A stretch of 64,000 nt of DNA from Psychrobacillus psychrodurans (lineage in GTDB: Bacteria > Bacillota > Bacilli > Bacillales_A > Planococcaceae). Numbering within the stretch: the first letter of the stretch is position 1; each line of letters begins with the position of its first letter. Shown piece after piece: positions 1 to 64,000 of the stretch. The DNA lies in assembly GCA_900114885.1 (NCBI GenBank), contig FOUN01000007.1, positions 1 through 64,000 on the forward strand, written 5' to 3'. The translations under genes were made by a program, and so were the position numbers. Below the pieces are notes generated by a model. That model did not search any database. It was not told where the DNA came from and saw nothing but the letters and a program-made list of their open reading frames with translations.

Positions 1-72
1 TTCGCTCGACTTGCATGTATTAGGCATGCCGCCAGCGTTCGTCCTGAGCCAGGATCAAACTCTCCATAAGAT
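1..72 (-). rRNA. rrs: 16S ribosomal RNA, 5' end only (gene runs off the left edge)
   Basis: Read on the minus strand, the sequence contains the universal 16S start AGAGTTTGATCCTGGCTCAG followed by the bacterial GGACGAACGCTGGCGGC block and ATACATGCAAGTCGAGCG. This is helix 1 to about helix 6 of the small-subunit RNA. The exact 5' end is an estimate, placed about ten bases before AGAGTTTGATC. The rest of the rRNA operon lies outside the window. Confidence 0.97.
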
Positions 73-73
73 C

Positions 74-194
74 TGGATGACGTTACGCAGCACATTGCTT
101 TGTCAGCTTCACTCGTTCGGTCAGTCACGTACGTTAGTACGTTCCTTCCCTCTCTCGATTGCTTCCTCGCACTGCACTACGTCTCGTCATCCAG
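74..194 (-). other. 16S rRNA precursor leader stem-loop
   Basis: The ten bases at 74-83 (ctggatgacg) are the exact reverse complement of 185-194, and partial complementarity continues inward on both sides. In the transcript this forms a long stem immediately upstream of mature 16S RNA. Such leaders commonly contribute to ribosomal assembly and precursor processing. The structure is visible; the function is inferred from position. Confidence 0.6.
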
Positions 195-373
195 CGAATA
201 GAACTAGTTTAAAAGCTCATTTGTTTTGCTGGCATCATCATTAAATGATGTCAAAATTGTTTTGCTATCAGACTAACAAAGTTAGCTGATAAGCTGTATG
301 TCTTAACGTTTTGCATGTTCAGTTTTCAATGTTCATATTGTTTAAGTTGTCGTCTTGTTTCAGCGACCTTTGT

Positions 374-403
374 ATCTTAACATCTTTTTAACATTAATGT
401 CAA
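374..403 (-). promoter_or_regulatory. rRNA operon promoter (sigma-A)
   Basis: Minus-strand TTGACA (398-403) and TAAGAT (374-379) are separated by 18 bases, about 300 bases upstream of 16S. The region between promoter and 16S (about 73-373) holds only the rRNA leader, and I see no gene in it. The promoter faces away from the pdaB-like gene starting at 453, so the two genes are divergent. Confidence 0.8.
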
Positions 404-452
404 CACTAAATCATAAAATTAATTAAAACGATTTGAAAAGGTGTGTGTTTCT

Positions 453-1112
453 TTGAAAACAAAAGCTTTACTAGTTGGTTTATTGATTGTCTTAGGATTG
501 TTTTTATTTAATGTACCAAAAAATCTATCCTCGCTGCTCCCTGTATTTCAGCTTACGGAAAAGCCTACTGTTATTTCGAAAGGATCATATGGGAATACTA
601 TTACGGTTGATTTAACTTTTGGAAAGGATGATATAGAAAAGTTTGTAAATGACTTACAAGCTCCTTATCCGCATTTCTTTATAAGTATTGAATGGATCGA
701 ACGCTCTGAGGACATTATAAAAGTCATGAAAGAAAAAAACGTACCCATTAGTCTTTTAGGTACAAGTGGAGCAACTTATATAGAAAATCCAACTTTGTTT
801 GAAAAAGAAGTTGAAAGATTTGAACAAGCGATAGGAGAAAGACCACTTTGGTTTAGAACAATAGATTATGAGTTTCCTATTGAATTGCAAAAAAAGGCTT
901 GGGAACAGGAAGTAAATTTACTCAGCTCTAGTAAGTACTGGTCCAATAAAGTTCCTGCACTTGAAAAAGGAGATATCCTTACCGTTCCCCTTCATCAAGA
1001 AGAACGAATAGATATACAACAGCTGGTAAAGTTTGTTAAGTCAAAAAAAATTATTACCATTGAACAAAATATCTTCGGTTTAAAAGTAAAAACAAAAACT
1101 TATCCAGAATAA
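453..1112 (+). CDS. Degenerate PdaB-like polysaccharide deacetylase homologue
   Basis: A 219-residue protein with an N-terminal membrane anchor (residues about 5-22) followed by a NodB/polysaccharide-deacetylase-like fold. It sits where B. subtilis has the spore gene pdaB, next to kbaA and gerD and beside an rRNA operon. Alignment by eye to PdaB keeps scattered landmarks: TF near the motif-1 strand, a FFISxEW segment, and a late segment resembling the PdaB region before its last strand. The metal and catalytic residues do not survive: motif 1 reads LTFGKDD, and the motif-2 region has lost its histidine-rich pattern. It may be a structural or regulatory pseudo-enzyme, or a gene on its way out. 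I chose the TTG at 453 because AAAAGGTG ends nine bases before it; a GTG at 441 falls inside that ribosome-binding site. Confidence 0.72.
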   Translation: MKTKALLVGLLIVLGLFLFNVPKNLSSLLPVFQLTEKPTVISKGSYGNTITVDLTFGKDDIEKFVNDLQAPYPHFFISIEWIERSEDIIKVMKEKNVPISLLGTSGATYIENPTLFEKEVERFEQAIGERPLWFRTIDYEFPIELQKKAWEQEVNLLSSSKYWSNKVPALEKGDILTVPLHQEERIDIQQLVKFVKSKKIITIEQNIFGLKVKTKTYPE

Positions 1113-1181
1113 AAAATTAGTCATAAACCAGGTAAAGTCACCGTAAGTACGTAAGTAGTTCATTATAATCCTTATAAATTT

Positions 1182-1216
1182 AAAAGTTGCTCCGACTAGT
1201 AGTCAGAGCAACTTTT
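1182..1216. terminator. Bidirectional terminator between the pdaB-like gene and kbaA
   Basis: AAAAGTTGCTC at 1182-1192 pairs with GAGCAACTTTT at 1206-1216, with further inner pairing. Each arm ends in a T run in its own direction, so one hairpin can stop both convergent genes. Confidence 0.85.
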
Positions 1217-1217
1217 A

Positions 1218-1895
1218 TTAGTTCTTAGCAGATGCTGCTTCTCTTCTGTTTTTTCTACGTTCTTCCAACTTCAAACGATCGACCTCAGACTTAGCGTTAT
1301 ATTTTGGCAGCGCCAGTAATTGATATGCATTAACCGCTAAAATCGGGAACAATAATAATGTAACCCAACTATCTACATTATCCGCTCGTACCATTAGTAC
1401 CGGAAGCCACTCTAAGGTTGAGATAACTATCATGAAAAATAAAGCAGATATAAGTGCGTGCTTTTTCGTAAGATTCGCTTTAACAATTGCCACTACTACT
1501 GAGGTAATGATTAATACTGTAAGTAAGATAACGTATAACCATATTTGTCCGGTTGTTTCTGCATTTGGTCTAAAACGAAACATAATTAAATCAAATATAA
1601 CAAATGCAATAATCAATAACTGCACCCAGTTCCACAGAGTAAGGGTCCTAAAAATATTTACACCCATTTGGTGAATTGTTAAATAGGCAAAGTAACCCAT
1701 TTGAGCAATTACACTAATTGTAAAGCCCATTACTACCATAAACGCAAATGCAGCTAAGAACTCTCCCCATTGTCCTGCTTCAAAGTATTGTGAAAAAGCA
1801 TCATCCCAACGTATAAATAAACCAAAAACACCTGTTACTAAACCACCGATTAGCAAGGCATTTAGAAAGAATTTAAACCAATTTCGAATAGTCAC
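1218..1895 (-). CDS. kbaA: KinB-signalling pathway activation membrane protein KbaA
   Basis: A 225-residue membrane protein with about six hydrophobic helices and a basic C-terminal tail (KLEERRKNRR). KbaA is needed for KinB-dependent entry into sporulation in B. subtilis. The neighbouring gerD and SalA-like genes match its B. subtilis context. The start is a GTG with GGAGG ten bases upstream. A possible promoter lies upstream, TTCATA then TATACT with 17 bases between. Identification rests on context, length and overall similarity, as the family has no catalytic motif. Confidence 0.88.
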   Translation of the reverse strand: MTIRNWFKFFLNALLIGGLVTGVFGLFIRWDDAFSQYFEAGQWGEFLAAFAFMVVMGFTISVIAQMGYFAYLTIHQMGVNIFRTLTLWNWVQLLIIAFVIFDLIMFRFRPNAETTGQIWLYVILLTVLIITSVVVAIVKANLTKKHALISALFFMIVISTLEWLPVLMVRADNVDSWVTLLLFPILAVNAYQLLALPKYNAKSEVDRLKLEERRKNRREAASAKN

Positions 1896-2035
1896 TGCAA
1901 GATTTCCTCCATCTTTTCTATTTCCTTTATAAGTATAAATTGTAACAAGCCTTTTATGAAAAATCTATTTCTTCCTACTGACTATACATATTTCCTAACC
2001 AAATGTGAACAATAATCGAAAGGACGGTGACGGAT

Positions 2036-2644
2036 ATGAAATACTTTGCTCTTTTATTATTGAGTCTTGGACTTCTCGCTAGTTGTAGTTCTCCTGCTAC
2101 TCAGCCTTCTTATGAGGAGAATAAGAAAATGTTCATTGATGCTCTGCAAACCGAGGATGGAAAAAAAGCAATTCGTACATTATTGTCAGATCCTCAATTC
2201 AAAGAACTCCTAGTATTAGACAGTGAACAAGTAAAGACATCTGTTGAACAGACAATGCTTTCAAAAGAAGCTGAGGACTTTTGGAAGGAAGTTTATTCAG
2301 ATCCAAAGTTTTCAGAGACAATGGCAAAGAGTATGGTAAAGCAGCAAGAGGAATTAATGAAAGCCTTAATGAAGGATCCAAATTATTTAAAGGATTTAGA
2401 GACCTTTTTTAGTTCAGCTGAGATGAAAAAAGAATTAGCTAAAGTATTGGAATCCAGCGATATGAGAAAAGAAATGCAAAAGGTTGTAGAAGAAACTATC
2501 AAAAGTCCGGTACTGCAAGCTAAGTGGCAGAAATTAGTGGAGGAAGCTGGGGGTAAAACTGAAAAAGCTGGGGGCGGATCTGAAGGAGGAGGAGCTGCTG
2601 GTTCATCTGAGGAAGATAAGAAGAAAGAAGAAGAAGAAAAATAG
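2036..2644 (+). CDS. gerD: Spore germination lipoprotein GerD
   Basis: A 202-residue lipoprotein. The signal peptide ends in the lipobox LLASC, so Cys17 should be lipidated. The mature part is a charged helical region with repeated SxxFKE/DPNY-type segments, as in GerD, which clusters nutrient germinant receptors in the inner spore membrane. The last 30 or so residues are low complexity: a Gly/Ser/Ala run, then Lys/Glu repeats. The ATG at 2036 is favoured because AAAGGA lies 11 bases upstream; the in-frame GTG at 2027 is too close to that site. It is one of only two plus-strand genes here. Confidence 0.9.
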   Translation: MKYFALLLLSLGLLASCSSPATQPSYEENKKMFIDALQTEDGKKAIRTLLSDPQFKELLVLDSEQVKTSVEQTMLSKEAEDFWKEVYSDPKFSETMAKSMVKQQEELMKALMKDPNYLKDLETFFSSAEMKKELAKVLESSDMRKEMQKVVEETIKSPVLQAKWQKLVEEAGGKTEKAGGGSEGGGAAGSSEEDKKKEEEEK

Positions 2645-2667
2645 GCCGCTCCTCTTTGGAAACGGCC
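2644..2667. terminator. Bidirectional terminator between gerD and salA
   Basis: GGCCG at 2644-2648 pairs with CGGCC at 2663-2667, with inner TCC/GGA pairing. Pyrimidine-rich runs follow in both directions. It overlaps the gerD stop codon and separates two convergent genes. Confidence 0.65.
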
Positions 2668-2673
2668 TCTTTC

Positions 2674-3726
2674 TTATGCTTTTTCTATAACTTTTTGCGC
2701 AATATCTAAATAAATTTTTCCAGTATTATGTGTTTCTTCATAAACAGATGGAGCAAAATCGATGTCATTCCAGTCTGGCTGCCCTAATGGAAGTTGTCCT
2801 AGTAATTCTGTACGTAATTCCTCTGCAAGCTTCGGTCCTCCACCTTTACCAAATACAAATTCTTTTTCTCCTGTGGATTTTGATTCATACCACGACATAT
2901 TTTCGATTACTCCAAGAATTTCGTGATCAGTTTGAAGTGCCATTGCACCTGCTCTTGCTGCAACAAATGCAGCTGTTGGATGCGGTGTTGTTACTACGAT
3001 TTCTTTCGATGTCGGTAGCATTTGGTGAATATCTAAAGCGACATCTCCAGTACCTGGTGGTAAATCTAAGAGCAGAAAGTCTAATTCTCCCCATTCAACA
3101 TCTTTGAAGAATTGGTCTAGTACTTTTCCAAGCATTGGTCCGCGCCATACAACTGGTGTATTGTTCTCTACAAAGAAGCCCATAGAGATTACTTTGACAC
3201 CTTTACGTTCTACAGGAATAATACGGTCCTCTATAATCTGCGGAATGTCTTTTACGCCCATCATATCAGGTACACTAAACCCATAAATATCAGCATCTAC
3301 AAGCCCTACTTTTTTACCTAAACGAGCAAGCGCAACCGCTAGGTTCACTGAAACAGTAGATTTACCAACACCGCCTTTTCCAGATGCTATAGAAATAATT
3401 TTCACTTTACTAGTTGGAGAGAGAAGATTTTCGTTGTCACTTTCTTTTGTTTTCCCTCGAAACTGCTCCAGTACTTCTTTTGGTAGCTCTTCAAAACGAA
3501 TACCTACAGTTGCAGCGCCTGCTTCTTTCAAGACTTCTACAACTTTTCCTTGTAGTTGCATTTGTTCTGCTGAATTTATTTTAGCTATAGCTAGCTTTAC
3601 ACTTACATGATTTTTCTCTTCTTTAATAGACACTTCTGAAATCCCATTCGTTTCTTCTAGTGTTCTATGTAAAAATGGGTCGTTTAATGCTCCTAGCAAA
3701 GTACGAACTTGTTGCTCATTAATCAT
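2674..3726 (-). CDS. salA: Mrp/NBP35-family P-loop ATPase, SalA type
   Basis: A 350-residue protein with an N-terminal MIP18/DUF59-like domain (about 1-85) and a MinD/Mrp ATPase domain. The Walker A motif SGKGGVGKS lies near residues 115-123, and the DADIYG and DLPPGTGD motifs are intact. It has no cysteine at all, so the CxxC of iron-sulfur-carrier Mrp proteins is missing. That fits SalA, the B. subtilis orthologue at this locus, known as a regulator of scoC and exoprotease expression. The iron-sulfur carrier role is therefore unlikely here. The start ATG is preceded by GGGGAG at nine bases. Confidence 0.87.
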   Translation of the reverse strand: MINEQQVRTLLGALNDPFLHRTLEETNGISEVSIKEEKNHVSVKLAIAKINSAEQMQLQGKVVEVLKEAGAATVGIRFEELPKEVLEQFRGKTKESDNENLLSPTSKVKIISIASGKGGVGKSTVSVNLAVALARLGKKVGLVDADIYGFSVPDMMGVKDIPQIIEDRIIPVERKGVKVISMGFFVENNTPVVWRGPMLGKVLDQFFKDVEWGELDFLLLDLPPGTGDVALDIHQMLPTSKEIVVTTPHPTAAFVAARAGAMALQTDHEILGVIENMSWYESKSTGEKEFVFGKGGGPKLAEELRTELLGQLPLGQPDWNDIDFAPSVYEETHNTGKIYLDIAQKVIEKA

Positions 3727-3727
3727 C

Positions 3728-3789
3728 TGTAGACACTCCCCTTAAGTTTAACTATTCGCCTTATAGTATACCATAATAGAGTGTCTACA
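3728..3789 (-). promoter_or_regulatory. salA promoter region flanked by an 11-bp inverted repeat
   Basis: Minus strand shows an extended -10 element (TGGTATACT, TATACT at about 3760-3765). Perfect inverted copies of TGTAGACACTC lie at 3728-3738 and 3779-3789, on either side of it. The downstream arm overlaps the ribosome-binding site of salA and the upstream arm falls near the -35 region. An operator is the natural reading, but the binding protein is unknown. Confidence 0.5.
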
Positions 3790-3804
3790 ATACGTTACAT
3801 TGTC

Positions 3805-4524
3805 TTAGTAAATATTATCCTCAACAAATTCAATTACACCTTCAGATATAGCTTCTACCATTTCCTTCTGGTACTTTTCAGACTTCAATAATTCTCGCTC
3901 TTCATTATTACTTAAAAAGCCTGTTTCTACTAATACTGCAGGTGCATTTGCTTTCTTCAATATATATACCTGTTTAATCGCCAGTGCTTCCCGCTCTGTG
4001 TTTCCGATTTTTTCTCGAATGGACCCTTGTATAGATTTAGCTAATAACTCTCCACCTGCGTGTCCGTCTGCATGATAAAAGACTTGAGCCCCTCTCCATC
4101 TTTCCTCTGGAACTGCATTCACATGCAAGCTAATGACTAAGTCTGCCTCTGAGTTATTCATAATTTCTTCACGCAATAATAGGTCGGCAACCTTTCTAGC
4201 CCTCGTAGTAGGGAAATCCTCATCGGGTCTATGTTCTGCAATTGCATCACCTTCCTTACTTCGTGTCATGACCACTGTTGCACCCTGCGACTTCAACTTT
4301 TTCTCTAGTTTTAGGGACATAGCTAGCGTAATATCTCGTTCAACTGTATCGCCACTACTAGCTCCACCATCAATCCCTCCATGCCCTGGATCAATGACAA
4401 TCTTCACTCCACTCATTGGTTCAGGCAAGAAAAAACCAATGTCACTAGCTTTTGTTCCATACACAACTGCAAGAAGGGATATCAAAAACAAAACAAAGAT
4501 AATTAGCCACTTTTTCAGGTTCAT
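3805..4524 (-). CDS. cwlD: N-acetylmuramoyl-L-alanine amidase CwlD (spore cortex)
   Basis: A 239-residue amidase_3 enzyme with an N-terminal signal anchor (about 4-22). Zinc and catalytic motifs are visible: IDPGHGG (first His), ERDITL (Glu), SLHVNA (second His) and VLVETGFLSN (catalytic Glu). CwlD removes peptide side chains from muramic acid so that PdaA can form muramic delta-lactam in spore cortex. The start at MNLKKW suits the signal anchor, though its AAGGAG is very close (two bases). An upstream ATG at 4542 lacks a good ribosome-binding site. It lies downstream of the GNAT and MFS genes and may be co-transcribed with them. Confidence 0.92.
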   Translation of the reverse strand: MNLKKWLIIFVLFLISLLAVVYGTKASDIGFFLPEPMSGVKIVIDPGHGGIDGGASSGDTVERDITLAMSLKLEKKLKSQGATVVMTRSKEGDAIAEHRPDEDFPTTRARKVADLLLREEIMNNSEADLVISLHVNAVPEERWRGAQVFYHADGHAGGELLAKSIQGSIREKIGNTEREALAIKQVYILKKANAPAVLVETGFLSNNEERELLKSEKYQKEMVEAISEGVIEFVEDNIY

Positions 4525-4569
4525 CGCTCCTTTTTCACTCATTATACGTATGAGGGACAAAGAGTATGA

Positions 4570-5754
4570 TTAGAATTGTCCACGTATTTTTGAACTGTAA
4601 TAGAACGATGGAATAGCTAATAACGTGATAAGTGAAATGATGATGAACACCATTGCGCCACCGCTCATCGTATCCAACAGAAAACCACCCAAACTAGGAC
4701 CAGCTATTCGACCGACAGACTTTACACCTGAAAGGGCAAAATAAGTACCCTTCTCATGATCCTCACACATTCCATCTAAATGAATATCAACCATAGTAAA
4801 TACTAATACTTCTCCAGCTGTAAAAATAACCATAGCAACCATTAACCACAATATTAAGTCACTCTGCCCAAAGAAAAATAATCCAATTGACAATAACCCA
4901 CTTCCAATCATTAAGGAAGTAGTCGTGCTTATCAATTCTCCTAGCTTATAGACAAAGTACTGAATGACTAATACGGTAATAGCATTTGTTGTTATAAGCC
5001 ACGCGAAATATTTTATTGCTAGTTCATGGTCAAAAGACTTCCCTATGTGTTGACTAAAAGTAGAGTCAAACTGACTGTAACCAAAACTAATAAAGATTAA
5101 TGCCAACACAAAAATCGAAAAACTTGTATCCCTTTTAAAGACATGAAACGAATGAAATATTGAAGGCTTCGTTAAACTAATAGGTTCCTGTTTCAGAGGG
5201 TACTTATTAAATATAAAGACAAATGTTAATATGTTTAATAAGAAAATAAGTCCAACAATAAAAAATAGATTTACCATTCCATACTTTTGGAAATAAACAG
5301 AAATCAGCGGGGCAACTGCAGCAGATATATTAATCAAAAAGTAGCGGATATTAAATATTAATCGACGATTTTCTGGTTCTGTATATAGACTCAGTAATAC
5401 ACGGTAAGTAGGTTCCACAACTGCCTGACTCGCACCAAGCAAAACAGCAAATCCTAAAAACCCTGCATAATAATCGATGAAAGGGAAATAAAAATAGCAA
5501 ACTAAATATCCAAGGAGTCCTACCATTATGACTTTGTTCTTAGGATACTTATCAATATATGGTCCTACAAAAAAACTCATCACTAAATTAGATAGAGCCA
5601 GTGTCGATATAATCGTTCCAATTTGCACGCCCGAATAATGAAAGTCCTCGAGCAAAAATAGCGTTAAATAAGGCAAAACTAAAAACGTTCCAAAACGCGC
5701 AATAAAAATACTAACAAGTATCGTGCCCGTCACAGCATTAAATTTACTTCTCAT
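4570..5754 (-). CDS. Major facilitator superfamily transporter
   Basis: A 394-residue protein with about 12 hydrophobic helices and an MFS signature-like loop after TM2 (GPYIDKYPKNKVI). General features resemble multidrug or metabolite exporters of the YfkF/MdtH type, but no substrate can be read from the sequence. GAGGG precedes the ATG. It lies between the acetyltransferase gene (27 bases upstream) and cwlD, where B. subtilis has ybaJ and ybaK, so it is an accessory insertion at this locus. Confidence 0.85.
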   Translation of the reverse strand: MRSKFNAVTGTILVSIFIARFGTFLVLPYLTLFLLEDFHYSGVQIGTIISTLALSNLVMSFFVGPYIDKYPKNKVIMVGLLGYLVCYFYFPFIDYYAGFLGFAVLLGASQAVVEPTYRVLLSLYTEPENRRLIFNIRYFLINISAAVAPLISVYFQKYGMVNLFFIVGLIFLLNILTFVFIFNKYPLKQEPISLTKPSIFHSFHVFKRDTSFSIFVLALIFISFGYSQFDSTFSQHIGKSFDHELAIKYFAWLITTNAITVLVIQYFVYKLGELISTTTSLMIGSGLLSIGLFFFGQSDLILWLMVAMVIFTAGEVLVFTMVDIHLDGMCEDHEKGTYFALSGVKSVGRIAGPSLGGFLLDTMSGGAMVFIIISLITLLAIPSFYYSSKIRGQF

Positions 5755-5781
5755 ACATTCCCTCTTCTTCTTTATAAATCA

Positions 5782-6291
5782 TTACTGACTTTTATATGTA
5801 TACAAACTAACCGACTTGCCTTTTAAAATTATTTCTTTTTCTAATTGCATACCATTTTTGATGGCTACACGACCAGATCTTGTGTTGTCCGTCTGAATAA
5901 GAGAGATTAGACGATGTATACCTAACTGATTGGTTGCACGATTAAGCAATGCTTTAGCTGCTTCTGTTGCATACCCATTACCCCAGAATTCTTTTGCAAT
6001 CCAATAACCAATTTCTAGCTCTTCTTTTCCGTCAATTTGTTGAGGAATTATTCCAGCGTGTCCTATTGGAATCCCATCCTCTTTTCGAACGAGTAATTTT
6101 AAGCCAAACTCTTCGTTTTGCTTATAGTGACTCTGAATCCTTTCTAAAAAAGCAAGTGCTTCTTCTGTATTTCGCGTATCGCCATTCCCTATGTACTTCA
6201 TCATCTCCGAATCATTTAACATTGAATATAAAAAGTCAAAGTCATTCGCCTCATACAAACGAAATACTAATCTTTGTGAGGTAAGATCCAT
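5782..6291 (-). CDS. GNAT-family N-acetyltransferase, RimJ/RimL-like
   Basis: A 169-residue acetyltransferase of the ribosomal-protein-alanine-acetyltransferase-like group: TSQRLVFR at the start, EIGYWIAKEFWGNGYATEA (acetyl-CoA binding motif, about residues 95-115) and a final IKNG motif with RSGRVA before it. The substrate cannot be predicted. I chose the ATG at 6291 because AAAGGAGGAG lies just upstream; the reading frame stays open further upstream but crosses the promoter and the rpsI terminator. Confidence 0.85.
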   Translation of the reverse strand: MDLTSQRLVFRLYEANDFDFLYSMLNDSEMMKYIGNGDTRNTEEALAFLERIQSHYKQNEEFGLKLLVRKEDGIPIGHAGIIPQQIDGKEELEIGYWIAKEFWGNGYATEAAKALLNRATNQLGIHRLISLIQTDNTRSGRVAIKNGMQLEKEIILKGKSVSLYTYKSQ

Positions 6292-6320
6292 TTTCGCTCC
6301 TCCTTTATAATTATTTTCTA

Positions 6321-6349
6321 AATATACACCTCTCAAAATAGACATACAA
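6321..6349 (-). promoter_or_regulatory. Promoter for the GNAT-MFS-cwlD group
   Basis: TTGTAT (6344-6349) and TATATT (6321-6326) on the minus strand are 17 bases apart. They lie downstream of the rpsI terminator and about 30 bases before the GNAT gene. Confidence 0.6.
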
Positions 6350-6397
6350 TTACTTTTTAAACATTTTGACAACCGTCTATATTTCTCGCATGACCAA

Positions 6398-6436
6398 ACA
6401 AAAAAAGCACTCCCCGAGAAATCTCGAGAAATGCTT
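6398..6436 (-). terminator. rplM-rpsI operon terminator
   Basis: A 14-bp stem (6405-6418 with 6423-6436, some G-U pairs) with a four-base loop and a run of T on the minus strand. It lies 19 bases after the rpsI stop codon. Confidence 0.92.
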
Positions 6437-6454
6437 TGAACTGATAATTTAATA

Positions 6455-6847
6455 TTAACGTTTTGAGAACTGAGGTGCACGACGAGCGCCTTTAAGTCCT
6501 GGTTTTTTACGTTCTTTCATACGTGGATCACGCGTTAAGAATCCTGCTGATTTCAATGCTGGACGGAAATCAGGATCTACTGTAAGTAGTGCACGTGCAA
6601 TACCATGACGGATTGCTCCTGCTTGTCCTGTGAATCCACCACCATTAACGTTTACGTGTACATCGTAGCTACCTAAAGTTTGAGTAGTTACTAATGGTTG
6701 TTTAATGATTTCACGTAAAGTTTCGTATGGTACGTAATCTGCTACGTCACGTTTGTTGATAACGATATTTCCTTCGCCCGGTACTAAACGCACACGTGCT
6801 ACTGAACTTTTACGGCGACCAGTGCCGATATATTGAACTTGTGCCAA
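6455..6847 (-). CDS. rpsI: 30S ribosomal protein S9
   Basis: A 130-residue protein of normal length with the conserved [12 protein letters not shown] start and the basic C-terminal tail ending FSKR, which reaches towards P-site tRNA in the 30S head. It follows rplM by 22 bases, the usual rplM-rpsI pair, and ends at a strong terminator. Confidence 0.98.
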
Positions 6848-6869
6848 GTGAATGTCCTCCTCTTAATTA

Positions 6870-7307
6870 TTATCCGCGAAGCTCGTATGCTTCTGGTTTC
6901 TGTGCTGCATGTGGGTGTTCTGCTCCAGTATAAACGTGAAGCTTGCTGAACATTTGACGTCCTAAAGAGTTTTTAGGAAGCATTCCTTTAATTGCTAACT
7001 CAAGCATTTTCGTTGGGTACTTAGTACGCATTTCTAAAGCTGTACGTTGTTTAAGTCCACCTGAGAATTGAGTGTGACGGTAGTAAATTTTGTCATTTAA
7101 CTTGTTCCCAGTTAAATGAATTTTTTCTGCATTAAGAATGATCACATGATCACCTGTGTCAACGTTCGGTGTGAATGTTGGTTTGTTTTTACCACGTAAA
7201 ATAGCTGCAACTTCTGAAGCTAGACGACCAAGAGTTTGGCCTTCAGCGTCTACTACTAACCATTTACGTTCTACTTCGTGACCTTTAGCCATGAATGTTG
7301 TACGCAT
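6870..7307 (-). CDS. rplM: 50S ribosomal protein L13
   Basis: A 145-residue early-assembly protein of the large subunit. The N-terminus [16 protein letters not shown] and the segments [11 protein letters not shown] and PKNSLGRQM are typical. AGGAGG sits nine bases before the first ATG, so that start is kept. Transcription should begin at the promoter at 7413-7441, leaving a leader of about 100 bases. Confidence 0.98.
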
Positions 7308-7360
7308 GTATTTTGTCCTCCTAATTCAATCATAATCGATCTAAAATTTTCTATATCCTC

Positions 7361-7406
7361 ATACCAATAAGTTTCGGGGCTTATATTGTGGGGTTAAGAA
7401 ATACCA
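7361..7406 (-). ncRNA. Probable L13 leader (autoregulatory 5' UTR structure)
   Basis: Between the promoter and rplM the minus strand reads CTTAACCCCAC, then ATAAG (7380-7384) pairing with CTTAT (7367-7371) around a CCCCGAAA loop, flanked by two GGTAT copies. Firmicutes are known to carry an L13 leader motif at this position. Assignment is by position and general appearance; a covariance-model search would settle it. Confidence 0.55.
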
Positions 7407-7412
7407 TACATC

Positions 7413-7441
7413 ATCATACCTCGAATGTAACAATTAGTCAA
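7413..7441 (-). promoter_or_regulatory. rplM-rpsI promoter (sigma-A)
   Basis: TTGACT (7436-7441) and TATGAT (7413-7418) on the minus strand with exactly 17 bases between them, in the truA-rplM intergenic region. Confidence 0.85.
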
Positions 7442-7473
7442 GCATTTTCCGTAAAACACCTGGTGATGTTGTT

Positions 7474-8223
7474 TCATTCATCGTAAGCTACTTTTTCGAG
7501 GTATAAACCGTGTGCTGGAGCGGTTTTCCCTGCTTCCTTTCGAGAACACGACAAGAGGATTTCCGAAAGACTTTCCACACTTTTTTTTCGAATACCTACT
7601 TCCCATAATGTACCTGCAATAATACGCACCATATTATATAAAAAGCCACTTCCACTAATAACCATATGGAGTTGTTGTGTTTCTTTCTTCATTTCAAAGT
7701 TAATAGAATAAATAGTTCTCACAAAATCATTTACATTCGTTTTAGCTGCACAAAAACTTGAAAAATCATGAGTACCCAACAAATGTTGAGCAGCTTCTTG
7801 CATCGATGCGATATCTGGTTTGTATCGGTCAGCATGTACGGAAAAGTCACGCTCAAATGGACTATGTATTTCACTAAGTGACCAAATATAACGATAAGTC
7901 TTTCCAATAGCATGGTATCGGGCATGAAAATCATCAGATACCTGTTCTACCGATAATATTCGAATATCTCCAGGTAGTTGAACATTTAAAGCGGTACACC
8001 AACGATCTAACGGAAATGTTAACGGGCTATCAAAGTGAATAACTTGTCCTGTTGCATGAACGCCAGCATCTGTTCTTCCACTTGCAACAATTTTAACAAC
8101 GGCGCCTTTATGAATTGTTTCTAGGACACGTTCTATTTCCAATTGAACAGTTCGTTTTCCCGGTTGAACCTGATAACCAGAAAACTGACTGCCATCATAA
8201 CTAATAATCGCTCGAAGTCTCAC
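7474..8223 (-). CDS. truA: tRNA pseudouridine(38-40) synthase TruA
   Basis: A 249-residue enzyme that isomerises uridines 38-40 in the tRNA anticodon stem-loop. The catalytic aspartate is Asp52 in the ASGRTDAGVHA motif, and the N-terminal ISYDGSQFSGYQ strand is typical. It follows ecfT by 15 bases, the usual order in Bacillales. Confidence 0.96.
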   Translation of the reverse strand: MRLRAIISYDGSQFSGYQVQPGKRTVQLEIERVLETIHKGAVVKIVASGRTDAGVHATGQVIHFDSPLTFPLDRWCTALNVQLPGDIRILSVEQVSDDFHARYHAIGKTYRYIWSLSEIHSPFERDFSVHADRYKPDIASMQEAAQHLLGTHDFSSFCAAKTNVNDFVRTIYSINFEMKKETQQLHMVISGSGFLYNMVRIIAGTLWEVGIRKKSVESLSEILLSCSRKEAGKTAPAHGLYLEKVAYDE

Positions 8224-8238
8224 GTTAACACCTCTTAA

Positions 8239-9036
8239 TCATTTTCTAAAGTAAACCAGTATTGCAGCAAGTACGACGAGCGACAGGATGATTAACGTGT
8301 CTCTCGTAGCCCATTCTAGCTTTCTGTACCTAGTACGTCCCTCGCCGCCTTTATAGCCTCTTACTTCCATTGCAGTTGCTAAATCCTCTGCACGTTTAAA
8401 TGCGCTTACAAACAAAGGTATTAGAAGTGGAACGATTGCATTCATTCTCTCCTTCATACTACCCGTTGTCATATCAGATCCTCTCGCCATTTGAGCTTTC
8501 ATAATCTTATCTGTCTCATCCATTAAAGTTGGTATAAATCTTAACGAAATTGACATCATAAGAGCCAACTCATGTACAGGTAGCTTCCACTTTTTTAATG
8601 GGTTCAATAAAGTTTCTAATGCATCTGTAATTGAAATAGGCGTTGTAGTTAATGTGAGAATAGACGTTAAAACAACGAGTACGGTAAAGCGTATAGATAT
8701 GAATATCCCTTGCTTTAGCCCTTCCTCGTAAATTTTAATAAACTTCCATTCAAAAATAATTGAACCTTCTCGAGTAAAAATCAGATGCAATAAGAACGTA
8801 AATATAATCAAAAACACAACAGGTTTTAATCCGTTTATCAAAAAATAAAGCCTAATTTTCGATAATCGTATGATCAAAAAAGTAAACACTAGTAATATTC
8901 CATACGTAATCCAGTTGTTTGCAATAAAGACAACCATGATAAATAAGAAAACAAATATAAGCTTGGCACGAGCATCCAAACGATGAATAAAAGAATCTCC
9001 TGGAATATAACGCCCAAATATCATTTTTTCAAGCAT
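8239..9036 (-). CDS. ecfT: Energy-coupling factor transmembrane protein EcfT
   Basis: A 265-residue membrane protein with about five to six helices and the two coupling motifs of EcfT proteins, recognisable as AQMARGSDM and AMEVRGYKGG near the C-terminal half. With EcfA1 and EcfA2 it forms the shared energising module of group II ECF vitamin transporters, which pairs with substrate-binding S components encoded elsewhere. Its start overlaps the ecfA2 stop (TAATG). Confidence 0.95.
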   Translation of the reverse strand: MLEKMIFGRYIPGDSFIHRLDARAKLIFVFLFIMVVFIANNWITYGILLVFTFLIIRLSKIRLYFLINGLKPVVFLIIFTFLLHLIFTREGSIIFEWKFIKIYEEGLKQGIFISIRFTVLVVLTSILTLTTTPISITDALETLLNPLKKWKLPVHELALMMSISLRFIPTLMDETDKIMKAQMARGSDMTTGSMKERMNAIVPLLIPLFVSAFKRAEDLATAMEVRGYKGGEGRTRYRKLEWATRDTLIILSLVVLAAILVYFRK

Positions 9037-9905
9037 TAAATTTCACGCTCCTTTTTCATCAGGCGTGCTAGTTCTTCAGCTAAAGTCTCTTCTGTTAAAC
9101 AAAGTGTCGACAATTTTTTTCCCATCATCTCTTCTAGTTTCTTTTGAAACTTAATAGATTGAGGTAATTCTAGACGATAATCCATTAAACGATCCTCATC
9201 TGAGAATATCTCCTGGGGTATCCCTTGCAGCACACATTGTCCATTGTGCATAATAGCAATTCGGTCTGCATATCTAGCAGCGTCTTCCATGCTATGTGTT
9301 ACGAGTACAGTAGTTAAACCTTTTTCTTGATGGAGTCGATAAAATAACTCCATTATTTCCTTACGCCCTCTTGGGTCAAGCCCTGCTGTTGGTTCATCCA
9401 AAACTAATACTTCTGGATTCATTGCAAGGACTCCCGCTATGGCAACTCTTCGCATTTGTCCTCCAGACAGGTCAAACGGCGACTTTTCCATAACCTCTTC
9501 TGGTAAACCAAGTAGCCTTACTAATTCTATAGCACGTTGTCTTGCTTCTTCTTCTGGCACCCCAAAGTTCATAGGTCCAAACATAATATCCTTTAAAACC
9601 GTTTCATCAAATAATTGATGCTCAGGGAATTGAAAAACGATTCCTACCTTTTGTCTAATCTCTCGTAATTTCTTGTTCTTTTTAGCTGCAACTACTTCCG
9701 TACTACCAATACGAATAACTCCTTCTGTTGGCTTCAACAATGCATTTAAGTGCTGCAGCACCGTAGACTTCCCAGAACCTGTATGACCAATGATGGCTTG
9801 ATAAGAACCTGAAGGAATAAGTAAATCTACATCGTATAAAGCTCTTTTTTCAAATGGAGTATCTTTGGCATAAGCATAACTTACTTGTTGAAGTGAGATG
9901 TCCAT
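9036..9905 (-). CDS. ecfA2: Energy-coupling factor ATPase EcfA2
   Basis: A 289-residue ABC ATPase: Walker A GHTGSGKS (about residues 39-46), Q-loop in FQFPEHQLF, signature LSGGQMRR, Walker B VLVLDEPTAGLD and the H-loop in VTHSMEDAARYADR. One of two nucleotide-binding subunits of the ECF module. It overlaps both neighbours (25 bases with ecfA1), so translation of the three genes is probably coupled. Confidence 0.95.
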   Translation of the reverse strand: MDISLQQVSYAYAKDTPFEKRALYDVDLLIPSGSYQAIIGHTGSGKSTVLQHLNALLKPTEGVIRIGSTEVVAAKKNKKLREIRQKVGIVFQFPEHQLFDETVLKDIMFGPMNFGVPEEEARQRAIELVRLLGLPEEVMEKSPFDLSGGQMRRVAIAGVLAMNPEVLVLDEPTAGLDPRGRKEIMELFYRLHQEKGLTTVLVTHSMEDAARYADRIAIMHNGQCVLQGIPQEIFSDEDRLMDYRLELPQSIKFQKKLEEMMGKKLSTLCLTEETLAEELARLMKKEREI

Positions 9906-10729
9906 AAATCATTCACCAACTCTTCTTCTGACATGTGGTCTGCTCCAATTTGCACACCTTGTGCTCGTAATAATCTAGACATATTCATTGCAAAAGGTAA
10001 ATCTAATCCTAAATCGATTAACTCTTGACCTCGTTCAAATATTTCTTGTGGTGACCCTGCTGCATACTTCTTCCCTTGATTCATAACAATTACACGATCA
10101 GCAAGAAGTGCTTCTTCTAAATCATGTGTAATAGAGATAACCGTTAAGTCGGTTTCTTTTCTCAGCTGGTGCACAGTCTGAAGTACCTCTTCTCTCCCCT
10201 GTGGATCTAACATGGAAGTTGCCTCATCTAACAATAAAATCTTTGGTTGAAGTGCAATAGCTCCAGCTATAGCAACCCTTTGTTTTTGTCCTCCAGATAG
10301 ATGATGTGGCTCACTATTCATAAAGTCACTCATTTTCACTTTTACTAAGGAGGCTTGTACACGTTCTACCATTTCCTCAAATGGGATTCCGTTATTTTCT
10401 AAAGCAAACGCAACATCGTCTTGCACGGTTGCTCCAACAAATTGGTTATCTGGATTTTGAAAAACCATTCCCATTTTAGACCGAGTGTCCCATAAATTTT
10501 GTTCATTTAACGGTTCTCCAAAAACCCTTACCGTTCCCGTCTGAGGAAATAGAAGACCGTTCATTAATCGTGCTAATGTCGATTTGCCAGAACCATTATG
10601 GCCTACAATCGCTACCCATTCACCATCATTAATTGTATATGAGACATTCTGTATAGCAGGTCGTACACCTGTATCTTCTTCTGCATATGTAAATGTAACT
10701 TCCTGTAAAGAAATAATTTCGCGTTTCAT
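9881..10729 (-). CDS. ecfA1: Energy-coupling factor ATPase EcfA1
   Basis: A 282-residue ABC ATPase: Walker A GHNGSGKS (about 43-50), FQNPDNQFVG Q-loop, signature LSGGQKQR, Walker B ILLLDEATSMLDP and H-loop in ITHDLEEA. First gene of ecfA1-ecfA2-ecfT. GGAGG precedes the ATG. A hairpin region 60 bases upstream separates it from rplQ, so it needs its own promoter or readthrough; I see only a weak candidate (TTTACC, 16 bases, TATTAG). Confidence 0.94.
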   Translation of the reverse strand: MKREIISLQEVTFTYAEEDTGVRPAIQNVSYTINDGEWVAIVGHNGSGKSTLARLMNGLLFPQTGTVRVFGEPLNEQNLWDTRSKMGMVFQNPDNQFVGATVQDDVAFALENNGIPFEEMVERVQASLVKVKMSDFMNSEPHHLSGGQKQRVAIAGAIALQPKILLLDEATSMLDPQGREEVLQTVHQLRKETDLTVISITHDLEEALLADRVIVMNQGKKYAAGSPQEIFERGQELIDLGLDLPFAMNMSRLLRAQGVQIGADHMSEEELVNDLWTSHFNK

Positions 10730-10789
10730 CCTTTACCTCCTCTGCTCAACTCAGCTGTGCTAATAGTTTACATCATTTTACGGTAAATT

Positions 10790-10880
10790 AAAAAAGCGCG
10801 CACCTCATTTTGAGAAATGCGCTCTTCTATAACTTATTTCTAGATTGGTTGCTCAAGACCAATCAGGAAAATGAGGTGCG
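10790..10880 (-). terminator. Complex hairpin/terminator ahead of ecfA1 with two competing 5' arms
   Basis: On the minus strand a GC-rich 3' arm (AAAATGAGGTGCG, 10799-10811) is followed by a T run (10790-10795). It can pair with the nearby GCGCATTTCTC arm (about 10812-10822) as a short terminator. It can also pair perfectly, over 13 bases, with CGCACCTCATTTT at 10868-10880, enclosing a second hairpin (GATTGGT/ACCAATC, 10842-10864). Both forms end at the same T run. Whether this is one terminator or a switch is not clear. Confidence 0.65.
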
Positions 10881-10978
10881 TAGAGCTAGACGAGACGCTA
10901 CTAGTTGAGGATTCGAAAATCCCAATAAGCCCGCTCATCATAACACTCTGCTTTTATAATGTCGTATAAATCTGTTTG

Positions 10979-11018
10979 AAAAAGAAGAGGGCGGTAGTAA
11001 ACCACCATTACCCTCTTC
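10979..11018 (-). terminator. rplQ (alpha operon) terminator
   Basis: GAAGAGGG (11011-11018) pairs with CCCTCTTC (10984-10991) around an inner GGTGG/CTACC hairpin, followed by TTTTTC on the minus strand. It lies about 160 bases after the rplQ stop codon. Confidence 0.75.
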
Positions 11019-11145
11019 AATTTGGCAGACGTAAAAACGCCTGTTAAATTGTAAATAAAATTCGCCCCGGTGTATTTGAGTCCAAACTTTAATTGCGCAA
11101 GCGTAATTAAAATCTGTGACATCCGCCGGAGGCTTTAATTTACTT
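11019..11145 (-). repeat. Candidate dispersed repeat after rplQ
   Basis: This non-coding stretch begins (minus strand) with GCCTCCGGCGGATGTCACAG, holds a palindromic stem around TTGCGCAAGCG (about 11085-11108), then an ACCGGGGCGAAT segment and AACAGGCG/GACGTAAA-type pieces leading into the terminator. It is GC-richer in patches than the flanks and looks like a mobile or repetitive extragenic element rather than a 3' UTR. Only one copy is in the window, so the repeat nature is inference. Two overlapping open frames here (73-74 codons) have no ribosome-binding site support. Confidence 0.4.
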
Positions 11146-11175
11146 TTTGGGTGCGTGAGCACCTAAAAAACTAAA

Positions 11176-11556
11176 TTAAACTAACTCAATTACTACTACT
11201 GGTGCTCCGTCTCCGCGACGAGGTCCAGCTTTCATAATACGAGTGTAACCGCCTTGACGATCAGCATAGCGTGGTGCTACATCATCAAACAACTTTTGTA
11301 ATGCATAGATTGTAGATTCGTTACCTTCTTCATCAGTAGAAGCAACAACCTCACGACGAATGTAAGCCGCAGCTTGACGACGAGCGTGTAAATCTCCGCG
11401 TTTACCTAAAGTGATCATTTTTTCAACAACAGAACGTAATTCTTTTGCACGTGCTTCAGTAGTTTGAATACGCTCATTGATAATTAAGTCAGTTGTTAAG
11501 TCACGTAACATCGCTTTACGTTGAGAACTTGTACGTCCAAGTTTTCTGTAACCCAT
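11176..11556 (-). CDS. rplQ: 50S ribosomal protein L17
   Basis: A 126-residue protein beginning [20 protein letters not shown], the invariant L17 start, and including [15 protein letters not shown]. Last gene of the alpha operon (rpsM-rpsK-rpoA-rplQ). It lies near the exit tunnel on the large subunit. AAAGGAGGG precedes the ATG. Confidence 0.98.
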
Positions 11557-11609
11557 GGATGTTTCCCTCCTTTGGTGAATAATTCAAGTCTCGCTATATC
11601 AAAACCCGT

Positions 11610-12554
11610 TTAGTCTTCTTTACGTAATCCTAAACCAAGCTCATCTAACTTCGCTCTTACTTCTTCTAAAGACTTACGTCCAAGGTTTCGTACTTTCATC
11701 ATATCGTCTTCTGATTTGCTTGCAAGCTCAAGTACTGTATTAATACCAGCGCGTTTTAAGCAATTATAAGAACGAACAGAAAGATCAAGTTCTTCAATAG
11801 TCATCTCTAAAACTTTTTCTTTTTGATCCTCTTCTTTTTCGACCATGATTTCAGCAGTCTGAGCCTCATCAGTCATCCCTACAAAGATATTCAAGTGCTC
11901 TGTTAGAATTTTTGCTCCAAGAGAAATCGCCTCTTTAGGACCTGTGCTGCCATCTGTCCACACATCAAGTGTTAGTTTATCGAAGTTGGACAATTGCCCA
12001 ACACGAGTATTTTCCACTTGGAAATTCACGCGTGAAACTGGAGTATAAATAGAGTCGATCGGGATTACGCCGATAGGAAGATCCTCACGTTTGTTTTGAA
12101 CAGCAGGAGTGTAGCCACGGCCTCGACCTGCGTACATACGCATGCGGAAATGACCATTTTTGCCGATTGTAGCAATATAAAGTTCAGGGTTTAAAATTTC
12201 TACGTCACTGTCATGTGTAATGTCAGCAGCTGTAATCGTTCCCTCACCTTTAACATCAATCTCAATGACCTTTTCCTCGTCAGAGTAGATTTTTAAAGCT
12301 AGTTTTTTCACATTCATAATAATAGATGCTACATCTTCCACTACGCCCTCAATAGTTGAGAACTCGTGCAAAACGCCATCAATTTGAATAGAAGTAACTG
12401 CAGCTCCTGGTAAAGATGACAGAAGGATGCGTCGTAAAGAATTTCCCAAAGTATTTCCATAGCCACGTTCAAGCGGTTCTACAACAAATTTACCAAACTT
12501 GGTATTTTCGCTGATTTCTACACTTTCAATCTTTGGTTTTTCGATTTCGATCAT
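11610..12554 (-). CDS. rpoA: RNA polymerase alpha subunit
   Basis: A 314-residue subunit. The N-terminal dimerisation domain contains [17 protein letters not shown]; the C-terminal domain (about 245-310) has the [13 protein letters not shown] and [10 protein letters not shown] helices that contact UP-element DNA and activators. An acidic linker ([12 protein letters not shown]) joins them. Length is normal for Bacillales. Confidence 0.99.
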
Positions 12555-12688
12555 TCCAATTTACCCTCCCTCAAAACATCGAATGTATAGGTTCTTTCCA
12601 TCATGAATTCGATCGTTAACTGATTGCTGTTAATACAACCACAGTCTGTACAATAAATGATGTTCTCAAACAAGTTGAGTATCACCTA

Positions 12689-13096
<408 letters not shown>

Positions 13097-13103
13097 TTAC
13101 CGA

Positions 13104-13469
13104 TTATTTTTTCTTGTTAGCTACTGTTTTACGTGGACCTTTACGAGTACGTGCATTGTTCTTCGTATTTTGTCCGCGTACTGGTAAGCCTCTACGATGA
13201 CGGATACCACGGAATGAACCGATTTCCATCAAACGTTTAATGTTTAGTGATACTTCGCGACGAAGGTCACCTTCTACTTTGTATACACCGATTTGTTCAC
13301 GGATTTTGTTTAGTTCGTCTTCTGTAAGATCACGTACACGTGTCTCTTCTGAAATACCAGCTTCCGCCAATACTTTTTGAGAAGTCGTTTTACCAATTCC
13401 GAAAATGTATGTTAATGCAATAACAACGCGTTTGTCGCGTGGAATGTCAACACCAGCAATACGTGCCAT
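13104..13469 (-). CDS. rpsM: 30S ribosomal protein S13
   Basis: A 121-residue protein: [16 protein letters not shown] start, a helix-two-turn-helix around [11 protein letters not shown], and a basic tail ([11 protein letters not shown]) reaching the P-site tRNA. It forms the intersubunit bridge B1 in the 30S head. Confidence 0.98.
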
Positions 13470-13492
13470 ATGTGTCGTGCACCTCCTTCTTA

Positions 13493-13606
<114 letters not shown>

Positions 13607-13646
13607 CTAACCTAACCTCCTTAGTAGTCCGGAGTGCAAAAGATTA

Positions 13647-13865
13647 TTATTTAAAACGGTACGTAATACGACCGCGAGTTAAATCGTAAGGAGAAAGTTC
13701 AATTGTGACTTTATCTCCAGGTAAAATACGAATGAAATGCATACGAATTTTACCCGATACATGCGCAAGTATCGTATGACCGTTTTCTAATTCTACCTTA
13801 AACATCGCGTTTGGCAAAGTCTCAACAACTGTTCCTTCGACTTCAATTACATCATCTTTCGCCAT
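13647..13865 (-). CDS. infA: Translation initiation factor IF-1
   Basis: A 72-residue OB-fold protein starting [11 protein letters not shown], with the [17 protein letters not shown] core. IF-1 binds the 30S A site during initiation. The ATG at 13865 has GGGAG nine bases upstream and is preferred over the in-frame TTG immediately before it. Directly upstream is the map relic rather than the normal map gene. Confidence 0.97.
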
Positions 13866-13961
13866 CAACCCTGTCTCCCTTCTATATACAAATCAGGTTC
13901 TCATCAAAACTCAAACGTAATTTGCTGTTAGTATAGCCTCTAGTAGAACGAAACTATTCGT

Positions 13962-14150
13962 TCAAGCATATGTTTGGAAATCATGAGAGATGTTCGAAAG
14001 ACACTCGTAAGGTTTCGCTTTTAGCAATCCACGGAGTAGACTCTCCCTCATGTCAACATGTTCGTACGAATGTGTTGGATGAGTTCCATAGTACCCGTTC
14101 GTTACACAGATGCTTCCACGAAACCCATTATACCCCGTAAGTATTATAAA
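13962..14150 (-). pseudogene. map: Decayed methionine aminopeptidase gene (map relic)
   Basis: In the adk-infA interval, exactly where map lies in Bacillales, the minus strand encodes GYNGFRGSICV (about 14135-14103), then NGYYG and, near the end, ESLLRGLLKAKPYECLSN followed by ISHDFQTYA and a stop. These match, in order, the Map segments GYNGFRGSICV, NGYHGDS, and ESLYKGLEEAKPGERLSDIS with HAIQTY. The pieces between them are deleted, the region after QTY is gone, and the N-terminal helix is not recognisable. The ligand-bearing segments (ELVHGIP, IDIGAKYNGYHGDS, GHGVG, EPM) are lost or altered, so no activity is possible. I see no other gene in 13866-14302. Confidence 0.85.
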
Positions 14151-14302
14151 TGCACGTGGACAAGGGAGTCCCCGCTTTTGATGCATTTCTTTTCCTCCGA
14201 ACGTATACCGGGCGCAATATGCTTTTGCAGCTCTCGAAAAAAACATTTTCGTTCTTTGCATACTACCCGGGTATTCAGTCGTCTGCGACAGGCACCGGGC
14301 AA

Positions 14303-15016
<714 letters not shown>

Positions 15017-15021
15017 CTACC

Positions 15022-16314
15022 TTATTTCATAAAGCCTTTATAATGACGTTTAACTAGTTGGGATTCTAGCTGTTTCATCGTTTCGAGTGCAACCCCAACC
15101 ACGATTAACAAACTTGTTCCGCCAATTTGTGCTGACTGCGGAAGATCCGCATATTTCACAAATAGCATCGGCATGATTGAAATGATAGCTAAGAATATAG
15201 CTCCAACAAAAGTTAATCGATACAATACGCTAGTTAAATAATTTTGTGTATTGATCCCTGGACGAATCCCTGGAATATACGCACCTTGCTTTTTCAAATT
15301 ATCTGCTACGTTCTCTGGATTCACTTGAATGAACGCATAGAAGTAAGTAAATGCAATGATTAAAGCAATATAAATCGTCATACCAATAGGTTGTGTATAA
15401 TCTAATGCTCTCGTAATAGCTTCGGTAGTACTGTTTTGACCGAAAAATAATACGATTGACTGTGGCGCCATAAGAAACGCTGAGGCAAAGATTACCGGAA
15501 TTACTCCCGCAGCATTAACTTTTAAAGGCAAGTGAGTCTGTTGACCACCAGTTTGGGCTGCACCAGAAACACGTTTCGCGTATTGAATTGGAATTTTACG
15601 CAACGCTTGTTGAACGTAAATTACTCCAACTGTTACTGCGACAATTGCTAATAAAAGTAAAAGTACTATTACAATATTGATAAACAGCGCATCTCCTGCA
15701 CCTTCAATTTGCTGTGCGTACACTTGGTTAACTGCGTTTGGAATGGCAGCAACAATACCAGCGAAGATAATGATAGAAATACCATTCCCAACACCTTTAG
15801 CGGTAATTTGCTCTCCTAACCACATTAAAAATGCAGTCCCGGCTGTCAAAACAACTGCAATAACTAAGTATGTCAATATACCATCATCTTTTATCAATGA
15901 ACCACTATACATACGGTTGAAACCGTATGACATCGCAATCGCTTGAATAAAAGCTAACACAATTGTGAAGTAACGAGTGAATTGTGCAAGTTTACGTCTT
16001 CCGACTTCACCTTGTTTAGCCCACTCAGTAAACTTCGGAACAACATCCATTTGTAGTAATTGTACAATAATGGATGCAGTGATGTAAGGCATGATACCCA
16101 TAGCTAAAATAGAAAAGTTAGCAAGGGCTCCACCACCAAATGTATTAAGGAAACCAATCAAACCCATTTGGTCTGTTTGTTTTAACACATCGGCATCGAC
16201 GAAAGGTACAGGTACAAATGTACCGATACGGAAGACGATTAACATCAATAATGTAAAAATGATTTTATTTCGAATATCTCTCACACGCATAAAGTTGGAG
16301 ATTGTTTGAAACAT
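15022..16314 (-). CDS. secY: Protein translocase subunit SecY
   Basis: A 430-residue, ten-helix channel protein of the Sec translocon. Recognisable pieces are the amphipathic start (FMRVRDIRNKIIFT), GIMPYITASII in TM2, the GxNPENVADNLKKQGAYIPGIRPG loop and the cytoplasmic C-terminal KRHYKGFMK. The start overlaps the rplO stop by one base (TAATG), so translation is probably coupled. SecE is encoded at 48.3 kb. Confidence 0.98.
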   Translation of the reverse strand: MFQTISNFMRVRDIRNKIIFTLLMLIVFRIGTFVPVPFVDADVLKQTDQMGLIGFLNTFGGGALANFSILAMGIMPYITASIIVQLLQMDVVPKFTEWAKQGEVGRRKLAQFTRYFTIVLAFIQAIAMSYGFNRMYSGSLIKDDGILTYLVIAVVLTAGTAFLMWLGEQITAKGVGNGISIIIFAGIVAAIPNAVNQVYAQQIEGAGDALFINIVIVLLLLLAIVAVTVGVIYVQQALRKIPIQYAKRVSGAAQTGGQQTHLPLKVNAAGVIPVIFASAFLMAPQSIVLFFGQNSTTEAITRALDYTQPIGMTIYIALIIAFTYFYAFIQVNPENVADNLKKQGAYIPGIRPGINTQNYLTSVLYRLTFVGAIFLAIISIMPMLFVKYADLPQSAQIGGTSLLIVVGVALETMKQLESQLVKRHYKGFMK

Positions 16315-16754
16315 TAAACCACCTCTGTTGATCCGCCAGCGTTCTCAATTGCTTCTTTTGCTGATGCAGAGAATTTATGAGCTTTTACAGTTAACTTCTT
16401 GTCAAGTGTTCCATTACCTAGAATCTTGATACCAGATTTCTCGCTGCTCACAACACCTGTTTCGATTAATAAAGCAGGTGTAACTTCTGTGCCTTCTTCG
16501 AAACGATTTAATGTGTCAAGGTTCACAATTGCGAATTCTTTACGATTAATATTCGTAAATCCACGTTTTGGTAAACGACGGAATAACGGGTTTTGACCGC
16601 CCTCAAATCCTGGACGAACGCCTCCGCCTGAACGAGCGTTTTGACCTTTATGACCTTTACCTGATGTTTTACCAGTTCCAGAACCGATTCCGCGTCCGAT
16701 ACGCTTACGCGATGAACGAGATCCTTCTGATGGTTTTAACTCATGAAGTTTCAT
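16314..16754 (-). CDS. rplO: 50S ribosomal protein L15
   Basis: A 146-residue protein with the glycine-rich, basic N-terminal extension ([25 protein letters not shown], partly quoted) that penetrates 23S rRNA, and a C-terminal globular domain. Late-assembly protein of the 50S subunit. GGAGGTGCC precedes the ATG. Confidence 0.98.
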
Positions 16755-16786
16755 ATGGTGGCACCTCCTTATTCTTAAAATAAACC

Positions 16787-16969
16787 TTAAATTTCTTTTG
16801 TTGTTACTAAGTGAGCTACTTTGCCAACCATCCCACGGATAGCTGCATTGTCTTGATGCTCAACTGTTTGATGCATTTTACGTAATCCAAGAGCTTCTAC
16901 TGTTTTGCGTTGAGCTGGTTTAGTACCAATCAAGCTTCTAGTAAGGGTAATTTCTAATTTAGTTGCCAT
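16787..16969 (-). CDS. rpmD: 50S ribosomal protein L30
   Basis: A 60-residue protein: [20 protein letters not shown] start and the [15 protein letters not shown] helix. Normal length for bacterial L30. In the spc operon between rpsE and rplO. Confidence 0.97.
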
Positions 16970-16984
16970 TGTAATTTCCCCCCC

Positions 16985-17485
16985 TTATCCTAACAGTTCT
17001 TCTACTGATTTACCACGTAATTTAGCAACGTCTTCAGCACGTTTTAATTGAGTTAAACCTTCGATTGTAGCACGTACCATGTTGATTGGTGTGTTAGATC
17101 CAAGTGATTTAGAAAGAATATCTGTAATACCAGCCAATTCAAGTACCGCACGAACAGGTCCACCAGCAATTACTCCTGTACCAGGTGCTGCAGGTTTAAC
17201 TAGAATAGATCCAGCACCAAAGTGTCCTACAACTAGGTGAGGAGTAGTTCCTTTAACTCTAGGTACTTCTATTAAGTTTTTCTTCGCGTCTTCAACTGCT
17301 TTACGGATAGCGTCTGGAACTTCTTGTGCTTTTCCAGTACCAAATCCTACATGACCATCTTTGTCACCGACAACTACTAATGCAGTAAAACGGAAACGAC
17401 GTCCACCTTTTACAACTTTAGCAACACGGTTGATCGTTACTACGCGTTCTTCAAGTTCAAGTTTGTTTGGGTCAATACCACGCAT
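16985..17485 (-). CDS. rpsE: 30S ribosomal protein S5
   Basis: A 166-residue protein with the double-stranded-RNA-binding-like N domain ([21 protein letters not shown]) and the [20 protein letters not shown] loop. S5 helps set decoding accuracy at the mRNA entrance. The spectinomycin-contact loop KVVKGGRR looks intact, so no resistance change is evident. Confidence 0.98.
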
Positions 17486-17506
17486 GAAATATGTCCCTCC
17501 TTCTTC

Positions 17507-17866
17507 TTAAAATTCTAAGCCGTTTTCACGTGCAGCTTCAGCTAACGCTTTAACACGTCCATGATATAAGTAACCGCCACGGTCAAATACAACAGATTTG
17601 ATGTTTTTTTCTGTAGCGCGTTTTGCGATTGTTTCACCAATCAATTTAGCAGCTTCTACATTTCCAGCTGTTCCATTGAAATCTTTATCCATAGTGGATG
17701 CACTTGCGATTGTAACACCTTGAGTATCATCAATCAGTTGTGCGTATAAATGTTTATTAGAACGGAATACATTTAAACGTGGACGTTCAGTAGTACCCGT
17801 GATTTTTGTACGAACACGTGCATGACGTTTCTTACGAACTTGATTTTTGTCTTGTTTCGTAATCAC
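17507..17866 (-). CDS. rplR: 50S ribosomal protein L18
   Basis: A 119-residue 5S-rRNA-binding protein ([33 protein letters not shown]). I place the start at the GTG at 17866, giving MITKQDKNQ as in B. subtilis. The longer option begins at a GTG that is itself part of the AAAGGAGTG ribosome-binding site, leaving no site of its own. Confidence 0.96.
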
Positions 17867-17896
17867 AGTGGTCACTCCTTTCTAATGCGAAATGCA

Positions 17897-18436
17897 TTAT
17901 TTACCTGTTTTACCTTCTTTGCGGCGTACAACTTCGCCTTCATAACGAATACCTTTACCTTTATAAGGCTCTGGTGGACGAACTTGACGAATGTTAGATG
18001 CTAAAGCACCAACGCGTTCTTTATCAATACCGCGAACGATAACTTTTGTATTAGAAGGAACTTCAACTACTAGTCCATCTTCAGGAGTGAACTCAACTGG
18101 ATGTGAGTACCCTACATTTAGTACAAGTTTAGTTCCTTGTAATTGTGCACGGTAACCTACCCCAACTAAATCAAGTCCACGTTCGAATCCAGCAGATACA
18201 CCCGTGATCATGTTAGCTAGCAAAGCGCGAGTTGTTCCATGAATCGTACGGTGTTCTTTTGAATCTGAAGGACGCACTAATGTTATTACTGTACCTTCTT
18301 GCTCAATCTTAATATCTTGGTTAAAAGATTTTGTTAATTCACCTTTTGGTCCTTTTACAACTACTGTATTATCAGCGTTAACTGTAACAGTAACTTCTGC
18401 AGGAACCTCTATTGGTTTTTTACCTACTCGAGACAT
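17897..18436 (-). CDS. rplF: 50S ribosomal protein L6
   Basis: A 179-residue protein with two homologous domains; [12 protein letters not shown] start and the C-terminal [16 protein letters not shown] motif that binds near the sarcin-ricin loop. Normal length and position between rpsH and rplR. Confidence 0.98.
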
Positions 18437-18466
18437 TTTGTTGCACCTCCATTCGTTTGTTGATTA

Positions 18467-18865
18467 TTACCAAACGTAAGCTACGATTTCTCCGCCAACT
18501 TGTTTAGCGCGAGCTTCTTTATCTGTTAATAAACCATTTGAAGTAGAAACTAAAGCAATTCCTAAACCGTTCAATACTTTAGGTACTTCGTTTGTTTTAG
18601 CGTAAACGCGAAGACCAGGTTTTGAAATACGTTTCAAACCAGTGATAACGCGCTCATCATTTTGACCATATTTTAAGAAGATGCGGATAATACCTTGTTT
18701 GCTATCTTCTACATATTCAACATCACGGATGAAACCTTCGCGTTTTAAAATCTCCGCGATTTCCTTTTTCAGGTTTGAAGCAGGAACTTCTAATTTCTCG
18801 TGACGAACCATGTTAGCATTACGAATGCGTGTAAGCATATCTGCAATTGGATCTGACATTGTCAT
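18467..18865 (-). CDS. rpsH: 30S ribosomal protein S8
   Basis: A 132-residue primary 16S-binding protein: [15 protein letters not shown] start, and [16 protein letters not shown] near the C-terminus. The first ATG has AGGAGG eight bases upstream, so the MTMSDP form is kept. In E. coli the orthologue represses the spc operon; no such target is evident here. Confidence 0.98.
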
Positions 18866-18895
18866 TACATTTACCTCCTTCCCAGTTATAGGGGA

Positions 18896-19099
<204 letters not shown>

Positions 19100-19639
19100 T
19101 TACTTTTGGAATGGCATACCGAATTGTGTTAATAACTCACGAGCTTCTTCGTCAGAGTTCGCAGTTGTTACAATCACGATGTCCATACCGCGTACTTTCG
19201 ATACTTTATCATAATCGATTTCAGGGAAGATTAATTGCTCTTTAACTCCAAGAGTGTAGTTACCGCGACCGTCGAATGCTTTTTTAGAAACACCGCGGAA
19301 GTCACGTACACGTGGAAGTGAAATAGCGATCAATTTATCCAAGAAGTCATACATACGTTCTCCACGTAGAGTGACTTTTGCACCGATTGGCATACCTTCA
19401 CGAAGACGGAAACCAGCGATCGATTTTTTAGCTTTCGTAACTACAGGTTTTTGACCTGAAATGATTTGTAATTCTTCTACAGCAGCATCTAGAGCTTTTG
19501 TATTAGAAACAGCATCACCAACACCCATATTGATAACGATTTTATCAACTTTAGGTACTTGCATTACTGAGTTATATTCAAACTTGCTCATTAGAGCAGG
19601 AGAAACTTCCTTAAGATACTTTTCTTTTAGGCGGTTCAT
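19100..19639 (-). CDS. rplE: 50S ribosomal protein L5
   Basis: A 179-residue 5S-rRNA-binding protein with [15 protein letters not shown] near the start and the [18 protein letters not shown] loop that contacts the P-site tRNA elbow and S13. Start MNRLKEKY with GGGAGG upstream. Confidence 0.98.
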
Positions 19640-19662
19640 GTGTGTACCTCCCTTCTCTTTAC

Positions 19663-19971
19663 TTATTTAATAATTTCACCGGATTTTTTCGCAACACGAA
19701 CTTTCTTGCCATCTTCCACTTTAGAACCTACGCGAGTCGGCTCGCCAGTTTTTGGGTCGATTAACATAACATTCGATACGTGGATTGCAGCCTCGTGGCT
19801 TACAATTCCTCCTTGCGGATTAGCTTGGTTTGGCTTCATATGTTTTTTGATGATGTTTACACCTTCAACTAACACACGGTCTTTCTTAGGAAAAGCAGTA
19901 AGAACAACACCTGTTTTACCTTTGTCTTTACCTGAGATTACCATTACTTTGTCGCCTTTTTTAACATGCAT
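19663..19971 (-). CDS. rplX: 50S ribosomal protein L24
   Basis: A 102-residue KOW-domain protein ([18 protein letters not shown]), one of the two assembly initiators of the 50S subunit. Start MHVKKGDK with GGAGGTGCG upstream. Confidence 0.98.
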
Positions 19972-20007
19972 TCTGTCGCACCTCCTTGATTGGCACTTTC
20001 ATGTAAA

Positions 20008-20376
20008 TTAAAGAACTTCTGGAGCTAAAGATACGATTTTCATGAAGTTGCTGTCGCGTAATTCACGAGCAACTGGTCCGAAAATACGAGTTCCACGCGG
20101 TCCTTTATCGTCTTTGATAATAACGCAAGCATTTTCATCAAATTTGATATATGTTCCGTCTTTACGGCGTACGCCGCTCTTAGTGCGAACGATTACAGCT
20201 TTAACGACGTCACCCTTCTTGACAACGCCACCTGGTGTTGCTTTCTTAACTGTACATACGACGATATCGCCGATATTAGCAGTTTTACGTCCAGTACCAC
20301 CAAGTACTTTAATAGTTAAAACTTCACGTGCACCTGAGTTGTCTGCAACTTTCATACGAGTTTCTTGTTGGATCAC
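20008..20376 (-). CDS. rplN: 50S ribosomal protein L14
   Basis: A 122-residue protein of exactly the usual length: [18 protein letters not shown] start and [13 protein letters not shown] near the end. It lies at the subunit interface, forming bridges with 16S helix 14 and binding the silencing factor RsfS. Confidence 0.99.
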
Positions 20377-20419
20377 TTAGGTAACCTCCCTTCGGAATTT
20401 ATTAGTTCCGAACTTATTA

Positions 20420-20683
20420 TTAGATAATAACCGCTTTTTCTACAACTTCCAATAGGCGGAAGCGTTTAGTAGCTGATAGCGGACGAGTTTCCATGATACG
20501 GACGATATCTCCGATTTGGGCTTCGTTTTGCTCATCATGAGCTTTAAATTTCTTAGAATATTTAACACGTTTACCGTATAACTTGTGTTTTTTATGAGTT
20601 TCAATTAAAACAGAAATTGTTTTATCCATTTTATCTGATACAACACGGCCAGTGTATACTTTGCGTTGATTACGCTCAGTCAT
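20420..20683 (-). CDS. rpsQ: 30S ribosomal protein S17
   Basis: An 87-residue OB-fold protein ([22 protein letters not shown], partly quoted; [16 protein letters not shown]). A primary 16S-binding protein. Between rpmC and rplN as usual. Confidence 0.98.
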
Positions 20684-20701
20684 GCCAGAAAACCTCCTTT
20701 A

Positions 20702-21326
<625 letters not shown>

Positions 21327-21327
21327 A

Positions 21328-21984
21328 TTATTTGCCTCCTTCCTCAGAGTTCTTCTTAACTGGAAGGACTTCACCACGATAGATCCATACTTTAACGCCT
21401 AGCTTACCATAAGTTGTGTCAGCCTCAGCATGTGCATAATCGATGTCAGCACGTAATGTATGAAGTGGTACAGTTCCTTCGCTGTAATGTTCAGCACGCG
21501 CAATGTCAGCGCCGCCTAAGCGTCCAGATACTTGAGTTTTAATACCTTTAGCGCCAGAACGCATTGTGCGTTGAATTGCTTGTTTTTGAGCACGACGGAA
21601 AGATACGCGGCCTTCTAATTGGCGTGCAATACTTTCAGCTACTAATTTAGCATCTAAGTCAGCTCTTTTTATTTCAACAATATTTATGTGTACACGTTTA
21701 CCAGTTAAATCGTTCAAGTGCTTACGAAGTGCTTCCACTTCAGTACCACCTTTACCGATTACCATACCTGGTTTAGCAGTGTGAATTGTAACGTTAACAC
21801 GTTTTGCAGCGCGTTCGATTTCTACAGTAGAAACAGAAGCTTCTTTTAAACGAGTTTCGATGTACTTACGGATTTTCAAGTCTTCGTGTAGTAGAGTTGC
21901 ATAGTCTTTACCAGCGTACCATTTTGACTCCCAGTCACGAATGATGCCTACTCGTAATCCTATAGGATGTACTTTTTGACCCAC
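21328..21984 (-). CDS. rpsC: 30S ribosomal protein S3
   Basis: A 218-residue protein: [14 protein letters not shown] start, KH domain with the [11 protein letters not shown] (GxxG) loop, and the C-terminal [12 protein letters not shown] region at the mRNA entry helicase site. Co-located with rplV and rplP. Confidence 0.99.
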
Positions 21985-21987
21985 GAA

Positions 21988-22332
21988 TTATCCCTCCTTC
22001 TTCTCTGATACCACGATTGTAATGTGGCTAGTACGTTTGTTAATAGCACTTGCACGTCCCATTGCACGTGGGCGGAAACGTTTTAATGTTGGACCTTCAT
22101 CAACGAAGACTTCAGAAACAACTAGGTTATTAACATCTAAATCATAATTGTGCTCAGCGTTTGCAATAGCAGATTTCAATACTTTCTCAACAACAGGTGA
22201 TGCTGCTTTTGGAGTAAGTTGTAAAATCGCAACTGCTTCACCGACTTGCTTACCTCTGATTAAATCAACGACTAATCTTACCTTACGAGGGGCAATGCGC
22301 ACTGTTTTAGCAATAGCTTTTGCTTGTGACAT
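21988..22332 (-). CDS. rplV: 50S ribosomal protein L22
   Basis: A 114-residue protein with [17 protein letters not shown] near the start and the extended beta-hairpin (around [15 protein letters not shown]) that lines the peptide tunnel. The hairpin sequence is ordinary, with no macrolide-resistance insertion. Confidence 0.98.
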
Positions 22333-22352
22333 TTGAATGACCTCCTCTCAAA

Positions 22353-22631
22353 TTAGCGTCTTGTTTTCTTATCATCTGCACCATGACTTTTATAAGCGCG
22401 TGTTGGTGCAAACTCGCCTAGTTTATGACCTACCATATCCTCAGTCACGTATACAGGAACATGTTTACGTCCGTCATATACTGCGATAGTTAATCCGATA
22501 AAAGTAGGGAAAATTGTTGAACGGCGAGACCAAGTCTTAATCACTTGTTTTTTCTCAGAGTCCTTTTGTGCATCGACCTTTTTCAATAAATGATCGTCTG
22601 CGAAAGGTCCTTTTTTCAAGCTACGACCCAT
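22353..22631 (-). CDS. rpsS: 30S ribosomal protein S19
   Basis: A 92-residue protein: [19 protein letters not shown] start, [14 protein letters not shown] and [10 protein letters not shown]. Sits in the 30S head with S13. Typical length and position between rplB and rplV. Confidence 0.98.
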
Positions 22632-22691
22632 GCTGAAACCTCCCTCCGTGATGACACCACGGTTCTATCTGTGAACCGTAGTAAAACCACT

Positions 22692-23522
22692 TTATTTTTT
22701 ACGACGACGAATGATAAGTTTGTCGGATTTGTTTTTCTTGTTACGAGTTTTGTATCCAAGAGTTGGTTTACCCCATGGAGACATAGGTGACTTACGACCG
22801 ATTGGAGTTTTACCTTCACCACCACCGTGTGGGTGATCGTTAGGGTTCATTACCGATCCACGTACAGTTGGGCGTTTGCCTAACCAACGATTACGACCAG
22901 CTTTACCAATGTTCACAAGTTCATGTTGTTCGTTTCCTACTTCACCGATTGTAGCGCGGCAAACACCTAGGATTAAACGAACTTCACCAGATTGTAAACG
23001 TACGATTACGTACTTACCTTCTTTACCAAGTAATTGAGCAGATGTACCAGCAGAACGAACTAACTGACCACCTTTACCAGGTTTCATTTCGATGTTATGG
23101 ATAGTAGTACCCATTGGGATGTTTTGTAATGGAAGAGCGTTTCCAGCTTTAATATCAGCTTCTGGTCCTGACACGATTGTCATGCCCACTTCTAAGCCTT
23201 TAGGAGCTAGGATGTAACGTTTTTCCCCATCCGCATAATTAATTAATGCGATATTCGCAGATCGGTTTGGATCATATTCAATAGTAGCAACGCGTCCTGG
23301 TATACCATCTTTGTTTCGTTTGAAATCAATGATACGGTATTGACGTTTGTGTCCACCACCATGATGACGAACAGTAATTTTACCTTGATTGTTACGGCCG
23401 CCTTTACGTTTCACAGGAGCAAGTAGAGATTTCTCTGGCTTGTCAGTTGTGATTTCAGCGTAATCTAATGAAGTCATGTTACGACGTCCGTTTGTCGTTG
23501 GTTTATACTTTCTAATCGCCAT
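22692..23522 (-). CDS. rplB: 50S ribosomal protein L2
   Basis: A 276-residue protein that organises the peptidyl-transferase region. The conserved [19 protein letters not shown] segment holds the functionally important histidine; the C-terminus is strongly basic. Start [15 protein letters not shown]. Confidence 0.99.
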
Positions 23523-23564
23523 GTTATTCCCTCCTTCTTGAGTATTAATTCCTTTTTACAAGGA

Positions 23565-23849
23565 TTAGATTTCGAATAACTCGATTTCTTTGCTTTCTAG
23601 AGTTAACGTAACAATCGCTTTACGACGTTTGTTTGTATACCCACCAAATTTACCTACGCGTTTATATTTCCCTTTGTAGTTCATGATGTTTACTTTTTCA
23701 ACATCTACTCCAAAGATTTCTTCAACAGCGTATTTAACTTGAGTTTTGTTGGCGCGAGTGTCCACTTCAAAAGTGTACTTTTTATCTGCCATTACTTCAG
23801 AAGAACGCTCAGTAATGACCGGACGTTTAATAATATCACGTGCTTCCAT
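23565..23849 (-). CDS. rplW: 50S ribosomal protein L23
   Basis: A 94-residue protein ([16 protein letters not shown]) located at the tunnel exit and the main docking site for trigger factor. Its start overlaps the rplD stop (TAATG). Confidence 0.98.
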
Positions 23850-24472
23850 TATCCAAGCACCTCCTCTACTTTTTCTACTGCTGCTTTAGTCATTACAAGT
23901 TTGTTATGACCGATTAAATCTAAAACGTTAATGCCTGTTGCAGACACAACTGTGATTCCAGGGATGTTACGAGCAGCTAATGCTACTGTTTCATCTAAAT
24001 CAGCAGTTACGAATAACGCTTTTTTATCGATTGAAAGGTTAGATAACACTTTCACGAATTCTTTTGTTTTTGGTGCATCAAATGCTAAACCTTCAAGTAC
24101 TACAATGCTTTCTTCACGAGCTTTTGTTGAAAGAGCTGAAAGAAGAGCTAAACGACGTACTTTTTTAGGTAATTTAAAGCTGTAACTACGTGGAGTCGGT
24201 CCGAAAACAACACCACCACCACGCCATTGTGGAGAGCGGATAGAACCTTGACGAGCACGTCCAGTTCCTTTTTGTTTCCATGGTTTACGTCCACCACCAG
24301 CAACTTCAGAACGGTTTTTCACTTTGTGATTACCTTGACGAAGTGAAGCGCGTTGAGAAATGATAGCTTCAAATAAAACAGATTCATTTGGTTCAATACC
24401 GAAAACTTTATCGTTTAATTCGATTTCACCAACTGAAGAGCCTGCTTGATTGAATAATGATACTTTTGCCAT
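23849..24472 (-). CDS. rplD: 50S ribosomal protein L4
   Basis: A 207-residue protein with the long arginine/glycine-rich tunnel loop ([19 protein letters not shown]). No resistance-type change is evident in the loop. In E. coli L4 represses the S10 operon through its leader; whether that holds here is unknown, though the rpsJ leader is structured. Confidence 0.98.
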
Positions 24473-24498
24473 TCCTGTTTCCTCCTTCCTTAAGAGAA

Positions 24499-25128
24499 TT
24501 ATTTCGATTTAATAGCAGCTTTTACAACTACTAATGATTTACGAGAACCAGGAACATTACCTTTTACTAATAGTAGATTACGTTCAGCATCCACTCTTAC
24601 GATTTCTAAGTTTTGGATTGTTACTGTATGTCCACCCATTTGACCAGGTAATTTCTTTTGTTTGAATACACGGTTCGGAGCAACTGGCCCCATTGAACCT
24701 GGACGACGGTGGTAACGAGATCCATGGGCCATTGGTCCACGAGATTGTCCGTGGCGTTTAATAACACCTTGGAAACCTTTACCTTTAGTAACACCTGTTA
24801 CATCAATTACATCGCCTTCTGTAAAACTTTCTACCTTGACTTCTTGACCAACTTCGTAATTAGCTGTATCCAAGCCGCGGAATTCGCGGATGAAGCGCTT
24901 AGGAGCAGTGCTTGCTTTAGCTACGTGCCCTTTCGCAGGTTTATTAGAAAGCTTTTCGCGCTTGTCTTCAAAACCTAACTGAATAGCTTCGTAACCGTCT
25001 GTTTCAGCTGTTTTCTTTTGAAGTACTACGTTTGGAGTAGCTTCAATAACAGTTACAGGGATTAAGTCACCGTTCTCAGCAAATACTTGCGTCATACCGA
25101 TTTTTCTACCTAAGATTCCTTTGGTCAT
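24499..25128 (-). CDS. rplC: 50S ribosomal protein L3
   Basis: A 209-residue protein: [13 protein letters not shown] start and the extended loop with the [20 protein letters not shown] region that reaches the peptidyl-transferase centre. One of the earliest 50S assembly proteins. GGAGGTGTG precedes the ATG. Confidence 0.99.
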
Positions 25129-25172
25129 TCGTCACACCTCCTATAATAATTTGTGTTTTTTATTTTTTACCA

Positions 25173-25604
<432 letters not shown>

Positions 25605-25609
25605 TCAAC

Positions 25610-25638
25610 ATTATATACAATAAAAAAAGATTTCGCAA
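25610..25638 (-). promoter_or_regulatory. S10 operon proximal promoter
   Basis: TTGCGA (25633-25638) and a perfect TATAAT (25610-25615) on the minus strand, 17 bases apart. Confidence 0.85.
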
Positions 25639-25717
25639 GTGTTTTTACGAAATTCTTTTTAATGTTATAACCGCATTACTTTTTCTATAATACTTATGTT
25701 TTTCTAAGCCGTTGTCT

Positions 25718-25746
25718 AGTATATAAAATTTAGATTGAAATAGCAA
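25718..25746 (-). promoter_or_regulatory. S10 operon distal promoter
   Basis: TTGCTA (25741-25746) and TATACT (25718-25723) on the minus strand, 17 bases apart. It lies about 110 bases upstream of the proximal promoter, so the operon appears to have tandem start points. Confidence 0.65.
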
Positions 25747-25825
25747 CTGATATGAGTAATGTTATTTTTAGAATACGTAGTTCCTTTTATTACAATTTGC
25801 AACTGTTTCTCTAAAACAATTTCAA

Positions 25826-25859
25826 TTAAAAAGGATATCCCTTTAATAGAGATACCCTT
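25826..25859 (-). terminator. Terminator of the NhaC/YuiF-like gene
   Basis: An 11-bp stem (25831-25841 with 25849-25859) followed by TTTTT on the minus strand, 14 bases beyond the stop codon. It insulates the S10 promoters from the accessory genes. Confidence 0.85.
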
Positions 25860-25873
25860 CCTTCTATTTATTA

Positions 25874-27190
25874 CTATAGAACAAACACTACCGCTATCCA
25901 TCCGAAAAGAACGAGTGGAATATTATAACAAAGAAATGTTGGCACACATGTATCCCAAATATGATTATGCTGTCCATCAACGTTCAATCCTGCAGTTGGT
26001 CCAAGCGTTGAGTCGGAAGCAGGTGAACCTGCGTCACCTAAAGCACCTGCAGTACCTATTAATGCGATTGTCGCTACTGGGCTTAACCCAAGCTCCATTG
26101 CAAGCGGTACAAAGATAGCAGCGATAATAGGTATAGTTGCAAATGATGAACCTATTCCCATCGTCACTACCAAACCTATGATCAACATTAGTAACACCGC
26201 TGCACTAATATTACCCCCTAATAGCCCTGAGGATGCTTCCACTAGACTTTCTACATGCCCAGTAGCATTAATGACCGCCGCAAATCCATTGGCTGTAATC
26301 ATCACGAAACCAACGAATGCCATCATACGCATTCCTTCTGTGAGAAGTTCATCTGCCTCTTTCCTTTTTAACGCACCACTGACGTAAAGGACTACAATAC
26401 CTGCAAGAGCTCCCGCAATCATAGAGTTTGTTGCTACTTGAACAACTAACGCTGCTATTAATGAAATCACCGTAAAGATAATGCTACTTTTTTTCACCTG
26501 TACTTTTAATTCGCTTACTTTTACTGCTTCTTGTTTATAGTTTCTAGGTTTGCGAAATAATACAAATGCCATTACTAACCCAAATACCATTCCAAGAGCC
26601 GGAATAGCCATCGCCTTGGGAATATCATTTAATGCTATCTCTAGGCCGGAGAGGCCCATCTGTGTAGCAACGATTTCTTGATAAATTGCACCAAATCCGT
26701 ACGGGAGAAACATATATGGAGTAATTAAACCAAACGCCAAAATACAAGCAATCAATCTTCGGTCTACTTGTAACATGTTCAACACTTTTAAGATAGGTGG
26801 TACTAACAATGGAATAAAAGCAATATGAATCGGGATCAAATTCTGAGAGAACACAGCCATCATCAATAGCAATAAAAAGACTAAAGCTTTCACAAATCCT
26901 GTTTTATCTGAATCTCCCTTACTTTTCACTACCTTTAAAATTGCCAACACTAATAACTCCGGAATACCAGTTTTAGAGATAGCAATTGCAAAGCCTCCTA
27001 ACAGTGCATAACTAAGCGCTATGGTCGCTCCAGCACCTAACCCACCCGTAAATGCATCAATCGTTTCTGCAACGGATAGACCTGCTGTGAGCCCACCTAC
27101 AAGAGCACCTATAATTAATGAGAACACTACATTGATACGAAGTAAACTCAATACTAACATTACTATTACTGCAATTAAAACAGCATTCAT
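25874..27190 (-). CDS. Na+/H+ antiporter family protein (NhaC/YuiF-like)
   Basis: A 438-residue membrane protein with about 11-12 helices. Typical family features include GGLGAGATIALSYALLGGFA, the GIGSSFATIPIIAAIFVPLA stretch and a late ALGDAGSPASDSTLGPT motif of ion-transporter-superfamily proteins. Ion specificity cannot be read; some relatives carry amino acids. Start at 27190 (MNAVLIA), with GTGAGAG upstream. It has its own promoter and terminator and lies between the Bce-type module and the S10 operon, where B. subtilis has ybaC. Confidence 0.82.
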   Translation of the reverse strand: MNAVLIAVIVMLVLSLLRINVVFSLIIGALVGGLTAGLSVAETIDAFTGGLGAGATIALSYALLGGFAIAISKTGIPELLVLAILKVVKSKGDSDKTGFVKALVFLLLLMMAVFSQNLIPIHIAFIPLLVPPILKVLNMLQVDRRLIACILAFGLITPYMFLPYGFGAIYQEIVATQMGLSGLEIALNDIPKAMAIPALGMVFGLVMAFVLFRKPRNYKQEAVKVSELKVQVKKSSIIFTVISLIAALVVQVATNSMIAGALAGIVVLYVSGALKRKEADELLTEGMRMMAFVGFVMITANGFAAVINATGHVESLVEASSGLLGGNISAAVLLMLIIGLVVTMGIGSSFATIPIIAAIFVPLAMELGLSPVATIALIGTAGALGDAGSPASDSTLGPTAGLNVDGQHNHIWDTCVPTFLCYNIPLVLFGWIAVVFVL

Positions 27191-27234
27191 ATAAAACACT
27201 CTCACTTTCACACACTAGATTACTAATACGTAGA

Positions 27235-27263
27235 AGTTTATAATTTTACAACTCAAATGTCAA
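27235..27263 (-). promoter_or_regulatory. Promoter of the NhaC/YuiF-like gene
   Basis: A consensus TTGACA (27258-27263) and TAAACT (27235-27240) on the minus strand, 17 bases apart, about 45 bases before the start codon. Confidence 0.75.
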
Positions 27264-27286
27264 TAGTCTATCCTCGTACTATTTAT

Positions 27287-27326
27287 AAAAAACCTGAAAT
27301 CCAAAAGAAATGGACTCAGGTTTTTT
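27287..27326 (-). terminator. Terminator after the Bce-type permease gene
   Basis: AAAAAACCTGA and TCAGGTTTTTT arms with inner TCCA/TGGA pairing form a near-symmetrical hairpin. It begins two bases after the permease stop codon and has T runs in both directions. Confidence 0.9.
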
Positions 27327-27327
27327 A

Positions 27328-29310
27328 TTAAAATGCATTTTCTACAACTTTTCTATAATAGCCAGCAGATAGAATAGCAAATATTGAGTAAAGTATAATA
27401 TATATACTCATCGTAATCAGTAAGGGAGCTACTAGTTCCGTACCAAAGAAAACCCATCCAGCTTTAACTGCGAAATAACTGTGTGAGAGACCGATTAATA
27501 ACGGAAAGCCGAAGTTAAACAGCTGCTTCCGACGAATCCCCTTCATAATTTCATTAGTAGTAAATCCCATCTTACGCAAAATCGTATAGGCGCCCTTTTC
27601 TTCATCAGCCTCGGACATTTGTTTAAAGTATAATATACTCCCAGTCGCAATCAAAAATGCTAGACCTAAGAATCCTGATATAAAAATTGTCAGCCCAAAT
27701 GAGTTTAATATATCTAAACGATAAATTTCTTGAGATTCTACACTAACTGTTTTTGTTGCTAGTCCACTAGGGTAAGGGATTTCTACTGATACTTTGTTCT
27801 CTTCAAATACTTCCTCCGCTTTTTTTAGTTGATCCTCTTCCTTCAACTCCATACCTACTATCTTTTGATTTTCATTTAGAGGATCATGAAGTAATTTTTG
27901 GAAATAGAAATCAGATACTATAACCGTAATAAAATTATAGTTATGATAATTTGGTACCAAGGATTCTTCTGTAACCTCAGTAATAAATATTTCATCCGTT
28001 CCAGTAGAAGTGATAAACTGAATTGGTTTTTCTGATTCCAGTCTTATATTCTCCGCACTCAAACTATCATAGCCTACTATATAACCCTCATCTTCCTTTA
28101 ATTGAAGATTAGGTAACTTGTTTTGTATATCTTTCTGACTTACAACTTGCACTGTCAGTAGCGTGGATACATCTTTTTTTAGCGCAAATTCTTTCAAAAG
28201 AAGTGGACGGACATCAGCTTGAACCGCCAGTAAATCTAGGTCATGTCTAGTATATTGAATCCCTTCTTTGTCAAACTCATCTATTAAGTCAAAACCAGTA
28301 TCCTCGTACATTACATAATCATAAGACACTGAATCCTGCGCCATCGCATCTGCAGAGTAGTAAGAGATATAAGCTAATGTGAGTATTCCAAGTGTTGTAG
28401 CAGATAAAATCGTAATAGTCGTAAGAGACATTGCACTGGACTTCATGCGATGCATAATAGTAGACAAAGATAAAACATCTGCAACAGACATTAAACCTTT
28501 TTTACTTTTCCTTACCATATTAAGAATAAGCGCTACCGAGAAACGAAACACAAAATATGTTCCACCAATCGTTAAGGTTAGTATTAAAAGCAGTTGAATC
28601 AACATCTTATCTGGCGTCAGTGTTGGATCATCTAATAAATCTAATAGAGTAGTGGATAAATAGTAGCCGTATCCTATAAAAACAAGCCCTATAAACCCTA
28701 AGATCATTTGAAAAGCGTTGAATTTTTTAACCTTTTCGTCTGCAACTACTGTTGTAGTGATAAGGCTTAAGAGTGACACTCTCCTTATCCTCATAGCTGT
28801 TTGCAAAATCACTACCATTAGTAATAATAGAAATACAATTACAGTCCTTAGAAGAGCTTCTATAGAAAAAGAAAGTTCTACAAACGCATCCTTTTCTATT
28901 ATTTTCAAAAGAATCATTACAAATATTCTCGATGTAATAAACCCCATAAATACTCCGAGGATAATTGCACCTAACCAAAGTATAATATTCTCAATTGCTA
29001 TTAATCTGGTCACTAGCCCCTTTGGCATTCCTACTAGCTGATATAAGCCGATTTCCTTGCTCCGTCGATTCATAAATAACTTATTAGCATAAAGAACAAA
29101 GAAAATGACAATGAATAGGAGTAGATAAGAAGCCGCTTTTAAAATTGTTGCAGTCATACCATTACCAATTTCCTTAGTTATTGCTGGATTATACTGTAAC
29201 GTTACAAAGGAATAATACAATGTAACGCTAAATATTAAAGCGAAGACATATAAATAATAATTTTTTGCATTTTTCCTCATACTTCTTAGAACTAACTGAT
29301 TAAGCGTCAT
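27328..29310 (-). CDS. BceB-type ABC transporter permease (FtsX family)
   Basis: A 660-residue permease with the BceB layout: a TM helix after [21 protein letters not shown], FtsX-like groups of helices before and after, and a large extracellular domain of roughly 200 residues (about 320-520) between TM7 and TM8. In characterised systems this domain takes part in sensing peptide antibiotics, and the transporter signals to the paired histidine kinase. The ATG at 29310 overlaps the ATPase stop by 11 bases, with GGTGAT just upstream. The target drug cannot be predicted. Confidence 0.9.
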
Positions 29311-30061
29311 AGCCATCACCACTTAATACACTTTGTGTATTCATAATTTCACGATAGAATTGCTTCCGATCCTTTTCACCTTTATAGAGCTCCGAATATA
29401 TTTGCCCGTCTTTTAAAAATAGTACTCGTGAGCAAAAACTAGCAGCCACAGGATCATGCGTAACCATCATAATTGTCACTTTTTTCTCTTTATTAATTTT
29501 TTCTAAGTTACTTAGTAATGCAGTAGCCGATTTAGAATCCAATGCCCCCGTTGGTTCATCAGCAAATACGATAGACGGATTACCCACAAGAGCTCTTGCA
29601 GCCGACGTTCTTTGTTTTTGTCCTCCAGATATCTCATTAGGATATTTGTTCAATATATCCTCAATTCCTAAAAGAGTTGTGATATCCTTTATCTTCTTCT
29701 CTGCCACAGTTTTAGGAACTTTTCCTACTGATAAAGGGAGATATATATTTTCTTTGACAGTCAATGTGTCCAGCAAGTTATAATCTTGGAAGACAAAACC
29801 AAGTTGTTCTCTGCGGAACTGGGCAAGTTTTTGTTCCTTCATTTTTTGCAGATTAAAATTGTTTATCTCTATCATACCTTCTGTAACTTTATCAATAGAT
29901 GCTAACACATTTAAAAGAGTTGTTTTACCCGAGCCCGAAGGTCCCATAATTCCAACAAATTCCCCTTCTCGTACTTCTATATCAATATCCTTCAATACTT
30001 CCTGAGTATTTGTCTTTTTTCCAAACACCTTTTTAATTTTTCGACCTCGTAAAATAATCAT
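29300..30061 (-). CDS. BceA-type ABC transporter ATPase
   Basis: A 253-residue ABC ATPase of the macrolide/peptide-exporter group: Walker A GPSGSGKT at 40-47, [14 protein letters not shown] after the Q-loop, signature ISGGQKQR (Ile in place of the usual Leu), Walker [14 protein letters not shown] and MVTHDP H-loop. Partner of the downstream permease. AGGAGGTAGACC precedes the ATG. Confidence 0.94.
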
Positions 30062-30148
30062 GGTCTACCTCCTACCTTTTATTACTCTCATTTTACCCAC
30101 TATTTAATAGAAAATCGTTTGTTTAAGGTGACAAACAAAGAAAGTAGA

Positions 30149-30162
30149 TGACATTATTGTCA
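30149..30162 (-). promoter_or_regulatory. Candidate BceR-type operator
   Basis: TGACA-ATAA-TGTCA is a perfect dyad with four spacer bases, within a longer GGTGACA/TGTCATC arm. It overlaps the kinase stop codon and lies about 90 bases before the ATPase gene. Known BceR-type binding sites have the same TNACA-N4-TGTNA layout just ahead of the target promoter. A possible promoter follows (TTGTCA, 17 bases, TCTATT), but it is weak. Confidence 0.6.
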
Positions 30163-31191
30163 CCTACCTAGTATTTGTTGCATCTTATTTTGTAAGGGGA
30201 AATGTAATGAAAAGGTAGACCCAATACCAACCTCAGAAACTACACTTATTGTAATTCCTAGATTTTCGGCAGAATTCTTTGCTAGGTATAGTCCCATTCC
30301 AGTGGAAGCAGTACTTTCTCTTCCCACCCTACCCGTAAAAGTTTTATCAAAAATTCTAGGCATGTCCGCTTGAGATATCCCAACACCTTCATCTTGAATG
30401 GAAAGAATCAAGTGACCCAACTCATCCTTTTTAGTATAGATCTGTATTTCTTGCCCTTCTTTACTATATTTAACTGCATTCGATATTATCTGCCGTATTA
30501 TAAATGAAAGCCACTTTTGATCAGTTAGGGTATCTTCATCTAAATCTTTGGTTTCAAAACCTATATTACGCTGCATACACCAAGGCTTTAATTCTTTTAT
30601 TTCCTGGAAAATAACACTTTTTAGATTTACTTCTTCTATCACATTATCTTTTTCTATAAAAGGAAGGCGTGTTTTATAAAGCTGTTGATCTAAAAGCATG
30701 TGTAACCTGAGCCATTCTACCTCTAATTTTTTTTTAAGCATTGAATCTTGCACGTTATCTAACATAATTTTCATACTAGTTAGTGGGGTTTTCATCTCAT
30801 GTATCCAGGAAAGTGCTTGGTCCTTTTCTTCAAGTAAAACTGTTTTAGAATCATTTAACTCCTGTTTCCCTAATAGAATAAGCTCTTGAAGCTCATCCAT
30901 GATTATTTTATCGAAAAGGGATTGTCCCTTTGGTAATCTTGCAATAACCTGATCAAATGTAGAGTCTTTCTCACTTATACTAACAATACTATTTATAAAT
31001 CTTGTTTCTTGATAAAATCTCCACAAAAAGAACATTAAAAACAAAAATAAATTTATACTATTCATATACAATAAAGAGGTATTTGTAAAGGAAACGTCTA
31101 TTGTCAGTAGTATATTAATCCATAGCTGAAAAAAAACAAAAAATAAAATCCATGGAGTACGTTCTTTTATATATAAGAGAAACAGCTTCAT
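30160..31191 (-). CDS. BceS-type intramembrane-sensing histidine kinase
   Basis: A 343-residue kinase with two close N-terminal helices (about 13-31 and 43-60) and almost no extracellular loop, the hallmark of BceS-like kinases. Phospho-acceptor His131 lies in SWIHEMKTPLTS; N-box ISNAVKYS, G1 DEGVGIS and G2 GMGLYLAK follow. Such kinases cannot sense ligand alone and depend on the BceAB-type transporter. The start overlaps the regulator gene by four bases. Confidence 0.92.
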   Translation of the reverse strand: MKLFLLYIKERTPWILFFVFFQLWINILLTIDVSFTNTSLLYMNSINLFLFLMFFLWRFYQETRFINSIVSISEKDSTFDQVIARLPKGQSLFDKIIMDELQELILLGKQELNDSKTVLLEEKDQALSWIHEMKTPLTSMKIMLDNVQDSMLKKKLEVEWLRLHMLLDQQLYKTRLPFIEKDNVIEEVNLKSVIFQEIKELKPWCMQRNIGFETKDLDEDTLTDQKWLSFIIRQIISNAVKYSKEGQEIQIYTKKDELGHLILSIQDEGVGISQADMPRIFDKTFTGRVGRESTASTGMGLYLAKNSAENLGITISVVSEVGIGSTFSLHFPLQNKMQQILGR

Positions 31192-31877
31192 AGCTCACCC
31201 TTTGTTACCGCCATATATCCCAATCCTTTTTTGGTTATTATAACTTCTTCTAACCCAATTTGCTCCAATTTTAACCGCAGTCTATTAACGTTTACAGAAA
31301 GTGTATTGTCATTCACAAATTTCTCATCATCCCATAACTTTCTCATGAGATCATCTCTAGAAACTATTTTATCTACGAATTGGTATAAAATTTTAAGTAT
31401 AAATAACTCATTTTTAGTAAGTTCAACCTCTTTATCTCCCTTGGAGATATTACTTCTAGAGTAATCTATAATAGCACCGTTCCACTGTACAATATCTGAC
31501 TGTTCTTCAGTATAGTCATACGTTCTACGAAGGAGTGCCTGAACTTTCGCTAATAAGACTTCCATATTAAAAGGTTTTTGAACGAAGTCATCTGCCCCCA
31601 TTTGCATCGCCATAATCATGTCCATTGGATGATCTCTCGACGAAAGAAAGATAATAGGCACCTTTGAATGCACCCGAATCTCTCGGCACCAATGAAAGCC
31701 ATCATAAGCCGGAAGCTGTATATCTATAATTACTAACTGTGGTTTCTGTTCTATAAATGTAGGAAGTACTTGCTGAAAGTCATTAGGCCCAATTACTTCA
31801 AATGACCAAAGAAGAAACTTTTCTTTTAATAAATTAAATATCGAAATATCATCTTCAATTAGCATAATTTTTTGCAT
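31188..31877 (-). CDS. BceR-type OmpR/PhoB-family response regulator
   Basis: A 229-residue regulator: receiver domain with acidic EDD near residue 8, phospho-acceptor Asp52 (VIIDIQLP), Lys in VQKPF; C-terminal winged-helix domain with VELTKNELFILKIL and VNVNRLRLKLEQIG. AGGAGGTAATAAA precedes the ATG at 31877; the frame extends upstream but into the tuf terminator. Confidence 0.93.
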   Translation of the reverse strand: MQKIMLIEDDISIFNLLKEKFLLWSFEVIGPNDFQQVLPTFIEQKPQLVIIDIQLPAYDGFHWCREIRVHSKVPIIFLSSRDHPMDMIMAMQMGADDFVQKPFNMEVLLAKVQALLRRTYDYTEEQSDIVQWNGAIIDYSRSNISKGDKEVELTKNELFILKILYQFVDKIVSRDDLMRKLWDDEKFVNDNTLSVNVNRLRLKLEQIGLEEVIITKKGLGYMAVTKGEL

Positions 31878-31913
31878 TTTATTACCTCCTACGTACAGTG
31901 TACACAATTTTAA

Positions 31914-31950
31914 GTATAAAAAAAACCATCTCGTCGTCACGAGATGGTTT
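31914..31950 (-). terminator. tuf (str operon) terminator
   Basis: A 13-bp stem (31921-31933 with 31938-31950) closes on a four-base loop and is followed by a run of T on the minus strand. It lies 20 bases after the tuf stop codon and just before the response regulator gene. Confidence 0.93.
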
Positions 31951-31969
31951 TATATTAAAGAATTATAGA

Positions 31970-33157
31970 TTACTTAGTGATAGTAGCAACTACACCAGCG
32001 CCTACAGTACGTCCACCCTCACGGATAGAGAATTTAGTACCTTCTTCAAGAGCGATTGGTGAGATTAGAGATACAGTCATTTCGATGTTATCTCCAGGCA
32101 TAACCATTTCTACACCTTCAGGTAAGTTACAAACACCAGTTACGTCAGTTGTACGGAAGTAGAACTGAGGACGGTAGTTTGAGAAGAATGGAGTATGACG
32201 TCCACCCTCTTCTTTTGAAAGAACATAAACTTCAGCTTTGAAGTCTGTGTGTGGAGTGATTGAACCTGGTTTAGCTAATACTTGCCCACGTTGGATCTCT
32301 TCACGAGAAACCCCACGAAGAAGTGCACCAATGTTGTCTCCAGCTTCAGCATAGTCAAGAAGTTTACGGAACATTTCAACACCAGTTACAGTAGTTGATT
32401 TTGCTTCTTCAGTAATACCGATGATGTCTACAACGTCACCAATTTTAACTTGTCCACGCTCAACACGTCCAGTAGCAACTGTACCACGACCAGTGATTGA
32501 GAATACATCCTCTACTGGCATCATGAATGGTTTGTCAGTTTGACGTTCTGGAGTTGGGATATAGCTATCTACAGCGTCCATTAATTCAATAATTTTTTCT
32601 TCCCAATCTGCTTCTCCTTCAAGAGCTTTAAGAGCAGAACCTTTAATTACAGGAAGGTCATCACCTGGGAAGTCGTATTCAGAAAGAAGGTCACGAATTT
32701 CCATTTCAACTAATTCAAGTAATTCTTCGTCATCAACCATATCACATTTGTTCATGAATACAACTAGGTATGGAACACCTACTTGACGTGAAAGAAGGAT
32801 ATGCTCACGAGTTTGTGGCATTGGGCCATCAGCAGCAGATACTACTAAGATCCCGCCGTCCATTTGTGCTGCACCTGTGATCATGTTTTTAACATAGTCA
32901 GCATGTCCTGGGCAGTCAACGTGTGCGTAGTGACGAGTTTCAGTTTCATACTCAACGTGTGAAGTATTGATAGTGATTCCACGTTCTTTTTCTTCAGGAG
33001 CGTTATCGATGTCAGCATATGATTTAGCTGTTCCACCCATTTTTTTAGAAAGAACTGTTGCGATAGCAGCAGTTAGAGTTGTTTTACCATGGTCAACGTG
33101 TCCGATTGTACCAATGTTAGCATGTGTTTTGGAGCGATCAAATTTTTCTTTAGCCAT
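31970..33157 (-). CDS. tuf: Elongation factor Tu
   Basis: A 395-residue GTPase that delivers aminoacyl-tRNA to the A site. G1 GHVDHGKTT, switch region [17 protein letters not shown] (G3) and NKCDMVDD (G4) are intact, followed by domains 2 and 3 ([19 protein letters not shown]). Last gene of the str operon, with a probable extra promoter (33245-33273) overlapping the fusA stop. Confidence 0.99.
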
Positions 33158-33206
33158 TAGAGAAGTCCTCCTCAGTAATTGTATGATTTTTTATTATAAA
33201 AGTAAG

Positions 33207-33225
33207 GGACTAATAGCCCCTTGTC
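33207..33225 (-). other. Hairpin in the tuf leader
   Basis: AAGGG and CCCTT arms around a short loop, about 50 bases before the tuf start, are visible on the minus strand. A T-rich run follows, so it could act as a weak attenuator. Function is unknown. Confidence 0.4.
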
Positions 33226-33244
33226 TTTCATATACTATAAGTTA

Positions 33245-33273
33245 GTTATACTTTAGTTTTGGTGAAAATTCAA
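33245..33273 (-). promoter_or_regulatory. Internal tuf promoter
   Basis: TTGAAT (33268-33273) and TATAAC (33245-33250) on the minus strand, 17 bases apart, immediately beyond the fusA coding region. Confidence 0.6.
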
Positions 33274-35352
33274 TTATTCACCTTTATTTTTTTTGATAAT
33301 TTCTTCAGAAATTGATTTTGGAACATCTTCATAATGATCAAATGTCATTGAGAATACTCCACGTCCTTGCGTGTTAGAACGCAATGCCGTTGCATATCCG
33401 AACATTTCAGCAAGCGGAACCATTGAACGCACAACTTGTGCATTTCCGCGAGCGTCCATACCTTCAACGCGACCACGACGAGAAGTGATATCACCCATGA
33501 TGTCTCCTAAATATTCTTCAGGAATAACAACTTCAACTTTCATGATTGGCTCAAGAATTACTGGGTTTACTTTAGATACAGCATTTTTCAATGCCATAGA
33601 AGCAGCAACTTTAAAGGCCATTTCATTCGAGTCAACATCATGATATGATCCGTCGTATAATTTTGCTTTAATATCGATTAATGGATATCCAGCAAGTACA
33701 CCATTGTTAAGTGAGTCACGAAGACCTGCCTCAACAGCTGGAATGTATTCACGTGGAACTACCCCACCGACAACAGCATTTTCAAATTCAAAGCCTTTTC
33801 CTTCTTCGTTTGGAGAGAATTCAATCCAAACGTGTCCGAATTGACCACGTCCACCAGATTGACGTACGAATTTACCTTCAACTTTTGCTGAAGAGCGGAA
33901 AGTTTCACGATAAGATACTTGAGGAGCACCTACGTTAGCTTCTACTTTAAATTCACGACGCATACGGTCAACTAAGATATCAAGGTGAAGTTCACCCATA
34001 CCTGCGATAATAACTTGACCAGTTTCTTGGTCTGTATGAACGCGGAATGTTGGATCTTCTTCTGCTAATTTTACAAGAGCAGCACCCATTTTGTCTTGGT
34101 CAGCTTTAGATTTTGGTTCAACTGATAAAGAAATAACTGGTTCTGGGAATTCCATAGACTCTAGAATTACTAGAGCTTTTTCATCACACAAAGTATCTCC
34201 AGTTGTTGTATCTTTCAAGCCTACAGCTGCAGCAATATCTCCAGCGTAAACTTGTGAGATTTCTTCACGAGAGTTAGCATGCATTTGTAGGATACGTCCT
34301 ACGCGCTCACGCTTACCTTTAGTTGAGTTTTGAACGTACGAACCAGCTTGTAATGTACCAGAATATACACGGAAGAATGTTAATTTACCAACGTAAGGGT
34401 CAGTCATAACTTTAAATGCTAATGCAGAGAATGGTTCTGAATCGTCAGAATGACGTTCAATTTCATCATCAGAATTAGGATCGATTCCTTTCATTGCCGG
34501 AATATCAAGTGGTGATGGTAGGTATGCAACAACTGCGTCAAGAACTTTTTGAACACCTTTGTTTTTAAATGCAGTACCACATACTACTGGATAGAATTCT
34601 ACGTTTAAAGTACCTTTACGGATACCGTTAACTAATTCTTCGTTCGTAATTTCTTCTCCACCAAGATATTTTTCCATTAAATCTTCATCAAGTTCAGCTA
34701 CAGCTTCAACTAGCTTTTCACGATATTCTTCAGCTTGTGCCATGTATTCTTCAGGAATTTCCACTTCTTGAATGTCTGTTCCTAAGTCATTACCGTACAC
34801 AGTTGCTTTCATCGTTACTAAGTCGATAATTCCAGAGAATTCATCTTCTGCACCGATTGGTAATTGAATTGGATGAGCGTTAGCTTGTAAACGATCGTGT
34901 AGAGTTCCTACAGAATATAAGAAATCTGCACCCGTTTTATCCATTTTGTTAATGAAAACAATACGCGGTACGCCATAAGTTGTAGCTTGACGCCATACTG
35001 TTTCAGTTTGTGGTTCAACACCAGATTGAGCATCTAGTACTGTAACCGCACCATCAAGTACACGAAGTGAACGTTCAACTTCAACAGTGAAGTCTACGTG
35101 TCCAGGTGTATCGATGATATTTACACGGTGATTATCCCATGCAGCTGTTGTTGCAGCTGAAGTAATAGTGATCCCACGTTCTTGTTCTTGCTCCATCCAG
35201 TCCATCTGTGATGCACCTTCATGAGTTTCCCCGATTTTGTGGATTTTACCAGTGTAATAAAGAATACGCTCCGTAGTAGTCGTTTTACCAGCATCGATGT
35301 GAGCCATGATACCGATATTACGTGTTTTGTCTAAGGAGAACTCTCTAGCCAT
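33274..35352 (-). CDS. fusA: Elongation factor G
   Basis: A 692-residue translocase. G1 [10 protein letters not shown] (17-26), [18 protein letters not shown] and NKMDKTGAD are present, followed by domains II-V, with the domain IV loop region ([13 protein letters not shown]) intact. It drives translocation and ribosome recycling. Between rpsG and tuf. Confidence 0.99.
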
Positions 35353-35414
35353 ATTGTATTTCTCCTTCCATATTCGGATTAGAGTATGATTTTAGATTGA
35401 TTTTAAAGAATAGC

Positions 35415-35885
35415 TTACCAACGATAGTGAGCGAATGCTTTATTAGCTTCTGCCATTTTATGCATATCTTCACGTTTTTTAACTGAAGCACCAGTGTTGT
35501 TAGATGCATCAAGAATTTCGTTAGCTAAACGTTCTTCCATCGTTTTTTCTCCACGAAGACGTGAATAGTTTACTAAGTAACGAAGACCTAGTGTTGAACG
35601 ACGGTCAGGACGTACTTCAACCGGTACTTGGTAGTTTGCACCACCAACACGACGAGCACGTACTTCTAGAACTGGCATTACATTATTTAGAGCAGCTTCA
35701 AATACTTCTAATGCATCTTTACCTGAACGTTCTTTAACAAGTTCGAACGCTCCGTATAGAATTTTTTGAGAAGTACCTCTTTTACCGTCAACCATCATTT
35801 TATTGATTAAACGAGTTACTAGTTTTGAATTATAAATTGGATCTGGTAACACGTCACGTTTGGAAACAGGACCTTTACGAGGCAT
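35415..35885 (-). CDS. rpsG: 30S ribosomal protein S7
   Basis: A 156-residue protein that nucleates the 30S head: [18 protein letters not shown] start, [16 protein letters not shown] hairpin at the E site, and AFAHYRW end. Normal length. Confidence 0.99.
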
Positions 35886-35926
35886 GTGTTTTCCTCCTTT
35901 CGACGAATGTCAAATTATTAATTAAA

Positions 35927-36346
35927 TTATTTCTTTTCTTTAGGGCGTTTTGCACCGTAAAGAGAACGACTTTGCATACGACCAGTAACACCAGCTGTAT
36001 CAAGAGCACCACGTACGATATGATAACGTACCCCTGGTAAATCTTTTACTTTTCCTCCGCGGATAAGTACAACACTATGTTCTTGTAGGTTGTGTCCTTC
36101 TCCTGGAATATAAGCAGTAACCTCTAACGTATTTGTTAAACGTACACGCGCATATTTACGAAGTGCTGAGTTAGGTTTTTTCGGCGTCATAGTACCAACA
36201 CGAGTACAAACCCCACGTTTTTGTGGAGAGTTAAGATTAGTACCAGCCTTTTTGAAGCTGTTATAACCTTTTCCTAGTGCTGGAGACTTTGATTTCGTGC
36301 TTTTGGATTGACGAGGCTTACGTACCAATTGGTTAATTGTAGGCAT
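35927..36346 (-). CDS. rpsL: 30S ribosomal protein S12
   Basis: A 139-residue decoding-centre protein. The streptomycin-sensitive lysines in TPKKPNSA and in [10 protein letters not shown] are wild type. Start [15 protein letters not shown]. Confidence 0.99.
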
Positions 36347-36444
36347 CGATTATTCCTCCCTTCATTTGTTCTTGTTAATACCACACATCCAGGTGGTTCA
36401 TTTTTGGGGTAAAAACAAAGTCTTTGTGCATTACACAAAAACTG

Positions 36445-36693
36445 TTACACAGTAATAGCTACTACTGACGCCGCTAAGCGCAGTCCACAAGCTTTACCAA
36501 GATCTACTTTAGACTCAACATAGTTAATCGAAACATTGTTTTCCACAGCTGTTTGTCGTGCTAGTTCAATGATTCTCTCTTCTACATCTAGTGCAATATA
36601 AACTTCGTTGACAAGCCCTTTTTTCATTGCTTTTACTGCTTGCTTTGTACCTATGATTGTTTCTTTCGCTTGTTTCACTTTTTCATAAGACAT
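36445..36693 (-). CDS. rplGB: L7Ae-family ribosomal protein (YbxF/RplGB)
   Basis: An 82-residue L7Ae/L30e-like protein (SYEKVKQAKETIIGTKQAV; LGKACGLRLAASVVAI) that binds kink-turn RNA. The ATG at 36693 has GGAGG eight bases upstream and gives the same 82-residue length as B. subtilis YbxF. First gene of the str operon. Confidence 0.93.
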   Translation of the reverse strand: MSYEKVKQAKETIIGTKQAVKAMKKGLVNEVYIALDVEERIIELARQTAVENNVSINYVESKVDLGKACGLRLAASVVAITV

Positions 36694-36740
36694 TTGCATA
36701 TCCTCCAAAGGTACAAGTCAAATAACTATCAACCTTAAAT

Positions 36741-36769
36741 ATATTATCATTCATTGAAAAAGGTGTCAA
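36741..36769 (-). promoter_or_regulatory. str operon promoter (sigma-A)
   Basis: Consensus TTGACA (36764-36769) and TAATAT (36741-36746) on the minus strand, 17 bases apart, just after the rpoC terminator and ahead of the L7Ae-like gene. Confidence 0.85.
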
Positions 36770-36780
36770 CAATAAACATG

Positions 36781-36820
36781 AAATATTAGGGAGAAATAAA
36801 ATTAGTCCTCCCTAATATTT
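36781..36820 (-). terminator. rpoBC terminator
   Basis: AAATATTAGGGAG at 36781-36793 pairs exactly with CTCCCTAATATTT at 36808-36820. The T run after it is short, so termination may be partial. Confidence 0.7.
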
Positions 36821-36828
36821 TGTTTGTT

Positions 36829-39800
36829 TTATTCTGCGTTAACTAATTCTTTTTCAGTATCTGCTTCATTGTCTGTGATTTTAATTTGGCGATAACGTTG
36901 CATACCTGTACCTGCTGGAACTAGCTTACCGATAATTACGTTTTCTTTCAGGCCTAGTAATTCATCACGTTTCCCTTTAATCGCTGCGTCAGTTAAGACA
37001 CGAGTCGTTTCTTGGAATGATGCAGCAGACAAGAACGATTCTGTTTCAAGAGAAGCTTTTGTAATACCAAGGATAACCGGACGACAAGTAGCAGGAATCT
37101 TACCTTGTAAAACTGCTTCCTTATTCGCTTCGGCAAATTGGTGGATGTCTAGTAGTGATCCCGGAAGTAGGTCTGTTTCTCCAGCTTCAATCACACGTAC
37201 TTTACGAAGCATTTGGCGTACCATTACTTCGATATGTTTATCCCCAATTTCTACCCCTTGCATACGATAAACTTTTTGTACTTCTTTTAATAAGTACTCT
37301 TGAACAGTTGAAACATCTTTAACTCTTAACAATTCCTTAGGATCTACAGAACCCTCAGTAAGTACTTGACCACGGTGCATTGTATCGTTTAGTTGAACTT
37401 TTAAACGTGCATTGTACGGCGCCAAATATTTACGAGTTTCCACATTACCTTGAATTGTAATTTCTTTTTGACCTTCTCTAATTTCATCAATTTCAGTAAC
37501 AGTACCTGAAATTTCGGAAATAACAGCTTGCCCTTTAGGATTACGAGCTTCGAAAATCTCTTGGATACGCGGAAGACCTTGTGTAATATCGTCTCCTGCA
37601 ACCCCGCCTGTATGGAATGTACGCATTGTTAACTGTGTACCTGGTTCCCCAATCGATTGAGCAGCAATAATACCAACTGCTTCTCCAACTTCAACTGTGT
37701 CTCCAGTAGCTAAATTCAAGCCGTAACATTTTTTACAAACACCATGTTTTGTATTACAAGTAAATGCAGAGCGAATTGTTAATTCATCAATACCTGCTTC
37801 TTCAATAACACGAGCAACGTCTTGTGTAATTAACCCGTCTCTTTCTAAAATCAATTCATTAGTAGTTGGATGGAAAATTGTTTTCTTAGTATGACGACCG
37901 ACAATACGTTCGCCAAACTCTTCAATAACTTCTGTGCCTTCCATAAGTGAACCGATTAGTAATCCACGGTCAGTTCCACAATCATCTTCACGAACGATTA
38001 CATCTTGCGCAACGTCTACTAGACGGCGAGTTAAGTAACCTGAATCGGCAGTTTTAAGTGCTGTATCGGCAAGACCTTTACGAGCACCATGTGTAGAGAT
38101 GAAGTATTCAAGTACTGTTAACCCTTCACGGAATGATGACTTAATCGGAAGTTCGATAATTCGACCAGCCGGATTGGCCATTAGTCCACGCATACCTGCA
38201 AGTTGAGTAAAGTTAGATGCATTACCACGGGCACCTGAGTCACTCATCATGAAGATTGGATTCATGTTATCTAGCGATTTCATCAGTTTATCTTGAATAA
38301 CTTCCTTTGCTTTACTCCAGTGTCCAATGACACTAGCATAACGCTCTTCTTCCGTTATTAGACCACGGCGGAATTGTTTAATAACTTTATCTACTTTACC
38401 TTGTGCTTCTTCAAGAATTTCGCCTTTATCTGGAAGTACTACGATATCAGAGATACCAATTGTAATTCCAGCTTTAGTAGAATATTTAAACCCTAGAGCT
38501 TTCATACGGTCAAGCATTTTTGAAGTTTCTGTGATATGGAAACGTTTAAATACTTCCGCAATGATATTACCAAGAATTTTTTTCTTAAATGGCTGTACAA
38601 GATCCATAGACTCGATATGTTTTTTCACATCTGTAATCGTAGGAACGAAATATTTCTCCGGAGTTTCAATTTGTAAATTGAAATCTGTCGGCTCATTGAT
38701 GTATGGGAACGTTTCTGGAAGTATTTCATTGAAAATTACTTTACCTACAGTTGTTAGCAATAGCATCTTATTTTGTTCTTCTGTAAATGTTTGATTGTTT
38801 ACAGATGCTGCCGGTATTGCAATACGTGTATGCAAATGTACATGACCAGTATTATAAGCAATTAGCACTTCTTCCGGACCGTAGAATGTAGAACCTTCAC
38901 CCATTGCACCTTTACGCTCAAGTGTTAAGTAATAGTTTCCTAAAACCATATCTTGAGATGGTGTAACTACTGGTTTTCCATCTTTCGGGTTCAAAATGTT
39001 TTGTGCTGCAAGCATTAGTAAACGAGCTTCCGCTTGTGCTTCTGCTGATAAAGGAACGTGAACAGCCATTTGGTCACCATCAAAGTCAGCATTATATGCT
39101 GTACATACTAGAGGGTGAAGGCGAATTGCACGACCTTCTACTAATGTCGGTTCAAATGCTTGGATACCAAGACGGTGAAGAGTAGGGGCACGGTTAAGTA
39201 AAACCGGATGCTCTCTAATTACATCTTCTAATACATCCCATACTTCAGCATGCATACGCTCAATTTTACGTTTTGCACTCTTAATGTTGTGGGCTAAACC
39301 ACGTTCAACAAGTTCCTTCATAACAAATGGTTTAAATAGTTCAATTGCCATTTCTTTTGGAAGTCCACATTGATACATTTTCAAGTTTGGTCCTACTACG
39401 ATAACGGAACGACCAGAGTAGTCAACACGTTTACCAAGTAGATTTTGACGGAAACGACCTTGCTTCCCTTTTAACATATGTGAAAGTGATTTCAACGGAC
39501 GGTTACCCGGACCTGTTACCGGACGACCACGACGACCGTTATCAATCAAAGCATCAACAGCTTCTTGAAGCATACGTTTTTCATTTTGAACGATGATACT
39601 AGGAGCACCAAGATCCAATAGACGTTTTAAACGATTGTTACGATTAATAACACGACGATATAAATCATTTAGATCAGAAGTAGCAAAACGTCCACCGTCC
39701 AACTGAACCATCGGACGTAATTCTGGAGGAATTACCGGTAGAACATCTAAAATCATCCAATCAGGTCTGTTCCCTGAATTACGGAAAGATTCTACGACTT

Positions 39801-40431
39801 CTAAACGTTTAATAGCACGTGTACGACGTTGACCTTGAGCTGTTTTCAACTCTTCTTTTAATTGTTCTGTTTCACTTTCTAAATCAATTTCTGAAAGTAA
39901 ACGTTTGATAGCTTCAGCACCCATCGCAGCCTGGAATTTAGTTCCAAACTTATCGCGATAAGCACGGTATTCTTTTTCAGAAAGCAATTGCTTCTTTTCA
40001 AGAGGTGTGTCTGCTGGCTCTATTACTACATAAGAAGCAAAGTAAATTACTTCTTCTAGTGATCTTGGAGACATATCCAAAATCAGACCCATACGACTTG
40101 GGATACCTTTAAAATACCAAATATGCGATACCGGAGCTGCAAGTTCGATGTGACCCATTCGTTCACGACGTACTTTTGCACGTGTTACTTCTACTCCACA
40201 ACGATCACATACAACACCTTTATAACGAACGCGTTTATATTTACCGCAATGACATTCCCAATCCTTTGTAGGACCAAAAATACGTTCACAGAATAAACCA
40301 TCTTTTTCAGGTTTTAATGTACGATAATTAATTGTTTCAGGTTTTTTAACTTCCCCATAAGACCATGAACGGATTTTATCAGGTGAAGCTAAACCAATTT
40401 TCATATACTCAAAATTATTAACGTCTATCAA
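36829..40431 (-). CDS. rpoC: RNA polymerase beta' subunit
   Basis: A 1200-residue catalytic subunit. The N-terminal zinc ribbon is CHCGKYK...CDRCG; the active-site [10 protein letters not shown] motif holds the magnesium-binding aspartates; the bridge helix and trigger loop follow ([22 protein letters not shown], partly quoted; TMRTFHTGG), and a second zinc site CDRC...CGTD region lies near [13 protein letters not shown]. Firmicute-type length. It starts 160 bases after rpoB. Confidence 0.99.
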
Positions 40432-40591
40432 GGAGCCTACCTCCCTTTAGTCTTGTGTCTTTTAAAAGACTTTTCCAAGTAGCTCTGCATTATGCAATTT
40501 TATACGGAAATACGGACAGGCATCACCTGTCCGATTCTTATTGTTTAATCTAGAATTTGCTTAGGACCCTCGCGGTACCTTTCGCTATTCT

Positions 40592-43500
40592 TTATTCAAC
40601 TGTTCCAACTGGTTCTTCCTCCGCTGTGATTGGTAAGATACCAAGTGCGTCAGCTGCAGGAATATCATCATCTTCATCTAAATCACGAAGCTCAATTTCT
40701 TCTTCATCGATTGTAAGCATCTTAACATCCATACCTAGACTTTGTAGTTCTTTAATCAATACTTTGAATGATTCAGGAACTCCTGGTTCTGGTACACTTT
40801 CCCCTTTAACAATTGCTTCGTATGTTTTCACACGTCCAACAACGTCATCGGATTTTACAGTTAAGATTTCTTGTAACGTATAAGCAGCACCATAAGCTTC
40901 AAGTGCCCATACTTCCATTTCTCCGAAACGCTGTCCACCAAATTGCGCTTTCCCTCCAAGAGGCTGTTGCGTAACAAGTGAATAAGGTCCAGTAGAACGT
41001 GCATGTAGCTTATCATCTACCATGTGGGCAAGTTTAATCATATACATAACCCCTACAGATACGCGGTTATCAAATGGTTCACCTGAACGTCCATCATATA
41101 GGATTGTTTTACCATCACGGTTAAGACCTGCTTCTTCCATTGTGTTCCACACGTCTTCTTCGTCTGCACCATCAAATACTGGTGATGCCATATGAACGCC
41201 TAGCAGTCTAGAAGCCATACCTAAGTGAAGCTCTAATACTTGCCCGATATTCATACGAGAAGGTACACCAAGTGGGTTTAACATGATATCAACTGGTGTG
41301 CCGTCTGGAAGGAATGGCATATCTTCTTCAGGAAGAATACGCGAGATAACCCCTTTGTTACCATGACGTCCGGCCATTTTATCCCCAACAGAGATTTTAC
41401 GTTTTTGAACGATATAAGCACGAACTAATTGGTTAACACCTGGAGATAACTCATCGCCATCTTCGCGATTAAATACTTTTACATCTAATACAATCCCACC
41501 AGCACCATGAGGTACACGAAGGGAAGTATCACGAACTTCACGAGCTTTTTCACCGAAGATTGCGTGCAGTAAACGTTCTTCTGCTGTTAGTTCTGTAACT
41601 CCTTTAGGTGTTACTTTACCAACAAGAATATCTCCATCACGAACTTCTGCACCAATACGGATAATTCCACGGTCGTCCAAGTTGCGTAATGCGTCTTCTC
41701 CTACGTTTGGAATATCTCTCGTAATTTCCTCTGGTCCGAGTTTTGTATCACGTGATTCTGATTCATATTCTTCAATATGCACTGAAGTATATACATCATC
41801 TTTCACTAATCGTTCACTCATAATTACGGCATCTTCATAGTTGTATCCGTCCCATGTCATGAAAGCTACAAGTACATTACGTCCTAAAGCAAGCTCTCCT
41901 TGTTCCATAGAAGGACCATCTGCAAGAATATCCAGAGGTTTAACACGATCACCAATTTTTACAATTGGACGTTGGTTTATAGATGTACCGTGATTTGAAC
42001 GCTCAAATTTATGGACTTTATAAGATGTTAAATCACCTTTAACTTCTTTTCCATCCACGTCTTCAATGCGTCTAACACGAATTTCTTTTGCTTCAACATG
42101 TTCAACAATTCCGTGGTATTTCGCAATAACCGCGGCACCTGAATCACGTGCGTTCACATGTTCCATACCAGTCCCAACGAATGGAGCCTCTGGATTTAAT
42201 AACGGAACAGCTTGACGTTGCATGTTCGCTCCCATAAGTGCACGGTTGGAGTCATCATTTTCCAAGAAAGGAATACATGCTGTTGCAGCAGAAACAACTT
42301 GTTTCGGCGATACGTCCATATAGTCGATTTGCTCTTTTCTGAACACGGTATTATCACCGCGGAAACGACCAACTACTTCTTCTTTCAGGAATTCTCCTTC
42401 ATCAGATAATGGAGAGTTTGCTTGTGCTACCACATAGTTATCCTCTTCATCCGCAGTTAAATAGTCGATACGTGATGTTACCAACCCTGTTTCAGGGTCA
42501 ACACGACGATATGGTGTTTCAATAAATCCAAATTTATTCACTTTCGCAAAACTTGAAAGTGAGTTAATAAGTCCAATGTTTGGTCCCTCTGGCGTTTCGA
42601 TCGGGCACATACGACCATAGTGAGAGTAGTGAACGTCACGTACTTCAAATCCTGCACGCTCACGTGTTAAACCACCGGGTCCAAGCGCCGATAGACGGCG
42701 TTTATGCGTCAACTCAGCAAGTGGATTCGTTTGATCCATAAACTGAGATAATTGAGAACTACCAAAGAACTCTTTAATAGATGCAATAACTGGGCGTATA
42801 TTAATCAATTGTTGTGGAACGATTGACTGTGTATCGTTAATAGACATACGCTCACGAACTACACGTTCCATACGTGAAAGACCTATACGGAACTGATTTT
42901 GTAGTAACTCACCTACAGAACGTAAACGACGGTTACCAAGATGATCGATATCATCTGTGTTCCCAACGTTGAACAAAAGGTTAAAGAAGTAGCCAATAGA
43001 TGAAACGATATCAGCAGGCGTAATGTTTTTAATCTCTGTTTCCACATACGCGTTACTTATAACGTTAACTTCTTTTTGCTCTTCGTCATTTGGCGCATAA
43101 ATCTTAATCGATTGGATTGTAATATCGTCCTCTAAAACACCACCTACTTGAGATAACGTTTTGAAGCCAATTCCATTTTCAAGATGAGGAATTAGACGAT
43201 CTAGTACACGACGATCAATCAGCGTACCAGCTTCTACTAAAATCTCTCCTGTTTCTGGATCCACTAGCGTTTCAGCTATTGTTTGGTTAAACAAGCGATT
43301 TTTAATATGCAGTTTTTTGTTCATTTTGTAACGACCAACATTCGCTAAATCATAGCGTTTTGGGTCAAAGAAGCGAGAATATAACAGACTCTTTGCACTT
43401 TCCACTGTTGGTGGTTCACCAGGACGTAGACGCTCATAGATTTCTAGTAACGCTTTTTCAGACGTTTCTGTATTATCTTTTTCTAGCGTGTTACGTAAAT

Positions 43501-44155
43501 ATTCATTGTCACCGATTAAATCGATAATCTCTTGATCTGATCCAAAACCTAGTGCACGAAGTAAAACAGTAACTGGCAGTTTACGTGTACGATCGATACG
43601 AACATAAACTACGTCTTTTGCATCGATTTCGTATTCTAACCAAGCACCACGGTTCGGAATAACTGTTGATCCAAAACCTTTTTTACCGTTTTTGTCTGTT
43701 TTATCATGGAAGTAAACACTTGGTGAGCGGACTAACTGAGATACGATTACTCGCTCAGCTCCGTTAATAACGAAAGTTCCAGTTTCAGTCATTAATGGGA
43801 AATCACCCATAAAGACATCTTGTTCCTTCACTTCGTCCGTTTCTTTGTTGTGGAGACGTACTTTTACGCGTAATGGTGCAGCGTATGTTGCGTCACGTTC
43901 TTTCGATTCGTCGACGGAATATTTCGGTTCGTTTAAACTATAGTCGACAAATTCAAGTGATAGATTGCCTGTAAAGTCCTCGATTGGTGAAATATCTTTA
44001 AACATTTCACGTAAACCTTCTTCAAGGAACCATTCATAAGATGCCGTCTGAATTTCGATTAGATTCGGTAGTTCCAGCACCTCACTAATACGCGCAAAAC
44101 TTCTGCGTTGGCGGTGTTGTCCGTATTGAACTAGTTGACCTGTCAACTCATTCAC
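40592..44155 (-). CDS. rpoB: RNA polymerase beta subunit
   Basis: A 1187-residue subunit. The rifampicin pocket ([20 protein letters not shown], then [13 protein letters not shown]) is wild type at the usual resistance positions. Later motifs include [10 protein letters not shown] and [18 protein letters not shown]. The C-terminal tail is acidic ([15 protein letters not shown]). A terminator-like hairpin and a second stem occupy its leader. It uses a TTG start after GAGGGGTGA. Confidence 0.99.
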
Positions 44156-44184
44156 CCCTCAATTAAAGCGATATTAGGTCTTTT

Positions 44185-44255
44185 CGATATGAACATTTTA
44201 GTGTATGATATCGAAAGACAAAAAGAAAACGAGTTCTTAACAAGAGCTCATTTTC
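44185..44255 (-). promoter_or_regulatory. rpoB leader with terminator-like hairpin and second stem
   Basis: GAAAACGAGTTCTT (44225-44238) pairs with 44242-44255 with one mismatch, and TTTTT follows on the minus strand, as in an intrinsic terminator. Downstream, CGATAT/ATATCG (44185-44213) with an inner ACA/TGT forms a second stem. Both lie between the RsmC-like gene and rpoB. This can be the upstream operon's terminator or an attenuator of rpoB. A possible promoter (TTGAAT, then TATACT about 19 bases on) sits upstream. Confidence 0.55.
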
Positions 44256-44356
44256 GATTAACCAAACTTTTTCTCGGCCAGTATACCCATTTCTACTTGT
44301 TTTTATTCAAAAGGGCATACGTCCTCAAAATAATATTTTTGCATTTTATTATAATA

Positions 44357-44977
44357 TCATAGCGATTTTGTCAAGTCAATCTTTGTAGCTTTGATAATCC
44401 AATAACCTCTAGCTTTATCTACCACATCAACTTGACCAAAAATCTCTTCTAAATAACTAAAAGTTGATGGTGCCCCTTGTTTCTTTTGAATCACAACCCA
44501 CAATTCTCCCTTTGAAACTAACTTTTCATAGGATTCATTATAGAAACGAAAAATAGTTTCTTTCCCAGCGCGAATCGGTGGATTAGTTATAATAGCCGCA
44601 AAGTTCGCAGTGTCAACCGCTGACAATCCATCACTTTCATAGATTCGTACATTTTGTATCCCGTTAGCAGCAGCATTTTTTTCTGCAAGTTGGATTGCAC
44701 GTGTGTTAACATCTACCAAATGAACTGTTCTTTTCTCATTTGCTTTTGCAATAGAAAGACCTATCGGCCCATATCCACAGCCTATATCTAAAATTGAACC
44801 TTCTAGATCCGGCGCTTCAAAAGCATCGATTAATACACGGGAGCCAAAATCTACTTCGCTCTTACTAAATACACCTGCATCTGTTTCAAATCGGAAATTG
44901 TGCCCGAGCAACGTAAAATTCCAATGACGCGGTTTACTTTCCGTTTGAGGTTTCCTAGAGTAATAATGATCAGACAC
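44357..44977 (-). CDS. RsmC-like class I SAM methyltransferase (YbxB)
   Basis: A 206-residue methyltransferase: SAM-binding LDIGCGYGPIG and the catalytic-type NPPIR motif (ITNPPIRAG) of N6/N2 methylases acting on RNA. Similar to B. subtilis YbxB and the C-terminal half of 16S rRNA m2G1207 methylase RsmC. GTG at 44977 gives MSDHYYSR, matching the family, with GGAGG eight bases upstream; a TTG precedes it. It follows the rplL terminator, so expression probably needs readthrough. Confidence 0.88.
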   Translation of the reverse strand: MSDHYYSRKPQTESKPRHWNFTLLGHNFRFETDAGVFSKSEVDFGSRVLIDAFEAPDLEGSILDIGCGYGPIGLSIAKANEKRTVHLVDVNTRAIQLAEKNAAANGIQNVRIYESDGLSAVDTANFAAIITNPPIRAGKETIFRFYNESYEKLVSKGELWVVIQKKQGAPSTFSYLEEIFGQVDVVDKARGYWIIKATKIDLTKSL

Positions 44978-44999
44978 CAAATCACCCTCCGCAATACAT

Positions 45000-45036
45000 A
45001 CGAAGAAAAGCCCGTCGTTTACAGACGAGCTTTTTT
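45000..45036 (-). terminator. rplJ-rplL terminator
   Basis: AAGCCCGTC (45008-45016) pairs with GACGAGCTT (45024-45032) with one G-U pair, followed by TTTTCTTC on the minus strand. It lies 18 bases after the rplL stop. Confidence 0.8.
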
Positions 45037-45053
45037 CTTCGAATTGTACAAAA

Positions 45054-45416
45054 TTACTTAACTTCTACGCCTGCGCCAACTTCTTCAAGTTGTGCTTTGA
45101 AAGCTTCTGCTTCGTCTTTAGAAACGCCTTCTTTAAGAGCTTTTGGAGCGTTGTCAACTAATTCTTTAGCTTCTTTCAATCCAAGACCAGTGATTTCACG
45201 AACCACTTTGATTACTTTGATTTTTTGATCTCCAGCAGATGCTAGGATTACGTCAAAATCAGTTTTTTCTTCAGCAGCAGCAGCTCCGCCACCAGCAGCC
45301 ATTGCCATTGGAGCAGCAGCAGTAACACCGAATTCTTCTTCAATTGCTTTTACTAAGTCGTTTAATTCAAGAACTGTCATTGATTTGATAGCTTCTAAGA
45401 TTTGTTCGTTATTCAT
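45054..45416 (-). CDS. rplL: 50S ribosomal protein L7/L12
   Basis: A 120-residue stalk protein: N-terminal dimerisation helices, a flexible alanine-rich hinge ([15 protein letters not shown]) and the C-terminal factor-binding domain ([16 protein letters not shown]). It recruits EF-G, EF-Tu and IF2. Confidence 0.99.
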
Positions 45417-45485
45417 TATATTTTCCTCCTATTATGGATAATTTAGGCTATTAGCCTTTTAGTTGTGTTTAAGCCGCGTAATGAA

Positions 45486-45986
45486 TTATGCGCCTTGTTC
45501 TTCTTTTTGTTCTGCAACAGCTTTTGTTGCAAGCGCAAAGTTGCGCATTGGAGCTTGAAGTACTGAAAGAAGCATTGAAAGTAGTCCTTCGCGTGATGGA
45601 AGTTCTGCTAATGCTTTCACATCTTCAGCAGATGCTACAGTTCCTTCGATGATCCCAACTTTAATCTCAAGTTGTTCGTTCTTTTTAGCAAAATCATTAA
45701 TGATTTTAGCAGGGGCAATTACGTCTTCGTTAGAAAATGCTACAGCATTTGGACCAACAAGGCTTTCGTTAATCCCATCAACTCCAGCAATTTCAGTAGC
45801 ACGGCGTGTAAGTGAGTTTTTATAAACTTTGAATTCCACACCCGCTTCACGAAGTTGTTTACGTAATTCTGTTACTTGCGCAACGTTCAAACCGCGATAG
45901 TCAACAACTACTACGGAAGCAGCAGCTTTAAACTTTTCTGCAATTTCTTGAACTTGCACTTTTTTAGTTTCGATTGCTTTGTTCAT
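45486..45986 (-). CDS. rplJ: 50S ribosomal protein L10
   Basis: A 166-residue stalk base protein: [17 protein letters not shown] and a C-terminal helix that binds L7/L12 dimers. It is preceded by the L10 leader, to which the L10-L12 complex binds to repress its own operon. Confidence 0.98.
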
Positions 45987-46025
45987 CTTGGCACCTCCTA
46001 TAAGAATTGGCCATTTATACCGACA

Positions 46026-46150
46026 AAAGAAAAGCCTCTGTTCTACGAATAGACACAGAGGCAGAAAGTCATCATCTTAAAAGAATCTGAATTTACTTGT
46101 CCTCGGTAGGAAATTAAGCAGTTTATTGCTCCTACTGTCTTCGGTACAAA
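46026..46150 (-). ncRNA. L10 leader with attenuator hairpin
   Basis: Minus strand shows a conserved CCGAAGACAGTAGGAGC ... CTACCGAGGACA core (about 46096-46145), then a strong GCCTCTG/CAGAGGC hairpin (46034-46062) followed by TTTTCTTTT. This matches the Firmicute L10 (L12 stalk) leader: the complex binds the core and favours the terminator ahead of rplJ. Confidence 0.9.
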
Positions 46151-46172
46151 TGTATATTTAACAACAAAGGTC

Positions 46173-46201
46173 ATCTTAACAGACATCCCTTATACTGTCA
46201 A
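46173..46201 (-). promoter_or_regulatory. rplJL promoter (sigma-A)
   Basis: Consensus TTGACA (46196-46201) and TAAGAT (46173-46178) on the minus strand, 17 bases apart, a few bases beyond the rplA stop. Confidence 0.85.
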
Positions 46202-46204
46202 CTA

Positions 46205-46897
46205 TTATTTAATGGATTGAGTATCAACTTTTACAGCTGGTCCCATAGTAGTCGTGATATTCACTGACTTCATGTAAACACCTTTAGATGCTGCAGGCTT
46301 AGCTTTTTGAATTACATCAAATACTGCTAAGAAGTTTTCTACTAATTTATCGTCTTCAAAAGAAACTTTACCGATTGGAGCATGAATGATCCCTGCTTTT
46401 TCAGCACGGTATTCTACTTTACCAGCTTTGATCTCTTCGATAGCTTTTGTTACATCAAATGTAACTGTACCAGTTTTAGGGTTTGGCATTAAACCTTTTG
46501 GTCCAAGTACACGACCGATTTTACCAACTTCACCCATCATATCAGGTGTTGCAACGATTACATCGAAGTCAAACCATCCTTGTTGGATTTTGTTAATATA
46601 TTCAGTATCGCCCACATAATCTGCACCAGCAGCTTCTGCTTCTTTTAACTTTTCACCTTTAGCGAATACTAATACACGTTGAGTTTTACCAGTTCCGTTT
46701 GGAAGAACTACTGCTCCACGGATTTGTTGGTCATTTTTACGAGTATCGATTCCTAAACGGAAAGCAACTTCTACAGTCGCATCGAAGTTTACTGTGCTTG
46801 TTTTTTTAGCAAGCTCAATAGCTTCTTTAGCTGAGTATAATTTTGAAGCTTCTACTAATTTAGCTGCTTCTTGTAACTTTTTACCTTTGTTAGCCAT
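46205..46897 (-). CDS. rplA: 50S ribosomal protein L1
   Basis: A 230-residue protein of the L1 stalk that releases E-site t[18 protein letters not shown] start, [17 protein letters not shown] near two thirds, [14 protein letters not shown] at 46897 has GGAGGACA upstream; the longer frame has no site. Confidence 0.98.
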
Positions 46898-47025
46898 TAT
46901 AAATGTCCTCCTTGATAGTGGTTTTAGCGGAATAAACCTCCCACGTGTAAAGGTTGCAGTTATCCTATATGAACAACTACAACCTTCCAAAAAACAATGC
47001 GTCATATCAAAATGCACATTAAGTA

Positions 47026-47451
47026 TTAGTCTTCGATCGTAATACCCATGCTGCGTGCAGTACCTTCAACCATTAACATAGCTGCTTCAACAGATGCTGC
47101 GTTTAAATCTGGCATTTTTTGTTCTGCGATTTCGCGAACTTTTTCACGTTTCACTGTCGCCACTTTTACGCGGTTCGGTTCACCTGATCCAGATTGAATA
47201 CCTGCTGCTACTTTAAGTAACACTGCTGCCGGCGGAGTTTTTGTAATGAAAGTAAATGAACGATCTTCAAATACAGAAATTTCAACCGGAATGATTAGAC
47301 CTGCTTGATCAGCAGTACGTGCGTTGAACTCCTTACAGAATCCCATGATGTTAACACCTGCTTGACCCAATGCTGGACCAACCGGCGGTGCTGGATTTGC
47401 TTTACCAGCAGGAATTTGTAATTTAACAACTTTAATCACTTTTTTAGCCAC
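47026..47451 (-). CDS. rplK: 50S ribosomal protein L11
   Basis: A 141-residue GTPase-centre protein ([33 protein letters not shown]), with a C-terminal RNA-binding domain holding GTARSMGI. I use the GTG at 47451, giving MAKKVIK, because GGAGG lies eight bases before it. Confidence 0.97.
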
Positions 47452-47580
47452 GAGACACACCTCCTTAAGTCCGTGATGTGGTAATTGGGTTGCCCCTCCC
47501 ACTCAAATATCTGTCTCTCAGCTCTGCGCTGATAACATTAGAAAAATTAATACAGACCCATTTTCAGTCTGACCTTTGAA

Positions 47581-47609
47581 ATGATATCACTATTCTCCAC
47601 CTTTAGCAA
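47581..47609 (-). promoter_or_regulatory. rplK-rplA promoter (sigma-A)
   Basis: TTGCTA (47604-47609) and TATCAT (47581-47586) on the minus strand, 17 bases apart, with TGA before the -10 as an extended element. It leaves a leader of about 120 bases holding a small CAGAC/GTCTG stem. Confidence 0.75.
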
Positions 47610-47622
47610 GTGGAAACATAAA

Positions 47623-48156
47623 TTATATTTTAATAACTTGTTCGAAATCTAGTTCCATATTAGTTTCTCGACCAAACATATCTACAGATACAGTTACTTT
47701 ACCTTTATCTGTATCAATCACTTCTACTTTTCCTTGGAAGTGCGCAAACGGCCCTTCTAATACTTCCACCAATTCTCCAACTGTAAAGTCTACTTCGACA
47801 ACACGTTCTGCGTCACCCATTTGTTTAAGCATAGATTGAACTTCTTCCGGTGCCAGAGGTGTTGGTTTTGTTCCACCACCTGATGAACCAAGGAATCCAG
47901 TTACACCTGGTGTATTTCTAACCACATACCATGCATCATCTGTCATAATAAGTTCAACAAAAACATAACCTGGAAAAGTTTTTCTAACAACAACACGTTT
48001 TTTGCCGTCTTTAAAATCCGTCTCCTCTTGCTCTGGGATATATACACGGAATATTTTATCCGACATACCCATTGTTTCTACTCGTTTTTCTAAGTTTGCT
48101 TTTACTTTGTTTTCATACCCCGAGTAAGTATGAACAACATACCAATTTTTTTCCAT
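47623..48156 (-). CDS. nusG: Transcription termination/antitermination factor NusG
   Basis: A 177-residue protein: NGN domain (EKNWYVVHTYSGYENKVK) and a C-terminal KOW domain (GPFAHFQGKVEVIDTDKGKV, partly quoted). NusG binds RNA polymerase and links it to ribosomes. The ATG at 48156 matches family starts, but its nearest strong ribosome-binding site (AAGGAGGGG) is about 22 bases upstream, with a GACTAGTC palindrome between; no nearer in-frame start exists. Confidence 0.96.
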   Translation of the reverse strand: MEKNWYVVHTYSGYENKVKANLEKRVETMGMSDKIFRVYIPEQEETDFKDGKKRVVVRKTFPGYVFVELIMTDDAWYVVRNTPGVTGFLGSSGGGTKPTPLAPEEVQSMLKQMGDAERVVEVDFTVGELVEVLEGPFAHFQGKVEVIDTDKGKVTVSVDMFGRETNMELDFEQVIKI

Positions 48157-48202
48157 AGTGTCAGGACTAGTCGTCCGTCCCCTCCTTTTCTCAAGACAAA
48201 TG

Positions 48203-48232
48203 AAAAAACCCGTTCGTTTAATAAGACGGGCT
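48203..48232 (-). terminator. Terminator or attenuator between secE and nusG
   Basis: AGCCCGT pairs with ACGGGTT on the minus strand, followed by TTTTTC. It stands just upstream of the nusG ribosome-binding site, so part of the transcription from sigH/secE probably stops here. Confidence 0.7.
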
Positions 48233-48258
48233 ATTTTCAAATATTTACATGCTACTTA

Positions 48259-48444
48259 TTATAACGCTAAATACCAACGGAACAATTCAGATACCCCTAA
48301 ATCAACCAAAGCAAAAAATACAGCCATTGCTGCAACAGTAGCAAGCACAATTACAGTGTATTTAGCAAGCTCTTTGCGTTTAGGCCAACTTACTTTTCTC
48401 ATTTCACTCATTACATTTTTGAAAAACCCACCAACATTAGCCAT
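48259..48444 (-). CDS. secE: Preprotein translocase subunit SecE
   Basis: A 61-residue protein with one helix: FFKNVMSEMRKVSWPKRKEL amphipathic segment then a transmembrane helix. It clamps SecY. Start at MANVGGFF; GGGGG lies upstream, and a TTG seven codons earlier is less likely. Confidence 0.95.
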   Translation of the reverse strand: MANVGGFFKNVMSEMRKVSWPKRKELAKYTVIVLATVAAMAVFFALVDLGVSELFRWYLAL

Positions 48445-48484
48445 TTTAGCTAAACCCCCACACAAGAAATCTATATTACTTTAT

Positions 48485-48634
48485 TCATAACGTTTGTTTA
48501 TGAAGCGTATGCACATTACAATGTGCACAATACTTTTTACGTTCAATTCGGATTGTTACATTCTCTTTAGATGCAGGAACCGTGTAATTACGGTTGCCAC
48601 ATTGAACACAACTTAAGACAATCTTCTTCACCAT
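48485..48634 (-). CDS. rpmGB: 50S ribosomal protein L33 (zinc-binding form)
   Basis: A 49-residue protein with two CxxC pairs (CVQC, CAHC) that hold zinc. ATG at 48634 follows AAAGGTG; upstream in-frame ATGs lie within the sigH spacer. Adjacent to secE as in other Bacillales. Confidence 0.95.
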   Translation of the reverse strand: MVKKIVLSCVQCGNRNYTVPASKENVTIRIERKKYCAHCNVHTLHKQTL

Positions 48635-48709
48635 AATATCACCTTTTTTCGGCGTATAAGTCTTTTTCAAGATTATCATCTTACACATTCCATGTCAACA
48701 AAATCCCAG

Positions 48710-49351
48710 TTATGCATAATTACTACCAATCTCCATATAGCGTTCTAGTTTACGCTTTACTCGTTGTAATGCGTTGTCGATCGACTTTACATGACGATTC
48801 AATTCTTCGGAAATTTCTTGATATGATTGGCCATCCAAGTATAAGGCAAGTACTTGTTGTTCCAGCTCACTTAATATTTCAGCCATCTTACCTTCCATGT
48901 AATCAAAATCTTCTCGATTGATGATTAATTCCTCTGGATCATCTATTACCGAACCTGCAATCATATCCATCAAAGTTCGATCAGATTCTTCATCATATAT
49001 AGGTTTATCCAATGATACATAGGAATTTAGCGGTATATGCTTTTGACGTGTAGCTGTTTTGATAGCGGTTATTATTTGTCGAGTAATACATAATTCGGCA
49101 AATGCTCGGAAAGAAGCAAGTTTCTCCTCCCTAAAATCCCGAATCGCCTTATACAATCCGATCATTCCCTCTTGTAGAATATCCTCTTTGTCTGCCCCTA
49201 TCAAAAAGTATGATCTTCCCTTCATACGGACGAAAGAACGATATTTTGTTATTAAAAAATCTAGCGCTTCAGTGTTTCCTTGATGAACCATCTCTACAAG
49301 CTCTTCATCTAGTAAACTATCGAATTGTAGAATCTGCTCTGTCTTTTCCAA
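48710..49351 (-). CDS. sigH: RNA polymerase sigma-H factor
   Basis: A 213-residue sigma-70-family factor. Region 2 carries DFLITKYRSFVRMKGRSYF and ADKEDILQEGMIGLYKAIRDF; region 4 has LDGQSYQEISEELNRHVKSI. Sigma-H directs early sporulation and transition-state genes. The TTG at 49351 is preferred (GAGGTGA upstream); an earlier TTG at 49372 lacks a good site. Confidence 0.95.
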   Translation of the reverse strand: MEKTEQILQFDSLLDEELVEMVHQGNTEALDFLITKYRSFVRMKGRSYFLIGADKEDILQEGMIGLYKAIRDFREEKLASFRAFAELCITRQIITAIKTATRQKHIPLNSYVSLDKPIYDEESDRTLMDMIAGSVIDDPEELIINREDFDYMEGKMAEILSELEQQVLALYLDGQSYQEISEELNRHVKSIDNALQRVKRKLERYMEIGSNYA

Positions 49352-49419
49352 TGAAGTCACCTCAGCTAACAAGAATATTATTCCAATTATACAGGAAGAA
49401 AATTTATAGCGTCAATGAA

Positions 49420-49929
49420 TCATTTCATTCCTCTTCGCCATTTTTCGAAAATTTCTGCAACTTCTGCCGTTAATGGAATATTAGAAGCAGGCTTGTCATT
49501 CTGAATACTCTTCACTTTTTTTGTTATTTTGGAAGAAATGGACAACATCTCAATTTCTAATTCTCTTGCTGATTTTCGTAGGGCACCCTGACCAAATATA
49601 ACTCGTTGCTCGGTCAAATCGGATGTAGCTACATAAATTTGAACTCTTCTACTACTCAATTCTTTCGTTAACTTTTCAATGCGTTCATCTGCAATTTCGT
49701 TTTTCCGCGTATAAATAACTTCCACGTTGTACTTTTTCTTTTTATTTTCAATACCAGGTACTAAGTGCGCATCAAAGACCACAATCACTCGAATACCTGT
49801 ATATGCTTTGTATTCAGCCATCAGCTCAATCAAACGGTCTCTAGCGTCCAGTAATTTTACTTCTTTTAACTTCCTTAGCTCGCTCCATGCGCCGATGATA
49901 TTATATCCATCGACAAGTAGAATTTGCAT
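49420..49929 (-). CDS. rae1: NYN-domain ribosome-associated endonuclease Rae1 (YacP)
   Basis: A 169-residue NYN/PIN-like nuclease: LLVDGYNIIGAW (acidic site) and VVFDAH, then IYVATSDLTEQ. In B. subtilis Rae1 cuts mRNA on translating ribosomes. It starts five bases after rlmB ends, as expected for the locus. Confidence 0.9.
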   Translation of the reverse strand: MQILLVDGYNIIGAWSELRKLKEVKLLDARDRLIELMAEYKAYTGIRVIVVFDAHLVPGIENKKKKYNVEVIYTRKNEIADERIEKLTKELSSRRVQIYVATSDLTEQRVIFGQGALRKSARELEIEMLSISSKITKKVKSIQNDKPASNIPLTAEVAEIFEKWRRGMK

Positions 49930-49933
49930 CTTC

Positions 49934-50704
49934 TTATCCTTTTAACGGATTTCTTACGCGCCATATCTCATACAACAAAACAGAAGCAGCAACCGACGCA
50001 TTAAGACTCGTTACATGACCGACCATTGGCAAATAGTAAAGAAAATCACACTTTTCTTTTAGCAGTCGACTCATTCCTTTTCCTTCGCTACCAATAATAA
50101 GAGCTAGTGGAAGTGTTGCATCCATATTTCGATAATCAGTAGACTTCGCCGCATCTGTTCCTGCAATCCAAACGCCACGGTCTTTTAGCTCATCTACTGT
50201 TTGAGCCAGGTTACCCGCACGATAGACTGGAATATGTTCGATAGCTCCCGTGGAAGCCTTTGCAACTACCGCTGTTAGTCCAACCGCTCTTCTTTTAGGA
50301 ATAATAATTCCATGCGCCCCTATGGCATCTGCCGTTCTCATTATAGAACCAAGATTATGGGGATCTTCAATTTCATCTAGAATAATAAAAAGAGGATCCT
50401 CTTTTTTGCTAGCCGCCAGCTCAAATAAATCATCTAATTCTGCATAACGATATGCAGCAACCGACGCGACTATCCCCTGGTGGTTTGCATCAGTTAAGTT
50501 ATCGAGCTTCTTTTTAGGTACGAACTGCACGATTATTCCAGCATCTTTAGCTAATTGAATAATTTCAGATACACCACTTTTTTGGATGCCTTCTGCTAGC
50601 CAAACTTTGTTCATATCTCTACCGGCACGAAGGGCTTCAACAACAGGATTTTTCCCTGCTATAAGTTCACCAGTTTGCTCAACTTGATCATTTTTTTCTG
50701 TCAT
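49934..50704 (-). CDS. rlmB: 23S rRNA (guanosine-2'-O)-methyltransferase RlmB
   Basis: A 256-residue SpoU/TrmH-family enzyme. Motif 1 lies in DPHNLGSIMRTADAIGAHG, motif 2 in LALIIGSEGKGMS, and motif 3 in VTSLNASVAASVLLYE. These form the SAM-binding trefoil knot. Stop and start touch mrnC upstream. Confidence 0.95.
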   Translation of the reverse strand: MTEKNDQVEQTGELIAGKNPVVEALRAGRDMNKVWLAEGIQKSGVSEIIQLAKDAGIIVQFVPKKKLDNLTDANHQGIVASVAAYRYAELDDLFELAASKKEDPLFIILDEIEDPHNLGSIMRTADAIGAHGIIIPKRRAVGLTAVVAKASTGAIEHIPVYRAGNLAQTVDELKDRGVWIAGTDAAKSTDYRNMDATLPLALIIGSEGKGMSRLLKEKCDFLYYLPMVGHVTSLNASVAASVLLYEIWRVRNPLKG

Positions 50705-51124
50705 TTATTTGTTCGCCCCTTTCTGTTTATCTATAAAGTCAATCGAAAAATGTAACACTTCTTGTAAACGCTCTGTTTGTCCACTTAAGTATAGACTCCC
50801 GATGACCGCTTCAAACGCAGTACTATGATGATAAGTAATAACGTCCGTATTTTTAGGTACAGATCCAGATTTCGCATTACGCCCTCTTCGTAGGACTGCT
50901 TGTTCATCTTCCGATAAAAACTCTTTGTCCAGCATCTCTTTCACAATCGTCGCTTGTGCTTTTGCAGATACATAGTTAGTAGCTTCTTTGTGTAAAATAT
51001 TTGGTCGAACCCGCCCAGAGCGGATGAGGTGTTCCCGAACGACCTGTTCGAAAACAGCATCACCCATATAAGCAAGTGCTAAAGAATTTAGTTGTTTTAC
51101 ATCTGATAATGTTAAGTTTTCCAC
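50705..51124 (-). CDS. mrnC: Mini-ribonuclease III MrnC
   Basis: A 139-residue RNase III-domain protein without a dsRNA-binding domain. [18 protein letters not shown] holds the catalytic Glu/Asp. It matures 23S rRNA ends in Firmicutes. It ends one base before rlmB starts. Confidence 0.94.
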
Positions 51125-51128
51125 AAGT

Positions 51129-52529
51129 TTATCCTCTTTTCCATCGAATACCCTGTGCAGTATCTTCCAAAATAATATTTAACTCTTTTAATTGATCTCT
51201 AATTTCATCGGCACGGGTAAAGTTACGATCCTTCCTTGCTTGATTTCGTTCTTCGATCAATGCATCGATTTCTTCATCTAATACTTCTTTTTCCTTAGCA
51301 AGCGTTAGTCCAAGTACAGCTGTCAAATCATCCATATCTGCTATAAATTGTTTCAATACGGATTCAGATGTTTGTTTTTCTTGTAAATAAGTATTCGCAA
51401 GTTTCGACAATTCGAAAATAGCTGCAATCCCATTTGCTGTATTAAAATCATCATCCATCGCTGTTTCAAACTGTACTTTTACAGCCGCAATTTTTTGTAG
51501 CCAAATATCGTCATGGTCTCCTAAATTTGCAGTAGTACTTAAGCGATGAACTAAGTTATCATAAGCAGTCTGTATACGGTCCAAACCAGCCTCTGCTTGC
51601 TCCACCAATTCTTTTGAATAGTTAATTGGGTTTCGATAATGAACACTCAACATGAAGAGACGCAATATTTGAGGGTCAATTTGCTGACGAATATCATTTA
51701 CCAATACAAAATTACCTAGTGATTTTGACATTTTTTCATTATCTATATTTATATATCCATTATGCATCCAATATCTTGCGAATGTCTTTCCAGTTCTAGC
51801 TTCTGACTGAGCAATTTCATTTTCATGGTGAGGGAAAGTTAGATCCTGCCCTCCAGCATGAATATCAATTGTATCTCCTAATATTTCTCTTGCCATTACA
51901 GAACATTCGATGTGCCACCCAGGACGTCCTTGACCCCAAGGGCTTTCCCAGAAAATTTCTCCAGGTTTTGCAGCTTTCCAAAGTGCAAAGTCAAGTGCAT
52001 CTTCTTTTTTCTCACCAGTTTCAATACGGGCACCGACTTTTAAATCGTCTACAGATTGATGAGAAAGCTTACCGTATCCATCAAATTTTCTAGTACGGTA
52101 ATATACATCCCCTTGTGACTCGTATGCATAGCCTTTTTCTTCTAATACTTTTATAAATTCTATAATTTGATCCATGTGATCCGTTACACGAGGATGTGAG
52201 TCTGCTCGATTGCAGCCAAGAGCCTCTACGTCTGCATAATAAGCATTGATAAAACGTTCTGTAAGCTCGGAGACCTCTTCCCCCAGTTCGTTGGCCGCTT
52301 TAATAATTTTGTCATCCACGTCTGTGAAGTTAGAAACGTATGTCACATCATATCCACGATATTGTAGATACTTTCTTACCGTATCATATACAATTACAGG
52401 TCGAGCATTCCCTATATGAATATAATTGTAAACAGTTGGTCCACATACATACATTTTGACCTTGCCTTCTTCGAGTGGAATAAATGGTTCTTTTTCACGC
52501 TTTAATGTATTAAAAATTTGGATTGTCAT
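51129..52529 (-). CDS. cysS: Cysteinyl-tRNA synthetase
   Basis: A 466-residue class I synthetase: HIGNARPV (HIGH-type), CxxD zinc ligands in MYVCGPTVY and IECSVMA, and KMSKSLGN. Start overlaps the cysE stop by four bases. It belongs to the T-box-controlled cysteine operon. Confidence 0.98.
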
Positions 52530-53182
52530 GACCAGTTTCTCTCCTTTTCTTTCGTTAAATGGTCTATTTCTTTTTGTAGATCTTCTATTTTATCTTCCAT
52601 TTGTTTACATCGATCAGTAAACGGATCAGGCAGGTCCTGATGATCGAGATTCCGTTTCACTTTTACACCATTTTGAATTACAACTACACCTGGAATACCA
52701 ACTACAGTAGAATTAGTAGGTACATCTTTCAATACAACCGACCCAGCTCCTACTTTACTATTTTCACCAATTGTAATCGATCCTAATACTTTTGCTCCTG
52801 TAGCAATTAGTACATTATTATGAAGCGTGGGATGTCTCTTCCCTTTTTCTTTCCCGGTACCACCTAATGTGACACCTTGGTAGATAGTGCAATCATCTCC
52901 AATTTCACAAGTTTCTCCGATGACTACACCCGATCCATGATCGATAAAAAAGCGTCTCCCAATTGTTGCACCCGGGTGAATTTCGACACCTGTAAAAAAT
53001 CTACTAACTTGTGAAACTGCACGTGCTAGAAAAAAAAGATTCTTTTTAAATAATGCATGTGCAATGCGGTGGCTCCAAATCGCATGAAGTCCCGCGTATG
53101 TTAATATAACCTCTAGCTTACTATTTGCTGCTGGATCTTGTTCAAATACTACCGCAATATCTTCTTTCATTCGATCGAACAC
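52526..53182 (-). CDS. cysE: Serine O-acetyltransferase CysE
   Basis: A 218-residue enzyme that acetylates serine for cysteine synthesis. [20 protein letters not shown] begins the left-handed beta-helix of hexapeptide repeats, with [10 protein letters not shown] at the active site. The GTG at 53182 (MFDRMKEDI) has AGGGAGG seven bases upstream; the longer frame enters the T-box. Confidence 0.96.
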
Positions 53183-53212
53183 AAGGATTCCTCCCTTCAT
53201 TTTTTTCCATAA

Positions 53213-53440
53213 AAAAAGTCTCTGTCTATAAATATAGACAGAGACGCAGTTAGCGCGGTTCCACTCTGATTGGAAAAATATAAATACTTTCCCCACTTTG
53301 CATCTTTAACGCAGATGTTACGTTCAGCCTACTTAGAAGTTCGGCATGACGCTCGGAGGTGCATTTCAGTAACTCGTAGGCTCAGACCACTTTCAGCCGG
53401 TGATGGTCCTCTCTAAAGAACGTGCGTTACTTACTTCTCC
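53213..53440 (-). ncRNA. Cysteine T-box riboswitch with terminator
   Basis: Minus strand shows a Stem I region (AGTAAGTAACGCACG... GAGTTACTG), a specifier bulge reading AAATGCACC with the UGC cysteine codon at 53361-53363, the T-box AGAGTGGAACCGCG (about 53253-53266), and a terminator stem GTCTCTGTC/GACAGAGAC (53218-53244) followed by a T run. Uncharged cysteine tRNA would stabilise the antiterminator and turn on cysE-cysS. The rest of 53183-53515 holds the promoter area, with no gene; TTGACT just after gltX is a candidate -35. Confidence 0.95.
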
Positions 53441-53515
53441 TCTTCTTCGCTTTGCTATTCTTTTTACTTCGAATTTGTATCACCATTTTCACACCTTGTT
53501 AGGGGAAAGTCAATC

Positions 53516-54979
53516 TTATTGTTTTGCAAACTTGGCTACACGAGCAATTACTTTTTCTTTCCCTATTAAACTGATTGCATCAGCTAATTCTGGACCATGC
53601 ATTTGACCTGTTGTTACTACACGTATTGGCATGAAAAGGTTTTTCCCTTTATGTCCTGTTTCTTTTTGCACAGCTTTAATAGCAGCTTTAATCTCTACTG
53701 CTTCAAATGTTTCTAGGCCTTCTAACTGTGTTTTAAAAGCAGCCATTACTTCAGGAACCTGCTCCCCAGCTAACACCTCTGTTGCTTCTTCAGTATATGC
53801 AATTTCGTGATCAAAGAATAATGAAGATAATTCAACGATTTCAGCACCAAAACTCATTTGCTCATGGTAAAGGGCAATAAGCTTTGTTGCCCACGTAAGT
53901 TCGTCTTCTGATAATTCAGCCGGAAGTAGATTTGCTTTTTGTAAATGCGGCAATGCAAGCTCTACTACTTTTTCAAGTGGAAGTTGTTTAATATATTGGT
54001 TGTTCATCCATGTAAGTTTTTGTTTATCGAACATCGATGGTGATTTAGACAGACGCGATACATCAAAGTTTTTAATGAATTCCTCTTTGGTGAAGATTTC
54101 ATCTTCCCCTTCAGGAGACCAGCCTAATAATGCAAAGAAGTTAAACATAGCTTCCGGTAAATACCCAAGATCTTTGTACTGAGTAACAAATTGTATAATT
54201 GACTCATCGCGTTTTGAAAGCTTTTTTCGGTTCTCATTGATGATTAATGTCATATGACCGAATTTAGGATATGCCCATTCGAATGCATCAAACACCATTA
54301 ATTGTTTTGGTGTGTTTGATAAATGTTCTTCCCCACGGAATACATGAGAAATTTCCATAAAGTGATCATCTAATACAACAGCATAGTTATAAGTTGGGAT
54401 TCCATTGGCTTTTACAAGCACCCAGTCACCAACATCCTTAGATTCAAATGTAACCAGTCCACGAACTAAATCTTCAAATGTATAAGTTACATTTTCTGGT
54501 ACACGCATACGAATCGTATATGGTTGGCCTGCATCTTCTTTTGCTTGTACTTCTTCTTTTGATAAATGACGGCATTTACCGTTGTACATAGGAGCTGCAA
54601 TACCTTTTTCTTTTTGTACTTCACGTTCTGCTTCTAATTCCTCTGAAGAACAGAAACATTTATATGCATGCCCTTTTTCTAACATTTCCTCCGCGTGCTT
54701 TGTATATATATCTAGGCGCTCCATTTGGCGATACGGCGCATAAGGTCCACTAATATCTACAGATTCATCATAGTCGATCCCTAACCACTTTAAGTTTTCA
54801 AGTTGTGATAACTCGCCACCTTCTACATTACGTTCAATATCCGTATCTTCAATACGAACGATAAATTTACCATCATGGTGACGTGCATATAAATAGTTAA
54901 ATAACGCTGTGCGTGCTCCTCCAATATGCAAAAATCCTGTTGGACTTGGCGCGTAGCGTACGCGAACTTCTTGTGTCAT
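53516..54979 (-). CDS. gltX: Glutamyl-tRNA synthetase
   Basis: A 487-residue class I synthetase with [20 protein letters not shown] (HIGH) near the start and KLSKRDE (KMSKS) near residue 255. Charges tRNA-Glu, and in most Firmicutes also tRNA-Gln before amidation. It precedes the cysteine T-box. A 152-base gap to ispF shows no clear promoter. Confidence 0.98.
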
Positions 54980-55131
54980 AAGTATATCCTCCTAGTTTTC
55001 GTTCCATCAAATTAGCCTTAGTGTACTTGCGTCCAATTGGGCATGCTTAAAATTATCTTACACAACCTGGATAACATCTTGCGACGGCTCTAGCTTACTC
55101 CATTCTACCATTGCTTATATGTTTATTAAAG

Positions 55132-55608
55132 TTAGTCTTTCTTGAGAAGTAATATTGTCGCCATCGATGCTATCCCTTCTTCACGACCTGTAAATCCTAG
55201 TCTTTCCGTAGTTGTAGCCTTCACATTTACTTGAGAAACATCCGCCTGAAGTAACTCTGCAACACGCGTACGAATTGTTTCAATATACGGTGACATTTTT
55301 GGCTTTTGAGCAATAATTGTACAGTCAATATTCCCTAACTTATATCCCTTAGCGTCTACCAACTTCCAAATATGCTCTAGTAGCTTTGCTGAATCTGCAT
55401 CTTTAAAGTCTGGGTCTGTATCTGGAAAATGCCTTCCAATATCCCCTTCTCCAATCGCTCCTAATGCTGCGTCTGTGATTGTATGTAGTAGTACATCTGC
55501 ATCTGAGTGCCCGATTAGCCCTCGTTCGTATGGTATCTCGATTCCCCCTATTATTAGCGGACGATTATCCGCAAATTCATGTACATCGAATCCTTGTCCT
55601 ATTCGCAT
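55132..55608 (-). CDS. ispF: 2-C-methyl-D-erythritol 2,4-cyclodiphosphate synthase
   Basis: A 158-residue zinc enzyme of the MEP isoprenoid pathway: [11 protein letters not shown] (zinc Asp and His), [19 protein letters not shown] and [15 protein letters not shown]. It starts eight bases after ispD ends. Confidence 0.96.
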
Positions 55609-55615
55609 CATCTTA

Positions 55616-56305
55616 TTATTCCTCCTGCTCTCGCTTATTTAATATAGCCTCTCCGTATAGAAGATCTTCCCTCGTCGTCATTTTTACATTATCGTAGGTG
55701 CTTTCAACAATATGAACACGCTCTCCTAATCTTTCTACGAGCATCGCTTCATCTGTCCCGAGAAAGTTTTCCACTTCCGCTAATCTTTCCGCTTTTTCTA
55801 ATAATGTATACTGAAATGCTTGAGGCGTTTGAATAATCCACAAACTTTCTCTATCAATCGTTTCTTGGATTATACCATTTACTGCTTTTTTCATCGTGTC
55901 TTTTGCCCGAACTGCCGCTACTGCAGCTCCTGAAATGTGTGCAACTTGTACTAATTGTTGTATCACTTCTTGATGAATAAATGGTCTTGCTGCATCATGA
56001 ACGAGTACAATTCCTTTAGTGGTCACGGCTTTTAAACCCGCATATACGCTATGCTGTCTTTCTTCTCCACCTTCGGCAATAGCCGAAACTTTTGTAATAC
56101 AGTATTCTTTAAGGAGCCGTTCAATCAATTCTTTTTCCTCTTTCTTCACAGCCAATACAATTTGCTCACAATTAGGATCTCTATCAAACACTCTTAAAGT
56201 ATGTATCAAAATAGGAACATTACGCAGTTCTAAAAACAACTTATTTTGTCCAGCACCCATTCGTTTCCCACTACCCGCTGCTGGCAATAAAACAGTATAT
56301 ATCAT
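55616..56305 (-). CDS. ispD: 2-C-methyl-D-erythritol 4-phosphate cytidylyltransferase
   Basis: A 229-residue nucleotidyltransferase: [17 protein letters not shown] at the start, VHDAARPFI in the middle. Second MEP-pathway gene next to ispF. It starts after a terminator-like hairpin at the yacL end. Confidence 0.95.
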
Positions 56306-56324
56306 GTTAACGAACCTCCATCAC

Positions 56325-56366
56325 ATAGAAAAAGGGCGTATTCCTTTCTCAAAGGAAACAACCCTT
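56325..56366 (-). terminator. yacL terminator
   Basis: GGG...TTTCCTTT pairs with AAAGGAA...CCC, with a bulge, followed by TTTTTC on the minus strand, just before ispD. Confidence 0.65.
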
Positions 56367-56371
56367 CTTCG

Positions 56372-57475
56372 TTATTTTGAGTCCTGTGGTTTTGCAAATA
56401 TCATTCGGCCAGCCGATGTTTGAAGTACACTTGTTACTTCTACATTTATGGCCTGTCCAATATATGTTTTACCACCTTCCACAACAATCATTGTTCCATC
56501 ATCTAAATATGCAACACCTTGATTGTGTTCTTTGCCGTCTTTAATAACGACAACATGCATTATTTCCCCGGGAATAACGACCGGTTTTACCGCATTTGCC
56601 AAGTCATTAATATTCAAAACACGCACTTGATGTAGGTCACAAACCTTGTTTAGATTGAAGTCATTTGTTACAACAATTCCATTCATCTTTTTAGCTAGTC
56701 GAACTAATTTTAAATCTACCTCTTGGATATCTTCGAAATCTTCTTCTACGATTAACACGGCAGATGCTCTTTCCGTTTGTAGTTTTTTCAATACGTCTAA
56801 ACCCCGACGCCCTCTTGTTCGTTTAAGCGTATCCGAGGAATCTGCAATATGTTGTAATTCAGTCAAAACAAATTGAGGAACGACAAGAACCCCTTCGATA
56901 AATCCTGTTACCGAAATGTCAGCGATGCGACCATCAATAATAACGCTCGTATCTAACAATTTATAAGTTCCTAAAATCAATTCTTGGTTATCCTCGTCCA
57001 CTGTTTTCTTTTTGCTACTATTCTGTTTAGAAGGAGTAAAAACTTGAAGAAGTTCGTCACGCTTTTTAAAACCGACTTGGAAACCTAAGTATCCCAAAAC
57101 AATAGACAATAGTATCGGAACAATCGATCCAATACCCAGTATTGCAATATTATTAAGCGCAGAACCAAGGAAAAAGGCAACGATTAATCCTATAACCAGC
57201 CCAAGTGTTCCGAACAGCAAGTCTCCAATCGGCGCTTTTAATAACCGTTCTTCCATCCACTTGATAAAGTTCACTAAGTAGTCAGTCATAAATAATGCAG
57301 CCACGTATAACAATATCGCTCCAACTAAAACAGATACATACGGATTGTGAATCCATGGGTTCTCAGATAAATTAAAAAGCTCGTATAAGTGCGGTAAGAA
57401 TAATAAACCCAATGTTCCACCAATTAAAACAAAAGCAATTTGAATAATCCATTTTAACAAGTATGCCACCTCCAT
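56372..57475 (-). CDS. yacL: PIN/TRAM-domain membrane protein YacL
   Basis: A 367-residue protein with about four N-terminal helices (to near 150), a PIN nuclease-like domain (LLDTSVIIDGRIADI; VTNDFNLNKVC) and a C-terminal TRAM domain (GKTYIGQAINVEVTSV). Widespread in Firmicutes; substrate unknown. Normally preceded by disA, which is absent here. The start follows GGAGGTGGC, and a TATAAT (57483-57488) lies close upstream. Confidence 0.9.
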   Translation of the reverse strand: MEVAYLLKWIIQIAFVLIGGTLGLLFLPHLYELFNLSENPWIHNPYVSVLVGAILLYVAALFMTDYLVNFIKWMEERLLKAPIGDLLFGTLGLVIGLIVAFFLGSALNNIAILGIGSIVPILLSIVLGYLGFQVGFKKRDELLQVFTPSKQNSSKKKTVDEDNQELILGTYKLLDTSVIIDGRIADISVTGFIEGVLVVPQFVLTELQHIADSSDTLKRTRGRRGLDVLKKLQTERASAVLIVEEDFEDIQEVDLKLVRLAKKMNGIVVTNDFNLNKVCDLHQVRVLNINDLANAVKPVVIPGEIMHVVVIKDGKEHNQGVAYLDDGTMIVVEGGKTYIGQAINVEVTSVLQTSAGRMIFAKPQDSK

Positions 57476-57482
57476 TTATTTC

Positions 57483-57488
57483 ATTATA
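57483..57488 (-). promoter_or_regulatory. Probable yacL promoter -10 element
   Basis: A perfect TATAAT on the minus strand eight bases before the yacL start region. The -35 (GACTTA at 17 bases) is poor, so the promoter is tentative. Confidence 0.4.
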
Positions 57489-57582
57489 CTTCCATCTTTC
57501 ACAATAAGTCTAATAAGAAAAGCACTTGCCCCCTCCCGCGCCCCGACAACATTCTACAGCGAAAATCTTTGCGCAGTAGCAA

Positions 57583-57623
57583 GGATTCCACGTAAAGGCG
57601 TTCTTTGCCTTTACGCCAAATCC
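57583..57623 (-). repeat. Long hairpin in the radA-yacL gap
   Basis: GGATT...CGTAAAGGC pairs with GCCTTTACG...AATCC over 41 bases with a seven-base loop. No T run follows, so it is not a typical terminator. It is followed (minus strand) by an unusual GTCGGGGCGCGGGAGGGG block. It may be a dispersed repeat; only one copy is seen here. The remaining gap holds no gene. Confidence 0.5.
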
Positions 57624-57662
57624 TAAGGTGATTATCTGCTAGAGTATTCGCTCTCTTCTTTG

Positions 57663-59033
57663 TTACGAGAATGCCTCTTTCATCGCTTCGTTAACTGTTT
57701 CAATCCCTATAATTTGGATGTCTTTAGGGTAATCCCAACCGCCTAAATTAGATGCAGGAACAATCGCTCTTTTAAAGCCAAGCTTTGCAGCCTCTTGCAC
57801 ACGCTGTTCAATCCTAGACACCCTTCTCACTTCTCCAGTTAAACCGATTTCGCCGATAAAACAATCTGTCGGTGTAACTCCTGTATCTCGAAAACTAGAT
57901 ACGATACTTACTAGGACGGCTAAATCGATTGCAGGTTCGTCTAATTTCACTCCACCTGCAACTTTTATATAGGCATCTTGCGTTTGAAGTAGTAATCCCA
58001 TTCTTTTTTCCAGTACCGCCATTAGCAATGAAACCCGGTTTTGATCAATACCAGTGGCCATACGTTTCGGGTAGTTAAAGCTAGACTGCGTCACTAGAGC
58101 TTGAATTTCTACTAAAATAGGTCTGGTACCTTCCATAGAGGCAACAATTGCAGAACCTGCTGCTCCGTGAGATCGTTCCTGCAAAAATAATTCAGACGGA
58201 TTAAGTACTTCTTTTAATCCAGATTGAATCATTTCAAATATAGCAATTTCATTCGTAGAGCCAAAACGATTTTTTTGAGACCTTAAAATACGATACGTAT
58301 GGTGACGTTCTCCTTCGAAATACAAAACGGTATCCACCATATGTTCCAATATACGCGGCCCTGCAATTTGACCTTCTTTTGTTACATGTCCTACTAAAAA
58401 GATTGCTACATTTTTTGTTTTGGCTATTCGCATAAGCTCTGCTGTACATTCACGAACTTGCGATACACTCCCAGGTGCACTAGTTACTTCCGGATGATGA
58501 ACAGTTTGAATAGAATCCACAATGACAAATTTAGGCTCTACACTCTCAATTGTTTCATTAATAAGTTCTAAATTAGTTTCAGAGTAGATATAAAGCTCAG
58601 CTGAGGTAACTCCTAAACGTTCTGCACGAAGCTTTGTCTGACGGATGGATTCCTCTCCCGAAATGTATAGAACTCGCTCACCTTTATTGGCAAGTAAAGC
58701 TGAAACCTGTAAAAGAAGAGTAGATTTCCCTATACCTGGATCTCCTCCTATTAACACTAGGGATCCTGGTACAATACCCCCACCAAGAACACGATTCAAT
58801 TCCGCAAAGTCGGTTGTCACTCGTGGTTCTTCTGCTGTTACCACCGAAATAATCGGGGTAGCCTTTTGCGCTACGCCATCCGAATGCTGAAAGGAACGTT
58901 TCGGACCTTTTGAAACTATTTCTGTTTCTTCTACCATTGTATTCCAATCGCCGCATCCAGGACATCTTCCCATCCATTTTGCGGATTCATATCCACATGA
59001 ATTACACATAAACTTCGTTTTCTTTTTAGCCAT
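57663..59033 (-). CDS. radA: DNA repair protein RadA
   Basis: A 456-residue protein: N-terminal zinc finger CNSC...CPGC (8-30), Walker [11 protein letters not shown], the KNRFGSTNE motif and a Lon-like C-terminal domain. RadA is a helicase that processes recombination intermediates. In B. subtilis it interacts with DisA. The ATG at 59033 follows GGAGGTAT; a longer frame (to 59219) runs through the leader. Confidence 0.97.
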
Positions 59034-59460
59034 AATACCTCCTATGTAATAAGAAAAATCGGGTAAAAAACACCCTGTCCTATATGTACAAAACCTATTC
59101 CTATCAATTTCGAAGGCTTTGTACAGACATTTTGCTATATTATATCCGAGTCCATTTCTAGGAATGCTAGTTTGTCTATTCGTCGCCCTTCTACAACTTT
59201 TAGAAACAGGTAAGTGCATTTTTAGATAACTAGTAAAAAGACACTTTCCTATTCTCGAAAATACAATTTCGTTTGCTATTTCGCTTCTTTATTAGGTGAA
59301 CACCTAATATCCCACTGTATTTCCACTACTTAAAAGAAAATCTACTTTCTTCATCCTACAGAATAGTATCATTTGATTCAACGGTCTTATCACTATAGTA
59401 ACTTTGTCCAATCTTACCAACTAAGCAATAAGCTATGAAAAACCTGTTTTCTTACTCTTT
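59034..59460 (-). promoter_or_regulatory. Long radA upstream region: promoter, palindrome and stem-loop
   Basis: This 427-base stretch has no credible gene. Minus strand shows a promoter (TTGGTA 59415-59420, 17 bases, TATAGT 59392-59397) right after the clpC terminator; a perfect palindrome TATTAGGTG-TT-CACCTAATA (59290-59309); and TGTACAAA/TTTGTACA arms (about 59086-59126) near radA. A small RNA or regulator-bound region is possible; the sequence does not say which. Confidence 0.45.
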
Positions 59461-59462
59461 AT

Positions 59463-59499
59463 AAAAAAAGGGCATTCCGAACTATTTTTCGGAATGCCC
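59463..59499 (-). terminator. ctsR-mcsA-mcsB-clpC operon terminator
   Basis: GGGCATTCCGA at 59470-59480 pairs exactly with 59489-59499, followed by seven or more T on the minus strand, seven bases after the clpC stop. Confidence 0.95.
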
Positions 59500-59505
59500 G
59501 CTATA

Positions 59506-61953
59506 TTAACCTTCGGTAACCAAAGCTTTCGTGCGAACGACGAACTCATTGTCTTCAACATCAAATATTACATGTTGCCCATCTAATACTTCCCCTTTTA
59601 AAAGCTCTTCGGAAAGTCGATCTTCTACATGTTTTTGTATTGCACGGCGTAAAGGACGAGCACCATATTCTGGTTCATATCCTTCGGTTGTAATTTTATC
59701 TTGTGCTGCTTCTGTGATTTCTAATTCAATACCTTGTTCTTTCAAACGTTTTGCTAAATGGTCTGTCATTAATGAAACAATTTGTTTTAAATGGTCTTTT
59801 TCTAGAGAGTGGAACACGATCATTTCATCTAGACGGTTTAAGAACTCTGGGCGGAATGCTTTTTTCAACTCTTCTAGCATTTTACCTTTCATATCTTTAT
59901 AGTCTGTCTTGCCACCTTCTTGTAAGTTAAACCCAACGTATTTGTTGAATTTAAGTGCATCCGCACCGACATTCGATGTCATGATAACTACCGTATTACG
60001 GAAATCTACTGTACGGCCCTTTGAGTCTGTTAATCGGCCATCCTCTAACACTTGAAGAAGAATATTAAAGACATCAGGATGAGCCTTTTCAATTTCATCT
60101 AATAAGATAACAGAGTATGGTTTACGACGTACCTTTTCTGTTAATTGTCCACCATCGTCAAAACCAACATATCCTGGAGGAGAACCAACTAGACGAGAAG
60201 TTGAATGTTTTTCCATGTACTCGGACATATATACACGAATCATCGCATCTTCGTCTCCGAACATCACTTCCGCTAGAGCACGAGCAAGTTCTGTTTTCCC
60301 TACACCAGTAGGTCCTAAGAAGATAAAGGAACCAATAGGACGTTTTGGATCTTTCAGTCCTGCACGAGCACGACGAATAGCTCTTGAAATTGCGTCCACT
60401 GCTTCACTTTGACCAATAACTCTTTCATGTAATTTATCTTCCAGTTTTAATAACTTCTCAGATTCTGTTTGCGCTAGCTTGGATACTGGTACACCAGTCC
60501 ACATAGACACCACTGCTGCAATATCTTCTATTGTAACTTCAGACTCTTCTTTTCCTTGCTTTTCTTTCCAATTGTTTTTCATTTTTTCTAGTTCATCTTT
60601 AAGCTTTTGTTCTTTATCACGGAATGATGCAGCTTTTTCAAACTCCTGACTTTGCACTGCAGCATTTTTCTCAGAACGAATCGCCTCTAGTTTTGCTTCT
60701 AGCTCTTTTAAATTAGGAGGTGTTGTATACGAACGTAAACGTACTTTAGATCCCGCTTCATCTATTAAGTCAATTGCTTTATCTGGTAGAAAACGATCAG
60801 AAATATAACGGTCAGACATTTTGACAGCAGCTTCTACCGCTGCATCTGTAATTTTTACACGGTGATGTGCTTCATAACGATCACGTAAACCGTAAATAAT
60901 TTGGATAGCTTCATCTACTGAAGGTTCGTCTACTTGAATTGGTTGGAAACGACGTTCTAGTGCAGCATCTTTTTCAATATATTTTCTATACTCATCCAGT
61001 GTTGTCGCACCTATACATTGTATTTCTCCACGAGCAAGAGCAGGCTTCAAAATATTCGAAGCATCAATAGCACCCTCTGCTCCACCAGCTCCAATTAATG
61101 TATGAAGTTCATCGATAAATAAAATAACATTGCCGGCTTGACGAATTTCATCCATCACCTTTTTCAAACGATCTTCAAATTCTCCACGATATTTTGTACC
61201 AGCAACAACTGTACCCATATCCAGCGTCATTACTCGTTTATCACGTAGGATTTCTGGCACTTCATTTTGTACGATTTGCTGCGCAAGCCCTTCTGCTATA
61301 GCCGTTTTCCCAACACCTGGTTCACCAATTAAAACTGGGTTGTTTTTTGTACGACGAGCCAATATTTCAATTACTCTTGTAATTTCTTTGCTACGTCCAA
61401 TTACAGGATCTAGCGTACCTTCTCTTGCAATTTGCGTTAAATCACGAGCTAGACCATCCAGTGTAGGTGTACTAGCTGGAGCAGTCCCATTGTTCCCATT
61501 ACCATGTGCTTGCTCTGTACTTCCTAATAATTGAAGAACTTGTTGACGAGCTTTGTTTAAACTTACTCCTGCATTATTTAGAACACGAGCTGCTACTCCT
61601 TCTCCTTCACGGATTAACGCTAGTAATAGATGCTCTGTTCCAATGTATGAGTGACCTAGTTTTCGAGACTCATCTACTGAAAGCTCAATCACCTTTTTCG
61701 CACGAGGTGTATAGTTAACAATTGGTCCAACTTCTTCCTTACCAGCTCCTACTAGTTCCTCGATCCCTGTTTCGATTACTTTTAGATCTACTTCTATTGC
61801 TTCTAATGCTTTTGCAGCAATTCCACTACCTTCTCGGATAAGACCAAGTAATATATGTTCTGTCCCTATAGATTCATGCTTTAAGCGAATAGCCTCTTCT
61901 TGTGCTAGTTGTAATACTTTTTGAGATCTTTGTGTAAAACGATTAAACATCAT
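59506..61953 (-). CDS. clpC: ATP-dependent Clp protease ATPase subunit ClpC
   Basis: An 815-residue class I Hsp100: two N-terminal repeats, D1 with GEPGVGKT (about 205-212), a coiled middle domain around 410-460 that binds the adaptor MecA, and D2 with GPTGVGKT. It unfolds substrates for ClpP. Its start overlaps the mcsB stop by four bases. Operon with CtsR, its repressor. Confidence 0.98.
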
Positions 61954-63044
61954 TCAGATTCCTCTCCTTTTGTTTTCTGTTTTTCTTCTTTTTGCAATCG
62001 TTCCCTTAACAGCTTTGCGCGAAACATATCCCGCTCAGAGGTGTTCAATGAAGTACCTGCATATTTTTGTAGAAATCCTGGTTGCATAAACACCATACAT
62101 TCATTCAATATAGTCACATCCACATCTTCAATGAGTCCTATATCTATCCCTAATCGCACATCCGATAGGCATCTTGCCGCTTCATCTGTCGCCATAATAC
62201 GGGCAAATGATAAAGTTCCTAAAGATCGATATAGTCGGTCTTCTAGTGTATTGGCCGAATGCTTTAGAAGTGCATCCCGTGCTTCTCTTTCTTTTTGAAT
62301 AATTTGTTCGGTAATACTCTGAAGATCAGCAAGTATGTCCTCTTCTGACTTACCAAGTGTGGTTTGGTTGGACACTTGGTATACATTACCGAGCGCTTCA
62401 CTACCTTCTCCGTAGATTCCTCTTACAACCATTCCTAGTCTTGAAATGATAGTGACGATTCTATTCATTTGCTTCGTCATCGTTAATGCGGGTAAATGCA
62501 TCATTACAGATGCACGTAAACCAGTACCTGTATTGGTAGGGCAGCTTGTTAAATATCCAAACTGCTCGTCAAAAGCATATGGTAATTCCTTATCTAAAAC
62601 ACGATCTAACATATCTGCCTGAGCATAGGCCTCTTGAATTTGAAGCCCTGGAAAAAGACATTGTATACGAATATGATCCTCTTCGTTGACCATCACACTA
62701 ACGGATTCATCATTTGACAATAAAACAGAGCCAGTCATTGGCGAGTTAGCAAGCTTTGGACTGATTAAATGTTTTTCTACTAACACCTGACGACTTAGTT
62801 CAGATACATCCTTTATATGGATGGAAGAAAATTGCATCTGTAATTCGTCACTTGCGTCCAACAAAGTGGAGGAAACAGATTGGTCAATTTTATGCGCCTC
62901 ATCTTCTGTAAATGCTAAAGGAAAACGATAGCCATTCAGATTTCTTGCTAAGCGAATTCTTGTACTCATAACAATATCCGAATGCTTACCCTCTCCCGCC
63001 ATCCAACTAGAAATTGAGTTGTCTAAAAAACGTTCAATTGACAT
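61950..63044 (-). CDS. mcsB: Protein arginine kinase McsB
   Basis: A 364-residue phosphagen-kinase-like enzyme: [18 protein letters not shown], and the [18 protein letters not shown] active-site block. It phosphorylates arginine in damaged proteins and in CtsR, marking them for ClpCP. ATG at 63044 has AGGAGGTGA upstream and overlaps mcsA by 11 bases. Confidence 0.96.
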
Positions 63045-63579
63045 CAGTTTGGTCACCTCCTGTAGAAAGCTGACTTTCCAAATCTCTCGCTTCATCCCTT
63101 AACTTTGCGGCTTCCTCAAAACTTTCAGTGTCAATCGCGTCTTTCATTTGAGAACGAATTGCTTCTATTCGTTTTTTAATAGCAATTTTCTCCCCAAGCG
63201 CACCTGGAGCCTTTCCAATATGCGTTGTATTGCCGTTATGTAGTCTCTTAAATACATTAGGCAACTGCTTGCGGAAACTGTTATAGCAATTTGCACAACC
63301 AAATTTCCCTTCATCTAAAAAATGCTGTATCGACCAACCGCATTCATCGCATACGATCATATTTTTAGGTTGTTTTTGTTGCATTGGCTGCTGTTCTGTT
63401 TGACCAAACCAATTCGATAATAGCTGATGTAGAGATAACGGATCTTGTTTATACTCTACATAAAACGGGTGGAGGCTATTTGCACAGACCTCACAATAAT
63501 GTCTTTCAAAGTGTTCACCGTTATGCACTTGCGTAACCGTTACTTTAGCTGGTCTTTGCTTACAATTTTCACAAATCAC
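63034..63579 (-). CDS. mcsA: McsA, activator of the protein arginine kinase
   Basis: A 181-residue protein with four CxxC zinc pairs (CENC, CEVC, CDEC, CANC) and a C-terminal UVR motif (SFEEAAKLRDEARDLES). It binds and activates McsB. A GTG start is used, preceded by GGGGTG about nine bases away. Confidence 0.95.
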   Translation of the reverse strand: MICENCKQRPAKVTVTQVHNGEHFERHYCEVCANSLHPFYVEYKQDPLSLHQLLSNWFGQTEQQPMQQKQPKNMIVCDECGWSIQHFLDEGKFGCANCYNSFRKQLPNVFKRLHNGNTTHIGKAPGALGEKIAIKKRIEAIRSQMKDAIDTESFEEAAKLRDEARDLESQLSTGGDQTDVN

Positions 63580-63596
63580 CTTTCAACACACCCCGT

Positions 63597-64000
63597 TCAT
63601 TTTTCACTTTTTTCATATTTTAACGTTAATAACATGGCACATAGTATACGTGATCGTAGTTCATCTCTCGCAGGAAGCGGAATTGCTAAAGTCGTTCGGT
63701 TTAAAGCTGCTAAAATAAGTTTAGCTTCACGTTTAGATATAACATCCTCATCGATTAACCGGAAAACAATATCTTCGGTAACGGATTCAGAAGCCCCGTT
63801 TTCTAGTGTCTGTATAATATGCTCTATTAAATCAGCTTTCGTATGAGCTCGAACGCGGAGGATTCGAATATATCCCCCTCCACCTCGTTTACTTTCTACT
63901 AAGTATCCTCGATCTTGGGTAAACCTTGTATTGATAACATAATTTATTTGAGATGGAACACACTGAAACTTTTCTGCAATTTCACTTCGCTTAATTTCAA
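63597..64000 (-). CDS. ctsR: Transcriptional regulator CtsR, 5' end outside the window
   Basis: The visible 133 residues run from EIKRSEIAEKFQCVPSQI through the winged-helix domain and the glycine-rich wing SKRGGGGYIRI to ...LKYEKSEK. CtsR represses clp and mcs genes until it is inactivated by heat or McsB. About 20 N-terminal residues are missing at the right edge. The stop is 17 bases before mcsA. Confidence 0.97.
   Translation of the reverse strand, partial: EIKRSEIAEKFQCVPSQINYVINTRFTQDRGYLVESKRGGGGYIRILRVRAHTKADLIEHIIQTLENGASESVTEDIVFRLIDEDVISKREAKLILAALNRTTLAIPLPARDELRSRILCAMLLTLKYEKSEK

Follow-up and report, generated by a model that had tools for sequence, protein, structure and literature searches.

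What has become of map, the methionine aminopeptidase gene, between adk and infA of Psychrobacillus psychrodurans, and why can its pieces still be read? A sequence-only reading of positions 13962..14150 of the window (the whole analysed stretch of 64,000 nt) had proposed a decayed map gene on the minus strand whose remains are 'still readable'. Readable they are; what that reading missed is that the loss goes back as far as the family itself and that the remains, conserved base by base, are under selection. We consider it probable (roughly 0.75) that map survives at this locus as a unitary pseudogene, its DNA kept for regulation. The remains would be readable because they are selected, and the map pieces nearly unchanged because the switch of the infA operon most likely lies inside them.

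What is left of map

Over 2.7 kb around adk the sequence shows 96.0% identity to Psychrobacillus sp. OK028 and 95.7% to P. antarcticus, in keeping with a place in or near Psychrobacillus. The ORF list holds no intact map on the minus strand of the adk–infA interval, which is laid out as follows.

14303–14956, minus strand: adk, the upstream neighbour (ORF list; match in 61/61 genomes)
13962–14235, minus strand: what remains of map, a methionine aminopeptidase gene of the adk-linked type, spread over several frames (tblastn: E 1.4e-13 and 4.6e-4)
14067–14086, minus strand: frame-shifted VNEELVHGIPG part of map, the source of NGYYG (alignment with other genera)
13873–13883, minus strand: infA Shine-Dalgarno region, AGAAGGGAGAC (sequence alignment, coordinates from the window)
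13647–13865, minus strand: infA (IF-1), the first gene behind the presumed promoter, ATG at 13863–13865 (ORF list, in which infA starts at a TTG just upstream of this ATG)

The map remains occupy approximately 13962–14235 and, with the leader included, the reach extends to the infA Shine-Dalgarno at 13873–13883. The proposal of a dead map gene withstood comparison with chance: with the intact adk-linked Map of genome G049 as tblastn query, the interval aligned at E 1.4e-13 with a score of 118, and the best of 200 shuffled controls scored 41 (0/200 as good). The alignment runs GYNGFRGSICVT...LSNISHDFQTYA. A second piece, ELQKHIAPGIRSEE, was found in another frame (E 4.6e-4), within 14202–14235 and just beyond; it sits outside 13962..14150 and had been overlooked.

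Of three ordered Map pieces named previously, GYNGFRGSICV and ISHDFQTY (more fully SNISHDFQTYA) are true pieces of Map. The third, NGYYG, is a chance match. It is paired with NGYHG of Map by tblastn across a 29-column gap, and an alignment of sister genera puts the stretch in the VNEELVHGIPGKRV part, in a shifted frame; the same place in interval L023 reads ELIQGIPSGRV, the VNEELVHGIPG part of Map. As had been noticed, the parts carrying the metal ligands are missing from the remains: the tblastn alignment has gaps where SIDIGAK and DSAW would stand and ends before the GHGVG block, these three blocks being presumably the carriers of the Map metal ligands. Homology to map, a position at which outgroups have intact orthologues, and a broken frame are thus all found at this locus, as in a unitary pseudogene.

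The age of the loss and the second aminopeptidase

Relatives do carry map at this position: among the 13 class members whose region was read, 10 have an intact copy directly downstream of adk. Within the family, all 127 adk–infA intervals read (110 distinct; the named and unnamed sets among them may contain one species twice) measure 294–615 bases, too short for map, and by score no adk-type Map was present in any of 120 genomes of the order, all 120 being from this family. It had been proposed to date the loss through sister species; the event turned out not to be local, and on the intervals compared the loss of map is as old as the family. Also missing from the interval (13870–14302 here) is the small KOW-domain gene seen next after map in a number of the class members; it had a match in 0/25 family genomes versus 8/16 class members.

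The expectation that another map must exist was borne out. One intact Map above the TIGR00500 cut-off is found in the same genome on another contig (G000:C25:58097-58837), and a Map match over the cut-off was present in 119/120 genomes of the order, with none in G118. Replacement by a paralogue elsewhere is likewise supported, in that the remaining Map belongs to another MetAP type, an ancient one. A midpoint-rooted tree of 35 Maps (L186 omitted, as no Map was obtained) places the 9 family copies in one clade with support 100/100 on a branch of 2.17, and all 12 adk-linked maps fall outside it. Second copies from G049, G051 and G022, the last a family member, also belong to this deep clade, as do the sole over-cut-off copies of G044 and G045. 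As G049 and G051 hold both MetAP types, both probably predate the loss. Judged from this tree, map is replaced by an ancient, deeply separate MetAP paralogue.

Bacillus subtilis offers a parallel, with two MetAP types in one lineage, either sufficient if expressed enough (PMC1266368). According to that paper both B. subtilis MetAPs are active, map is essential and yflG dispensable, the map promoter exceeds the yflG promoter 50- to 100-fold in strength, and YflG is similar to the sole putative MetAP of Staphylococcus aureus; searched by word, the paper gave no occurrence of infA, adk or pseudogene. Given this difference in promoter strength, a take-over would presumably call for stronger expression of the paralogue. 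G044 (interval L115) and G045 (L111), also of the class, have likewise lost map between adk and infA, and their best Map lies in the same deep clade as the family Maps. Their intervals are short and, unlike those of the family, showed no map pieces by eye.

Nucleotide constraint and a candidate promoter

The remains include three conserved islands, the first two flanking a promoter-like pair that is here called P2.

14202–14235, minus strand: island 1, from map codons ELQKHIAPGI (17/19 genus representatives, identity 0.814 versus 0.466)
14150–14155, minus strand: -35-like hexamer GTGCAT of P2, derived from map codons G-A-I; TATAAT follows after exactly 17 nt
14127–14132, minus strand: -10 hexamer TATAAT of P2, from map codons Y-N (interval scan; top synonymous constraint in intact maps)
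14100–14126, minus strand: island 2, derived from map codons GFRGSICVT, where the presumed transcript begins (GTATAATGGGTTTCGTGGAAGC and GGGTTTCGTGGAAGCATC matches, constraint switch)
13982–14002, minus strand: island 3 block GTCTTTCGAACATCTCTCATG, from map codons RLSNISH (GTCTTTCGAACATC in 97/127 intervals)

A search of 84,980 species genomes for the exact 24-mer TATAATGGGTTTCGTGGAAGCATC gave 70 stretches, the carriers being by title Planococcus, Planomicrobium, Lysinibacillus, Psychrobacillus, Solibacillus, Viridibacillus, Caryophanon, Paenisporosarcina, Chryseomicrobium, Tetzosporium and one 'Bacillus sp.'; in 0/70 of these stretches does an open frame of >163 aa run through it. With up to 3 mismatches, the 22-mer GTATAATGGGTTTCGTGGAAGC matched 175/261 family genomes, as against 6/261 for the reversed control pattern. 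Misses cluster by genus (2/68 matched in genus g3, 1/8 in g4, 0/3 in g6, 0/2 in g8), and 172/180 genomes of the remaining 15 genera matched. In g3 the promoter has been kept and most of island 2 lost. At up to 2 mismatches the 18-mer GGGTTTCGTGGAAGCATC was found in 99/127 intervals and the 14-mer GTCTTTCGAACATC in 97/127.

An ordinary pseudogene still decaying, and readable only through recent loss, would account for map pieces that stand in order with irregular gaps between them. This is very improbable, being contradicted by conservation between genera. The loss is shared by 127/127 family intervals, and across 19 genus representatives the fourfold sites of adk (45 sites) agree at 0.466, versus a pairwise identity of 0.814 for island 1 (17/19 representatives, located by an anchor in its own core). 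A 36-nt window at island 2 agrees at 0.633 and a 58-nt window at island 3 (15/19) at 0.622. The longer windows of islands 2 and 3 are thus less conserved than island 1, and the 31 nt from the -35 to the -10 stand at 0.464.

Constraint on the map remains has changed from protein to nucleotide. In the seven codons that follow the -10 at island 2, 24 intact maps from a different order of the class agree at 0.931 in codon positions 1 and 2 and at 0.453 in the third, whereas 18 remnants agree at 0.752 and 0.732, respectively. Third positions stand at 0.402 in intact maps versus 0.815 in remnants at island 1, and at 0.386 versus 0.785 at island 3, with remnant identities raised here as both islands were located by anchors inside themselves; island 2 gives the clean figure because it was anchored only on the -10. 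Third positions are now as constrained as the others, and a coding stretch has therefore become constrained base by base.

This bears on whether a small protein is still made from the remnant. A 99-aa ORF (13962–14261) is indeed open in the window, although with E up to 10 it matched no NCBIfam family, so that the full-length profile TIGR00500 (type I methionine aminopeptidase) is not matched either, and only pieces align with Map in the tblastn comparison. Both islands could be located by pattern in 84/127 intervals; between island 2 and island 3 the phase is 0 in 44 of these, 1 in 26 and 2 in 14, and a map-frame stop lies between the islands in 26/84. Together with former third positions as constrained as the rest, these counts make a surviving protein very improbable.

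In remnants of the family, [AG]TGCA[AT] lies exactly 17 nt upstream of TATAAT, which precedes island 2. The TG of the -35 (positions 2–3) together with TATAAT is present in 104/127 intervals, taking the best-scoring site per interval, and the full P2 pair in 14/19 genus representatives (absent from L024, L026, L029, L030 and L107). A -10 identity of 1.0 in the remnants follows from site selection, and the L029 site was wrongly picked; degraded forms of the -10 in some genera are TATAAA, TATAGA, TATATC and GTGTAA. The 17-nt spacer, formerly PSFKG codons, has decayed in sequence and kept its length, also in g3 intervals, and its positions 1–12 agree at 0.316 in the remnants, below the 0.466 of adk fourfold sites. 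The P2 -35 is non-consensus, far from TTGACA, and a sigma-70 scan returned 2 promoter-like sites versus 3.6 expected, with the P2 site not among them. Transcription from P2 would be expected to start near 14120.

Island 1 also reads CTGCAA (14225–14230), 17 nt and TATACG (14202–14207), a second promoter-like site. In some genera with a degraded P2 this site reads TTGCAA with TATATA or TATACA, and its -10 was not seen in the intact maps surveyed. From its sequence the second site is a candidate promoter only.

Intact maps point to an origin of P2 inside the living gene. Synonymous constraint in the 24 intact maps of the other order, computed with sixfold codon boxes split, peaks at AIPSFKGYN (rank 1/213 windows), and the twelve most constrained windows all overlap the promoter pair. 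Of 30 loci, 26 passed the motif search; L242 and L257, with other residues in place of PSF.GYNGF, were dropped, which left 24. Each of the 24 comes from another family, and the null for the constraint ignores kinship among them. Codons at the peak spell [AG]TGCAA-N17-TATAAT, with Asn as AAT in 24/24, Ala as GCA in 20/24 and Tyr as TAT in 22/24. By motifs on the proper sides, adk lies upstream and infA downstream in 24/24, and TATAAT stands 653 to 926 nt ahead of infA. Counted by hand, TG and TATAAT at the 17-nt spacing occur in 21/26 intact maps of the order of G049 and in 1/11 further maps of the class, for which the order was not established.

The infA-rpoA-rplQ transcription unit of B. subtilis starts upstream of infA (PMC4495994), and it is alike in being the same operon with its own start below adk, whereas the available text of that paper does not place the promoter inside map. 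Among the literature matches listed, none concerned, by title or start of abstract, a map remnant or a promoter inside map. It is likely that [AG]TGCAA-N17-TATAAT in intact maps is the infA-operon promoter, and the simplest reading is that a B. subtilis-type infA promoter was embedded in map before map was lost.

As a mechanism for a dead gene kept for regulation, we propose that in the ancestor and in the other order of the class the promoter of infA-rpmJ-rpsM-rpsK-rpoA-rplQ would lie within the map reading frame, its -35 written by Gly/Asp-Ala-Ile codons and its -10 TATAAT, 17 nt apart, by Tyr-Asn. In the ancestor of the family a pre-existing second methionine aminopeptidase would have taken over and map would have decayed. 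Sequence not needed for transcription would have drifted, with the promoter hexamers and the 17-nt spacing staying in place, and the transcribed part of the dead map would have become the infA 5′ leader, under a base-by-base constraint of its own. P2 would accordingly serve as a sigma-A promoter, here or in species with an intact map.

The infA leader and the legacy of map

A promoter alone leaves the frozen DNA downstream of the start unexplained, and the transcribed remains may act as a leader. The presumed transcript starts near 14120 and runs approximately 255 nt to infA. Within it the following arms are candidates for pairing.

14118–14125 and 14105–14113, minus strand: candidate 5′ helix arms within island 2 (RNAalifold and arm swap test)
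14011–14034, minus strand: candidate 3′ arms GCGAAACC (14011–14018) and CCGTGGATTGC (14024–14034), from map codons RGL.EAKP (RNAalifold in two of three clade sets, swap test)

The kept pieces could act mainly as RNA, with island 2 pairing with the stretch before island 3 and GUCUUUC covering the infA Shine-Dalgarno, which would place IF1 and the alpha operon under feedback or temperature control. By our own reading, GTCTTTC in island 3 is complementary to GGGAGAC of the infA Shine-Dalgarno. RNAalifold pairs GGUUUCGU with GCGAAACC in 2/3 clade sets, although a different pairing is predicted for the Planococcus-type set. L176 and L177, both of genus g4, carry differing arms, yet these pair at -36.8 and -31.5 kcal/mol, each beating 132/132 swaps; genera g10 and g18, with a degraded -10, retain GGGTTTCGTGGAAGC; and L024 has lost the loop and appears to us to be left with a short hairpin. 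Over the 101/127 intervals (68 distinct) of the arm swap test, however, the mean rank was 0.345 versus 0.5, with most g3 intervals at 0.42 or worse, and the ranks of L024, L030, L108, L156, L158 and L170 say little because short loops clip their arms.

Covariation likewise speaks against such a fold. Under a tree-aware null (FastTree tree, substitutions re-dealt on branches, 40 simulations) no pair passed, with 0 at E <3, among 108 sequences, which were the 127 intervals less exact duplicates and the insertion-bearing L161 and L163. These two g3 genomes share an insertion site in the leader, after GTTGAAGGAAGCTTTAACTTGA, where each has approximately 190 extra bases that may be a small mobile repeat. 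The leader folds at a mean z of -0.57 (n=21; reverse strand -0.04), with the start misplaced in some intervals, for example L028, L107 and L167, whose lengths exceed the leader. No Rfam family reached its gathering score in the adk–infA interval, where two snoRNA matches (E 1 and 2.6) were far below theirs. A role mainly as RNA is therefore doubtful to us, and so, a shade more, is the fuller proposal that dead map codons became the arms and anti-Shine-Dalgarno of a folded leader atop a formerly hidden promoter. Masking of the infA ribosome-binding site by a folded leader is possible.

Further structure is seen nearby. From the adk stop to island 1 the mean fold z is a modest -1.43 (n=19; reverse strand -1.06). 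Right after adk, at 14266–14299, CCCGG...CCGGG can form a hairpin, the inner stem of which reads GUCA/UGAC in L021 instead of GUCG/CGAC. The 3′ half of this hairpin can also pair with the CCCGG that ends island 1, so two exclusive folds are possible. Elsewhere in the window, Rfam matched a piece of 16S rRNA at 1–70 and, on the minus strand, an L10 leader at 46019–46162 (82.1 bits) and a T-box leader at 53237–53456 (116.5 bits).

The preferred reading remains that of a dead gene kept as promoter: it seems that a promoter hidden in the living map outlived that gene. One stretch of DNA that held code and, seemingly, a promoter has lost the code and kept the rest, and the change can be traced position by position between genera. 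In many relatives of Bacillus the infA-rpoA-rplQ promoter likely lies inside map, and some silent changes there would be non-silent.
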